A stretch of DNA of 64,000 bases from assembly GCA_950295325.1 (NCBI GenBank), contig OX485804.1, forward strand, positions 1,550,001 to 1,614,000, in the 5' to 3' direction. The translations under genes and the position numbers were made by a program. Under the pieces are notes generated by a model. It did no database searches, was not told where the DNA came from, and saw only the letters and a program-made list of their open reading frames with translations. The DNA comes from Polytrichum commune (Eukaryota > Streptophyta > Polytrichopsida > Polytrichales > Polytrichaceae). Each line of letters starts with the position of its first letter. Positions within the stretch are counted from its first letter, which is position 1. Of this stretch, positions 1 through 64,000 are shown one piece after another.

Positions 1-554
1 CGTCCAAGTTTGAACACAAAGTGATTAGGAAATTTGCTCTTGAAACGAAGAAGTTGATGCATAGTCTCTGTCCTACAGACAGAGCCAATAAACTCACAGT
101 GTAGGTCCGCAATACTTGTACAAGGATGAGAACTGTAGTTGTGATGTTGAGAATAATAATAAGGATCAAAGATAGCCATGAAACGAAGGTGATCATCACC
201 CACCATGTGATTCTCAATAGATCATGTTCTCACTTCCATGTAGTGCGGATGTTGTTAGCCATTCTAATTCATTCCACTATTGGTCATATTGGTCGCCCAA
301 TTGGCCAATATGGGATCCATGACCAATGAGATGAGATGGGGTGTGTTAAATTTAGGGTTTCTCCACACCTTGTTTTGCAAGTTTGTCCGCTTCGTCATTA
401 CCGACGATGTGAGTATGTTGGTATGTAAGGACTGATAGAGAATCTCAATTGTAGGCAGCATATCAGAAATCGCTTCATTTCAGGGGTTGTCCTCACCACA
501 CCACACTGAGCTCCAGAAAGACTATTAGATGTGAGGAGTTTGATTGCATCTAAG

Positions 555-1170
555 TACACTAAATATGATATTTAGTGTTTGATACACTGAAATATGAACG
601 CGTACGCTAAATATCACTAACCCTGTGCAAGTAAGTAACATTAAATGCAAACTCAAACACTAAATAGCAACTATGGTAGTATGTGGAAGTTACATGCATG
701 AATTTAGTGTTCGTAAGGAGAAGGTTCAGTTCCTCGTTTCTTGATTTATTGCACGCAGGGATACATGGCTCGGACACAGGGCTCTCTCGAATCCCCTCAA
801 CAAACAATCACATGTATTGCACGTGACCTCATATTCATCTCCAACACAAGAGCACACAATTTCCATAGACAAAGCAAATGAACAAGCGCAGTGCATTCTT
901 CTGAGTCTTTGACGAGATTCCGCTCAACCTACACATCTTAGATCACGAGGGTTTTGGTTGAATGGAAGCTTAAGGAAGTGAGGAGGACGAGAGACAGATT
1001 CTTGAAGCGATCGAAGAAGAGTGTTTCAAAGGTAGGGAGGTGGCAGTGGCGAAGGTGGCGGCACATTTATGTCTAACACTAATTGTCAAAGAATTGAGAA
1101 TTAGTGTTGAGCAGGGTAGGGTGGTAACAACACTAAATATAATCAAACATTAAATATCATATTTAGTATA
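555..1170. mobile_element. TIR miniature element (about 0.6 kb)
   Basis: The two ends are inverted copies of one another over about 28 bp. The left end reads tacactaaatatgatattt and the reverse complement of the right end reads tatactaaatatgatattt. Each end is itself partly palindromic around atatttag/ctaaatat. A second inverted pair (aacactaatt / aattagtgtt) lies near the right end at about 1074-1112. The right-end 120 bp recurs at 35401-35512, so it is a dispersed family. No long target duplication is clear; a TA duplication is possible. No coding capacity is seen. Superfamily is unassigned. Confidence 0.55.
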
Positions 1171-1173
1171 GTG

Positions 1174-1659
1174 GGTCCAGCACAACAATCACTCTTAGAG
1201 GAGGTACTGTTCCTGAAAACTACTGAAAATTTTCAAATCACACATATTCCGTGCTTCTTGATGTAATTCTAGGATGTTGGTGTTAAAAGATCTATGACCA
1301 TAACCTTTCAACAATTAGTTTGCAGTAAATACATTGAAACCGCATCAGTGAAACTGAAGAGGAACTGGAAGAATGTTGAAGCTTTCCCGAAAAAGAAAGC
1401 TTTTAGAGAACCAGACCAAAGAATTTGATATTCTTCAAGGGAACTCAAGTCCCAACACACTCAATGGAGAGTCTGCAGCAATTTGAGGAAGTTACAAGTT
1501 GTTACAATTCTACGGGAAAGCTCTTCAAATGATGTACACCTTGTCAATTTCCTGGAATTGTCATTATTCATCTTGGTTTTGTTTCCGGTTTGGTAAAGTT
1601 AAAATTCAGGTGTGTAGCAATCATTTATTAATGGAAGGAACATATTAGGAAATGAAATG
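1174..1659. other. Intergenic, nothing recognised
   Basis: AT-rich sequence with no ORF above 60 codons, no RNA gene and no repeat that I can match elsewhere in the window. Confidence 0.5.
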
Positions 1660-2080
1660 AAATTGATTTTGAAGTCCAAGAAGTTGAAAAGGCTAAGGGG
1701 ATTGAAAGTACATTAGGATGGTTTCAACCCAATTAATCCTCTAGTGTGGCAGAGTGTGGTAGCCTCTGTGAGATAGAGGCTAATGTTAACTTGTTGATTT
1801 GATTGAAAGAAAGACTTGAAGCTCCCGAGCTCCCGAGAATTACGTTCTCAAATAGTGATGGAAACTTATCTCTAATGGGGTTGTATAGAGGACATTCCAA
1901 CATGAAATGTGCCTCCTTTTCAACTGCATTATAAGAGCAAAAGTGGCATAGTCTAGTATCTCTGGAGATAGGGATAATCGTCCAATTTCAATGGCAAGTC
2001 TATGGTTCGAGGTGCGCTAGGCAAGAATGATCTTGTGTTGTGGTGGAGTCAATGGTTGCTTCAAGTGTAATTCACAATCG
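1660..2080. repeat. Dispersed repeat, copy 1 (pair with 17665-18085)
   Basis: About 420 bp aligns collinearly with 17665-18085 at roughly 75-80% identity by eye, including long shared words such as caatttcaatggcaagtcta and gatggaaacttat. Copy 1 has several stops on both strands, while copy 2 holds a 112-codon open frame on the minus strand (18053 to 17715). Nothing in the frame is recognisable. It is most likely a degraded interspersed element or an old gene fragment. Confidence 0.6.
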
Positions 2081-3686
2081 TATTTAAGAAAATTCTTGAA
2101 GTGGAGGTAATTTGGCTTCTTCCTAGAGAGATGGAAAGAGTTCCACTATTTAGCATGAAAAAACCTCCTTGATATCAACATATGTTGTTTTTGATGTGGT
2201 TGGATTTTCATGGGTTTCCCACTGAGATAAACCCATTATAAGGAATGGAAAGGTCGCTGAAGATGGACTTGAAAACCTTAAACTTGCTGGTTTAAAATGT
2301 GCAGCAATATATAGCAGGGGAATATAGCACTGACGGAGGGCCTATCTGAAGATGTATTCAATAGTAGATACTAGAAAACAGGTGGATGTTTGAAATAACC
2401 AACTCACAGAGTGGATTGGTTGACCTGTTTCCTACTCACGTTTGGAGCTCCAGAAAGAACAACATGCTACATTCAGGGAGGTCAACTTTGCATAGTTTGA
2501 GTATGAAAGCACATATCAATGGCACAGATGCAGGTCTGCTGCTCACCTGAGTTCGTCCATGTATCTTGCCAAACTCTCACAATGTCCAAAAGTATTACTC
2601 TTCTACAACATCAGTTATGTTCAAGTACCAAATTTTGAGTCTCTCAAAATATTACATCCAACTAATGAAACATCATACACAATCCCCACCTTGGCTGTGC
2701 CACTCAAAAGTATCAAGTTTCTTCTCTGCAAATCCCTATAATTTCTGAACTGCAACCTTCACATCAGTCAATGTGCAGACTATGATAACAACCCATTCAG
2801 AACTTGGCAATTTCAGAGCAAAAATTCGATATCTAGTACATGACAAGGTCAGGAGATTGAAGTGCCAACAGGTCAGACCATACCTCATACCCTTGCAACT
2901 CTTCAATTGCACAGCTATCAGGATACACCACTATAATCGAGTTTTGACTGAGAGAGAATGACTGGACCAGTGAGAAGTGATCCAATCCAGCATGGCATTC
3001 ATAGAGGCCGAAAGATAATCTTACTGCAACGGAAACAAGGATCAGCAGAAACACATTGCAACTACCAAAATTCAAATGTGCAATGTGTGGGCACCTCTTA
3101 TTTGAATGATTGAATGTATTTATGAATCAAGGAATCTAGACATATCCCACAGAAGCTAAGGTACAGGTTGTTGATCAGAATAGCGCATCTAAGAGGTCTC
3201 TTTCAACAGATAAGAACACAGCACTACATGCAAAGCCTAGAAGGTGATACCATTTCCAACAAAAATGTAAACTGCGGTATCACTACTCTATCCTCACCCA
3301 AGACTAAAAGCTCCTAATCCAAGGGTGTTTGGCTCAGACTACTAATGGATGCTGTATTCCTCATTACATCTACAAAAAAGGAAAGAACCAGCCTTGTTCT
3401 TTGAAGATTTGTGATGCATTTCTGTTCATGGAACATCTGCTCAGAGACAGCTCGTCGCATTCTGCTTACACTCACTAGACTTTCGAGAGAGGTTCAGAAT
3501 CCATCAACCCGGATCAGATACAGACTATCACCACCCAATTCATCAATTCTGTAAGATCCCCACCCGCATCATCCATACAGAAGCTGCAGACAACTCTTCA
3601 TCTTCTTCATGAAGACAGGGATATTGATTGACATCCTCCGAAAGAACCTCCTGGAAGGAAAACTGCTGGACCCACAATAAATCCAC
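2081..3686. other. Downstream region of the seven-TM gene
   Basis: Roughly the first 300-600 bp below the stop codon (read on the minus strand) should be 3' UTR; the exact poly(A) site cannot be fixed. An 80-codon minus-strand frame at 2833-3075 begins with a hydrophobic, signal-peptide-like stretch but has no recognisable domain, and I do not call it a gene. The remainder shows no RNA gene or repeat. Confidence 0.4.
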
Positions 3687-5006
3687 CTAAAGATCGAACT
3701 CGTCGTCCTTCAAAGCCTCCTGCACCGCGGCCTCTTCTTCTTCGTCGTCAAGCACGAAATATGGGTTGTGAACCACAGGCCTGAAGTTGTACCCGGTGTA
3801 GATGTAGAAGGCAAGGGCGGCAGCCTCCTCCGCAAATTTACTAGTCCATCGGTACCGGTATACGGTCACTGTGTAAAGAGCGAACACCACGATGCGCGTG
3901 AAGTAGATGTAGCTCACCACCACGATGTAGTACTGCCGGAACAGAGTAAGCTTCACCAGGTTCCTGGCAGCTTTACCATCCGTGCGAGAAGCCTCTCTCA
4001 GATGCTTGATAGACCACACGATTGGGAACAGGACTGCACAGCAGCAGATGATATCCAGGAGTAGGAACACTTGCTTCCAGGTGAAGAAGTCCTTGGTGGA
4101 GGGGCCTGCTTCGTCGTACACGATGAATGCGGTGTTCGCGAACACCTGGAGGGGAATCACGACCATCAGGACCTTCTTCTCCTTGTCCTGGAGGAACGGT
4201 TTCAAGAAAGACCATCCCGTTCCGATCAGGACGATCACACTGAACAGCAACAACCCTCGGAGGAAGTTGAAGATGTAATATGCAACATCCCACCCGTGTG
4301 GTGTTCCTGTCCTCTTCACGTACTGCTTATCCTCGGCTTCGCATATCAAGTTCAGAGCCTTCAGCACGATCAATGCTCCCATCAGAATGTGGATGCGATG
4401 TGCGGTCAGCCTCTGACTCCAGCACACGTAGATCCAGATCCCTAGAAGTGCGACGTGGGCTAGGAAAAAGGTGAAGTATAGTCTTGGCAGCACGGTCTCC
4501 CCTACAGGCAAATAATCCCTGTATCCATTCTCCACATTGTACATTGATGTGCGCACTCCCATGGAAACCGACGCCTTAGCCACGCAATTCTCAAAGAACA
4601 GGCTATACTCATTCGACCCCAACACCTTGTGAGTTACATTGTATGGGGCATCCCCGGAGTTCTTCTGCACATCGGCCAATGTGAACAGCGTATGCATCAT
4701 TGCACTGTCCAGTAGGCAGTTCTGATGCTCCTGTTCCAAATTGTTAAGCACCGGCACTAGATCGTCCATGGATGTCAAGAAAAACCCCATCCTGCTCCTG
4801 TCTGCACTGGGATCCGACACCTGCACTCCCGTAACTTCAAATTCCACCTCACCTCCGGCCGAAAACCCGAACGTCTCAAACGGGATGATCGGTCGCGCAT
4901 CATCCTTGATCACCAAATGCTTGATCTCGGCAAAACTCCCCGGCAACATTACCACCGCCAACAACACCGCAAAAAACGCCGCCATCGCCCCCCCGGTCCC
5001 CACCAT
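3687..5006 (-). CDS. GOST/GPR107-type seven-transmembrane protein
   Basis: Predicted integral membrane protein of the GOST (Golgi-dynamics-domain seven-TM) family, which includes animal GPR107/GPR108 and the plant candidate-GPCR (CAND) proteins. Animal and plant members are placed in the Golgi/trans-Golgi and linked to trafficking or G-protein-like signalling. The 439 aa product has a signal peptide (about residues 1-26, ending GSFA), a luminal N-terminal domain to about 172 with paired Cys, then seven hydrophobic helices near 174-195, 205-222, 241-262, 279-297, 311-331, 358-381 and 393-411. Family-typical stretches include GTGWSFLKPFL (262-272) and YNFRPVVHNPYF (406-417), and the tail is acidic (DDEEEE). 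Length matches the family. It is a single uninterrupted exon; the ATG at 5006 gives the signal peptide directly. Which plant paralogue it is cannot be told. Confidence 0.93.
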   Translation of the reverse strand: MVGTGGAMAAFFAVLLAVVMLPGSFAEIKHLVIKDDARPIIPFETFGFSAGGEVEFEVTGVQVSDPSADRSRMGFFLTSMDDLVPVLNNLEQEHQNCLLDSAMMHTLFTLADVQKNSGDAPYNVTHKVLGSNEYSLFFENCVAKASVSMGVRTSMYNVENGYRDYLPVGETVLPRLYFTFFLAHVALLGIWIYVCWSQRLTAHRIHILMGALIVLKALNLICEAEDKQYVKRTGTPHGWDVAYYIFNFLRGLLLFSVIVLIGTGWSFLKPFLQDKEKKVLMVVIPLQVFANTAFIVYDEAGPSTKDFFTWKQVFLLLDIICCCAVLFPIVWSIKHLREASRTDGKAARNLVKLTLFRQYYIVVVSYIYFTRIVVFALYTVTVYRYRWTSKFAEEAAALAFYIYTGYNFRPVVHNPYFVLDDEEEEAAVQEALKDDEFDL

Positions 5007-5078
5007 ACCTCCAACAACTCGTCACAAACCTCACAAAACTCTCACAACCCTCACCATTCACTCCAATCCTCGAATCGC

Positions 5079-5087
5079 AAACCCTAA
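5079..5087. promoter_or_regulatory. Telo-box (AAACCCTAA), upstream copy 1
   Basis: An exact AAACCCTAA lies 73 bp upstream of the seven-TM start codon, and a second one at 5244-5252. Telo-boxes are known short elements near transcription starts of many plant genes for translation and growth. Both copies here sit inside the duplicated upstream repeat, so they may simply have been carried by it. Functional relevance is inference. Confidence 0.4.
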
Positions 5088-5177
5088 CCTCTCGGCCCCA
5101 GTCCGTAGGCCTCCTCGACCGCTCTAAAGCGAACGAATCCACCACGGCAAGAGGAAGCTGCAGCTGGAATGCGAGTG
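5079..5177 (-). repeat. Leader-associated repeat, partial copy Y
   Basis: This stretch resembles the neighbouring copy at 5229-5381. Shared landmarks, read on the minus strand, are the GTGGATTCGT-like segment, a GAGGCCT/GAGGCTT block and GTTAGGGTTTGC. It lies directly upstream of the seven-TM gene, probably in its 5' UTR or core promoter, forming a tandem pair with copy X at about 155-165 bp spacing. Confidence 0.5.
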
Positions 5178-5228
5178 GCGGAATCCAATTCTGCGAACAA
5201 ACCTCACCAAAACTCCCACACCCTCAAC

Positions 5229-5381
5229 AAACCCTGGAATGGCAAACCCTAACCTCTTTGCCCGCTCCGCAAGCCTCCTTGAGCGCTGTAAAGCTTACGA
5301 ATCCACAACGGCGAGTGGCGGATGCAGCTGCCGTGGAATCTGCGAGTGCAATGCAATGCGGATGCGAGTGGCGAGATGGCC
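5229..5381 (-). repeat. Leader-associated repeat, copy X
   Basis: On the minus strand about 150 bp match 48095-48256 on the plus strand at around 80% identity. The match runs from ggccatctcgccactcgcat through a GCAGCTG..TCCGCCACT block to AGGCTTGCGGA and TTTGCCAT. The block is also open for translation in the same frame in both copies (ALxDxxAAxSATxRxGFV... in each), but copy X has ACG where copy Z has ATG, so coding use is doubtful. The two full copies lie upstream of two unrelated genes in matching orientation relative to them. Confidence 0.7.
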
Positions 5382-5696
5382 CTCGAGGCGGGCTATGGCG
5401 GGGAGCGAGGGTTTGACATGGCATGGAGGAAACTGAGTGAGTGTGGAGCTTGGAAAGAGGGAGCTTCAATCATAGAGGTGTGCTCATTTGCGGTGTGTAG
5501 GGATCTAGCTTTGGATGGTACATTGGGTGGGTGGGTGATTGATTGGAGGAGGGGGAGGAGCTCATTGATTGATTGTGGGGCATCATGTTTGGTGAACGCC
5601 CTTGGATGGATACTCATAGTTGTATATGTGATAGGTGAGGCCCGAGAGACATGGCATTATTGGAAAAAAGGAGCTCCAGCCAGGGGCTTATGTATA

Positions 5697-5800
5697 GGGT
5701 AGGGCCCTGAGGAGAGGGCATTCCAGGAGTTCTGCCAAGGGTGGTAGTCCAAGGTGAAGGCCCGCAATTTTGGAAATGCCCTCTCCTCGAGGCCCTACCC
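5697..5800. repeat. Long hairpin (arms about 29 bp)
   Basis: Arms at 5697-5725 (gggtagggccctgaggagag...) and 5771-5800 pair almost completely, leaving a loop of about 45 nt. It could be a tiny foldback element or a structured transcript. No TSD was found and it lies outside any gene. Confidence 0.6.
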
Positions 5801-6590
5801 TGCGTAAAGAAATGGGTTGTTTACCAAAATGGTTACTATGCATGATGTCGCGTGTAATGGGTCCGAGGTTTTTTATGGCACATAGTGCCCCTGTCACCTA
5901 CAAGTCGGGCATTCGGCTAGAGTACATGCAACCGCAACTGATCACTTAAGGGATTTTGCACTAGATTTTTGGAGAAGTATAAGTTGGTGCAAAGTTTTCT
6001 TGTGTTGGAAGATAGAAATCGAAAGGACTATAATTTTTCAGTAATTTTATTCCTTAAACTAAAATTATTGTGAAGTTATGAAGCCAAAAGTTGGCCCAAA
6101 CATATTACCAATGTCTCAAGTCTACCATATACACTCATTTTACTGCTCATTCCTCCTCACTTTAGCACTCAAAACTAGGACATGGGCCATGGCACTATTG
6201 GTTCTAGCTTGATTGAAATTCAATCCCAACCTAATCAAAATTCAATCTCAACCTTATTGAAATTTTGATACCCTATAGATTGCCAATGGGATCCTGATCA
6301 GGAATAGGTGCTTCTATTATATATAAGGGACATCAACCCTAGTTCTTTAATTCTTGATGATGCCTCTCTCAAGGGCCTCGTTGCACATAAAGATTTAACC
6401 GTAGTTTCTAGATTACCCACATGTAATAGGCAACCAGAATGCCCTCGAAGATAGTTGGAGGGAGATTACGAAATTTGAGGTGCCCTATGATACCAAACAA
6501 AAACTAGGGCTAGTTCTTATGTAGTAGGTGATGCACACTTCATTCATGTCGGTCCCCTACGGGGATTGAAGTTTCTTCTCTTCTCTAGTA

Positions 6591-6698
6591 GGTGATGCAT
6601 TCGGGGAAGTGCATTGTGGGGAATGAGGACACGGTGCAATGGAGGAGCCGAGCATAGGTGTCCCTATTCCCACAGTGCACTCCCCCGAATGCATCACC
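6591..6698. repeat. Long hairpin (arms about 42 bp), miRNA-precursor-like shape
   Basis: Arms 6591-6632 and 6658-6698 are inverted copies with only a few mismatches and one bulge, separated by a 25 nt loop. The stem starts ggtgatgcattcggggaagt on the left. Size and near-perfect pairing resemble a plant pre-miRNA or a very small MITE. A 14 nt word at the stem base (tagtaggtgatgca) also occurs about 60 bp upstream at about 6522. Nothing shows transcription. Confidence 0.6.
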
Positions 6699-6885
6699 AA
6701 ACTCAAAGGCCCAAGGATGGATTTTAGCGGCTCTAATTGGTTGGAGACACATGGGATGCATTATGCAAAGTAAGGGTGCCTTCAATTACAAGGGGGCTTT
6801 GGCCTGGGTCGTTACGAGATTCGGAATAAGCTATTTTATTGGCTTTGTCCCAAACCTGGGATAGAGGCATTATGGAAACATCACT

Positions 6886-7086
6886 TGAGCAAGTATAGGG
6901 AGTGGGGAATGAAATGGATGGCAAATGCAAGAGAGTAGAGCAAGGTAGAGTTAGAGATAGTAGGAGGCAAAATATAGATTTGAGCGGGTATAGGGAGTGG
7001 ACTCGAATGAATGTAGGTGAATGCAAAAGAGTAGCGTAGCATAGAGTAGAGTAGAGTAGAGTATAGTAAGAGGTGAGATATAGACC
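6886..7086. repeat. Tandem duplication, 95 bp unit
   Basis: Two adjacent units start with tgagcaagtataggg (6886) and tgagcgggtataggg (6981) and continue in parallel through gaatgaa, gcaa/aatgcaa and agagtag blocks. The second unit ends in a short tagag run (about 7040-7065). No coding function. Confidence 0.6.
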
Positions 7087-7089
7087 ACA

Positions 7090-9230
7090 TGATAGAGGCC
7101 TTATATATAGGACAAACCCTCTCACATCAAAGTTGCTTGTTCTATTAAGGTGTTGAGAATTTGAATTTTAGTTTTTTTTTAAAAAAATTACAAAGAATAA
7201 TTAACAAGGTGCCTAATTGTATAAAATAAAATAAATACTCAACATTGGCATGACATGACAATACTTAGTTGTGTACCAATGCTTTGTAGGGTTGGGAATT
7301 TGTTGGGTATTATGCCCCTTTTATTATGGCACTCCCTTACAATAAAGGTGTATTTGTCTTTAGTATTGTTTACAAACTAACATTGAGCACCGGCCGTTGG
7401 CTAAATCCAAGCAAGAGTTTTTAGCATCCGGGGAGAATTGACAGATCACGTGTGAAGTAACTAGATTTTTAATGCAACATGCAAACATAAGTGACTGTTG
7501 TCCAGTTAGACCAGGCCCCACATGGAACCGCATTTTCCAAAAATTAACTTGATATAACATGTTAGCCATGTCTATATACAAGGAACTAATTTCCTACCTT
7601 CAATAATATTCCTTGTTTGTTGCCTCTCACCTCCCTCTCTCCTTTTAGAAAAGAGGAAAATTGAGGGGCTGAGTGATGTTATGTAACGTCATAAGCAATT
7701 GGGTCACCTGTTTGTGTGAGAAATGTGGTTATTGATGACACCTTGTCATTCCCATCAAACTTTGTTGAATATTTTCCGTGATATCGTATTCATAACAATA
7801 CTAAGCCATCATGGGAGAAAACTCTAGATGAGCCTCATCAGTCCCAAGACCAATAAAGGTAGGTGCACCTATGTTGGCTTTTGACCTGTGTTGGGCACCT
7901 AAGTTTAAGGATATAGTGGACACAAAGCATATGTTAGTTAAATAGTCAAAAAAGAAATGAAGGCATAGCATGACCTATGTGTACACATGGCAAGTCCATT
8001 AGAGTTATCCATAATGGCCCTCAAAGAGAGACGGAATCGTGGGTTTGATCGTTCTTTGAGAAAACTTTCTATTAAGAGCTTGCTAGCTCATCATGTTTCG
8101 GAGCCTATTTTGAATTGAGTGCAAATTTTGGGACCTCCGCTTTCCACCTCTCAAACTTTGAGAGAATTTTCGGATCTAAAAAAGGATATGTGCATGGAAC
8201 ACATTGTCCTAAATCCAAGATCGGCCTATGAAAAGCTAGCTTGGCCCACCCATCCTAGTAGGACAAACTAGAAAATCGGTTTTTAATAGTCCAACACCAC
8301 TCCTTTGTGGATGATAATTTAAAACATTAAGAAAACTCGGGTGACTTTGTGTTGATTCTCATAAACTCACGGTTAGGGACTTAACCCATGGTTTCATCCA
8401 TTTTACTTTAAAAATAACTCTATTGTGTAGCACACCATGACATAAATAATTGAATGTGGGCTCCAACATAAATAAGGCCATGGATTCACCAATTTTACAC
8501 TTCAATTAACTATATATAAGGCATTGGAAGCAAGCATGGCATGTAACTTGTGGTCCCACATTCTCACAATCACGAGGTGCTAGGCAAGATCATAATACGT
8601 GGTTCAAGAAGCACATTATCCCATGCAAAAGGTGGGCTATAACCAAGATAGATAGCACAAATGGATGCATAAACGAGTCATGAAAACTTTTCACTTTGAA
8701 ATTCCATAAGAAATTGAGATTTGATTCATATATTTTCAGTTGTACGGCTTCCAATTTCACTTTGAATTTTTGATTCAACGAGATAAATAACATGTAAATT
8801 GGATCACTCTAAGTATACAAACTCTCCAAAGTATCCACAATAGGTGTGGGTACCTTAGGTTGTTCTCATCAAGTTAAGGCCAAAGCTTGGAAAAACAATT
8901 CATTCATACCTACAATCAAAATGGCGAGCTCCCCATTTGTCTAAACAACCAAGTTGTTCCCCACCACTTATGTGTACAATTTACACTTCAGATGTATCTA
9001 ATCTCTATAATTGAGGTTATTCAACATATGTTGTCAAATACATGTATTTTATAGTCAGTGATTTATTAATATAAAATCCAATAATAACATAGGTATAAAA
9101 TGCATTTGAAAAAGAAGGTTAAAAAATATCCAAAATAGCATTATATTATTACATCTATTTAGTTCAATGTAGTAGAGTACTTGTAATATTGTTGTACTCA
9201 AACATTGATTGGGAAATCAAGGCAAAAACA
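7090..9230. other. Intergenic, nothing recognised
   Basis: AT-rich DNA with only short scattered open frames and no tRNA-like, TE-like or tandem structure that I can support. Confidence 0.45.
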
Positions 9231-9291
9231 CACTACTTACATATTCAGGTGTACTTCAAAGTTCGAAAACATTGAGTACAACTGAATCTTT

Positions 9292-9343
9292 AATCTATAT
9301 ATATATATATATATATATATATCTATATCTATATCTATATATA
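9292..9343. repeat. TA-type microsatellite
   Basis: A run of alternating TA followed by ctatat repeats, about 50 bp. Confidence 0.85.
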
Positions 9344-9439
9344 AACAGCCGGAACTTATTTCCTCAATGTTTGGTTCTCTGAAGAGATGTGAGACCTGAG
9401 ATACTGATGAATCTCGTGAGTTGGCAGGTTCCATATAGG

Positions 9440-10680
9440 AAATATTTTCGCACTGCAGAGTCACATGGATTTCCATTGCTTTCTGAGAACTATATCTGTT
9501 CATAGTTATGGTTCACGAGCATCGCCATTTCCACGTCTTTCAAGACCTACTGGTGATGTGACTTCTGCTTCTCGAGTTCCATGCAGCTTTCGTCCTTGGT
9601 ACGATTACGATAATATCTTCCAGATCTTCATACCTCCAGAAACATTGTAAATTTCATTTTTGAAAAAGCATGAATATAAGGTCCAAGAGAGTGCTTGGAG
9701 TCCAAAAAAAATTGGGCTTGAAAACCCCGCCTCTGGAGCAGAAGCCCCTTAAAATGCTGAAGTGGCAAGAATGTTGAGCACATAAACCATCTTACATGGA
9801 GCATTTGTACCAATAGCATAGGGAAGAAAGTGATAAATTCGTGAAAAGCAACATAGTTTGAGCAAGTGTAAAGTAGATGCTCAAAGTGAAATATTGAGGG
9901 GGAACTAACCTGCTCTTTCTAAGCTACTAACCAAGAACCTATGAAGAACTCCAACCTTGAACCAGATAAGTAAGCTTCAAGTGGGCGAAAGCTGCATTGT
10001 CCTTGCCAAAGCTCTTTCTTTCTTAATTTGTCAAAGGCTGTGGTCACCTCTGTATGTACAACTACAGCAATGAGCATAGACCTTCTAGAAACTAAATCTG
10101 TCAATAGCGAACCAGAAACAAACACACCAATGAGATCAACACCCAAAGGTTCATCGATGAAAGGATACCTCCTAGCACAGGGTCACAACCCTGATGGAAC
10201 TTGATATTTGTACAAAAGAATTTAAGACGTAGAAAAACTGTACAAGAAAGTGGTCCTACTAGCAGATCTCGAAATGAGGATGGTTGACGTTTGCTCTGCC
10301 TCTTGTCCAATATGTTGTATCGTAATATAAAATTACACTCCAGTGACAGCACCTCTCGTGCAAATTCCATCAACATCCTGGCTTCCGTGTCAAGACCTCG
10401 CACACCTGCTTCCGTATAAAACTGTGTAGAGGACAGGGGAAATGTAAAAATAATACGTGCAAGAGCTCAGTTTACAAAGTCTACCGGAACAAAAAGAGAA
10501 GACTCCTTCTTCCTCACATTTGCATTGACCCCTGTGAAGGCAAGCGGTTGAAGCACAGGACAACCCAAACAGCACAGCTCTTGAATGACATACTCGTTGG
10601 AACTCCACTAAAAGAGCAAGCATCTTCTCATTCCCAACAATAGGGTGTCCTGTTTTACTCCAGAGCTGAGTCACGAAGCA
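9440..10680 (-). other. Exon-like segments of unknown gene or long 3' UTR
   Basis: Three minus-strand stretches look more coding-like than their surroundings and are bordered by plausible splice signals. They are about 10250-10403 (contains EARMLMEFAREVLSLE), 9950-10060 (contains VTTAFDKLRKKELW) and 10600-10660 (contains NEKMLALLVEFQR). They lie just downstream of the response-regulator stop on the same strand. They could be an unrecognised small gene, a decayed gene, or spliced 3' UTR. I cannot join them into one confident frame. Confidence 0.25.
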
Positions 10681-10946
10681 TGGTCAGGGCATCGACAACA
10701 AATCATGGCAAAAGCCAATGCGCAAATTATCACCAGGGTATGGCTTGGGCTTCCTTGCAGAAACAGCAGTTTCCAGGGCATAGCTGTCCCTGAATTTCTG
10801 CCACAATCCATTACCAGTTTGACAAATTCTGGGTTGCAAACATTGGAGTCAAGGGTGCCAGGAAAATCTTCCTGTCATACAATGTGGAGGCCGCATAAAC
10901 TGCCGAGGATGCACGTCAAGTATTACCAAGGTCAGTAGCATGAGGA

Positions 10947-13900
10947 TCATGGCTTTGAATGTGGCCCTTGTAATTGGTTGAAATCACCATCCAATTGATC
11001 ATACGTGTGCAGTTGCCCCAAGAAATCTGGGGCCGACCCAGGCAGAAAGCTTGGACCTATTGGGTGGTCATTATAGCTGATGAAGTTATTCCTCGACGCA
11101 CCAGTATTACTTCCAGCAGCATTCGACAATGAGAAGGGTGATGTGGGCAGAAAGTCGCCACTCAGCTTGCTTGGACCATAATTTCTTGCCACATTCAAGC
11201 TCTTCCCTGCCACATCCTCCCTAGGTCTGAGATTACTCATTGACATGGCTGTCATTGGCTCACTGCCGGTCATCGTATCAATCAACCCCACAAAGGGCTT
11301 CAGGTCCTCTTGATCTCCCAGGTTATCTGCGTACAAGGATTCCTGGCTACTGTTCAGCGAGGCAGCAAAGTTGGTGGTGCTGCCACTCCGTTGTCGGCTC
11401 ACGTCATACTGAGCCTTCATAAGCAGGTCCAGATCAAAGGAATCCATTCTTTGCAGCCCAAGAGGGGTTGCCAGAGTTGGTGGCACCAAGCTGGAAGACA
11501 GGTGAACCAAGGGTGCACTGTGTTGTTGTTGTTGCTGCTGCTGCTGCTGCTGTTGATGTTGTTGTTGCTGCTGCTGTTGAAGGTTTTGGAGTTGCATGAG
11601 AGTGTTCAGAGTTACAGCATCCATCTGCGGTGCCGGCCCCCTGCCAAGGCCAGTCATGGAGACAGTCCCTAGACTTAGCCCTTTGTTACTGGAGGATGCC
11701 AGCCCACGTCCCCCTGGTTGAACCTGCATAATCCCTCCATAGTTTCCACCCTCACAAGCCTGAAAAGAAGCAACAGGGTACGGCTGTGGAGTCACTCCAA
11801 TCAAGCGTTTCAAATAAAGTCGGTATTTCTGCACATAATAATTTAACACGTCGCAATGTCAGTATAATTTAGGTCTGAAGAAACCAGTGTTGGTTGCCCA
11901 CATCTGTTGTAACTTAGCACCAGGAAAGGGAAGACGATAAAACCTTCTGCTTGGCCCTAGAACCATAAATAGGTACTGCTCCAATGCATGGAAGGACACT
12001 CCATGATCCAAAAATCTAGAGGCAATTTTAGAAAAGCATCCAACTACACTATTTTGTCTAATTAGTGTGTCTACACCATTTGGAGGTACATGTTGCCATA
12101 ACTTTCTTCTGAGAGTATCACTTTTACCCAAATAAATTTAGTTAGTATGCACACCAAAGAATATGATATGACTTAGTTGGTAAAAAACGATAATGCTGGT
12201 AAAAGTTATAGCAACACGTAACTCCCAATAATAACCCACACCAATTAGACGAAATAGTGCAGTGAAATCAACAGTATATAGAGAAGTCTGCGACTGGGAA
12301 AAAGAAAGAGGACAGCTTGTATTTTAACCATTTATCGGCTTCAGACAGAAAATAGCTAAAAATCTGCATGTCATTTTAAAAAATACAGGCAGACCATAGG
12401 TCAAAATACAGGTTGTTACCTGTAAGTGGCTCGCCACATTTTCTCGAGTAAGACCTTGAACGTTCATAATTTCAAGTATCCTTCTGGGTACAGCTTCTGC
12501 AGAAGAGATGGAGGACTATTAGGTTCTCTCCACAACGTCCACTATCCCCCCTACAAGTGGATATGTCGACTTGTTGACAAGCACCCAACGAATCAAAAGA
12601 CAGCCAATTTTTAATGTCCACTAATCACCCTCACCCAGGTACCAAATGTTTGGCACAGCTAAAATGATTTTCCAAATCCAACAGTGCAGGGCATGGTTGT
12701 TACATGCATTCTAGAATATATTTGCAGATGTCATAGGATCTCCCAACCAGTACCGTGAAGACAAAAGAGAAGAAAGTTTCTCCAAAGAATCACAAGTAGA
12801 AAACCGTTGTAGCATGAAAATGCTGAGTGGAGAGGACTTACTGTCTACTCCAAGCTGGTTCACAGCAGTCACAAACTGTTTGTGCAACTCCGGAGACCAG
12901 ACAACACGAGCTTTCTTTAGGTTATTCACATCGTCTACGAACTGATTCTCCTCGTCGGCGTTCTCCTTCCGTTTTCGTGATGTTTGCTCTGATTCTGTCT
13001 CTTGAGATTTGGGAGTATCATCCCATTCTCCTGAACTCTCCTCTTTTGGAATGTTTCGAGGAGTCACGCGCTTGCGAACCACATGTTGCCAGATATTGCG
13101 AAGCTCTTCAAGGCGAACAGGTTTAATGATGTAGTCACAGGCACCGTGCGTGATGCCCTTCATCACCACATCTGTTTCTCCATCTCCTGACATCACTGTT
13201 TCCCCCAAAAAATCCTCTTTGAGTAGCAATATTTACACTCTTAATAAACCATGGACACATATGTCAGGCTGAACTCGAGTTTAATATTACACAATATGAC
13301 ACTACCTAAGACATCTTAACATCACCATGAGAATCCAGCATAACCAGATGAGTACTCATAAGGAAGATGAACATACTGATGACAGGGAGGTCCAACTCCA
13401 GCCCAATCGCCTCAAGGAGCTTGAAGCCATCCATATCCGGCATATACACATCAGTGATGACAAGGTCAAAATAGCTTCGATTTTCGCGCAGCATTGCCAG
13501 AGCCTTCGTGGCATTGTTGCATGTGGTTACTGCAAGATCATTCATCAGCCAAAACATTCAGCACCATGCACCAAACACACTGAAAAACGAAGTTCATCTT
13601 CAACAACTGACAGGTTGTTTAAGGTGGTAACTGGAATTGATCAGTGTGCACGAAGATGCTACTCCTGTTTTCAAAAGCACGTTGTTAGAACTGCCGCTAC
13701 ACATTCCCACTCGTTTCAGTTGATCCATGGTGTAGTCCTCTCGAAAGACAACCCTTTATTGAATCTAATTCTTCGAACTTGCTGTCCAAATGTCCAAGCC
13801 AACTGCCACTCTTCCTTGAAATTGAACAAATGTGATATAAACACGCTGTAAACAAACTGTTGACGTGAGAATTTCGAAGGAAGCTCACTTATCCCAACGA

Positions 13901-14807
13901 CCACATCTCCCAAATACAACCCACATGCACCAGCCATGGGCTTGGTCATCGTCAACTGAGCTGACGATATACTATACATAACAAACCAGTCGTGCATTCT
14001 CGTCCCATTATTTCTGGTCGAAACAAAATAGTTCAGTTAAGCAAGTACCATGAGCAGACTACAGATTCACCTTCGTCAGTCGTCTCTTCATCTTCGTGAG
14101 TCTCTCTAAAAGAATACACCACTTTTTCGACAGTGGAGCGACTGCATCTACCGCGAAAGCTTAGAAGAGACGAGATTTCTTATCTTGTGCCCAAAAAACT
14201 AAAGATGACAACCTTGCAAGTGCGCAAATCGACGCTGAGTAATTATAAAACTCAGTTATGTTAGACTCTTACCAACTACATAGATACAAGATACAGGCTA
14301 TTAGATACGGTTTTAAGATTCATGATGAGAACGACTCTCCGCTTATTGCACATATCCTACAACATTCTTTCCACATGCCAAAGAAGCCATAGGAACAATT
14401 TTTCAAGTGGCGCCACCTCACCACCCTTCTTCAGCTGCAGTGACCGATGGATAGAGCCATCAGATGAGGACAATCCCTAAAGCAAGTGCTTGTGGAATGT
14501 GCACATCAACCCAAGATGCCAAAAGTAGTACCTAGAAAAACAGTTGCTTGGCACCTAAGAGTCCAGACGAGTCACTTGCTGAGAGAAAGGGTTAAGTGGA
14601 AGAGGACGGTCCATAAAGAGGAGAGGACAAACTACCAGTATATTTGCATTGGCAAAGCATGCGCTCCAGGATCATGAGACACAGGAGGTCATCATCCACC
14701 ACCAGCACTTTGAGCCGGGTGGGCGAAAACCCCTCCGGCTGCACCAGCCTCTCCAGCCTGTCGTCACTTGCCTCCGTTCCAACTTTCAGCTGCTTCATCA
14801 TGACCAT
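10947..14807 (-). CDS. Type-B two-component response regulator (ARR-B-like)
   Basis: Nuclear transcription factor at the end of the cytokinin His-to-Asp phosphorelay. I assemble five exons: 14636-14807, 13377-13529, 13195-12842, 12496-12420 and 11828-10947. All introns are GT-AG and all phases agree, giving 545 aa. The receiver domain spans about 31-150, with the acidic pocket DDD at 38-40, phospho-acceptor D84 in [10 protein letters not shown], and K133 in YIIKPV. The GARP/Myb-like DNA-binding domain spans about 202-262 ([10 protein letters not shown] through [15 protein letters not shown]). A nuclear-type basic patch (RKRKE) sits near 182, and the C-terminal half is Gln-rich with a nearly pure poly-Q at 336-355. 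The start ATG at 14807 was chosen as the first Met of the frame; Mets two and three codons later are alternatives. Key residues and frame are all intact. Confidence 0.93.
11520..11582 (-). repeat. CAG/CAA trinucleotide tract encoding poly-Q
   Basis: An in-frame mixed CAG/CAA run within the last exon of the response regulator, encoding Q336-Q355 with one His interruption. Such tracts vary in length between alleles, and Gln-rich segments are typical of type-B activation regions. Confidence 0.85.
13530..14635 (-). other. Intron 1 of the response regulator (1.1 kb)
   Basis: The longest intron of the gene; the donor is CTG|GTAG and the acceptor TTGCAG|TAACC. It splits the receiver domain between the CKYT and VTTCNNA segments. 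Short open frames inside it have no recognisable content. Confidence 0.8.
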
Positions 14808-14864
14808 CACCTTTTTCCCTACCTCAGATGGCAACAACAACCACCACCTCCACCTGTCTATAGC

Positions 14865-15480
14865 GTTTCTAAGTCTCCTTTCTTACATGCCTCCCTGCTG
14901 CTCAGAATTCGGTTCGAGCGGCTCCAAACCTTCTCCACGCCCTAGCCAAACCTGGGACGAACACTGGGATGCTAGGTGAAGGCTGAAGACACTCTTGAAG
15001 ACCACTAGGCAGCCACTCTCCTACTGTAACATTTGCAAAAGAAAAGCACACTCATGCAACGCTTGAATGGCGGTGTTTCTAGTCTTCTTTCTCACATTAA
15101 CTCTGCTGCTCAAAATTCAGTCCCAGCGACTCCAAGCCATCACAATCTTCTCCACGCCCTTAGCCAACCTAGGATGAACATTAGAGGCTAGGTGACGGGT
15201 GAAGGCAGTCTTGGAGACCGCTGTCAGGCAATCATCTACTGTAACAATTGCGAAGAGACATGCACTCATACAACGCTTGAATCGGGTGGGGGGTGTTTCT
15301 AGTCTCCTTGCTCACATGCCCCTGCTGCTCAAAATTCAGTTCCAGCAACTCCAAGCCTTCACAATCCTCTCCACGCCCTAGCCAACCTGGGATGAGCATC
15401 AGGGGCTAGGTGAAGGGTGGAGAGCACTCTTGCAAGACTCCTACTAGGTAGGCATTCTCCTACTACCACATTTGAGAGAG
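14865..15480. repeat. Three tandem ~210-220 bp repeats upstream of the response regulator
   Basis: Copies begin with gtttct(a)agtct at 14865, 15075 and 15295 (periods 210 and 220). Each carries, in order, a (c)ctgctgctca.aattc block, a ctccacgccctagccaa block, a gctaggtga block and a tctactgtaaca-type end. Copies 2 and 3 are closest. The array starts about 60 bp upstream of the start codon, so on the minus strand it should be 5' UTR and/or proximal promoter. No open frame spans it. Confidence 0.8.
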
Positions 15481-16900
15481 AAGTACACACATTCTTACGA
15501 CACCTTGAACGGCATGGCCACTCAAATTATCCTGAAGTTGCACTACACCTGGAGTCACTTACAGCGATGATGCTGCAAAGGAGAGGTGAGAAGTAGAATA
15601 ATTGGAAGGTGGTGTGGAACTCAGTTATTTACAGACGACAGAGCCATCACATTGCTCCACAGTGCCTGTGGCTATGGCTACCAGGGATGGAGGAGGGAAT
15701 AGAATTGCCAATCTGACGGGGGGGGGGGGGAGCTGGCCAACGGTGGCGGCTTTGTCGACAGGGAGAGCTCCCATGGCGGCTTTTGAGGGCATGGCGGCTA
15801 GTGAGACTTCCACTTGGCTTGCAAGACTGGAAAAAGAAGTGGAAAAAGTTTGGGAAGAGTTTTGTAGTCCCTCGCCCCACTACTACTACTACTGGCGCTG
15901 CAGCTGTCTGTTTGGGTAAACACAGTAGAAGACGAAGAAGACGGTACGCTCTCCAACAAATTTGGACGCTCTCATTTTCTGCTCTAGGCCTCGCAGTCTG
16001 CGCAGTTTGGACCTGAGCACAGTCCTGAGCTAACTTCTTCTTGCATACTTAACCCGGTGCAAATCCAAAGCTCCGATCACGGCTGCAAAACTCGTGGGTA
16101 AGAGAGCTAAGTTGACTGCGAGGTTGGGAGAGATGGGGAGGGAGAGAGAAGGGGAGTTCAGGCGGCAGATCGATCTCTTCCTGAACCTAACCCAAACCTG
16201 ATGAAAATTGTTAACCTGATTCCTGCACCGACACACAATCTAAGTTAACAGCCCAGACTCAGCCATTCCTAGAGACCGGGGCGAGATTCTCTCCTTCCTT
16301 CCTTCCTTCCAAACTGGGACAAGATACACCTGCCTACTTACGTTATCCTTTTCATCGTCAACTGCAAACTTCCAAAGGCCCCGGCAGCAGCCAAAATCTA
16401 ATTCCTCACAACACTTGAAAAGTGCGGGCCATGATGAGCATGATGATGATGTTGGTGATGATTGATGCTATGCTATGCTATGCGATGCATCGATTCGTCT
16501 CGCAGTGCTGCGTCGTGAGACAGCGGCGATGAAGAATTGCGTGAGCGGGGCGACAGTGGCATGGGTGTTTTGCAAGTGGGAGGATTCAGCAAAGGCGGGG
16601 GGAATCATCCGCAGGGACACTGCTACTGCCGAATTTGTGTGAGGGAAAAAGTGAGGTTGTTTTTGGTTATCAGCACTCCGGCGGAGTGGAAAGCGGCGAG
16701 TAAAAAACAAAAACCGGTGGGTTTCTGCACGTGAAGCAGGCAGGCAGGCAGGCAGGCAGGCTGCGAGATTTGCAACTGGCCAGATTCCTCATGAAGCACC
16801 GGAATTGCCCCACGCGGCTGCCAGCCCATTTACATCCCACCACACTCTTACCCATAACTCTTAACCTCATTATGAACGTAGAGGGTGCTTAAACCCAACA
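15481..16900 (-). promoter_or_regulatory. Probable 5' leader/promoter region of the response regulator
   Basis: Non-coding and rich in simple repeats. It holds a G run near 15719-15731, a cttcc run near 16290-16310, a tgcta run near 16467-16485 and a (ggca)n run at 16738-16760. No transcription start or TATA box can be fixed with confidence. The assignment rests on position only. Confidence 0.3.
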
Positions 16901-17243
16901 CTCTCAGCTATTGCTCATTCATCTGGCTATGTGGTCCATTTGTTTCTAAAAATATATATAATCCTATTAGCCTTTGGGCTAAACATACGTATAAAGAAAG
17001 AGAAAATGTTTTAGCCTCACTTGAATATTTGATGAATATTCAAAGTCAAAACCACTAGCTTCCTTGAACCAATCTCAAGGTCCCATGTATGACGACCTTG
17101 CATATGATGAGGATCCTCACCTTCATTGCCTAAAACCAACACAATATAGTCGGGTGCTAGCCCAAGCTAGATCAAAGCCCAACTACTAACGATGCACACA
17201 GCCACATGGCCATGGTTGCAAAACCGTCACCTTGCATCCCGAG

Positions 17244-17330
17244 TACCAACCCCCTTTATGCCTAGAACCAACCTCCTTTATGCCTAAAACTGACCCCCTT
17301 TGTGCCCATAACCAACCCCCTTTGTGCTTT
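17244..17330. repeat. 22 bp tandem repeat, four units
   Basis: Four consecutive units of the form (ta/at)accaacccccttt(a/g)tgcc, drifting in a few bases. No larger context is recognised. Confidence 0.75.
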
Positions 17331-17664
17331 GTGGGCCTACCTCCTTGGCTTTGTGTATAGAATGGCTAGAATTATTCACCTATGAATAGAATAGGCATTG
17401 ACAAGCCACCCTAAATCCATCTTGAACCGACCCGAGATGGAGTGGAGCCCGTTACCTACCCTACATGGAGGTAGTGGAGGCCAATATGAGGTGACTCCAC
17501 TAATGGCACCTAAAACCGTTGCTCTGTGGGCCCGTGCATTCCTACACCATGTGGATTAGTTCAAGGTAGTAGAGTGTTGGAGATTGGGAGGCATTTATGG
17601 GTGTTGGTTTTGGGCGGAGTGTTGGTTTTAGCACCCTCTACCTCACCAATAAAATGGAATGAAT

Positions 17665-18085
17665 TTGATTTTCAAGTCTGGGAGACCAAAAAGGCTAGTG
17701 GGACTGAAAGTACATCAGGATGATTTCAAACCAATTAATTTCCTAGAGTGGAGGAATGTGATAGCCTCCGTGAGATAGAGGCAAATATCCACTTTGATGG
17801 TCCGATTGAACGAAAGAATCAACGCTCCTAAAAACTGCATTCTCAAATAGTGATGGAAACTTATATGGAGATTTGTCTCTAACCGGATTATATAGGGGAC
17901 ATTCCAGCATGAAATATGACTCGATTTCAACTGCGTTATAAGATCAAAAGTGGCATAGTTTAGTATCTCAAGAGATAGCGATAGTTGATCATTGTCCAAT
18001 TTCAATGGCAAGTCTATGGTTCGAGGTGTGGTAGGCAAACAATGATCTTGCATCGTAGTGGTGTCAATGGTTGCTTCAAGTTGTC
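17665..18085. repeat. Dispersed repeat, copy 2 (pair with 1660-2080)
   Basis: Collinear with copy 1. This copy keeps a 112-codon minus-strand open frame (18053 to 17715) without recognisable domains. The pair are direct repeats about 16 kb apart on either side of the seven-TM and response-regulator genes. Confidence 0.6.
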
Positions 18086-20589
18086 ATTCAACACATCAAA
18101 AATGATGTTTTGTTTCTCAATATTGTGCATGAACGGAGAAAAATATTCCTACCAACACTATATTAGAGATAAACACCATTTGAAGATTACAAATAAATAG
18201 TTCTCATGAACATAGTGATTTCATTCACTAGTTGGAAGGTGGCATTTGAGTTCAATGGAGAACCATAAATATTATGGTTAACCATTTATGCAAACATCAT
18301 CATGAAGTAAACCTTAAAAATGCATTTGAACTTTCTTTTCCGTAAATTAATACCTTAAAAGAACATACTTGAATGTGAGAATGCATGATTAAGTGGGTGC
18401 TTCACATAATGAGATGTTAGGCTCAAAGCTCGTGTATCTGATACCTCTTATATGAGAGGCATTGGTTAGGAGCAACTATGTTGGAAACTACCTCCAATAA
18501 AATCTTAAATTTACACCGTCATCCACCACCCACAAAACTCATGGGCATTAATATGTAGGTCCGGGGGGGACCACTGCCCATTCTCTAGAAACTTTCTCCC
18601 GTGTATTTTAGACATTAAAAAACAATAGTTGGTTGCCATTTGGTATAATGGTAGTCTTTGGGCCCCTCACATTATCCGGGCCATGAAACTTAATTGTTGG
18701 CCCCTTTGGAAATGCACCCTCTTCATCACCACGATTCTCTTTTCCTTATGGAGGCTTCCTCCCCGGCCTTTTTCTTCATGTTTTTCTTTTCTTTTCTTTT
18801 CTTTTGGGGGGGGGGGGCGCCGCTCTCCCCATACTACGAACAACCCTTGTAACCTTCATAACCTTCCGCATGGTTATAGCATCTTGCAAGGTTAGAAGAT
18901 TCTAGCACCAAGTTACGCAATCTCATATAGATGGATAGATTAAAACTCCGGACCTCTTCCAAGGCCGGCATGAATAAAGTGTAAGTTCATAATGTTAATG
19001 ACCTAGTGCCTATTGGAACAAAACTACTCTCCCTTGCCGAGAATAGACACTTTATTGACTACACAATCCCCAATAATGGCATGGAACCATATAGCTACAA
19101 AATGCACCATGGTTACGTAGTGCAAGGATGCATCCTTTGCAGTTATGTTCTTCTAAGGGTTAAGGTATGAACATGGTTACAAGTAGTTATAGGATTACAA
19201 GATACCAAATCTTCCAACATGAGCTTACACAATCCCACAATTACACTTTGTTACATGGTCCCCAGTGGTTACATGAACCCCCATGGTTACAGATGCTCCA
19301 CAATTTTGTCATTTTAAGGGTTAAGGTCCAAGCATGGGTACATGCATTTAACTTTTATGTTCATTTATTTATTTCTCTCCCTTGCAAAACAAGGTTAAGG
19401 AAGGTTGTTAGTTACAATTATTAACAATCTTGCACATAGTTGCTTAAACATAAATGGTTACAATGCTCCATGGTTATGAGATCAGGGGTTTAGGTTAGGG
19501 GCTATTCACAAACATAGTCTTGTGGTTTCAATCTCAAAACCCATCATTTAGTGTAGAATTTAATGACAATAAATCAAATATTTTGAATTACCAATGGTTT
19601 TTTATGTGTGTGGCTACGAACCGGTCGAGTTACAACAAATGAAAGCATGAAGCATAAAATAAAATATGGCAAAGAAAAGAATGGCATGGCATAAGAAACT
19701 ATGGGCAATTATCAAACATCAAAGCAAATGGCCATTAGAAATCATCACGCTACTACATGACATGCATAATGGGTACATGCCCACCTCCCATACCCAAGGG
19801 ATTGGGAAATTGAACAACCCTGATCCAAATACATTAAAACCTGATCCGCATGTAACTCCACCAGGAGTTCTAGTGCATCAATAGAAGTCTACCGAAGTTG
19901 CAAGTGTGTGAATGCCTAAAGTCAAACAGGAGGGATACATTTCTCCTGCAAATTCATAACCCGAGAATGTAAGTATTCCAAATCTCTTCAATATTTGTAG
20001 TTGTGCACATATGTGGATGTGTAGACGTGTGGTTTTGTAATGGTATACTTTTGAAGTTATGAGGATGGGATTGTGTGGATTTGAACATTTGCACAAATGC
20101 AACTATGTGGTTATGTAGTTTTGTGGATACTTAGTTATTCAATTATGTGGTTGTGTTTGTGGGTGACATTATAGCAATTTTTAGCACCTACGCATATGTT
20201 ATGTGAGAAAGTGATGGAGCGGCCTCCCCACACATTCAAATTCCATTACCCTAAACTCTTAAAATTGAGTATAGTCGTTTCTAGATAATGCAATCATCTT
20301 CTGCTTTGAGTATTTGTTTAATGTATTCCAACATGTAAATCTTGGATTTGCAATATCCAATCTAAATATAGGTTTGCATATCCTTTATAAGTAATATGTG
20401 GTTCTAAAGGTTATGTGGAGGTTGTGTGTGCAGTGGTTGATTATGGCAATGTAAGATCCCGACAATGTTATGCCATGTGTTGGTTTGTACAAGTTACTTG
20501 GTTTGCTTGGTTGACTTGGTTCTCATAAGTGACTTTGATGTAAGCATATATGTTCTCAGTTTGGCAGTTATTGACAATTGTTATTTTAT

Positions 20590-22985
20590 TATCCTTCCCA
20601 TGTAGATATCAATGTGAATATGAACCGCGAAATGACTCTATCAATGTCATTGTTATCTATGATGGATTGGTTATGCAAAAGGATAAGCAAAAAAAGAAAA
20701 GAAAAGAGGAAGTGTATCCCTAATGGAAAGGGCCATAAAGGACATAGAGTATCAAAAAAAAATGAACAGATTGAACCATAAGAAATAATGTCAATATTTT
20801 TCTTGTTGAAATGGATGTAGTTTTTGCTAGAAATATGTCAAGTGGTTTACACACAGAAACATAATGGCAACAAACAAGGCGTCGTTATGCATGGAATTGG
20901 GCAACTAGGTCAAACACATGTGGTGGGCACCCATTAATCAACAAACACCATTCATTGGATAAATAAGAACATCCATGAGGGCATGTCTATTACACAAGTA
21001 ATAAAAAAACACAAAGAGTGAGTATTGGAAATAATTCGAAAGGGGGGATGCATGAACATGGACATTTTTGTGAGCAAGCAATATATCCACAATGTGGCCC
21101 GTAACCATGCACATGAAATGTACATGAAGCATGCAAATGATGCCATGAGTGTGAGAACATGGGTGGAAGAAAACAAGCATAAGGTCTTCTACTACCAATA
21201 TGGGGGTGATGCTATCTCGGATGAGTTGTGGGGAGGAAACATTCTTGTCACCATTGGCATCCAAGCAAAGTGGCAACTAGAGGCCATGTTGGAACATGGA
21301 CACGAGAGTGGTGTCTCCATTGATGCCACTTTTAGAATAAATGCAAAAAGGTGAAATCAATCCTCCATAATTTATAAATATATTAATAAACACAATGTAA
21401 CTAATCTCTCGTGTGTCTCATTGTTTTATGTCCATAAGAATTATAATCCTCCCCATGGAAATTCTTTGACAATATATGTAACCACTTGCTAATCCCAAAC
21501 ATGACTCCACATTTGCAACCTACTGCTTATCCCAAACAAGACCCCATATGTCTATCCAATGTGTCATTTCAGGTATGCTGCAACACATGTACATGTAACC
21601 ACTATGCTACATATATTTTATACATGATTATTACAACATGCTATTTTTTGTGTATATGGGATTTACTAAGCATGTTGCAGTTGGTTACAGTTCCTTTTGT
21701 ACACATTCATGGTATTTGATGATTGGTACAATAGAATTCCCATCGCATACATCATAACCTCCAGTTGCAAACATGACAATCTAGTGCCTTGGATGCGGGC
21801 TCTCAATGATCACATTCAAACATTTCAAGCATATTGGCATCCCAATGCTTTGATAGTGAATGATGCAAGAGTTGAGATCAAAAATCTCGGGTGAATGGTT
21901 ACACATATCTTGCAGTATTTGTAGTTGTAATTGCAACATATATTTGGCATGGGAGGGAGCTTTGTAACCTAGCTAGGATTCATGATAAAAATAAAAATTA
22001 ATTAATTAATTTGATGAGCATGGAGGGATCGTTGTAACGTGCATCATAATCATATTTTCCTTGTAACTAGCATGGGAGGTAATTTCATAATTTGCACTTC
22101 ATCCAAATTATTTTTCTATGTAACCCACATGCGAGGTAATAACATGAACTCCATCATGATGTCTATTTCCATATAGCCACATTGTTAACATACTTTTCTA
22201 TTGGTAGGCCATATAGAGGTGTGACCCAACACCATGATTTTCTTGTGCTTATGGCACATTAGGCGAGATTGGTCGAAGCAAGCGTGCATCAAAATTAAAA
22301 ATTAAAAACATGTTGTCATTCATGCTCAAGTATTGAAGGGAATAGGTTGAATCATGTATTGTACAAGTTGCCCCTTGGGAACAAGAATGGATTCTTGGGT
22401 GTAGTCACAACTCCAAGCACGTATGAGAGACATACCCGTTGCCAATGAAATTTGAAGAAATTTTGAAAAATAGTGGGGGAAAAACACGATGTCATGGGTT
22501 GTTGGTAACCGCAATCAATGTTATGTAGGCCAAGATACTAACACGGCAATCGAGAGTTATCACGGCAACTTAAAAACAACATTGAGGCAATCAAAAGGAC
22601 GATACCATGGAAGAATAGTAGATTGGCCTATCCACCAGCTCCTTGGTGGTGTTCTAAACCATTCTTGGTACATGGCACTACGCAAACAACATGAATTTGT
22701 AACCAACAACTATTTTATTATTATTAGTAGTAATTTTTAATAAGCGTTCTTTTGAAAGCGAGATTGATTTTGGATTCTTGCATTTTCTTGCCTTCTTGGC
22801 AAGGTGGCCCTAATGTTGTAACCTCCAAAATTAAGTTTCATAAAATATATTGGGTTTTTTACCCCTGGGAAGAGTGGGCCACTTGTGATTGTCCCCATGC
22901 CATGAAAGGGCAATATCTACAAACATTGAATGAAGGTTTTGAAACTAATGCACCCGGACCTTGCAAAGGGCAAAATCACTAGGTA
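20590..22985 (+). pseudogene. MULE/SWIM-type transposase remnant
   Basis: Several open pieces in different frames read like one plant SWIM-domain transposase. 20578-20781 is a basic N-terminal piece. 21025-21354 contains VSIDATFRIN, the first catalytic Asp region (D codon near 21322). 21697-21894 contains MVFDDWYNRIPIAYI and LIVNDARVEI, the second Asp region (D near 21862). 22489-22740 contains NTAIESYHGNLK, typical of this family. 22752-22982 carries WATCDCPHAMKG (from about 22878), the start of a SWIM zinc finger whose later Cys-x-His part is not intact. Introns are possible between pieces but the broken frames and lost SWIM half indicate a dead copy. Confidence 0.72.
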
Positions 22986-24123
22986 TTGTGGCTCCTTGAA
23001 GGGCACCGCCACTGGTGGGTTACATAGGATGCTCAAAATTGTTGAGCATGGTTACAACATGCCAAGGGATGTACACCAACCAACGTGTATGCTTGTGGAC
23101 CCATGAGAAAAAAAAAGGAATATATTATTTGTTGTCTATTTGTTTCCATCATTGAGGAATCTCATGTTAACGATATTCTCGTCCATCACCTATTGGCTTT
23201 TCTTCTCTCCGTGCAAGGGACCATGAAGAATCTCAAGAGTGAATTGTACACAAGATTGCTACATCCAAGTCATGACATGCCAAATTTTGTGGGTAATGAA
23301 GACGACATGGGAATGAGCTTGAAATAGAACATGGATTTCCTCAACAGTAGGTGATGGTCACCATAATCACAACATATATTTACAATAGCGTATGGTTATT
23401 GCTCATGTGCGTGTGTAAATGGTTACATGTTGAAATGACAAACATTGTTACGTAAAGAACCCCTTCACAATAGTCAAATGAGTTACACACTCGTATAAGG
23501 TAAGGTCATGGTTACTAAGTCATAGTCAATAAACCTCATTTTCCTACAAATACATGGTTACACCTCACTTGGAAACCAAGAGTATGTAACCATAACTAGC
23601 CATATATGAATATGTAGGAAATTGTGTCCATACTTACATACATGCATTCTTTGGTATAACTTGTATACCATTGTGTAGCATAGGCCTAAACCTGATAACA
23701 ATATTGAACATACTCGTGCCAAAATATTAGTAAGCCCATTTGAATACCAAGTGTGATGAGATGTCACTTATGATGAAGTTGTTAATCATCAATGACACTA
23801 GATACTATAACGGGTGTAATCATGGACATGTTACACAATATATATATGGGTTCATCACATATACAAGGCTACATCACATTAATAGGTAATTGGTTTCAAT
23901 GTATATGAATTCACTTAATTATTCATGGATAAAACATATGCAAATTTTTTGCAACTGTGAACACGAGTTACATTTTATTGGTTGCAATTTACTATAAATA
24001 CATGATTAATATATTAACGGTTACACCTAACTTGAAACATATGGTGACACGGTTACAAAGTTACTATAAAATATATTGTCACATAAATCCACCTAACTAT
24101 AAACATACATGTCCACCTTCTGG

Positions 24124-24534
24124 CACGGGTAGATCACTCCATTGTCAAGTTGAACACCATGTGCGACCAAAAAAAATCTTCTTTTGGTAAGTTGCACCAC
24201 CAAAATGGGTCAAAATTTTATCAAATTTTTTTCATGAGTAGATATACACAATACCTATGACATAGGTAAAAGTGGTAACTAAATTTGATGATTTGTTTTT
24301 TTTCATAAAACATACCATTTCTAACTAGAATGACACAAAATTGAACAAAAACATTTATTTAAAAAATATATATATGATTAAAATTTTCAAAAAAATATAC
24401 AAAAGATACTATCAATGATTATGTATATGTAGAAAAATATCATAAATTTTAAAATTATATATGGCATGTAATATAGGGGTAGCAAACTTTGTCCGCACGT
24501 GGTGTCAACTTGACAATGAAGTGACCTCCCCATG
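24124..24534. mobile_element. hAT-like MITE, copy A (411 bp)
   Basis: Begins cacgggtagatcactccatt and the reverse complement of its end begins catggggaggtcacttcatt; the similarity continues about 45 bp through gtcaagttg and acaccaygtgcg. It is flanked by the exact 8 bp duplication ccttctgg (24116-24123 and 24535-24542). It is non-coding and AT-rich inside. Copy B at 58701-59109 is about 95% identical by eye. An 8 bp TSD with CA..TG ends suggests a hAT-type origin. Confidence 0.88.
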
Positions 24535-25479
24535 CCTTCTGGTTATACTTAAGGTTACAAAGTCATTGATGTCACACATGGTTATATATTCATGCAATAT
24601 AAAGAAATGGTTACATATACAAATAATTACATATTCATACAATGTAATCAAATGGGATCGATGGTTCACAATGCAATGTACACCCCTACTTAATGAGAGG
24701 GTTATATAATATAAGACTATGGTTGGCGTATATTGTAAAATATAGTGGATGACACACACACAACTACATGTATATAATATTGCACACTATATCTAGCACC
24801 CACGCGACCCCCGGACGGATTGCTAATTGGACCCATGTTGTATTGGTTCCTTTCGGGTTTTCATCTTGGATGTGGAGGTTATGGGTTCAACGGTTTCCTC
24901 CGAATTCAAGCCCATGTATTTGTCAATTGCACTCCTACATTATGATGGAGGTGGTTGTGGTGGTGCTGCACATGGGGGTTTTTTTGATTTACTATCAACA
25001 ACTAGCCGTTGGATTCCCTAAAGCTAGTTCTTGGGTCGCTTGTGGTTGCACTATGCATTTTATGTTGATCTTCTCTTATTTGTGCCATTATTGCCATTTG
25101 AGCATCCATGTTTGTAACCGAGACAACATGTATATCCATACTCTCCTCTAGAGTCTCAAGGTGAAGAATGAAAGGGGGTCATAACCATGACTCCTACTGG
25201 TTACACCCAATTCGTCCACAAAATCTGATATGAAAACAATTTGCATAGTTGGAATGGAATATGTGGGCCACTTAACTTGCAGGATGTAACAAATTGGTAA
25301 TTGATTACGCACACCACTACCCACACCACAATGAAGATTTTAGGATGCTTTCATAGTCATGGTTAAATTAAAAACGAATACTTTCATAGTCATTGTTACA
25401 TACAAAATGTCATGGTTACATAGGCATGGTTACAAATATTATACCATTTTGTAAATCCACACGGCTTGATGGAGCTAAA

Positions 25480-25940
25480 AAATGTGTCTAGATTTGCAAT
25501 ACATTGTAACCACATGCCCAATCAACTTACAATTGTTTAACCTTTGGCCTATAGACTGGGGCTCCCACAAAACTGTGGTAAGTGTAGTTGCTAGCTGCCA
25601 TTCCATGGTGCTCGACCTACATAGCCCGCATAAGGCGACATAATATCTCCTCTTTGTCATTCTTCTTATGAAAACCCTCCACATAGTCACGATGTATCGT
25701 AACACTGTCCTCAAACATGTACATAGAGCAATGTCCATGATCCCAATAAGGGACAATTATTGATTTATAGTTCTTAGGGAAATTCTCAAAAATTCTCTTA
25801 ATAAAACTTTCTAATGCCTCCTTCTTAGCCTTACCCCCGCCATATATGAGTTCAAGTCCCTAATAAAACTTTGTCATAACCACACCATACCACTCATTGT
25901 CCTCATGGTATTTTAGCCACGTTTTGGCTATCATGAGATC
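25480..25940 (-). pseudogene. Ulp1-like (C48) cysteine protease remnant of a transposon
   Basis: One minus-strand frame from 25936 down to about 25487 reads through with only a few stops. It contains IIVPYWDHGHCSMYMFED, resembling the His/Asp part of the Ulp1 catalytic site, and 70-80 codons later VDWACGYNVLQ, resembling the Q..(D/S)CGYYVL Cys motif. The Gln lies four positions before the motif but a stop codon separates them. Residues between keep a plausible protein composition. Such domains are carried by some MULE and CACTA transposons; here it lies about 2.5 kb beyond the transposase remnant in opposite orientation. TAG stops at three positions make it non-functional. Confidence 0.6.
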
Positions 25941-26639
25941 TAACAAATTACATGTGAGCTTTTTTTTACTTCTATAATCGGAAGGACATACGTGAAGAGT
26001 AGCTCGATTGACATGCCTAGCACTCCTTCAAAAAATACAATCCATTCGGCAAGCTCCACGTGTCTTGGGTCACTCCTACAAATTAGAGAATGCTTACAAA
26101 CCAATAATGATTGTTTATTAACATATGGAGTTAGAAGGCTATATGGAAGCTTGCATGTATATGTTACAGATTTATATGGTCCATGTATGAAGGTTATAGA
26201 TTTATATGGTTTGTGCATAAAAGGATCATGGTTACACGGTGCACTAATTACTTGGAGATAGATTTATAAGGCTACATAAAAAATTATTGCTGGAAAAGAA
26301 TGATGGTTGCCTGATATATTGGTTATGAGGCTTATGATGGAAAGAAATTGGGTTACCTTACTCTATGAAGGAGGTCCTCAATTATGCACCCATACATTTA
26401 CAAAACAATTAACATAGTCTCGTTGGTTACAAATACACAAATACAAGCACAAAATTGTTACCAATCCTTCGTACATCAACCCAGTATGCATGTGGACCAA
26501 CACCGCGAGTTAGAATTACTTGCAAAATGTCGGTTACACATACATGAATATTCTCAACACAAAAGATGTTGTACCGCATTTTCATGTACAACGCATGTAG
26601 CTCCTTGTCCGCCTTATTGCTTTGGAAAATGGCAGTACG

Positions 26640-29600
26640 TGAAACCTAGTTAGGGCAAGTCTCATGCATGGACCCTCGTTTTGGATGAGTCTCATTCGCA
26701 AACACTCACTTTGCTTTAATTCTCACTTCGACCATCCCTTTGCCATCCTTTTGCAGGTAGTAGGTTCCTCAGAGTGGATTATGTTGGGATCGCAACCACT
26801 TCCTCCCGAGGTTGCAACATGGTGAATTGTTCCAAGTTACTCAAGTAAGTTAAGTTCAAGTTGCCCACACATTCTTCCAACCCTTGTGTCAAAGGGAATT
26901 CACCAAGGTTCTCCGGACCTTCAGTAAAGGGTATTGCCATATCCCCTATATTTGTTCTCACATTTAACTCCATGTAACCATTGGCAGGTTGCCAGGGTGA
27001 TTGAAGGTTTGCAAGGTGACGCACCTCGTAACCCAGGCAACATTGGTCTTTTCATGTCTAGGGCCTTATGTCTATGTGTATGTGGTTGTGGTGATAGTTG
27101 CAATTGTTAGAGGGGTGAGATCCGTAGCAGTACTACGAACAAATAAGAATATCGGAACATAAAAAATGGGAGCAACAAATGTAACTATCTCATCATTATT
27201 AAGCGACATTGCTTACCTACATCAAATCCAAACTCTTGTGTTGTACTATTCTTAGTGTTTGTCTCCCTCCATGTGATGTTCTATTGGGCCATGACAGTGT
27301 TGTGATGCTCATGAACGTGGTCACCCGACTCTTGCCTCAACACACTCTCCTCCCCATCGGCTTTGGTTGAAAGACTTGCAAAATATGGGCAGTTGTTACA
27401 CAAATTACAAGCCTTGCATTGATGCTCTTGACCATCTTTGGTCGAGGCCACTCAAGTCTCTTGCATGTATTGAGCATTCTACGAGTGATTCATGGAGACT
27501 AGACCATTGTCTAATTCTTAAGTAATTGAATAGTCAATCAAAGTAATTGCATTGGTTGGTTAAGTTTCTCATTTGATTTTTGTGAGTGATTTACCTCACA
27601 ACGAGAGTTGGTGTAGGAATTACTAAGACCGTAGACTATGATCATTGGAAATGACCATCTAGAGTAGATGATTGCTAGTGCATCTTTAGTTGGAGATTGA
27701 ATGAAGAAAATATTTTGAATCAATTGTTTATGCTTATAAGGTTGAAAGAGAGACTCGATTGCGATGTCTATAGTCTATCTCTTAATTGAAATGGAACGAG
27801 GAGCCATGAAGGATTGTATTCAAGTTAGAGTAATTTTGAGAGTAGTCTACACCTACTGTCTTTTAGGGGATATATCAAAGCCTTGAGTACAAACAACTAT
27901 GTACCTCACCCCCCCCAAAAAAATCATCATTATTAAAGTTAATTGAGTTGTGAAGGTTATCTATCCTTTTAGATTGTCTCAAAAAGAGGTTTTTCTAGGC
28001 CATGGTCTATCCAGGAAAGCAAATCCATGACTTTTAAAAAATTGACTTATCTATGTGATTGCCCTATGGTATCTACAAGTTGAAGGAGAAGTGGTGAACA
28101 TGATTAAGAAAGGGCGGTAGTCGGGTATGCAGAGAAATTGCGTACATGATTAGAGATCAAAATTTGAGAAGTCTTTGGGATGTAGTGCTAGGTTCGTAAA
28201 TCAACATGTGTTGTTGTAATATGTGAGTTTTTTCTTTGAGAATTAGATGAGATTGTCTGATCACACGTCCATGGTGTCTATTGAAACCATTGTCTTTGTA
28301 GTATTAGTTGAATAGTCTAATTGGGGGAATAAGGATAAATAAATCAATACATGGACTCCTAATTTGACAAGTGGTATGGCTCATTGCCTTAAGGAGATAA
28401 ATAGGTATTATTGGTACTGAGGTACAAGGCTATTTTTTGACTGCATCAATAAATTAAAGACTTAATTAAGGAAAGTGAACTTCCTACGAGAATGACTACA
28501 CTGCCAAATTAAGTTAAGTTACACTCAAAAGGCAAATTCATTCAAGACTACTGACAACACCGGAGTGCCATTGCTTTGGTAAAGAGACTCAAATGGGATA
28601 CTTATTGTAAGACTATTGTCAATGGTCCTTGCTTATGTTTGTGCATTGCGCTTCGTCCAATTGAAATGAAATCACTGCCATATTATTGTCCGGGAAAAGA
28701 ATGTGAGATTGAGTGACTACCACAAAATGCATATACTGTGACGGAGTGATTTACAAATTCTTATGTTAAAATGAATGAATTGTAACTCCAAAACCTACAA
28801 TAACATGAAATAATCCTATATTTTTCTTAAGTTAACTTATTTAAGACACCTAGATGATATAGGAATCACCTTTTAAGTCTTTTATGAGTGTTTCCTAATT
28901 TTGTCTTATCCAAAATCCTAATTATAACATCCATACTTGGTAACAACTACATGATTGGGACGAGGAATGCAAAGCTTTGTGAAGCAATTCATTAGTTGTA
29001 AATGTAAAGAGTTCGACATAATTGCCAATGTGAAGACCAAGACCCATAATGAGTACTTCATCCCATTCTAATAGTCCTCAATTGCGTATCGGTTATAGGT
29101 ACATGAAGTAACCATCATCGTATTATAACAATAGCCCATGAACATCTGACCATAAGGAGAAGTCATTGCTATGATTGTAGCCATGAAGCATGAGGGGATG
29201 GGATACCAAAGAAGGAAGGGACGGCATAATGGAAAGAATGTGGTACATTCATAGTGGTTACTATGTCCTAACACAATTAACTATGTAAAGAGTAGGATTA
29301 ATTCACAAATTTTGACCACAACTTGTGAATTTGTGATCACAATGACAATGTGGTACATCCAAAATGATTGTGGGCATTGTAACCAATAAACAAGGGAGGG
29401 GATACCCACCTTATCGTAGAAAGTTCAAGCTCCATTTGGAGCACAAAATTTGTTGTCAAACCACTTAATATAGTTGCCATCGAACAATGACAAATCCTTC
29501 TATGATGCAAACATCTTGTTGAATCCTACAAGGTTGTTTGATTCCCAATCATAACTAGAGAATATAAAACACAAAAGCTCAGCAAGGCCAACCACTAAGA

Positions 29601-30431
29601 CATGAGGTGGATAACATGGCACAACAAATTGTCGAGAAACCATGGACTCAACCCCACGATGAACTGAACTCGGGCGGTTGCATGCTTTGCTTCATTTTGA
29701 AGCAATTCTTTGGTTTTTGTCTAGTTTTTGGCCATGTTCCCTAGTGGTGGTTGCTGGGAACCTTCATGTGAAACTTGCCAATAAGAACCTCCCTCTCCAA
29801 GTTTATCTTCTAGCACATGTCTACGACATCGTCGACGGCTTGGAAGTTGGTTAAATGGTCCACGGTCATGAGGTATTGTCCATGTAAATTGGTGTCGACA
29901 TTGATGTTCCACCAAGTGACAGGGGTGGATTGCAAATGATTGTTGTAAAAGCTACACCATCCATGTTGTCTTCGGTTGTATTGGTTACAGTTGGGGGCAC
30001 CGTCTGGGTTTGGACGCCCACATGTGTGCCTACACTTTGGGTATGGTGTGTTGTAGGGACAATTTACGTTTGGGTTTCCGTCATTACAGGGACATTGCTT
30101 CCGTGGGTTACATTTATTCTAGGCACAAATGCATTTTTGGTCTGGACGGTCACAACCCGGGTTGAAAATGCTTTAAAAGAAGATTTCTTCTTATTGCCTT
30201 CATTGCCACCGGTTTCTCCTTTGAAGAAATTATCCGATGTTTCTTTGCCATGGTTGAAACGTTGTCATTGTTGTTAGAAGATAACTCCTCCACAACTACA
30301 TCCTCTTCGGCCTTGGCGGTGGTTGAGTAACCACCTTTCTCCTTTTGCTTTGCCTTGCCTTTGCCCTTCCCATTTCCTACGTCATTACCTTTTTCATCAG
30401 AAGCAACACTATCGACAACCCCCTTCCTCAT
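26640..30431 (-). pseudogene. Minus-strand transposon ORF debris upstream of the Ulp1-like segment
   Basis: Coding-like pieces occur in series. 30431-30150 is a Lys/Gly-rich basic segment (VGNGKGKGKAKQKEKGG). 30060-29930 is a Thr/Val-rich segment (HHTQSVGTHVGVQTQT). 27430-27250 has a Cys cluster (CKACNLCNNCPYF). 27024-26779 encodes a neutral segment ending REEVVAIPT. Between them frames are broken. I infer that they belong to the same decayed protein(s) as the Ulp1-like remnant. No function can be assigned to the individual pieces. Confidence 0.4.
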
Positions 30432-30624
30432 TTTTTCTTGTTTTTTTGGGGTGGTCTGTGTTCTACGTCCCGGTTGGTGATTCCTTAAGACGTTATAACT
30501 TGAACACCTACATGGTTACAACATCATTGGGCTTGGGATATTTGCTAAGATCCCAGCCATCGTCAATGCCTCTTTGGTTACGAATTGGCAAAGGCATGGT
30601 TACAAACTAGCAGTTGGAAGATTT

Positions 30625-32620
30625 CATTGTTTCAAACCCAATTGACCCAACAAGACATTATTTGGGGGTTGTGGTTTTTCCTTGAAGAATTTGGACCTCA
30701 TGCTGATTACATAAACAAAGACCCTAAAAACTAAATCACCAAATTCTCCTTGGTATTATCAATTTACTAGTTGCACACAAACTAAAGAAACACTTTTAGG
30801 TATTTTTAGGAAGAACATGCAAGGAATATGCAAGGAGGTTTTGTTCTGAGAGAAATTCTAATGAATGATACAAAAAATGGCAAAAAATTGGTCTGTTATT
30901 GAGAACATGAATGGAAGCAAGAAGCATAATTTATTGAACACTTAATGTTAGTACACAAATGTGATAGGAACATGCATACTTCTTGGAAGGAGAATGTGAG
31001 GTTGGGTGATGCAACTATCAAGCGTAGTCGGAATAGAAATCCCAACAAAAGATGTGTAAATCACAACTTCCGTTCAAAAGACACACATGGACATGAACAA
31101 AATTGGGAGGGTGTCGCAATTAGCAACCTCGGCCATAATAGAAATTCCAAACAAATATGCCTATATCGCGATTTCCACAACAATATTACATTCACACAAC
31201 AAAATGTGTGTTGCATTAGTCAATCTATGATGAAGCATCAACAAAACTTGAATTGAAAATTGGACCCCTCATAATTTAATTATGATTACTGCAAGTGTGT
31301 GTTTTTGATTCCCTAATTGAATAGGTCCTCACAAACATGTTTACTTTATTTGAATGCAAAGTAGTTGATAAAATTTGACGATGTAGTTCAACCTCTTTCA
31401 CAGGTGTGTCTTATGGTGTTTGGTTTTTGATCCTTACCTAACCACACATTGATAAAATATAGAGGTCAAATCAAGAAAAAGAAATTGTATAATACCCACT
31501 TACCTTAACACATATGAGCGTACCTCTCATTCATCCAATATCAAAACCCTTCATAAGTATGCAATATGGAAATAGCTTTTTTTATAAAATTTAATTGACA
31601 CCGAAATTGGATTTGAAAACCTCTCGTTGGTACCAAAGGTGGGGGTGGGGATAGCTCAAGTATTTACCATAGATATGTTTTAGATTATTATTGTTAGCAA
31701 TTGACAAGGGATTCCAATTATCAAATGGAGTTGATGATAAACTAACTTTTATAATCATGAAACTATCATCTCAAGCATTCCAATATCATCAAATATCGTG
31801 TAATATACATTTGTGCAATCAAAATGATTGCTTATGCTGACAATTAATGGACGTGACACTACTAGACCTCTGGGCATATCATGTAGTCCATTTGCCAATA
31901 GCGATCATGACACTAAATACCATTAGTAGTGTAGTTATTTTGCAATGATTAGGTGGTACTTAGATTCTAGAGAGGGAGTCTCTTGACACTTGAGACATGA
32001 CAAATCACAAAGACCAATTATAACAACAATATAACATCACTCTTGGATGTTGTGGCAGTGTTTGGTACGCTAAAAATTGTTGTCGAAGGACTAAAAATTG
32101 GATGACCGTTCAATATGAATCTTAGACGGCCTAAGCAGATGGCATGCAAATCTTGGGTTCTAAACGTTTTTGGGGAGGGAATTGCGGATCAACGTACTTT
32201 TGGGGAATGACCTCGCAGAGAGAATAAAGAGAGTGCTTTGAATAAAGGTTAGAGCATCTCCACTCATGGAGCCACGAAGAGACCTCTATTATTGTTTGTA
32301 AAAAAAACGATTTAAAGACAAACTAAGATGTATCCCACCCATAAACACATGTATGCATCTAGAATATCATTGTCCACAATTATATCATAGATATCCTTTC
32401 TTGGCTCACCATGTATGGTGTGATGAAGGACTCTTGAAAGAAGTCCTCAATGACATAGTCGATGGGAATTCTATTATATTTTCTAATATATGAGTCTTTT
32501 GGAAGTGAGATGTAACATGTAATATTGCTTTAAACAAGCAAAAATACATAAGTTTTTTTGCGGCTCCATGAGTCTCTTATGCACAGAACACCAAATTTAA
32601 TGCCACACTAAATAAAGTTA
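30625..32620. other. Intergenic, nothing recognised
   Basis: AT-rich sequence with short unrelated frames only. The ggttaca enrichment of the preceding interval is absent here. Confidence 0.45.
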
Positions 32621-32626
32621 GCCTTA

Positions 32627-33174
32627 GGGCCACTTCAAACACGTGACATAATCGGTCAAAATACTAGTCTTTCCAAGTTCAACCGGTTGCATGTTGTGAT
32701 CTTTGAGTTATTCTTCAACAATTTGAGGTACATTATCTAAATTCCTCTAAAATGATTGGTAATTTTCATGAAGTTATGAAATTCAACCAATTATTTTTCA
32801 AACTCTGCCAGTTCATATGTAACTAGAGGTCAGTTCTCTCCGTTCATTGGATTGAAGGCCCATGATCATTGCATTCTAAGATCTTTCATTGGTCAAAAAA
32901 ACCAATACAATCTAAGTTCACTTTACACTAGAAGGTCAAGGCCTAAGGACTTTTTTTTGGAATAAAAAAATAAAAATCTACATGGATTCCTACGCGATAG
33001 ATTATAGATAATGCTTCATGATATGTCATAATTCATGTTAGGCTTGCATTCAAGAGGTTAATATGATGCAATTTTTGGCAGACCATGTCAATGGTATGGC
33101 CTTTGGATAATTATGAAGGACCCACACAATTAAGCTACATGGTCACGGCCCTTGGCTTGTGTGTAAAGTGGCCC
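32627..33174. mobile_element. TIR element a (548 bp) of a TAA-linked chain
   Basis: Left end gggccacttcaaacacgtga; the reverse complement of the right end is gggccactttacacacaagc. The left flank is tta and the right flank taa, the latter shared with element b. Non-coding. Confidence 0.65.
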
Positions 33175-33177
33175 TAA

Positions 33178-33682
33178 GGGCCACTTCACACATACGATCC
33201 AAGAGCCATGACCATGAGATTGTGAAAGCTTGAAAGAAGTATCCAAAGGCCATCCCCAAGACACTTCCAAAAACCATGTAGCATAATCACATGCCCTCAA
33301 ATGTAGTGTGAAGTCATATGTGATGAGACCCTCAACCAAATGCTATTTCAATGGAAATTTTCTATTCATGGGGGGTCCTCGTACATTACAAATAAAATAA
33401 ATCAATGATTATGAGAGTTCATAGTGTCATGGTCTCCCGGTTTTGTGTTGGGTCTACCTCCAAGAGATGGTTTTTGAAAACACTCCAAGTGACCATGAAA
33501 CATGATCCATTTGATGACATGTAGGAATCCATGTAGACATTACATCCATCTTGCATTCACATATTCCTTCGGTCCCTCGAGCATAGCATGAAGCGAACTT
33601 GGCCCGGCTATGCCTTTCCCACCAACAAGAGTGTTTAAAGTGCAGTGATCACGGGCTCTCAATATTGTGTGTGAAATGGCCC
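33178..33682. mobile_element. TIR element b (505 bp) of a TAA-linked chain
   Basis: Left end gggccacttcacacatacga; reverse complement of the right end gggccatttcacacacaata. It begins directly after the taa at 33175-33177 and ends directly before the taa at 33683-33685. Non-coding; same end family as element a. Confidence 0.65.
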
Positions 33683-33685
33683 TAA

Positions 33686-34271
33686 GGGTTTGTTTACACC
33701 ATGGACCATGAGGTTGTCCCAAGGCCATGTACAATTTGTGATTGGTTGTTGAACTCGTCAAGGGATCACTTTAGTTTACACCAAAGAAAATTGTCATAGT
33801 GACCATGGAGTTCGAGGTCCCCAAAAGACATATTTTAAGGCCTACATTGTTCACTAACATGGTCCAACATGTTTTTGCGGGGGGAGAGGCAAAAGAGGCG
33901 CTTTTGTAAAAGAAGGCAAGGGCCCATGATACAAAAATAATGTTATAATAAGATGTTAATGATACATTTTTTTTGGGGGGGGGGGGGGAAGAGAAGATGA
34001 AGCCAAAAAAAGATAAGAGAATGGTCAAACTCCATATTTTTTTTTCCAAAACTGCCCTTTTTGGGCATATGTACATATATTTTTTAAATCACCTCATTCT
34101 CTTTTGGGTGCATGGTCATTCCTCTTGGTCCACATTCAGTTTACCCGTAGTGAGGGGCCCAAAAGCTTTATAAACTGAATTTCTAAGAAATCAGACCAGG
34201 GATGTTGAATTGTGGGGAAAGGCCATCTTTCATGGTCCGACTTCTTCACGGTCGATGGTATGAAGTGGCCC
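33686..34271. mobile_element. TIR element c (586 bp) of a TAA-linked chain
   Basis: Left end gggtttgtttacaccatgga; reverse complement of right end gggccacttcataccatcga. The pairing strengthens inward (accatSgacc, tga.g). It begins after the shared taa at 33683-33685 and is followed by taa at 34272-34274. It contains a poly-G run at about 33975-33988. Its internal left part recurs in element d. Confidence 0.62.
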
Positions 34272-34782
34272 TAATAAAAGTGGCAAGCGGGAAGTTCCCG
34301 ACTTCCCACGACCGGTGACATCAACATGCCATCGCCATGGGCCCCACGTGACCCGGATAGGGTTATTTGAGGGGAGGGGGGGGGGGGCATACTTTGAGGA
34401 GTCTAATCATTTTCCCTGTAGTGTTGTTGACCGGGGGCGCATGGGCATCGCGGGAATGCATGGATGAGAAGCCGAGAATAGAAAGCCGCCCCTTGCTTAA
34501 CTCAACTCACATAACCTACATCTCAACCGAACTTGAAAACAAGGCGGCATGTTTTTAATAGCACATTCCCTCCCTTGATAAAAGGTGGACAATGACGAAT
34601 GCGTGACTCATGAGAACAACCCTTCGCAACCCCGGCCCTTGGACCCTTGGTTTCGGGTTCATGTGCTGACTTTCCACCACAAGATTCGGAGCCCAATAAT
34701 AAGTGTCATGCATGTATGTTTTCGTGGACCCGTTACGAGGAGTGGTTCCAATGTGAAACGGGGGTTTTCAACAAGGCATTCA

Positions 34783-35915
34783 GGGGCGGTTTACACTATG
34801 GACCATGAAGTTGGACCAGGGCTCTGCAAGGCAGCTGATTGGCTGTTGAAGTTCTCCCGGGACAACTTCGGTTTACACTAAGGAAAAAATGGCAGAGGGA
34901 CCATGGAGGTCGAGGTCCCCAAAATATAATTTTTAAGGCCTAATAAATGCACTGACATGGTCCAACGGGTTTTGCGTTGAGAGAGGCAAGAGAGGTGGTC
35001 TGGTAGGAAAAAACAAGGGCCCATATCAGAGAAATACCATTTCAATAAATTTTTAATGAATCTACCTTTTAAGCACCTTAATTATAGCATAGCCCATGAG
35101 ACATACAAGCACTACCTTGCCCTACCCCTTAAACCGGCTCACACGTGTTTCACCAAACAACGCGGGACATCTAGAACTCAAGAATTCAAGTGCATATTTG
35201 TTTTTTTTTGTCTACCAAATGTAATGTTTGGAATTCTGGGGCTTGTAATATACCGTTGGAAAGGTCTTGAAAATACCTTTCCAACGGTATATTACACACC
35301 CCAATATGCTTACAAAATGCAGTTGCAAACCAAAAAAGAGAAATCTGTAGTGGTTTAGTGATTGTAGATCAGGGTAGTCAAAAGAAGTGCAATGGGAAGT
35401 CTTCTAACATTAATTATCAAAGAATTGAAAATTAGTGTTGAGCAAGGTAGGGTGGTAACAACATTAAATATAATCAAACACTAAATATCCTATTTAGTGT
35501 AGTGACAACACAAGGTACATGTCACATGTAAATTACATGTCACATGTACAAATTAAATTGCTCATTTTATTTTATTTAAAAAATTGTTGTGAGAAGATTT
35601 GCAAGCCACATCTTCGACACATTTAACAAGAAGTGAAGACAAGTGAAGCCCAAGAGAAGACAAGGAATGATTAAACTTGATTTTTTTTCAAAATTGCCCT
35701 TTTTGGGCATGTATTTAAAAATTCAGCACCTTCACTTTTTGGTGCATGGTCATTCTTCATGGTCCACATTCGGTTTACACCTAGTGAAGGGCCCATGAAC
35801 CATGAAAACTAATATTTTAGTAACTCGGACCATGGAAGTCGTCCCATGAAGTTGTCCCACGCAAAATAGGCCTCTTACGTGGGACGACTTCATGGTCCAT
35901 AGTGTAAACCGCCCC
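34783..35915. mobile_element. TIR element d (1.13 kb), relative of element c
   Basis: Left end ggggcggtttacactatgga and the reverse complement of the right end ggggcggtttacactatgga are identical for 20 bp and similar further in. The left internal part (tggaggtcgaggtccccaaa...) matches element c from about 33805, and the right internal part (ccctttttgggcat...) matches c from about 34051. The extra length includes a fragment of the element seen at 555-1170 (35401-35512) and a perfect hairpin (35238-35302). No TSD is clear. Confidence 0.68.
35238..35302. repeat. Near-perfect short hairpin inside element d
   Basis: Arms 35238-35265 (ggggcttgtaatataccgtt...) and 35275-35302 pair over 28 bp with one or two mismatches and a 9 nt loop. 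It is likely a recent tiny foldback insertion or an inverted duplication. Confidence 0.75.
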
Positions 35916-36103
35916 ACACATGGAAGTGGAAAGAAAGAAGGGGGGGGGATTCTTTATTGGTCATTGGTTTATTGGCTTTGTCATGTTTGGGGGCAATTAG
36001 GCCGCTCACACATACTAGTGGTGGGTAGCAGTGAACGGGCGAATCCTGTTCACTGCCACCAGGAAGTGTGAGCGAGAACCGGGGAGAACCGACGTTAGTC
36101 CAG

Positions 36104-36445
36104 ATGAACTGGTTGATTTTGAGAAATTACCCGGTTGCAGTACAAGATTTCAGGGGAATTTGGTACCTAAAGTTACAAAGATGCATTGGTTGATTTTGAG
36201 AAATAATCCAGTCGAAGTTCGAGACTTCACGATAACTTGGTACCTTAGGTTACAAAGATGAACCGGTGAGTTTAAGAAATAACCCAGTTGAAGTTCAAGA
36301 CTTCACGATGATTTTGTACTTTAAGTTACAAAGATGAACCGGTGAGTTTGAGAAATAACCTGGTTGAAGTTCGAGACTTCATGATAATTTTGTACTTTGA
36401 GTTACAAATATGAACCGGTGAATTTGAGAAATAACCTAGTTGAAC
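36104..36445. repeat. 76-77 bp tandem repeat, about 4.4 units
   Basis: Units start with atgcattggttg (36181) and atgaaccggtga (36258, 36334, 36410), each followed by ttgagaaataaccyrgttg, a gttcgagacttca block and a gttacaaa end. A degenerate unit precedes them. It keeps no consistent open frame. Confidence 0.88.
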
Positions 36446-36887
36446 AAGACCTCACAACACTTATCAAGTGTTCTAGAGGAATGTAGAGAATATACCTCAA
36501 ATTAATAAAGAAAAAACCGAAAGTTCATGCAACATGTAACCAATTGGATTTGGAAAGAATCTAATTTTAACCGATCATGCCAAAAAAAACTCCATGGACA
36601 ATTGGTCAAATTTGATATTTAATGTGACTTACTATTTGGATTCACAAGGTGCTATATCCCTTTACTAATGAAATTAACCAAGTAAAGTTGTCAATGTTTG
36701 ATAATGTCCAAACTATCAATTTAACATTTGTTGGTAGAATACGAGATGTACAATAAATAGATATAGCATTGCGTAATTCCACGTAGTAAGCTTTGCCTAA
36801 ATATCATATTCAGTGTAGTTATAGAGAGATATGAATTCGTGGTCTCTATGTAGACTCACTCATTGCGAAGGTGAAAACGTAGTGATT

Positions 36888-37020
36888 TATCTCGCTTGAA
36901 ATTATCCAAAAGTGAGAAATTATCTTGCTCAATATTATGTAGTAGTGCGGAATTATATCGCTTGAAATTATCTAATAATGCGAAATTATCTCGCTCAATA
37001 TTTTCTAATAGTAAGAAATT
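36888..37020. repeat. 66 bp tandem repeat, two units with internal half-units
   Basis: Units begin tatctcgcttgaaattatc (36888) and tatatcgcttgaaattatc (36954); each contains two ~33 bp half-units around gaaattatc. Read on the minus strand it is open (NFxLLxNIExDN-type repeats), but the repetition alone explains this. Confidence 0.7.
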
Positions 37021-37384
37021 ATAAAGGCGTGTGAAATTACTGATCGCAGCAGCGTACGAGCGAGTGGCAGGACCGATGCGACCAATCGATGCCACTGCTA
37101 TAAAGTTATAAAAGAGCTCAACCCTGCTGGTGGGAGTCGTCAATTGGCCTCACCACTAGCAGCTGTGGGGAGGCTAAATGTCTATGTGAAGGTTTTATGA
37201 CAGGATAAAGTCTTGAGCCGATAAAAGAAGGGTAAATAAATGTTTGGTGAAAAGTAAACAAGGCAAAATAGGGAGTGGTAAATTCTAAAGTGTTTATCAT
37301 TGAACTCTTAAATATAAGTATTTGATATTGATCAATTCCAAAATGTTCATGATATGTAAATTCGAAACCTATTTAATATGTATG

Positions 37385-37808
37385 TTCTAGAAGTTCTTGA
37401 AAACTTCAATTTTGGAACTTCCTACACCGTAGATTCTAGAAACTATGTGTTTGAGAATATTTTAGAACCTTGTAGACAAGTAGATTATTGAATGTTCTGG
37501 GAAAAAAAATATTCTAAAGAAAAAAAAATGAAAATTTTTCATAAGCATAATACAAAAAATATATGAACAATAGATTTCAAAATCTTCTACTAATGCATGT
37601 TTAATAACATTCTAAAAATAGATTATACAATTATCTAGAATGTGTATTTAGAATCTTTGGAGAAGTAGACGCTAGACTCTCCTTTTTAAATAAATTTGAT
37701 AAACTTGTTATGTAGTAGATTCTAGAAATGACATCAAATGTAGGCTTTGGGAAATTCTCATTGCTTGGATTCTAGAAACTCTTGGAGATCGCTTAGAGCT
37801 CTATATAA
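37385..37808 (+). promoter_or_regulatory. Cluster of TTCTAGAA palindromes followed by a TATA box
   Basis: Exact TTCTAGAA occurs at 37385, 37434, 37720 and 37770, and a consensus ctatataa lies at 37801-37808, 24 bp after the last one. TTCnnGAA is the core of heat-shock elements. No gene follows; the next kilobase is T-rich and non-coding. It may be a relic promoter, for example of a lost gene or a transposable element, or a chance cluster. Confidence 0.35.
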
Positions 37809-37809
37809 G

Positions 37810-38880
37810 CTTGTTTTTTAAAACATTTCTTAGAACTCTAAGAGTTTTTTTTCCATGTCTTTCATTTTCATCCGGTTTTCTAGTCTCATCCCTAGTTTTT
37901 TTGTTTATCCCCAGTTTCATCTAGTTACCAATATCATCTTATTTCTAGCATATTTCATTCTCATTCCATAGCCTCTCAAAATTTATGGCATTTTCCTAGC
38001 ATTTTATTAGAATTTTACCAAAATTCTCTCATAATTTCCCCAACATCTCAAAACTTTTCAAACTTTCATCCAATGTACATATGCATTCTACATCCTTCAA
38101 ATTTCCTTAGATTTTTAGGATTTCATTCGTCATTCATTAAAATTTCATGAGAAGTTCATTCTAGGTTCATATGTTAATATCGTGGTATTACTGTAGTTCT
38201 ATAAGAGTTACGATCATTAAAAAGCATGCCAAATTATTTTGAAAATAGATGAAATTGTTGAAAATATGATAAATTAATAAATACCTAAGGATAGTAGGTA
38301 TAAAGGATCTGGGATGGTGAGATGGTGAGGATGAGGTTTGCTTAAGCTATGGTTTGGCCAAAGAGACTTGTCTAGTTGCATGTTTTGATTATGATTCAAG
38401 CCCTTTTGGTATCACATTTAGCACTTTTATATTGTTGGAGTTGAAATTCATTTTTTAAAATTTTATATTTAAATAAATTTCTTTGGTAGAAAGGTGCTCA
38501 ACATGCTCTTTAAGTACAATATTATGCCAATATTACATTGATACTGCAATGTCAATATATACCACCATTATATTGCATCACCATTATGCCAATTCTATTT
38601 CAAGTGAATAGATCAATTGGGACATAACCTATCACGGCCATGCCATGGTGTTTAGCTATGTGAACCACAATGCCTAAGTACTCTTTGAATAACACATTCC
38701 TCCACAATTGTCATACTCATCGGATTTAATCACGTACATTATTTGACCCAATAAAAAAACCCAAGATTGTGGTCAATCTCAGTCACTTGGACATTTGAAG
38801 ATCAATCAAATTGCTTGCAACTCATGAACTCACAATTATTGTGAGCCACATCAATGGTAAGATTTGGTACAATGGATTTT
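37810..38880. other. Intergenic, nothing recognised
   Basis: AT-rich, with T/C-rich stretches directly after the TATA-like site and no usable open frame. Confidence 0.45.

Positions 38881-38885
<5 letters not shown>

Positions 38886-38946
<61 letters not shown>
38886..38946. repeat. GA microsatellite (about 30 units)
   Basis: Uninterrupted (GA)n of about 60 bp. Confidence 0.97.
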
Positions 38947-38947
<1 letters not shown>

Positions 38948-39158
38948 CCACTAGCTCATATGTGAACTCATGGCAAATTTACTAAGTAGGGCTATGCTAC
39001 TGCCTCATGTTCGAGGTGATCCCTATGGGTGGACACTATTATATACATCTTGTAGTTGTAATCAACAACTCACCCATTTGCAAGAGAATTACAGCAACAA
39101 GTATTATGTTTATCCACAAAGACGTGGAATTACACCTACATATTGACTATCTTTTGTA

Positions 39159-39378
39159 CTCCCTCTGTTTCACAATAAAACCATGGTTTCTGCATAAACT
39201 CCGTGCCAGAATAAAACCATGGTTTCGTTACGGACCTCCTCCGGGCATGACAGAGACGTCGGCAACTTTTCGGCAGCTCCCAATTTTGGTTAAAAAGCGC
39301 ATTGTGGTTCAAATCCGGTCACTGTTCTTAATCCCGCACTGAAATAGAAACCACAATTTTATTTTGAAACAGAGGGAG
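39159..39378. mobile_element. Stowaway-type MITE (220 bp)
   Basis: Starts ctccctctgtttcacaataa and the reverse complement of its end starts ctccctctgtttcaaaataa, the classic Stowaway terminal repeat. It is flanked by TA at both sides (39157-39158 and 39379-39380), as expected for Tc1/mariner-derived MITEs. Non-coding and GC-richer than its surroundings. Confidence 0.93.
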
Positions 39379-39384
39379 TAGCAT

Positions 39385-42300
39385 TTATCCATACATCTAA
39401 AAAAAAGGCAACTAAATAGTAGTACACCCAATCATTGCTAGACCTTCATCCAAATCGGTACTTTGTAGATTTAGTGGAATGGAACATAGAAATTTCTATG
39501 CGTTGGGACCAAAACTTGCAACCAATAAAGTAGTCGAGTGTAAGTTGATATTTTGACATAGACACGGTGACCGGCAAACTTTTGGTCCAATTGTTGTTCT
39601 TCCATGGGAGGCAAAGTGCTAATTAACCCCCTCATATTACGCAACACTATTTCAAAAGGGGATCCCGAGCACTGTGGGGGGGTTTTTTTTTGGATGAACT
39701 TAAGAAAAATGAGCTGGGTTTAGGGTTGAAGATTTGTTGCTCACTGTAGTAACAAGCCCGAATACTAAGTTAGAAGCTAATTTAAGGCGTCAAATCTTGG
39801 CCATCATATATGCCGGGCCGTTATTTGACCGAGGGCCCATTATCATAGTGGGGTCCTTTGAAGATGCCACCAAACTTATTAGTGCAAGTATCTAAGTACG
39901 TACTGCGATCTGAGAAATGGATGGATGATAACCACTCATCCATCCGCTTTTTGTCCATGGGCCATGTGTGTCCTTGGTGCTTGAGAATCCTTGTGTAGCG
40001 TGACTTGTTTCATGCGCCTCCACCAAAGTCAAACTTATTATGGTTTGTACAAACTAACCCCATTGGCTTACACTTAAGCCCTAACGGTTGAGGCCCAAGT
40101 ACCATGTTTTGCTTAGAATGTGGTCTAAAGTAGTGTCGGGTTTACATACAACTTCATATTTATGCTTTGGAATGAAGTGTCTCTCATTCATGCCAATTTG
40201 AAGTTCAATGTCAGTTTTCCTTCTTATATGTTATTATTCTTTGTGGGATTTATAGTATTATTTCATGAGTGTGTTTAGAAGAGAGTGTGTGGGTCCAAAG
40301 CTTTCACATTACATTCATATAATCACCATGTGATCATTGTTCTCACAAATGTGTATTGAAGTTGGCTGCATTATGTAAGTTGTTGATCAAAGGAAGTATG
40401 GCAGCAAGTGGGATGTGGAAATGGACGTCAACAATGGTCTAACATATCCTTCATATCGATGGAATGCACCTCCAGAAGGAGGGTTCAAATGAAGCTTTAA
40501 TTATCTTGATATGCCACCACAAACCTCAAAACTCATGCTAATGCACAATAATTTGCATTCATACTCGGAGGTCGCTAACATAACAATATTGGACATGAGT
40601 CTTGAGCTTAGTGGGCCCGGGAATCTACTCCAATACGTGCTAGCATTATCCTTGGTAGATTAAGGAGGGAGTAGATTTAGGCTAAACATGGGCCTACTAC
40701 CCTTGCTTCTGGGAAGGGCACATGTTTCAATGGGGTAGATTTCAACCACGACAATGTTAATGGTACGTCACACTAAGCATAAATAGATAGAGAGCATAAC
40801 ATTCTGCAACATTTGTAGTTCATTCACTTTACCATTGTTGGGTAGCACCTAGACCCTTCATTGTTCATGAACAATATTGGATCCATTCGAATCGCAAATC
40901 TTCCCTTGGTACAAGCACAACGTCCATCTTCCTCACCCCCATTACCTTGTTATTCAAATTTGGTTTGGATTCTAATGTGTTGGACATGTTATGAATGGGA
41001 TTTGCAAATATCTATGTATGTGTGCCAACCGGGTGCACCCAGCTGAAAAAAATCTATGAGTGCAATGCTCTTGATTAATAATATTATGAAATTATAACCT
41101 TGGTTGGGATTAAAGTAAATCGGTAAAGGGGGGAGGGGGAGGGAGGAGTTTTCTCAAACCTCGATAGCTTCCTCGTGCAAGTTGCTAAGCCACATCACAT
41201 TTGGACATATCCAACTCGATACCACATGCTTTGTATATTCCAATCTCCATAGTAATACATGATTGATAATTCAATATGGAATAACATCACAAACAACATT
41301 GCAAACTCTAAGCTGCTCACAAATACCAACATTTCGCACTAAAGCTTGCACTTTGATTGGCAAAATGTACCATATGGCTCTTTGTGGTCCCTATTTCGAT
41401 GTTGATTTGTAGGTTCCATGTGGAACTTAAGTGTCTCTTAACCATGGGCAAAGTCATAACATTACTCAATCGTAGGCTCTTGCAATGCGGGTTCGGGAAT
41501 TTTCCAAGCATTATGCCTCTTTTACATTGGAGCATCTCACAAAACGAACATTACGCAACTTGAGTATTATTCACCCTGCCACAATAAACCGTCATGTGGG
41601 AGTTTTTGAAGTTGCAATGATGGGACTTTACAAGATTTGTTATATTTTTGGTCCCAAAGTTGCTTTTCTAGGTCTCACCTCATGGACGCGCACCTATGCG
41701 GCAAGTCACCACTGGCGCGCAAGGTAAAGGGCCGGGAAACATGTTCATAACAATACTATGCCTAGTGGGTTTGATCCATTTTTAAAACAATTGTTACTGT
41801 CTTATCTAAAATTGAGACATGAACCACTCCGACTATGGTACTTTTTTACATATAGTACCAACCAATATGATAATTACAAGTGGAATATTTCCTTGAATAG
41901 GCAATTTATCTATTCCAAACCAACTTCCTTGAGCAAGATTCATCTATCAAGGGATTGGTACAACATATTCCGGGTACATTCACACTTCTAGCATGTACAT
42001 GTATTCTTGTTTTTATTTCGGTTTTGTTTTGTTGGTGATAGGCATGTCAAAGGTACATTCAAAAACTATATAAACTAGAAAGGTATGGCCAACAACTATA
42101 CAAGGGGTTTCTCTTCATTTGGACAATGAATGATATATTCATACAAACTCCAAAACTTATGAAGAAAGTGGCTATGACCTTGATTTAGATTTGCTAACCA
42201 TCTCGTACTAGTCGCATGTTTAACTTAGTAATCACATTTTCGTATCCAAAGTTAAGTAGGCTAGTAAAAAAAAGGTAACTACTTAAGATCCATCTACCTC

Positions 42301-45090
42301 TATTACCTATGACTTGGCCTTACTATAGGGAGAGGGATTTAAAATGGTTACTTATCTTTGTTTAATGAACCTGCCGCTCATCTAGGAAAACTAGCATCAC
42401 TTCTTTGGCAAGTTTACTTTACATTTATGTCCCACCGAGTTCACACACCTTCGTAGCATGTTTGTGAAAATCCTACTTAATTTATATAACTAAAACACAG
42501 TCTATCAAAGCCTTTGAAGTTTCCTACCAAGTTCATGAATATCTCATGAACTATAATATTTTAAACATTTTCATGATACTACGTGTAGTAAACTTAAATG
42601 CCCATGACGTGGCACATGCACGGGGCATCCATGAACCCATCATTAGCTACGGCATGTAGGTTGATAGCTAAGGGTCCACTTGCACCACATAGTTGAGAGA
42701 TTTAGTTGACTTATGAGTTAGTGAAGCTTAGGCGACCCAAATTCTAGCTAACTAAAATCATGGTCAAATCGGGTTGCACCATCATGGAGTTAGCAAAACT
42801 ATGGTCGGGTTGCAATATCTTTGGATTGCGTATGACAACAATCAAAAATCCGTATTGCATATTGTTTGCTATCACACCCATGACATGAAACCCTAGTTTT
42901 ATCCTTCAAATGTTGGCCATGGTCACATCTTTCTCATACTCAAACTTCAAATAAGAGCGGTCCTTAAGGATTATGATACGAGTGATCCATCATTCTGATA
43001 CATGTTGGAATTGAAATGATCGAACTCTCCAAAAACTCAAAATCAATCATCTCCATGTCGAGATGACTAATATCAACATTTGGGTAACTTTGAAGATAGA
43101 TCAAAATGTTTTTTATTTTCCTCAAATGCTCTGTAAGTGATGTTGTCAAAACTTTAGTACAAACTCCTCTAAGGAGATGTGCTTTACTAAGTAATTAGCT
43201 AAACAGAGAATTAGGTTGTTTTTATGAGGAGGCAACCATAACTATCGGCAAAGAGGATTTGTGAAGGTTAACAAGAGTTGTCTTTGTAACCCTTAGGATG
43301 ATTGCATCATAAGCGGTGGTTATGATAGTAAATTGAGGGTTCTTCGGCCACAAATCCTAGTATCGACTTAGAATGGGAGTGGTGAAGTTTTGCGGTGTAC
43401 GACCTTTCTTATGAATATAATGGTGTTGGTTCCTTGGAATATCAATATTTAGGTTTTGAAAGGATTCCCAACTTGTTTGTGGTTGTAGTAAGGCTTTTCA
43501 AAGTGATTAGTTCCAAGAAGTCTTGAAGAGACAAGACTTATGTACGTCTTACATTCATTTTCCCCAATAACAAGAAGTATCTACCACACTAGTGTTAGAG
43601 TAAGAGGATTGAGTTGATCAACCCTCAATATCACTACTGGCTAGGGACCCAGCTTCTCTATTATAGTGCAATAATCTTGGTCTTATATAGACTAAGTTAG
43701 GAAACTAGAAGTAAATATGACAAATCAATCACATAATGGAGAGTTACAACTTTGTTGGTATAAGAGGGAGTAAATCATAAGATATAAGATATAACAAGTA
43801 CACATATATAGTTGTAAGTAGGTCAAATCATATAGTCGTACATATGTGAGTCTCGACCAAATTTTAGGGGGTGAGCAATACCAATACAACCTTAAAGAAT
43901 AGTACCATTGGTATCATGGTAGTAAGTAGATATATGCACTAGGGTGATCTAGATTATAAGGGGTAGCTAACATAGGTAGTAGAGAGAATTCTTATAAAGC
44001 TACTGACCTTTTTCAATCGCACTACTACATAAACGCAAATTATGAAAGTAAATGTGTCACGAAGAGGTGGACAAGAAAAAAAACCAAAGTCTTTCGCAAT
44101 TCTTCATGAAGGTGTTGACTAAACCATGATCAATTATTGATGCTTATGCATCTACATGTGAATTTCAAACATTGAATATAATCTCTATGTCTATGTGGAT
44201 TGATGTGCATTTATTCATGCTTGTTGATGTAGTAGCAATACTTCATCATATTCAAGAGATGCTCCACCATATTTGATGTCATCTTGGCACCATCATACAG
44301 AATTCTATCCTTGCCTCATAGTAGTGGCTCAATGGCAAAGATGATCTCCTCAATGATGATGAGCAACCTATTCGGAAAGTTTTCACAAAATTTCAATAGA
44401 GTATGTAAGTTCGCCATTTGTTTCATATTTGTTTCGATTTTGGAGTCATCCAACATGTTATTATCCAATAATGAATGTTAATCATTTGATCTTTTTTAAT
44501 AAATAAAACTAAAATGTGATGTCCCCTCCCACTTGCATAATGATCCTATTACATGCAAAGGTGGTCACAAAGGTTGTGAATCCAACCTCAACATCGTCAC
44601 ATTATAGTAGGTTGTTGGGTTATGCTTGTCACATCCTACCATTGATAGATGTCAAGGTGAAGGAGGGTATTGAACATAATAGTGACTAAGAGGAGGAGGG
44701 AATGGAAGATGACATGGATAGTTACACAGCTTGTATGCATTGTTCCACATTGACTACATTGAATGTGCTCATTACTTTGTGCACATTGACAGGGGCGAGT
44801 AATTTCTTATTGTACTACCATTTATGTCTAAAAATAATAGTTTCTAAATTTCCGCAATGCCTTCATCCATTCATTTCTCAAACCTACATGAATTCTAGAA
44901 ATATAGTCTAGAGTATGCTTGATACGTGGAATGTGCTTGCATTTCTTTTTAAAGAATTTGAATGTTGAATCAAACGATGATGTTAAAAATCATTTCCAAA
45001 CTCTCATGCCAAGTTTGTGTGTTGTTGATTTTTAATAGTAAAGTAAGGCATTCATTAGGTTGATTGCATTTTGTGTGAACTCCCCACTCA
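39385..45090. other. Intergenic, nothing recognised
   Basis: About 5.7 kb of AT-rich sequence with short, unrelated open frames (longest about 80 codons near 41485-41727). Some of it may be unrecognised, decayed transposon, because it precedes a Harbinger remnant. Confidence 0.4.
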
Positions 45091-45099
45091 TACTATTAT

Positions 45100-45386
45100 A
45101 AACAAAGATGTTACATTCATGCCAAAACACCATGGCTATAGGATACTAGTGGGTGCATCTCAAAATTTTATGCCAATCTCGTTGCTCACTACTCACATAT
45201 TACACTAGTAGAAAACTATGCCAAAAAGAATCGTTGTTGATTTCGACTATGGTTTTTTTGGGCATAGTTTTTTACTAGTGTTAGCACTCCTTGTTGTGGA
45301 GTGCCTCTGACATGGTTGACGTCTTGTATGCATGCATTATCATGCACAACATGATTTTGAAAGATGAAAAGATGGTGAAAACCTAG
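45100..45386 (+). pseudogene. PIF/Harbinger-type transposase, C-terminal remnant
   Basis: From 45312 the plus strand reads MVDVLYACIIMHNMILKDE, closely resembling the conserved C-terminal (A)CIILHNMIVEDE segment of plant Harbinger nucleases, and ends at a TAG at 45384. Upstream coding is disrupted and split by a 78 bp miniature element at 45203-45280. The rest of the DDE domain could not be recovered by eye. Confidence 0.6.
45203..45280. mobile_element. 78 bp CACTA-type miniature element
   Basis: Starts cactagtagaaaactatgcc and ends with its near-perfect inverse (ggcatag...tactagtg), so the element is almost entirely terminal repeat. It is flanked by the 3 bp duplication tta (45200-45202 and 45281-45283). 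CACTA ends with a 3 bp TSD fit the CACTA superfamily. Confidence 0.85.
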
Positions 45387-45389
45387 ACG

Positions 45390-47460
45390 ATCTCATGTCC
45401 TCTAATTCCTCGATCGTTCAATTATGAAGAGGTTTTACCTTTTGAGATTTACAAAAGGGTACTATGGCAATTGAAGATTTTGATTTATAGAATGTACTAT
45501 AATTTATGGGATGACCTTGTTCAACACTTGTGAGAGGAAAGTTCACGTAACACTATCAAGCACAAATAGTTTGTTTCTTAGCCTAATGTGGTCTGGATCC
45601 CATGAGAACACCAACTAGGATATTAGCCTACTACCGGGGTTGGGTGATGCCATGTTGTTATTAGTCGCATAATTGGGGCTGCCAGTCTTCCCCTCAACCA
45701 TGATGTCTACCTACCTACCACAACATGTCACATAATAACTTCGCGGGTTAATACTATTCCAAAAGTAGCCTCCCCTAACATGGTCGGCTATGGGCTTTCA
45801 ACCTGAAAATTGTGATGCCGGGAAATCTAGCTTGGATTATCCAAACATAGGTTGGGCAAATACTCAAGCCCACCCAACACAACCAGGAGGTTGAATAATG
45901 TTATGCATTCATTCTCTCTTTGACGAGGACTACCGGTAGTCTTTGCCAAAAGGAGTAGACATAGTAGACATTGTGGACCATGTTTTCCTTATGGATTTTA
46001 TACGGAGCATCACTAAAGCGTTTGAGGACGTGATGACTTTACTTTTAAAAGAAGAGAAGGAAACCACATGCCAACTCTCAAAGAGGAGCACATATACTTG
46101 TTGGTGCCACAAAACAAACATGGATATCACTTTGACAAATCTTCATCAATGTATGAAGCAAGGTTGTTACTTTCCCCCATCATGTTTTGATGACTTGTAA
46201 TTCTATTGTGACGAGGAGAATAATGTACATGATGTAATCTTATGAAATTGTTCTCGTGAGTTTTCTTATACACATGTTCACGATCACTTGTAGTGAATTT
46301 TGTTGAAAAATTTCACTAAATTAGTTGACAAGGTCATGAAATTGGTATCATGTTGCACTACTTTGTTGTTGAATTGCTATTGAATTGTTATTGTTTATAG
46401 TTCACAATCTCAATATTAGTTCTACGTGAATAACTGGGAACAAGTGGCCTTGCTCAAATACGTGCTTGTGAGGTACAACCTACTCTCTTTATTCGTTACC
46501 TCTATAAGTGTTAAAATTCCATATGTGTCGGCATCTATTTCTACAAAGATGTTAAGTTTTAAGTGTTACATGAATGTCTACTTATGTCTATGTATATTTG
46601 CCCCTTATATTTGTTAACTTATTATTAGACTATATAATATCATAAAATATAACATATCATGTAGAACTTCAAATAAACCCCCAATTATAAATGATGAAGT
46701 CCATGATATTAATTGCAAGTCTCATCAATTGAGTTTGCCCTAGTTGCTTGAACGATTATGTACCATGCTCGAAGTCTTGAGAATGTTGCTTATGACTTTT
46801 AAATTTGTAGGTCACATCGCATATTATTAAAAAACTATTTGAAATGACGATGTCAATAGTAGTAGTTTCATTGAATTCCAACATCTAATGAGTGAGTTAT
46901 GCTTTGTTCAAAATTTGCCTTCCAAGTCTCATGCAACGGCCGTGAGTCTTGTCTCTAAAATCTTGAGGGTGTTGCATTCATTTTTGTGGATGGACTTCGT
47001 GTCTATGTGGTTCAGGGTCATCTTAGCAATTAATATTTGATTGAATTCAGGGACAAATAGAATTGGGAAAGACTTTAGAGATTAGTTTGACCTCACTTGT
47101 ATTTTGAAACTTCATTTAACGTTAGAATGCTATTTTACTTGCATTACATTCATAAGTATTATCTCCTTGTTTGTTATTAAACTTTGTATCTGTTGAAGTG
47201 TTAACACTTTGTATGTATTAAAAAATAAATCCCACTCCCTATTGTTAACAGATATAGAGGGCAAACTGTAAATCTCATTGAAACTATAAAGTCTTCGGTT
47301 TACAAGTATGTTTTGTCAGGCTCTCATCCAATGGCGACATGACACGCGGCACATAAAGTCGAGCCACGAATTCGGTATGTTCGGTGGTCTTGCTTTGAAG
47401 GCCTTGTAATGGTTGCCGCTGCCATCCAAATGCATGAGGATGTAAAATGCAGGATGTCAT
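45390..47460. other. Intergenic, nothing recognised
   Basis: AT-rich. An 85-codon frame at 45943-46200 has no recognisable domain. No RNA gene or repeat found. Confidence 0.4.
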
Positions 47461-47464
47461 CTAT

Positions 47465-49278
47465 TTGGGATGAGGGGAGATGAAACCCTAATTGGCTCTG
47501 CACAGTAGCCACAAAGCCCTGGCGCTCTTCTTCGTCGGTTTGCGACCTGCAGGGTTTAGAGACGAAGGATTTGTGGAGGTTGGCCATCGCGATTTGCATC
47601 CTTCCGTCCACGGCTTCACCTTCAGGTACTTGTTATTTAATTTATCGTTTTTACTCAATCTTACGTCCTCTGTCGATGTAGATACAAGGTTTTGTTTCCG
47701 AGGTACTAAGATTCAACATAGAAATTGTCATGGTATAGAATGGTACTGTTTCGGTCTGGGGCTTCGATTTCTACGTGTGTTTTCCTGTTTAGTGTTGGCG
47801 TCATGTTTTTTTCACAGATGCTGATGTCTGTTGCCCCCGATTGCGATGGTGATTTGCTAGAGAAGATATGAGTTTTTGTTTTTGAGACACGAAAGGTTCA
47901 CTTGAAATTGTCATGACAATAAGAATCCTGTGTTATCCTGGGCTTCTGAGGTTAAGAGCACTTTTCTATCTCGTCCTAGCTGCAAGTTTTTTTTATCACA
48001 CTTCTGAACTAATGCCTCAAAACCAGGGTTTAGAGGAGTTTCTACAATTAGGATTTTTCTCTTCACCTCTAGGTCTCCTTTGCTTTCTTCACCTGGCCAT
48101 CTCGCCACTCGCATTCGCATTGCATTGCATTGCACTCGTAGATCCCATGGCAGCTGAATCCGCCACTGGCCGTTTTGGATTTGTAAACTTTAGAGTGCTC
48201 AAAGAGGCTTGCGGAACGGGCCAAGAGGCTAGGATTTGCCATACGAGGGTCTGTTTCAGGGCTTGAGCTAATGTTTATATGAGCATTTATCTATCTCTTT
48301 TTGGATTCGATTTCATCATACCTCTGGTTTCTTGGCTCAGAATAAGGGTTAAGTGGGGTTTTACAAACTTTCTTCTTTTCACTTCACCTCCAGGAATGTC
48401 CTTTCTTCATCTGGGCCTACTTATATTCTCTCCCTGCTCTGTTGCCATGCTTGCAGTGGCACCCTGATGAAGAATATAGAAGTCTTATCGAGGTACTAAG
48501 TTTACCTAAAAATCTCATGACGTAGCCTCGGTCTGGGTTTCTGAACCTAAGTGCATTGCTCTGACCAGTCTTTGAACCAGGTTTAACTGCAATGATCTTA
48601 TTGTCTTGTGGCTTGCAATGTGACCAATTCGGTCCAAATCTGATCCTCTGACCTTAGAGATTAAGTCATGGATTATCTGGGGGATGTCAGGGGAAGCGAG
48701 GTGGACTGAGGAGGTGTTTTTCCTTCATTCAAGGGTTATGTCAAGTAAATTGTCATGATTTGCACAAGGAGTCCGGCAGTGGCCTGGATTCTCCACGCCT
48801 ACAGGGTAAATTATGTTCCTTAAATTCTTGATCTTTCTGAAATCCAGCAGTTCTCTAGCAGTACAATCAACTTCATTCTCAATGGTGCCTTCTTGGCGTA
48901 CCTTTTTGCATTGCAAACAGGGGGAGTAGGTTTGAAGGTGCATGAAAGTAGCAGATGTTCTTTTGGTGGATCCTTTGTCTGTCTTGATCATATATGCCAG
49001 GAACATTTTCTATAGTACTCCTGTGCAGACCTTGAATTTAGAGCATACAAGGCAGATTATCCTAAACTCATGGAGGATGGTTTTCAGATGAGCTCTCCTG
49101 TGGTCCCTGTTGTTATCTCTGAAACCCAACAAATACAGTTGGTTTGCAACTTGTAGTTGTATGATGAAGCTCGGGGACTAACTAAGCAATTGGCCATCTC
49201 AGTTTGTGTAATGTTTGCTATTGAGATCACTTCATAGAAAATGTTTTTAGTGTGCTAACTGTGTCCTCTGGTACTCAG
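47465..49278 (+). promoter_or_regulatory. Probable leader region of the zinc-finger gene
   Basis: Contains an aaaccctaa telo-box near 47482, a plausible non-coding leader exon ending at a ttcag|gtactt donor near 47634, and the leader-associated repeat at 48095-48256. The first coding exon of the zinc-finger gene must lie here but is not resolved. One candidate start is ATG 48147, whose frame runs 34 codons to a weak gtctgt donor with matching phase. Confidence 0.3.
48095..48256 (+). repeat. Leader-associated repeat, copy Z
   Basis: Matches 5229-5381 (minus strand) over about 150-160 bp. Here the block includes an ATG (48147) followed by MAAESATGRFGFVNF..., whereas copy X has ACG at that place. 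The repeat lies upstream of the zinc-finger gene in the sense direction, as copies X and Y do for the seven-TM gene. Confidence 0.7.
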
Positions 49279-51177
49279 TGTGGGAAGACGGGATCAAGAC
49301 TGTTTACTGCTACAGCATGCAAAGTGGCATGCCGGCCACTTGTTGCTGCTCAAAATGGGTACTTGGTCACGCCTGCTCAATATGATGTTATAGCTCAAAA
49401 CTCAAGATTAGTCTTCTTTGCACAATTCAGTTCTTCCTCAACAGTTCTTCCAAACTCTGGGTTTGGCAGCTCCTGGCGGCAGGGTCCTTTACATCCTGGG
49501 CTTCCTAATTTCCAAAGTTTTTCTGCGGAGAGTGTGGAATGGGAATCCACTGATGCAAGCACTACTACTGAGTTAGAGGGAAATGGGGCAACTGAGAACA
49601 GCAGTTCATCTAGCAAGGTATCTGACCTGGCAGTTGTGCCAGCACAGGTGCAAGCACCTCAAACATCTCAGTCCACAATAGATCTGCGTGATCTTATTGC
49701 GTGTAAAGAACGGGAGTTGGGTGTCCTCAAGGCTTCCCTGAAGCAGTTGGAGCTTGCAGAGAAATTATTACAGAAGCAAAATATCAAGTTTGAGGTGGCT
49801 GATGAGAATGCCAGACTTGAGTCACCTAGTGTGTCTGGAAGCCAGCTGGAGACTCCATGGAAAACTCCGGAAGTGAAGAAATCAGACAACTCTCTTATGT
49901 TTGGTAAACTATCTCTAGCAGACTTCCCCACCCAACATGACACCCACTATGAGAAGCTACAGAGGAGGAGGAGAAGGAATGAGATGTTGCAGCAATCTGC
50001 TCGAAATAATGAAGTCAAAGCTTTGAACTTTGGAGCTAGTGCACTAAGCGCTTCTTCCACCGAGGAGAAAGTATCTGATTCAAAAGCAGTGAGTATAAGC
50101 TATTCCTATACCCCACTTAATAGTGCTTGTTTTGTGTCTGACATGCTGAATCTGGGGTTTGTCTTCACATCCTCTAAGGAGAATCGCATCCTGATGTGTG
50201 CTCATTTTGGATTGTGCACTTTGATTGAAGATATTCTATTTACATACAAAGTCTTCTATTATTCCTCTTTTTATGAAACGTATGCTGGGCTTCAGTAGAT
50301 GGAGTCGGGAGTGGACTGTATTTCACATTCCTCATACTTACTGACTACACCTTTTGACATATTCCATTACAGGAAGAAGAACCTTCATCTACTGAACCCT
50401 ACAGGCCCAATGCAAATGCTTTTATTCAAGAAAAGCCCTATAAGAGTTTAGCAGACCGTCTGTATGAGGAGCAATTCGGACATCCAGCACCTGCAAATCT
50501 TAAAAGGACGTACCCCCCTGGATCCTTCTACGATCGTTGTCAGAAGGACAAGGAAAGGAAGGAAAGAGAAGCTGCTGCAGCAGCAGCTAGGGGGGAGAGA
50601 GTATTGGAAAAAGAACCAGAATCAACAGACGCAAATAATCCGCCAGAGGATCTGTTGGATAGAATGCTCAAGAGGAGCTGGAAGTCTGGTGATGTTCGAA
50701 GAAGCCCTAGGAGCCCTGTGAGCCCTGGAAGTACTGTTGTAAACCGAGACATGAAACCAGGAGACTGGAAATGCCCAGAGTAAGGTTATTTGGTTATCTC
50801 TTGAAATATCAAAGTAAATTACCTCCATATTTCATGCATGAAACATTAGCTGGGCCTTGGGGTTTGGCTTGTACAAAGTAGATAAGTCTATTATATTGAT
50901 TTATTGCACAGGAGCCCAGTCCAGGTTCCTACACAAAAATCGATGCAACTCTTTTAAAGATAGCAGAGTCATTGCAAGTTGCTGTAGATACAGCTTGAGG
51001 TCTAAGGTAGTCTAAAGGATTGTTGCAGTAATTGTATTGAGATTGTTCTCACAGATACATGTAACTGGCAGGTGCTCTTTCCATAATTTTTCGAAGAACG
51101 TTCACTGCTATAAGTGCCAGGCAGAGCGTCCAGACGATCCACGGCAGCAGCTAAGGGAAGCAACAAGACGGTTGTAA
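49279..51177 (+). CDS. RanBP2-type zinc-finger protein, probably organelle-targeted (5' incomplete)
   Basis: Three exons join in phase: 49279-50088, 50373-50779 and 51072-51177 (440 aa visible). The last junction completes a single C-terminal RanBP2 zinc finger: GDWKCPEC, ten residues, then CYKC, that is W-x-C-x2-C-x10-C-x2-C, followed by a short tail ending REATRRL. Such fingers bind single-stranded RNA or proteins; in plants several work in plastids or mitochondria (VAR3/OZ-type). Before it lie a Ser-rich, transit-peptide-like start (FFAQFSSSS), a helical segment (KERELGVLKASLKQLELAEKLLQK, about 49710-49780), a basic patch (QRRRRRNEM), and an acidic/basic coiled region (KDKERKEREAAAAAA). 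The 49278 acceptor (actcag) is phase 0, so an upstream coding exon is required; I could not fix it. Exact orthology is uncertain. Confidence 0.8.
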
Positions 51178-52140
51178 CCAAATAGGCAATTTTGAATGAA
51201 TTTGAAGTGTTGAAAGGAAAGCATTGACACACATTTTACGGGTAGCAGATTATACCTTGCTTTGATTCTTGCCAAATCTTGGAGCTGCCATTTACTTAGT
51301 TAATAGTCTGCAATTGGAACAAACATCCAAGCAGCAGGTTAGCCTTAGGAGTTATTGGGTAGTGGATTATAGGAGTATTCCACAGGCTTGGATTGGACTG
51401 GTCTATGGAAACTTAAGAGGTGGACTTCAAAATTTATTACATTTATGGACACTATCTTGTGGAATCTACATGGAGTCCTATGTGGCAGACTACGGATAAG
51501 GTTTTATGATTTGCCAAAATTTGTGTAAAGCCCACCTTGAAGAGAGGTTGGGGTGAACCAACCTGTACACTGGTTCCTTGGAGGCAAGGGTTTAGGCATC
51601 CAACAAGGAACGAGCGTACAAGTTAGTTCACCCAAATCCTTGAAGAGATAGGTATGATGCAAATTTTGACAGATCATGATGGTCAAACATGTCACTGGAT
51701 GTCAGGGTTATTCTAATATTTTTGTCCAACAATAAATTTCTTAGGACAAATAGTTAAAGACATGACATAGGATCATCTCTTCCAATTACTCACAACTTCA
51801 AGTTTTGGAGCTTGCTATTATGTGTGTTTATAGTAGTTTTTTTTTGGTTGATTTTTATAATTATTTTTTCCTCAATGGCAAGTTTCTTGCAAGATGACAA
51901 TAGTTCCAAAACCCAACATTAGAGGCAAAATTCTCCTTGGATGACATGGATCCAACCATAATTTGGACTACATGGATCTTCATTGGCAAGTAAGAATTTG
52001 AACAATTTTCAATTCTTTTATGATGTAAAATTAGAAGTAATTGGATCCCAAATGCTACAAAATGTCAAAGGAAATGGAAATGCGATAATGGGAGGAAAGG
52101 TGGAAGATACTATCACAAAGGAAGAAGACCCTATGAAGAA
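51178..52140. other. 3' flank of the zinc-finger gene and intergenic
   Basis: No further coding frame; the proximal part should be 3' UTR. Confidence 0.4.
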
Positions 52141-52149
52141 AAAAATTTA

Positions 52150-52341
52150 AAAAAGTTGAATTTCAAAATCGAAATGGGCACCCAAGAAGACAGAGAATGA
52201 TGCAATTGAATTGGACGATTCGGAAGGTGAAAAGGAGATTCTTATTGAATGGAAAGATTATGAGATTGACACCCTTATTGCAATCCGCAGTGAGATGGAA
52301 GAAGAATTTGCAAAATCAACAAGAAAACAAGATATGCAATA
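52150..52341 (+). pseudogene. Trihelix-like ORF fragment
   Basis: A plus-strand frame reads WAPKKTENDAIELDD..., then IEWKDYEIDTLIAIRSEMEEEF and ends at TAG 52339. The pattern W-x(n)-LI-x-IR-x-EM-x(3)-F is that of the start of a trihelix (Myb/SANT-like) DNA-binding domain; the expected second half is missing. It is probably a relic of a transcription factor gene or of a transposon-encoded Myb/SANT-type protein. Confidence 0.4.
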
Positions 52342-52344
52342 GTT

Positions 52345-53220
52345 TCTTTGACTGATGATATAAAAAATGCAAAAGGTCAAATTCATATTGGATACATTGG
52401 GCCTTTTGCAAGACCTTCGTCTTTGTCTCTTGCCATGGGCCTTCCTTTCATTCCATTGTGTACTTAGCGCATGAGTTGGGAATCAAATTCTAGATATCTA
52501 AAAACTATTCCATTGATATTAAAACATTTATCATATTGATTGTGATTAGTTTAGTGACAAGTTATCCATCGATTAAGCATGTTTGTATATCATATTTGCA
52601 AAATATTACATCCATAATGTCAAGAATGTTTATGTACAATACATGCTCTTGATTGACATTCTTACATCATTACATCTTCATTACATAATTGGATGCGAAA
52701 TATTTGTGTATTAATGATGTAATGGTATGTATCATGATCATGTAAAATAACATGTGATATTGCTTGCCCCTAAAATTTAATGCTCACCCTATCCCATATG
52801 CAGGAAAATAAGATTGGGCTATATTGCAACACATCAAATTTAAACTTGAGGAACACCAAGATTAACTGCATGCCTAAGTACAAAGAAAGTCATAGGCATC
52901 TCTACTCAAGTACAACCACAAATCAATCTGACATTTGAGGGAAAAAAAACACTCCAGCTCTTGAAACTGACAAGATGTGTTAAGGCCCAACTGTAAACCA
53001 AGTCCTGCCTTTCAAGGCTAAATAGTTCACATAGAAGTATATAGGAAAACTCACAGAGAGTAACAACCAAATACTGATATATACTGGTTGTATGAACATC
53101 CATCAAACCACTCAGTTTGAAACATTTGATAGCCTTAGTCAGAAATACCAGATTATAGCCTCCCTTTTATTAGTAGGTTGTAGAATACATATATATGAGC
53201 TAAAAAACTGCTATGCATGA
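52345..53220. other. Intergenic, nothing recognised
   Basis: AT-rich; short frames only. Confidence 0.4.
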
Positions 53221-55601
53221 CATGTCATCATCAAAGAGTTCCTTGTAATTTGAGTCGTTCCAGCTGCGTACCCACCAACCCTGCAATGAATGATATTTCT
53301 AATGATTCAGGAACTATATGAGCATCGAGGCCCCACCTCTTCGAGGCACTTCGATGGAAGTTCCATAGTATGCCAGAGAACTACGGCAATATCTTTCCAT
53401 GTCCTGCTGCCACTTGTGATAATGAAGGCATTTTCGCTCCTCCTGTGATCTTGCCCAACCGCTCTAGCAGTTGGCATAGAACCCACTTTTCAAGCAACAA
53501 TAATATTGCTAAATATTGAGCTAATGAGAAGATTTGTGGAATACGCATCTGACACATCACAACACGCTAGCCACGTTAAGGGAGATAGAACTTGATGTTT
53601 GTGTGAAGATTTCACTTCTTCCTCCAATAAATACTTAGAAACATACCCAGAATAAAGCCTAAATAATTGCAAGGAGCTACAATGTGAAAACAGTTTTTGA
53701 AGTGAACAGAATAATAAAAGAGATGATAAGTACGATCAGATCTGTTCACATGATCATAACTGGAAAATCAAAAAATCACCATTTTACAATCAGTGGAGTA
53801 ACAATGACTTGATTAGTAATCAAGACATCCGCTAGTCCCAACAGACTGATTTCACTGTTTCATGCTGGAAAAAAGCTTATTCTGTGGTGATAGATGGCCA
53901 ATATCCACTCACACAAGCGTCATTTTGAGAGAGGAAATGTGCAATGTTGCTCTACTTTTCCTATTAAATTAAGGACCCGAATTCAATTTGAACATAACTA
54001 GCAAGTCTAGTTTATCATATGTTCACATAAAATCTCCAAGTGAGTGATATTCAAACCTGGGAGAGTTGATAGGGGACAGTCTAAGAAACTCAAATCGCCA
54101 GCACAGAGCAGTGGCAGTAAAGGAAGCTCCAAACACTGAGACACCACTTGGACAATTCTGTAAGAGATTTCACCATGCGCTCATGAATCCACAAGAGGAA
54201 ACGCACATCATCAGCTGCTTCTCATTTCATCATTGTTGTCCAGGGTCTATGTCTCCAGACATCAGGATCCTGCACATAATGAAGATGTCCCATATATTTG
54301 AATGAAATTCTCACACTTTGCAAGTTTCAAATGTAGGCATTCAGAATACTAATTTGAGAAAGACTGGATGATACTTGCTGATCTATCACAAACCTGACCT
54401 ATACTATCCCTAATTTGACACCAATTATTAAGTTCTTACACATTTCATTTCCGTGAATTTATATGTTCAGCAGGTTTGCTCCCTGTCTAGATGAAGTACT
54501 ATCCCTTACAGTTTGTCGACAAGCATATCAACAACTAATAACTTTAACACATGATTCAGGAAATTGGAAACTAAAGAAACTGGGATCCCCAAGGTGCAGA
54601 GGAGGTGTGAGCATATTCTAACGCAGTACACTCCATGGTCCAGAACAGAAGCAGCGGCAGGAAACATGGTCAGAGGTTAATGTAACTTGAACAAATTGGA
54701 ACCAATTTCTTGTCCAGATTCCAACAACATTTTCACAGTACCATACCAAGAATAGTCAGCAACTAACCTTCCTCAAGAACCCTCGAACCTCCTCCTTCTC
54801 GTCATAGGCCACACCTGCATAACGTTATGTTTAGTGGCTGCTCACAGATTTCAAAACTTTTATCAAGGATAGTCTTCGTCAAACATTTGCTCTCTAGTAT
54901 CGCTTCATTGCCTACTTAGTAGGCACAAGCTTCATTCCAGAACCCCTATTCAGTAACTAGAGTAGATAAGCACACACATCAACATCAAGTTACAAAGCAC
55001 TCAACTTCTCACGGTATCGTGAAAATGTACCACGGTATCGTTCATCTGCTAAGAGATCCACGAAGGAGATATAGTCATCAGGCATCCATTTCTTCCCCTC
55101 CTGCTCCTCTAACAGTGAGTATACAATCTGCCACAACTCCAGGAGAATTACTGACAGTGTCTACGTCAAGGTGACACAAAAAAACAAAACTGAACACCCT
55201 GTTCAGTAATTAAATATCAATCCATTCGATACTACAAATCCTGAATTATTATGTGAACAAACTGAGGTGCACTAAACATCTAGTAGCACCACCTTCAAAA
55301 GAATCAGACACCATCCCAGAGGTGCTAAGTAAAGCTGGATGAGACGAAAAAGTTGTTATTATGTTTCAGTGTTGTTTACTGCCAGCAAAAGACACGTCCA
55401 GGCTATTGCAGGTGCACGCTTTCTGGGCCGACATTTTGCACTAATTAATGGAACAACCACCTTCTGAAGGAGGACTTTTCTAACCAACTTCGCCAGAACA
55501 ATTAACATAAATGTCTCTTTGCAAATCCTTCCAGGTCTAGATCAGCATATCGTGACAATAACCTTGAATTAAGCCTTGAACTGTGCAAGGTAAATTTCCA
55601 T

Positions 55602-56928
55602 GGGGGACGTTAAATACCCCCCCACGAACTTTTCGGACTGTCAGATCCGGGCTGGGGCAGCCGCCCGTCCAGAAAATCTGGATTTTCTGGACCCGCCCGA
55701 AAACTGCTGCCCGCCCGCCCGATTTCGAAAAAAACCATTGTCCTTGCATTCTTGAAGGCCACTTACCCACAAATCCCATATTGAGTGCACTTCACCTTCA
55801 AGGGCCAAAATCCAATATATATGTTCACTTCCAATTGAGTAAATAAGCAATTGACTGGGGTTTCATTATCAAAGTGAAACCGTCAATAAAACATGTAATT
55901 AACTTAGAAATCAAAAATATTACAAAACCCTCACTAGCACTGAGGTTATAATTTTTGTGACTCACAATTTGAAATTGTCTTTGTCATTCTAAAATGACAC
56001 TTAAATTTAGTGTGCTGATTTAGTATGTGTATTTTATAATATTTTAGGTAATGCCGTCTACTTTCACAAGTATTCATACGCATTCATTAATCCCAAATAA
56101 ATCAGAAACTATGCTTACAAAATTAAGTAAAGCTAATTGATTATAAAATGTACTTACTGTAATTAATTAATTATTGGAATTAATTCCAGTGAGTTAATTC
56201 TAATAATTAATTTCTGGAATCAATTCCAGTGATTTAATTATAATAATTAATATCTGGAATTAAATTCCAGTGAATTAATTCTAATAATTAATATCTGGAA
56301 TTTAATTCTAGTGAATTAATTATAATAATTAATTTCTGGAATCAATTCCAGTGAATTAATTATAATAACTAATTTCTGGAATTTAATTCCAGTGAATTAG
56401 TTGTAATAATTAAGTCCAATGAATTAATTCTAATAATTGATTAATGAATGCGTATGAATACTTGTGAAAGTAGACGGCATTACCTAAAATATTATAAAAT
56501 ACACATACTAAATCAGCACACTAAATTTAAGTGTCATTTTAGAATGACAAAGACAATTTCAAATTGTGAGTCACAAAAATTATAACCTCAGTGCTAGTGA
56601 GGGTTTTGTAATATTTTTGATTTCTAAGTTAATTACATGTTTTATTGACGGTTTCACTTTGATAATGAAACCCCAGTCAATTGCTTATTTACTCAATTGG
56701 AAGTGAACATATATATTGGATTTTGGCCCTTGAAGGTGAAGTGCACTCAATATGGGATTTGTGGGTAAGTGGCCTTCAAGAATGCAAGGACAATGGTTTT
56801 TTCGAAATCGGGCGGGCGGGCAGCAGTTTTCGGGCGGGTCCAGAAAATTCATATTTTCTGGACGGGCGGCTGCCCCAGCCCGGATCTGACAGTCCGAAAA
56901 GTTCGTGGGGGGGTATTTAACGTCCCCC
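55602..56928. mobile_element. Foldback (MULE-type) element with 490 bp terminal inverted repeats
   Basis: The left arm 55602-56092 (491 bp) and right arm 56439-56928 (490 bp) are inverted copies that differ, by my reading, at only two substitutions and one base in an A-run. Ends are gggggacgttaaata. The exact 9 bp duplication aatttccat flanks it (55593-55601 and 56929-56937); 9 bp is the Mutator/MULE signature. The centre (56093-56438) is AT-rich tandem repeat. Each outer arm contains a GC-rich segment (cccgcccg words). It has no transposase, so it is non-autonomous. Confidence 0.96.
56150..56438. repeat. About 40 bp tandem repeats in the centre of the foldback element
   Basis: Around six units of the form (t)ctggaatyaattccagtgaattaatt.taataattaat, each internally palindromic (ggaat.aattcc). 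The unit length varies by one base. This forms the loop of the foldback structure. Confidence 0.88.
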
Positions 56929-57039
56929 AATTTCCATTACCAGAAGCTCCGTCCAGAATGATCAAACACTGACTGACCTCAGTGTCGAAGAAGATTGTCG
57001 AGCTGGATTCCATACTGGAAATGGAGGGCCTGTCAAGAA

Positions 57040-58690
57040 GTTTGGGTTTCAGTCCCAGCTAAGGGAATATTCAGTCAGAGGAGGAATTTCACTAGCATAG
57101 AAAACCCGAATTTAAGTCCAAGTAACAGCAACGACGACGAATCTTACAGAGGAAGAATTTCATTACAACCCCAGAAAGCATACAACCCCGAATTAGATTC
57201 CAAGTAACAGCGACGACGAAAATCCCCGTCCAATTGACGAGGAATGGACGTGACAAGAAAGCGAAAGCGACGAAGCTAGGGTTAGTCGGAGCTTGAGCTG
57301 TGTCTGGACCCTCTGTTCTCCTCTCCTGTTAAGGCCGGTTCACATGGGGTCCCAAATCCTAAGTCCCACTCATGTTAGCAAGTCCCAACTTTTGAGCTTC
57401 AAGAAACCATTAAAATATGGTTAATTATCATTAAAGTCGGATCTTAATTATTTCATGCAAAAATGTTCATGGGACTTGTATTGAGAGTTGGGTCTAACGT
57501 TTTGCTTGACCCAACTCTCAACACAAGTTCTGAGCCTTAATCCAAAAGGTGTTGTCATGTAGGCATCCATGTCATACTTGGGACTCATGACTTAGGACTT
57601 GGGACCCGTGTGAAGTGGTAACCTCCAGCTTCCATGCTCTCAACAACTAAGATTACATGGATGGACCTGAAGTGACTTGGGACCCGTATGAACTGACCCT
57701 TGTAATCCCCATGCTCTCTTTCATGGGCCTTCCTTTCCTTTCCCTTCCCTTCTCTACCCTTTGTCACCTCATGCCCCCCCCCCCCCCGCCCCCCGCAGGA
57801 ACTTGGCTACCAAGTTAGGTGACTTAAGTAAGACAATATATATTTGTCTACTGCTGGGACACCCTGCAAAGCCCTTTATAAAATGGAAAAACCACATAAG
57901 TTAGTAGGCTTATTTCTCAACCATGATACCCCCCCAATCATAGTCCTCATGTTTTTTGAGAGACCACATTAAGGTTGCCACATCTTCAACCTTTACTCAA
58001 GGAGGCGACTATCGGAAGTTTAGAAAACCACGCGAGATTAAAAAAAAAGGTCAATTTAATTTGTTTAGGGTAATTTTTTTAATTTCATTAGATCTATCAT
58101 AACATTGGAAATATGTCCTTACATGGTTATATGTAAAATAGGGTGGCGGATAATTCCTCCATTTTAGTAATCAATAGAAAAAAATAGGGTCATAGACATA
58201 GGATCCCCCTAAAAGTGTGTAGTAGGATCAATAAAAATAATTATGGATTTGACTACTTGGATGAAAGAAGTGTGTAGTTTCTGTCCAAATTTGAATCAAG
58301 CGTGTTAGTATGGAGAAAAATGTTATGGGATTTTTTGGAGGAAGACAAGGTGGAGTGGTTGGAGACTTTGGTGGTTGCCCTCATGCCATCGGCTAGTTTT
58401 GGATATTCGTCGTCATTGGTGCTAAATCTTTCACAATTTATTAGTCTTATCGTGACATTATAGAGGATATTGAACATGTATCTTGATGATATTAGACGGT
58501 GCATAGTTGTATGCTAACCCTTCACATTTTAAATATTTGTTACAAGGTTTGAATGATATTATATTTGAATATGTTTGTGAACAAAATTAAAGTAGATGAT
58601 TTTAATTTTTTGTATTTAGCTTTCTTGTATTTGAATGCAACCTTGTTTTTTTTAGTAGGTCGTTGTGTGAAATTTCATGTCTTGTCACAA
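57040..58690. other. Intergenic, nothing recognised
   Basis: Contains a poly-C run near 57774-57794 and no supported gene. The missing 5' exons of the exonuclease pseudogene were not found here. Confidence 0.4.
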
Positions 58691-58700
58691 CTGATTGTAT

Positions 58701-59109
58701 CACGGGTAGATCACTCCATTGTCAAGTTGAACACCACGTGCGACCAAAAAAATCTTCTTTTGGTAAGTTGCACCACCAAAATGGGTCAAAATTTTATCAA
58801 TTTTTTTTCATGAGTAGATATACACAATACCTATGACATAGTTAAAAGTGGTAACTAAATTTGATGATTTGTTTTTTTCATAAAACATACCGTTTCTAAC
58901 TAGAATGACACAGAATTGAGCTAAAACAATTACCACAAATAATAAAGATGACTAAAAATTTCAAAAAAGTATACAAAAGATACTATCAATGGTTATGTAT
59001 ATGTAGAAAAAATATCATAAATTTTAAAATTATATATGGCATGTAATATAGGGGTAGCAAACTTTGTCCGCACGTGGTGTCAACTTGACAATGAAGTGAC
59101 CTCCCCGTG
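58701..59109. mobile_element. hAT-like MITE, copy B (409 bp)
   Basis: Same element as copy A (24124-24534) in the same orientation, with matching ends cacgggtagatcactccatt and ...ctccccgtg. It is flanked by the exact 8 bp duplication gattgtat (58693-58700 and 59110-59117). It differs from copy A by scattered substitutions and small indels in A/T runs. Confidence 0.9.
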
Positions 59110-59119
59110 GATTGTATTT

Positions 59120-59724
59120 TATATTTTGTTTTGTTTTATCCGTGTTTACAACTTGTCTATTTCAGCTTGTATATTTTGTTATTTCCATGTTTATTGGTAA
59201 CCCTTTAACTAGTATCCAAGTTCTATCAGTTGTGTTTTGAATGGTGCTTTGAATGGTTTAGGATTGGTATTACTAATTAAAACCAAATGAACAAAATTTT
59301 GAATGGTATGGAATGTTTGTTGCTCACATAGTCGGTTTTGCAATGCTCTAGTATTCCGTCCATTATTTGGTAGTTGTACAATTATATAGTAATTAAATTG
59401 TGCCAAAAATTAGCCTCTTTAAAAAATTACAAATAAGGGTGCTAAAAAATACGTCAAAGTAGCTTTTTATCTACCAATAGGGAGGGAACAAAATATTGAG
59501 AGGTGCATAAATACCCCCCCCCATTAAATACCCCATTATCGCACGTGGTTATGAAACATAAGGGGGTGTGATCGCCCTGATGACCTTTATTAGCATTTTT
59601 TTGGAGTTATTATTATTATTAAAGAGAATAATTTATGGGGGGATTACGTGGAAATTGTATAGCTCAACCTTTATTAAAGAATAATGGAAAAATGTAGAAC
59701 ATAATTCTAATTGCGTTACTTGGT

Positions 59725-59763
<39 letters not shown>

Positions 59764-62700
59764 CTACACACACATACACAACATGTTTATCTTCTCTAAG
59801 AACATACATTGGATGAGAGTAATTCTAGGTGCTCTATTGAACTAGAGTGATTTTAGCTAAAGTGGCATTACCTTCCTATTTGCTTGTTTCATACAAATTG
59901 TAGAGTCAATCTTCCTAATGAAATATTGGTGGGCGTGAAGAGGCATTTTTTTTTCTCACATTTTCAGGTTGGTAATATCCTTGAGGTGTGAAAGTGACAG
60001 GTTGAGTTCCAACATAATTGCAACGCATGGTTTATGTAATGATGATATAATGAAAAGTGGATCTGGGTTCACCATATTATTTCTAGTTCTTTAGTGACCT
60101 CGTAACTATCTACTCAATCCCCTCCCATCCAATGAATAAATTTTCCCATGGAATCCCTATATTTAAAAATCAATTAATAAGAAAATATCTATTTTCAACC
60201 TTTGAATATTGTTCATCTCCAAAGAGGAGTTGTTGGGGGATTTTCTCTATTTGTAAAACATTAAATATATTAAAAATGTGCAATCATGTAAATATAAATT
60301 ATCATAGAAATGAAGTTAAATTATTCATAAGAAATGCAAAGTGTATCAATTTGTTTCAAATTTGCTTGGAAGATCACCAAGATTATTATGTATACTCAAT
60401 AACATGTTTTCAATTTCATTAGGTAATGTTATTTACATTCTATGATCATATGTTTTTATGCATTTAAAAAGGGGTCATAAGTCTACACAAGATACACATA
60501 TTTTCTACAAAAAGATCCATGCAAGTTAATGTTATCTCTATATTATGAATTTTCTCTTGAGTTCTTGCTTTGAAAAGCTTACAAAAAGCTCATGACCTTA
60601 TATAGAAGGTCCAACTGTACGGGTGTGTTCTTTGACTTTTGCATCAACATGTTTTCTTCTCCTATATTTCTCAAAGCGAGCTTGAAAATCTCACTTTAAA
60701 ATTGATCTTGAAAACACATAAAAACCTTAGAGAGATAATAAGGGTTAAGGTATATGACCCTATTTGTGGGCACTCCAACGCCACAAATAAGTTTTAGTGC
60801 CATTTGAATTGAGTTGCTTGGAATTGACCCTCCTTATGCATCCCCTCCTTTCCTTTGTTTCATGTGTTGCATGCTAAAAAACTCACCAGGAACCGAAGGG
60901 ACACCCTGCACAACTTGTTACAAAATTAAAAAATGACTAAATAGCATGATTTTCCCACCGTTACTTACTTGAAAGCATTAACCATATTAAGGTCTTTAAG
61001 GCATGTGCTCCTATTTGTGAGTGCTTATTGAACTCCCTCTTAGAAACAAAATGTTTCATACATAAGCAAAGCTAAGGAGAATGTATTACCTTTACTACTA
61101 GGTTGTCATTGTCGCCATGACAACCATCATGGTTTGCAAAAACTACTGAGACCATGGTGGTCTTATGAAGCCCCAATAACTTGTTTAGGGCACCAACATG
61201 AATGCATCACACCCCATAGTGCTACAAAAAAAAAATTGGGTACGATATGGGGCTAACGGGCTAACATTGATGTCAAAGATCAATAACCCCAATGTTATTT
61301 TGTATTGTTTTGTTACAGGAAAGACCATGCTTCAAAAACATATCATTGCCATGATTGCCATGCATGTAACAACACAATATGATGTTATAAAAATTAGAGA
61401 GTGGTAACATAAGAACACTTTCAATCCATTTCATCCATTGGCTCATATTATTCATGATTACGGTATTTATGCACAAAAGGGAAAGAAAGAAAAACCATGG
61501 GTGAATGCTTCTATTCTTATGTGTGCAAATATGTGTGTGCGCGTGCGTGTGCATATATATTCACTCTCCCAAATAAAATTATCTATACACTATATATAGT
61601 CATATGAAATCTCAAGTCCTTTTAATTTTTAATTTATTTTATTATGACTTATATTTGTGACTTCATTTCTGGATATAAGGAAAAGTACGGAGCATGAAAT
61701 TATTCAAGGCATTATTCTCTTTAGCATAAAACTTGATACATATGTTCATGTATATTATGGTGAATTGAATCCAAAGTCGTTTCATGATTTGGTCATCGGG
61801 AGACACTTGATAGCCATGAGTGCCTATTGAGAAAAAGAAGTAATCATATTACAACACTCATCCTTACCATCAAATTGTGTGTGTTCAAGAATTATTGAGG
61901 GCAAATGTTAGAATATTTCCACATTCATGCTGAAACAATTACATGTTCAAAGTGAATATGCATAGGTAAACTGTGAAGTCAAATTTCAAAAAGATGTTAT
62001 TGACAAGAAACATGCCTACGTCATAATCAAACATTTTTTTTAATATCATAAATGAAATGTCAAAAGCAATGGCAATTCATTGAGGGTAGGACATATCGAC
62101 ATAGTACATCAGAGACATGTTGCTTGGTGGCTAGGATTATCAAGTAGAAAGTCAATTAAGCACGAGGAGAAAAGTATGGGAACCACTCATTAAAGAGTAA
62201 ATGATGCAACATGGCAATTTGGATAATATAAATAAGCAAGTGAGGTTCACAATACACTTGACAACAATCATGACCAATATAGACGTTTCATCTCTGAAAT
62301 ACATAATTATACAACATGTATGAAAACCAATTTATGTGGTAACAAATAATAATTTCATTTCAGTTGGATATATTGTAATTGTAAAACATCACGTGTTAAC
62401 ACTGCATTCTTGTAGTATAATAATGCAAATATTGATGATTCATTTGCAACAAAAATAAATGATGCAAAGAGTTTCATGATAAAATAATTTTGTTTCTTCA
62501 AATTCAAATAAGTAGTGTCAAACCATAGAGGGTGTTGTTCCACCTTGATTAATGCCAGAATGTGGTTGCCACTTGGGATTCATAAGTGTCTCGACCAATG
62601 TAGGGTTGACAAGTGGCAAAACTCGAGGGACATATAATTGTTGTTTGTCGGAATAGAGAGACCTCTATGGTAGGTGATAGAAGATGATGTCTTACAACCC

Positions 62701-62880
62701 TAGAACACCCAAATGCAGGGTTTTAGAATGCTAGAACAATGGGTCAATGAGAGCGTTGTAAAATTGTTCACAAAGCTGTAAACTACTGTGATGCGCATAG
62801 CAAAAACGCCTCAGTGTAAAACCGTTGCTAACTGGGGGCCTGGGTACTAGAGCAAGTGCCTGATTTGCAGGGCCCAGGCG
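59120..62880. other. Intergenic, nothing recognised except one microsatellite
   Basis: A (TG)n run lies at 59727-59757. Other parts are AT-rich with short, unsupported frames (longest 96 codons at 60132-60422). Confidence 0.45.
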
Positions 62881-63204
62881 GCCGGAGCTTCAAAATTCCA
62901 CAGACAGGAATGAATCCCACACAGACAGGGATGAATCCCACACAGATTTAGCACAGGATTCTGGCACAATTATGACAAATCTCATGCCAGCCTCTATTTG
63001 TGCTGCAGTATGTGCACGTACCGATCGAGAGGAGCCACTCCGAAGAATGGAACTCCTGTTGTACTTATACTGATGTGGTACTTGCTGTCCGAACCAAATG
63101 GCAGCTTCTGCCATGTGACCGAGTTATAAGTAAGCGAGCATATCTATGCTGGCCGGTGAATAGCCGATTCACCTACAGGTACCGGTATGAAGCTGACCTC
63201 CATC

Positions 63205-64000
63205 GTTCAAGCCACAATTACTCATCATATTGATGCAAGTCTAATTTTTTCACTGTGATGAGCCTTACCTTCTTGTGGGAACATAGCCGGATCCACATCT
63301 GATCACAGGATCTGTCAGCCAGCATCAAACCCTAGACAATTTCAACAAGCCTGTTTTTGGCTTATAATGGTGTACTCACTCCTGCGAAATCAAGGTTTAT
63401 AGGGTGTAGGGTTTAGGGTAGCATGATAGACTTTGTAAGCTATTGTGTCAGTGTTGTTGTTGAATTGAGGTTCAATCTCATTCAAGGCACAATTTCTACC
63501 ATTAAATTGATGCACCGATTCAATGTGATATGCCTTAACTTGTGGGATTAACATAGCCAGCCGGATGCACATGTGATCAAAGAAGGATCTGTCCAGCTGT
63601 AACAAACCCTAGACCCTAGACATCATCCTACAGTTTCAACAAGCCTGTGTTTGAACCGTGATGACGTGTACTCACTCCTGAAATATCGAGGTTTATAGCG
63701 AATGTTGGGGTATGGCACGATCATGGACTTTGCAAAGTATTCTGTAAGTGTTGTTGTTAAATTGAAGACCATGCTCATCCAAGGCACAATTGCTCATCAT
63801 ATTGATACACTAATTTACTGTGATAAACCTTAACTTCTTGTGGGAACGTAGCCGGATGTACATGTAACCAAAGGATCTGTCAGCCAGCAACAAAACCTAC
63901 ACCCTACACATGTTACAAATTCAACAAGCTTGTGTTTGAACCATGATGACGTGGACTCACTCCTGGAATTTCGAGGTTTAAAGTGAATATTGCTGGTTTG
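63205..64000. repeat. About 280-300 bp tandem repeats, running off the right edge
   Basis: Successive units carry the same series of landmarks: cacaatt.ct(a/c)(c)at (about 63213, 63489, 63786), gtgggaacatagccggat or variant, aaggatctgtc(c)agc, acaaaccctagac, caacaagcctgtgtttg, (g)tactcactcctg and gaggtttata. Spacing is about 276 and 297 bp, with diverged units. No open frame is kept across units. It could be a satellite array or part of a larger repetitive gene region; the true extent is outside the window. Confidence 0.85.

Follow-up and report, generated by a model that had tools for sequence, protein, structure and literature searches.

When the two arms of an inverted-repeat transposon are nearly perfect mirror images, has the element inserted only recently, or have its arms been kept alike by copying from one to the other? 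This question is raised by a 1327-nt element (positions 55602-56928) in the window, i.e. the whole 64,000-nt stretch of Polytrichum commune DNA analysed here (C2:1550001-1614000). An initial annotation had described it as a foldback Mutator-like element (MULE) with an intact 9-bp target-site duplication (TSD), lying in an intron of a dead exonuclease gene, and had offered recent insertion or gene conversion as alternative reasons for the likeness of its arms. The issue is of some general importance: near-perfect mirror arms are easily taken as a mark of recent insertion, and the present family warns that arm-to-arm divergence underestimates the insertion age of a foldback element. In this paper, we have compared the element with its relatives in the genome (407.8 Mb, 64 contigs), and have traced how the arms of the family have changed.

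Results and discussion

Structure of the element

The coordinates of the element, its flanks and the related gene-bearing elements are collected in Table 1. The arms make up 981 of the 1327 nt, and the element is thus mostly inverted repeat, as is characteristic of foldback DNA transposons. They are complementary at 100% over the inner 364 nt and at 98% over the outer 133 nt, and when aligned they differ by substitutions at arm positions 77 and 80 and by a one-base gap close to position 127, which agrees with the three or so differences counted in the initial annotation. The GC-rich clusters that it reported in the outer arms of an otherwise AT-rich element are real, because the outer 126 nt of the arms have a GC content of 60-62%, versus 32% in the inner arm and 20% in the loop. 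Its palindromic tandem loop is likewise borne out, each repeat unit being partly palindromic. The element is without a notable reading frame. The RNA of the whole element is predicted to form a single long hairpin (-1026.9 kcal/mol, a value given without a shuffle control at such length), in line with the long duplex RNA that had been envisaged as a possible source of small-RNA silencing.

Table 1. Location of the features discussed in the text (positions in the window unless a locus is named)
Feature	Location	Strand	Remarks
Left flank matching paralogue L092	53952-55601		76%
Left target-site duplication	55593-55601		AATTTCCAT; single copy AATCTCCAT at empty site in L092
Left arm	55602-56092	+	491 nt
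Outer GC-rich section of left arm	55602-55727	+	62% GC; tip GGGGGACGTTAAATACCCCCCC, 93 times genome-wide (<=3 mismatches)
Small inner hairpin, left arm	55667-55692	+	Both arm-to-arm substitutions at apex
Loop	56093-56438		346 nt
Tandem array in loop	56164-56413		41-bp units, 6.2 copies
Right arm	56439-56928	-	490 nt; inverted copy of left arm
Small inner hairpin, right arm	56838-56863	-	
Right target-site duplication	56929-56937		AATTTCCAT
Right flank matching paralogue L092	56929-57035		80%
Intronless ferric-reductase frame	L081 1836-4121	+	
Intronless ferric-reductase frame	L087 3168-5447	-	
Further ferric-reductase copies	L088; L089		

The insertion and its family

A paralogous stretch on the same chromosome, L092, which was reached both by a flank search and by a protein search, is alignable with the left flank as far as 55601 and with the right flank from 56929 onwards; in L092 these two alignments have exactly 9 bases in common. 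When the flanks are joined over a single copy of the target, 179 of 219 alignment columns are identical to L092, where the element is absent and the target reads AATCTCCAT. These alignments show that the window element is an insertion with a true 9-bp TSD, as had been claimed for the perfect repeat AATTTCCAT; the empty site, with one target copy and no element, is that of a paralogue rather than an allele.

The window element has a large family of relatives in the genome. Its 41-base tip, allowing up to 3 mismatches, has 93 genome matches against none for the reversed-pattern control, and a looser inner-tip pattern has 389 against one. We have assembled 57 elements, comprising that of the window, 37 fetched pairs, and 19 of 31 further sites that gave both ends; the other 12 loci of this second batch were without an end pair, its ends were picked partly by TSD fit, and the sample is biased towards young copies with well-kept tips. 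A perfect 9-bp TSD is found in 45 of these 57 elements, one of 8/9 in seven and none in five, so that the search with the arm tip proposed as a check on the annotation returned many copies, and most of those extracted have the duplication. TSDs of at least 8/9 flank 52 of the 57 copies, compared with 14 of 20000 random pairs of left and right flanks from different copies, although the ends could be shifted by one base in the copies and not in this control; before any such shift, 28 of the first 38 copies already had a perfect 9-bp TSD. In the duplications, position 2 is preferentially T and position 8 preferentially A (53/90, both strands counted).

The host region

Window positions 53952-57035 form, together with L092, a duplicated gene region. 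The attribution of the host to an exonuclease was not confirmed: the exonuclease domain model PF01612 has 11 matches in the genome and none in the window, four X-joined strings of minus-strand segments have no Pfam match, and the PDB hit to nanoRNase C, at E 0.46, lacks significance. A reading frame of the paralogue L092 has a KH_1 match below the cut-off (19.6 versus 21.5 bits), and on this account the host may be a KH-domain gene rather than a plain exonuclease. Neither the death of the gene nor the intronic position of the insertion was confirmed.

Copying between the two arms

For a comparison of arms, the copies were oriented by a unique stretch of the loop, and the outer 325 nt of 106 arms from 53 copies were aligned; the remaining four of the 57 elements were left out, L001, L018 and L068 for want of this loop key and L058 for its short arms. 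Among the private variants of the 53 copies, 21 are present in both arms of one copy and 99 in a single arm, whereas independent hits would be expected to yield about 0.1 in both arms. Furthermore, 21 of the 35 variants found in exactly two arms (doubletons) occur within one element and 14 across two, compared with about 1 in 105 expected within one copy; some doubletons may be a single event, as with three neighbouring changes in L063. In the 24 copies with long arms, the within-element fraction is 9/11 in the inner arm and 14/24 in the outer arm. The two arms of the same element form a two-row group in 25 of the 53 elements (shuffled mean 0.36, maximum 4), and a tree constrained to a clade of all left arms is rejected (p-AU 4.5e-5). 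Deletions are shared as well: in L025 the two arms have an identical 13-nt deletion, at a place between short direct repeats where it might recur, and a 1-nt deletion occurs in both arms of L012 and L019 and in one arm of their sister L035, in which the one-arm state could be a change back. Homogenisation is nevertheless incomplete, because the nearest arm is that of another copy in 36 of the 53 elements, with a tie in six and the own partner nearest in 11.

Taken over the family, these patterns support copying between arms. One arm would be copied onto the other, either through gene conversion between the arms or because replication switches template across the hairpin, and point changes and deletions would thereby spread into both arms. 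The window element carries its own trace of this, a T>C substitution at arm position 166, which its two arms share and which is missing from every other arm sampled. Such both-arm variants might have been inherited from an unsampled source copy that already had them in its two arms, but that source would then have required inter-arm copying itself. The window element is also young; of the alternative posed by the initial annotation, inter-arm copying is supported for the family, with one both-arm private substitution in the element itself.

Recent insertion without any copying would be another explanation, and it accords with the two substitutions and one gap between the window arms and with the near identity of certain family copies to one another. 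It requires, however, that left and right arms form two groups, which the rejected tree contradicts for the family, and it predicts neither the both-arm private variants nor the regrown arm described below; as the sole cause of the likeness it appears improbable.

Parallel mutation at hot or methylated sites could in principle place the same change in both arms, and transitions do make up 12 of the 21 same-element doubletons. The other nine are transversions, though, and the singletons have the same mix (50 to 49); hot sites would moreover put doubletons mostly in different elements, and the 5-nt patch reported below is no simple hot-spot change. We therefore regard parallel mutation as having hardly any chance of being the explanation.

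Crossovers between the arms, by contrast, would turn the loop around, and left and right arms would become mixed with no copying involved. Loop inversions of this kind are the subject of PMC3004938, and they would explain the mixing in the arm tree, but they can neither place a private variant in both arms nor regrow an arm. Loop inversion is insufficient alone and hence an unlikely substitute for inter-arm copying, beside which it may act as well.

A regrown arm

Three structures are represented among the 53 copies: 24 have arms of about 490 nt, 22 have one inner arm cut, with 325 nt left paired, and seven have arms of about 409 nt. The latter two belong to one lineage, in which about 165 nt of one arm were lost and about 84 nt were then regrown from the other arm. 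In a tree built without the scar columns, the seven regrown copies group together (support 99/96) and are nested in the short group, and the short and regrown copies are separate from all 24 long copies (100/97). A clade of short copies without the seven regrown ones is rejected, at a modest p-AU of 0.033 and with groups named with the structures in view. The tree is unrooted; long arms are read as the starting state because long copies are found on either side of the midpoint and are more widely spread.

The regrown copies retain a scar on both sides. In the representatives, the loop contains a 40-nt relic of the old short junction, after which comes the missing stretch, oriented as in the other arm; two outward copies of the 40-nt stretch are present in all seven regrown copies. 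In the opposite arm, ACATG, which are the letters of the new junction, is found in 7/7 regrown copies and in 0/46 of the other oriented copies, and forms a 5-nt patch. A genome scan located the junction only at the seven regrown copies, each with the patch; the patch side alone was found at L042, an unpaired site, in the same scan, and no intermediate with the junction and an unpatched opposite arm was found genome-wide.

Inter-arm copying thus rebuilt part of the cut arm in this lineage. The simplest explanation is that synthesis switched template to the other arm where a short match occurs, and that the patch would be a second, short copying step in the opposite direction. On balance, we lean towards the view that foldback arms are self-repairing, in that an arm that has lost sequence may be restored from its partner through a template switch and the restored element may go on spreading, and that the mirror form would owe its upkeep to copying in addition to youth or selection.

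An artefact of assembly or polishing might also make arms alike, since near-identical inverted arms are hard to polish and the assembly alone was examined. However, 99 single-arm private variants survive, L012 and L019 have nearly the same arm differences at different sites, and the junction and patch recur in seven copies at different sites, all of which makes an artefact extremely unlikely.

The transposase class

MULEs usually generate TSDs of about 9 bp, and long terminal inverted repeats (TIRs) with a G-rich tip are typical of them. The present family has both features, its TSDs being 9 bp and its long TIRs G-tipped. The genome also contains at least 142 matches to the MULE transposase domain PF10551 (150 of 271 candidates scored), several of them in open frames of more than 400 aa. 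We have searched for an autonomous relative with matching TIRs, which the initial annotation had named as a supporting result, and found none at the 69 tip sites and 11 MULE loci covered: among the matches listed, the nearest to any of these tip sites is 44.7 kb away, and in the 11 MULE loci, of 9 kb each, inverted repeats surround the match in six, with a paired tip in 0/11 and the inner tip motif in 0/11. Single weak tip matches, with 5 mismatches, occur in 6 of these 11 loci. The nearest listed MULE match lies 9.1 kb from the tip of a related family (100 of 143 ends listed), 11.8 kb from that of a sister subfamily (all 61 ends), and 3.5 kb from the tip GGGATTCGTGGCACTCATG (100 of 242 ends listed).

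Three larger candidates for the autonomous partner were rejected. A 7.8-kb pair with the related tip holds a ferric reductase and not a transposase, a 3.4-kb pair has no frame longer than 138 aa, and the 3.9-kb member L001, which includes a run of N, has none longer than 139 aa.

The MULE assignment of the initial annotation is thus consistent with the form of the element and with the presence of MULE domains in the genome, while no transposase-bearing element with this tip was found among the sites covered; by these features the element is consistent with a non-autonomous MULE foldback, its membership resting on form and not on a found transposase. The mover might instead be a transposase from a different superfamily, one that likewise generates 9-bp duplications. 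No transposase-bearing partner was found with this tip, and foldback forms occur with different transposases, of P-element type in Galileo and of MULE type in FARE, according to passages in PMC3169594. Nevertheless, the 9-base duplications and long G-tipped inverted repeats fit a MULE, as does the abundance of MULE domains noted above, and another superfamily seems to us the less probable choice, if one with an appreciable chance.

Related families

The related tip also led to elements in which long inverted repeats surround a single-exon frame that encodes 759-763 aa and contains ferric-reductase domains. Their inverted repeats, of at least 1255 nt at 94% in L081 and 1448 nt at 99.8% in L087, contain a stretch 80-85% like the arms of the foldback family. 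Five full-length open copies of this frame exist in the genome, namely the query and four that match at 94%, in addition to fragments and to more distant genes in several pieces. Pairwise dN/dS among four copies is 0.16-0.26, which suggests that the frame was kept under constraint, and the elements are possibly gene-carrying transposons with a maintained cargo. No target duplication was seen at L087, and no paper on a Pack-MULE with a ferric reductase was found in the open-licence literature.

The tip GGGATTCGTGGCACTCATG is the outer tip of the ferric-reductase elements and has 242 ends. Among the 100 of these listed, only three pairs are spaced 0.5-8.5 kb apart, and a foldback-like tip lies about 283 bp away in 36 (100 of the 143 foldback-like tips listed), as though families with different ends had arm modules in common. 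The end at C5:1517751, 3.5 kb from a broken MULE-domain match at C5:1521202, offers a lead to a transposase-bearing relative. A sister foldback subfamily with the tip GGCAGACGATATGC has 61 ends; L084-L086 are members of 1170-1171 bp with duplications of 8/9, 9/9 and 10 bp, and one copy is nested in L001. Many listed pairs of this subfamily are similarly spaced, and a recent burst is therefore suggested.

Comparison with known systems

We consider it very probable that the window element is a non-autonomous foldback DNA transposon, inserted through a 9-bp staggered cut that was most likely made by a MULE transposase acting in trans, and that its arms co-evolve by inter-arm copying. It is a known kind of element whose arm evolution is unusually readable: the family is a record of inter-arm copying in which an arm seems to have been cut and regrown, the opposite arm patched, and the product amplified. 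The old question of the origin and persistence of foldback arms now becomes testable by comparing the same copies between relatives. No report of a regrown foldback arm with a two-sided scar was found in titles and abstracts of the open-licence literature, which is weak evidence of absence.

Several known systems share parts of this picture. FARE, reportedly described by Windsor and Waddell in 2000 as a foldback family of Arabidopsis, resembles the present one as a foldback element tied to a MULE-domain transposase, but a transposase-bearing member with this tip was not found here, and the likeness is one of description and not of sequence. The Tm1 Mutator/Foldback elements of root-knot nematodes, as presented in sections of PMC3169594, have variable-length composite inverted repeats, 9-bp TSDs and MITE-like non-autonomous members; a Tm1 member encodes a MULE-domain transposase, in contrast to those found here, and again the two are likened by description rather than by sequence. 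Structural change in long MULE TIRs is also known from plant MULEs with multiple long TIRs, but there it takes the form of tandem TIR duplication, for which slippage is discussed, and the word 'conversion' is absent from the main text of PMC3310237.

In the Galileo element of Drosophila, long inverted repeats both shorten and expand, and its authors have proposed (PMC3573991) that a TIR is extended when it is repaired from another whose tract is longer; our regrown lineage resembles this. Galileo, however, belongs to the P-element superfamily, and what is a proposal there is accompanied here by a junction, a relic and a patch. Finally, the arms of short inverted repeats are known to be homogenised when templates are switched between them (PMC8604942), and template switching has been proposed to create and maintain RNA stems (PMC8794818). 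Copying across a stem homogenises or extends arms in those cases as well; they concern RNA genes and coding sequence, whereas the arms studied here are those of a transposon and are hundreds of bases long.
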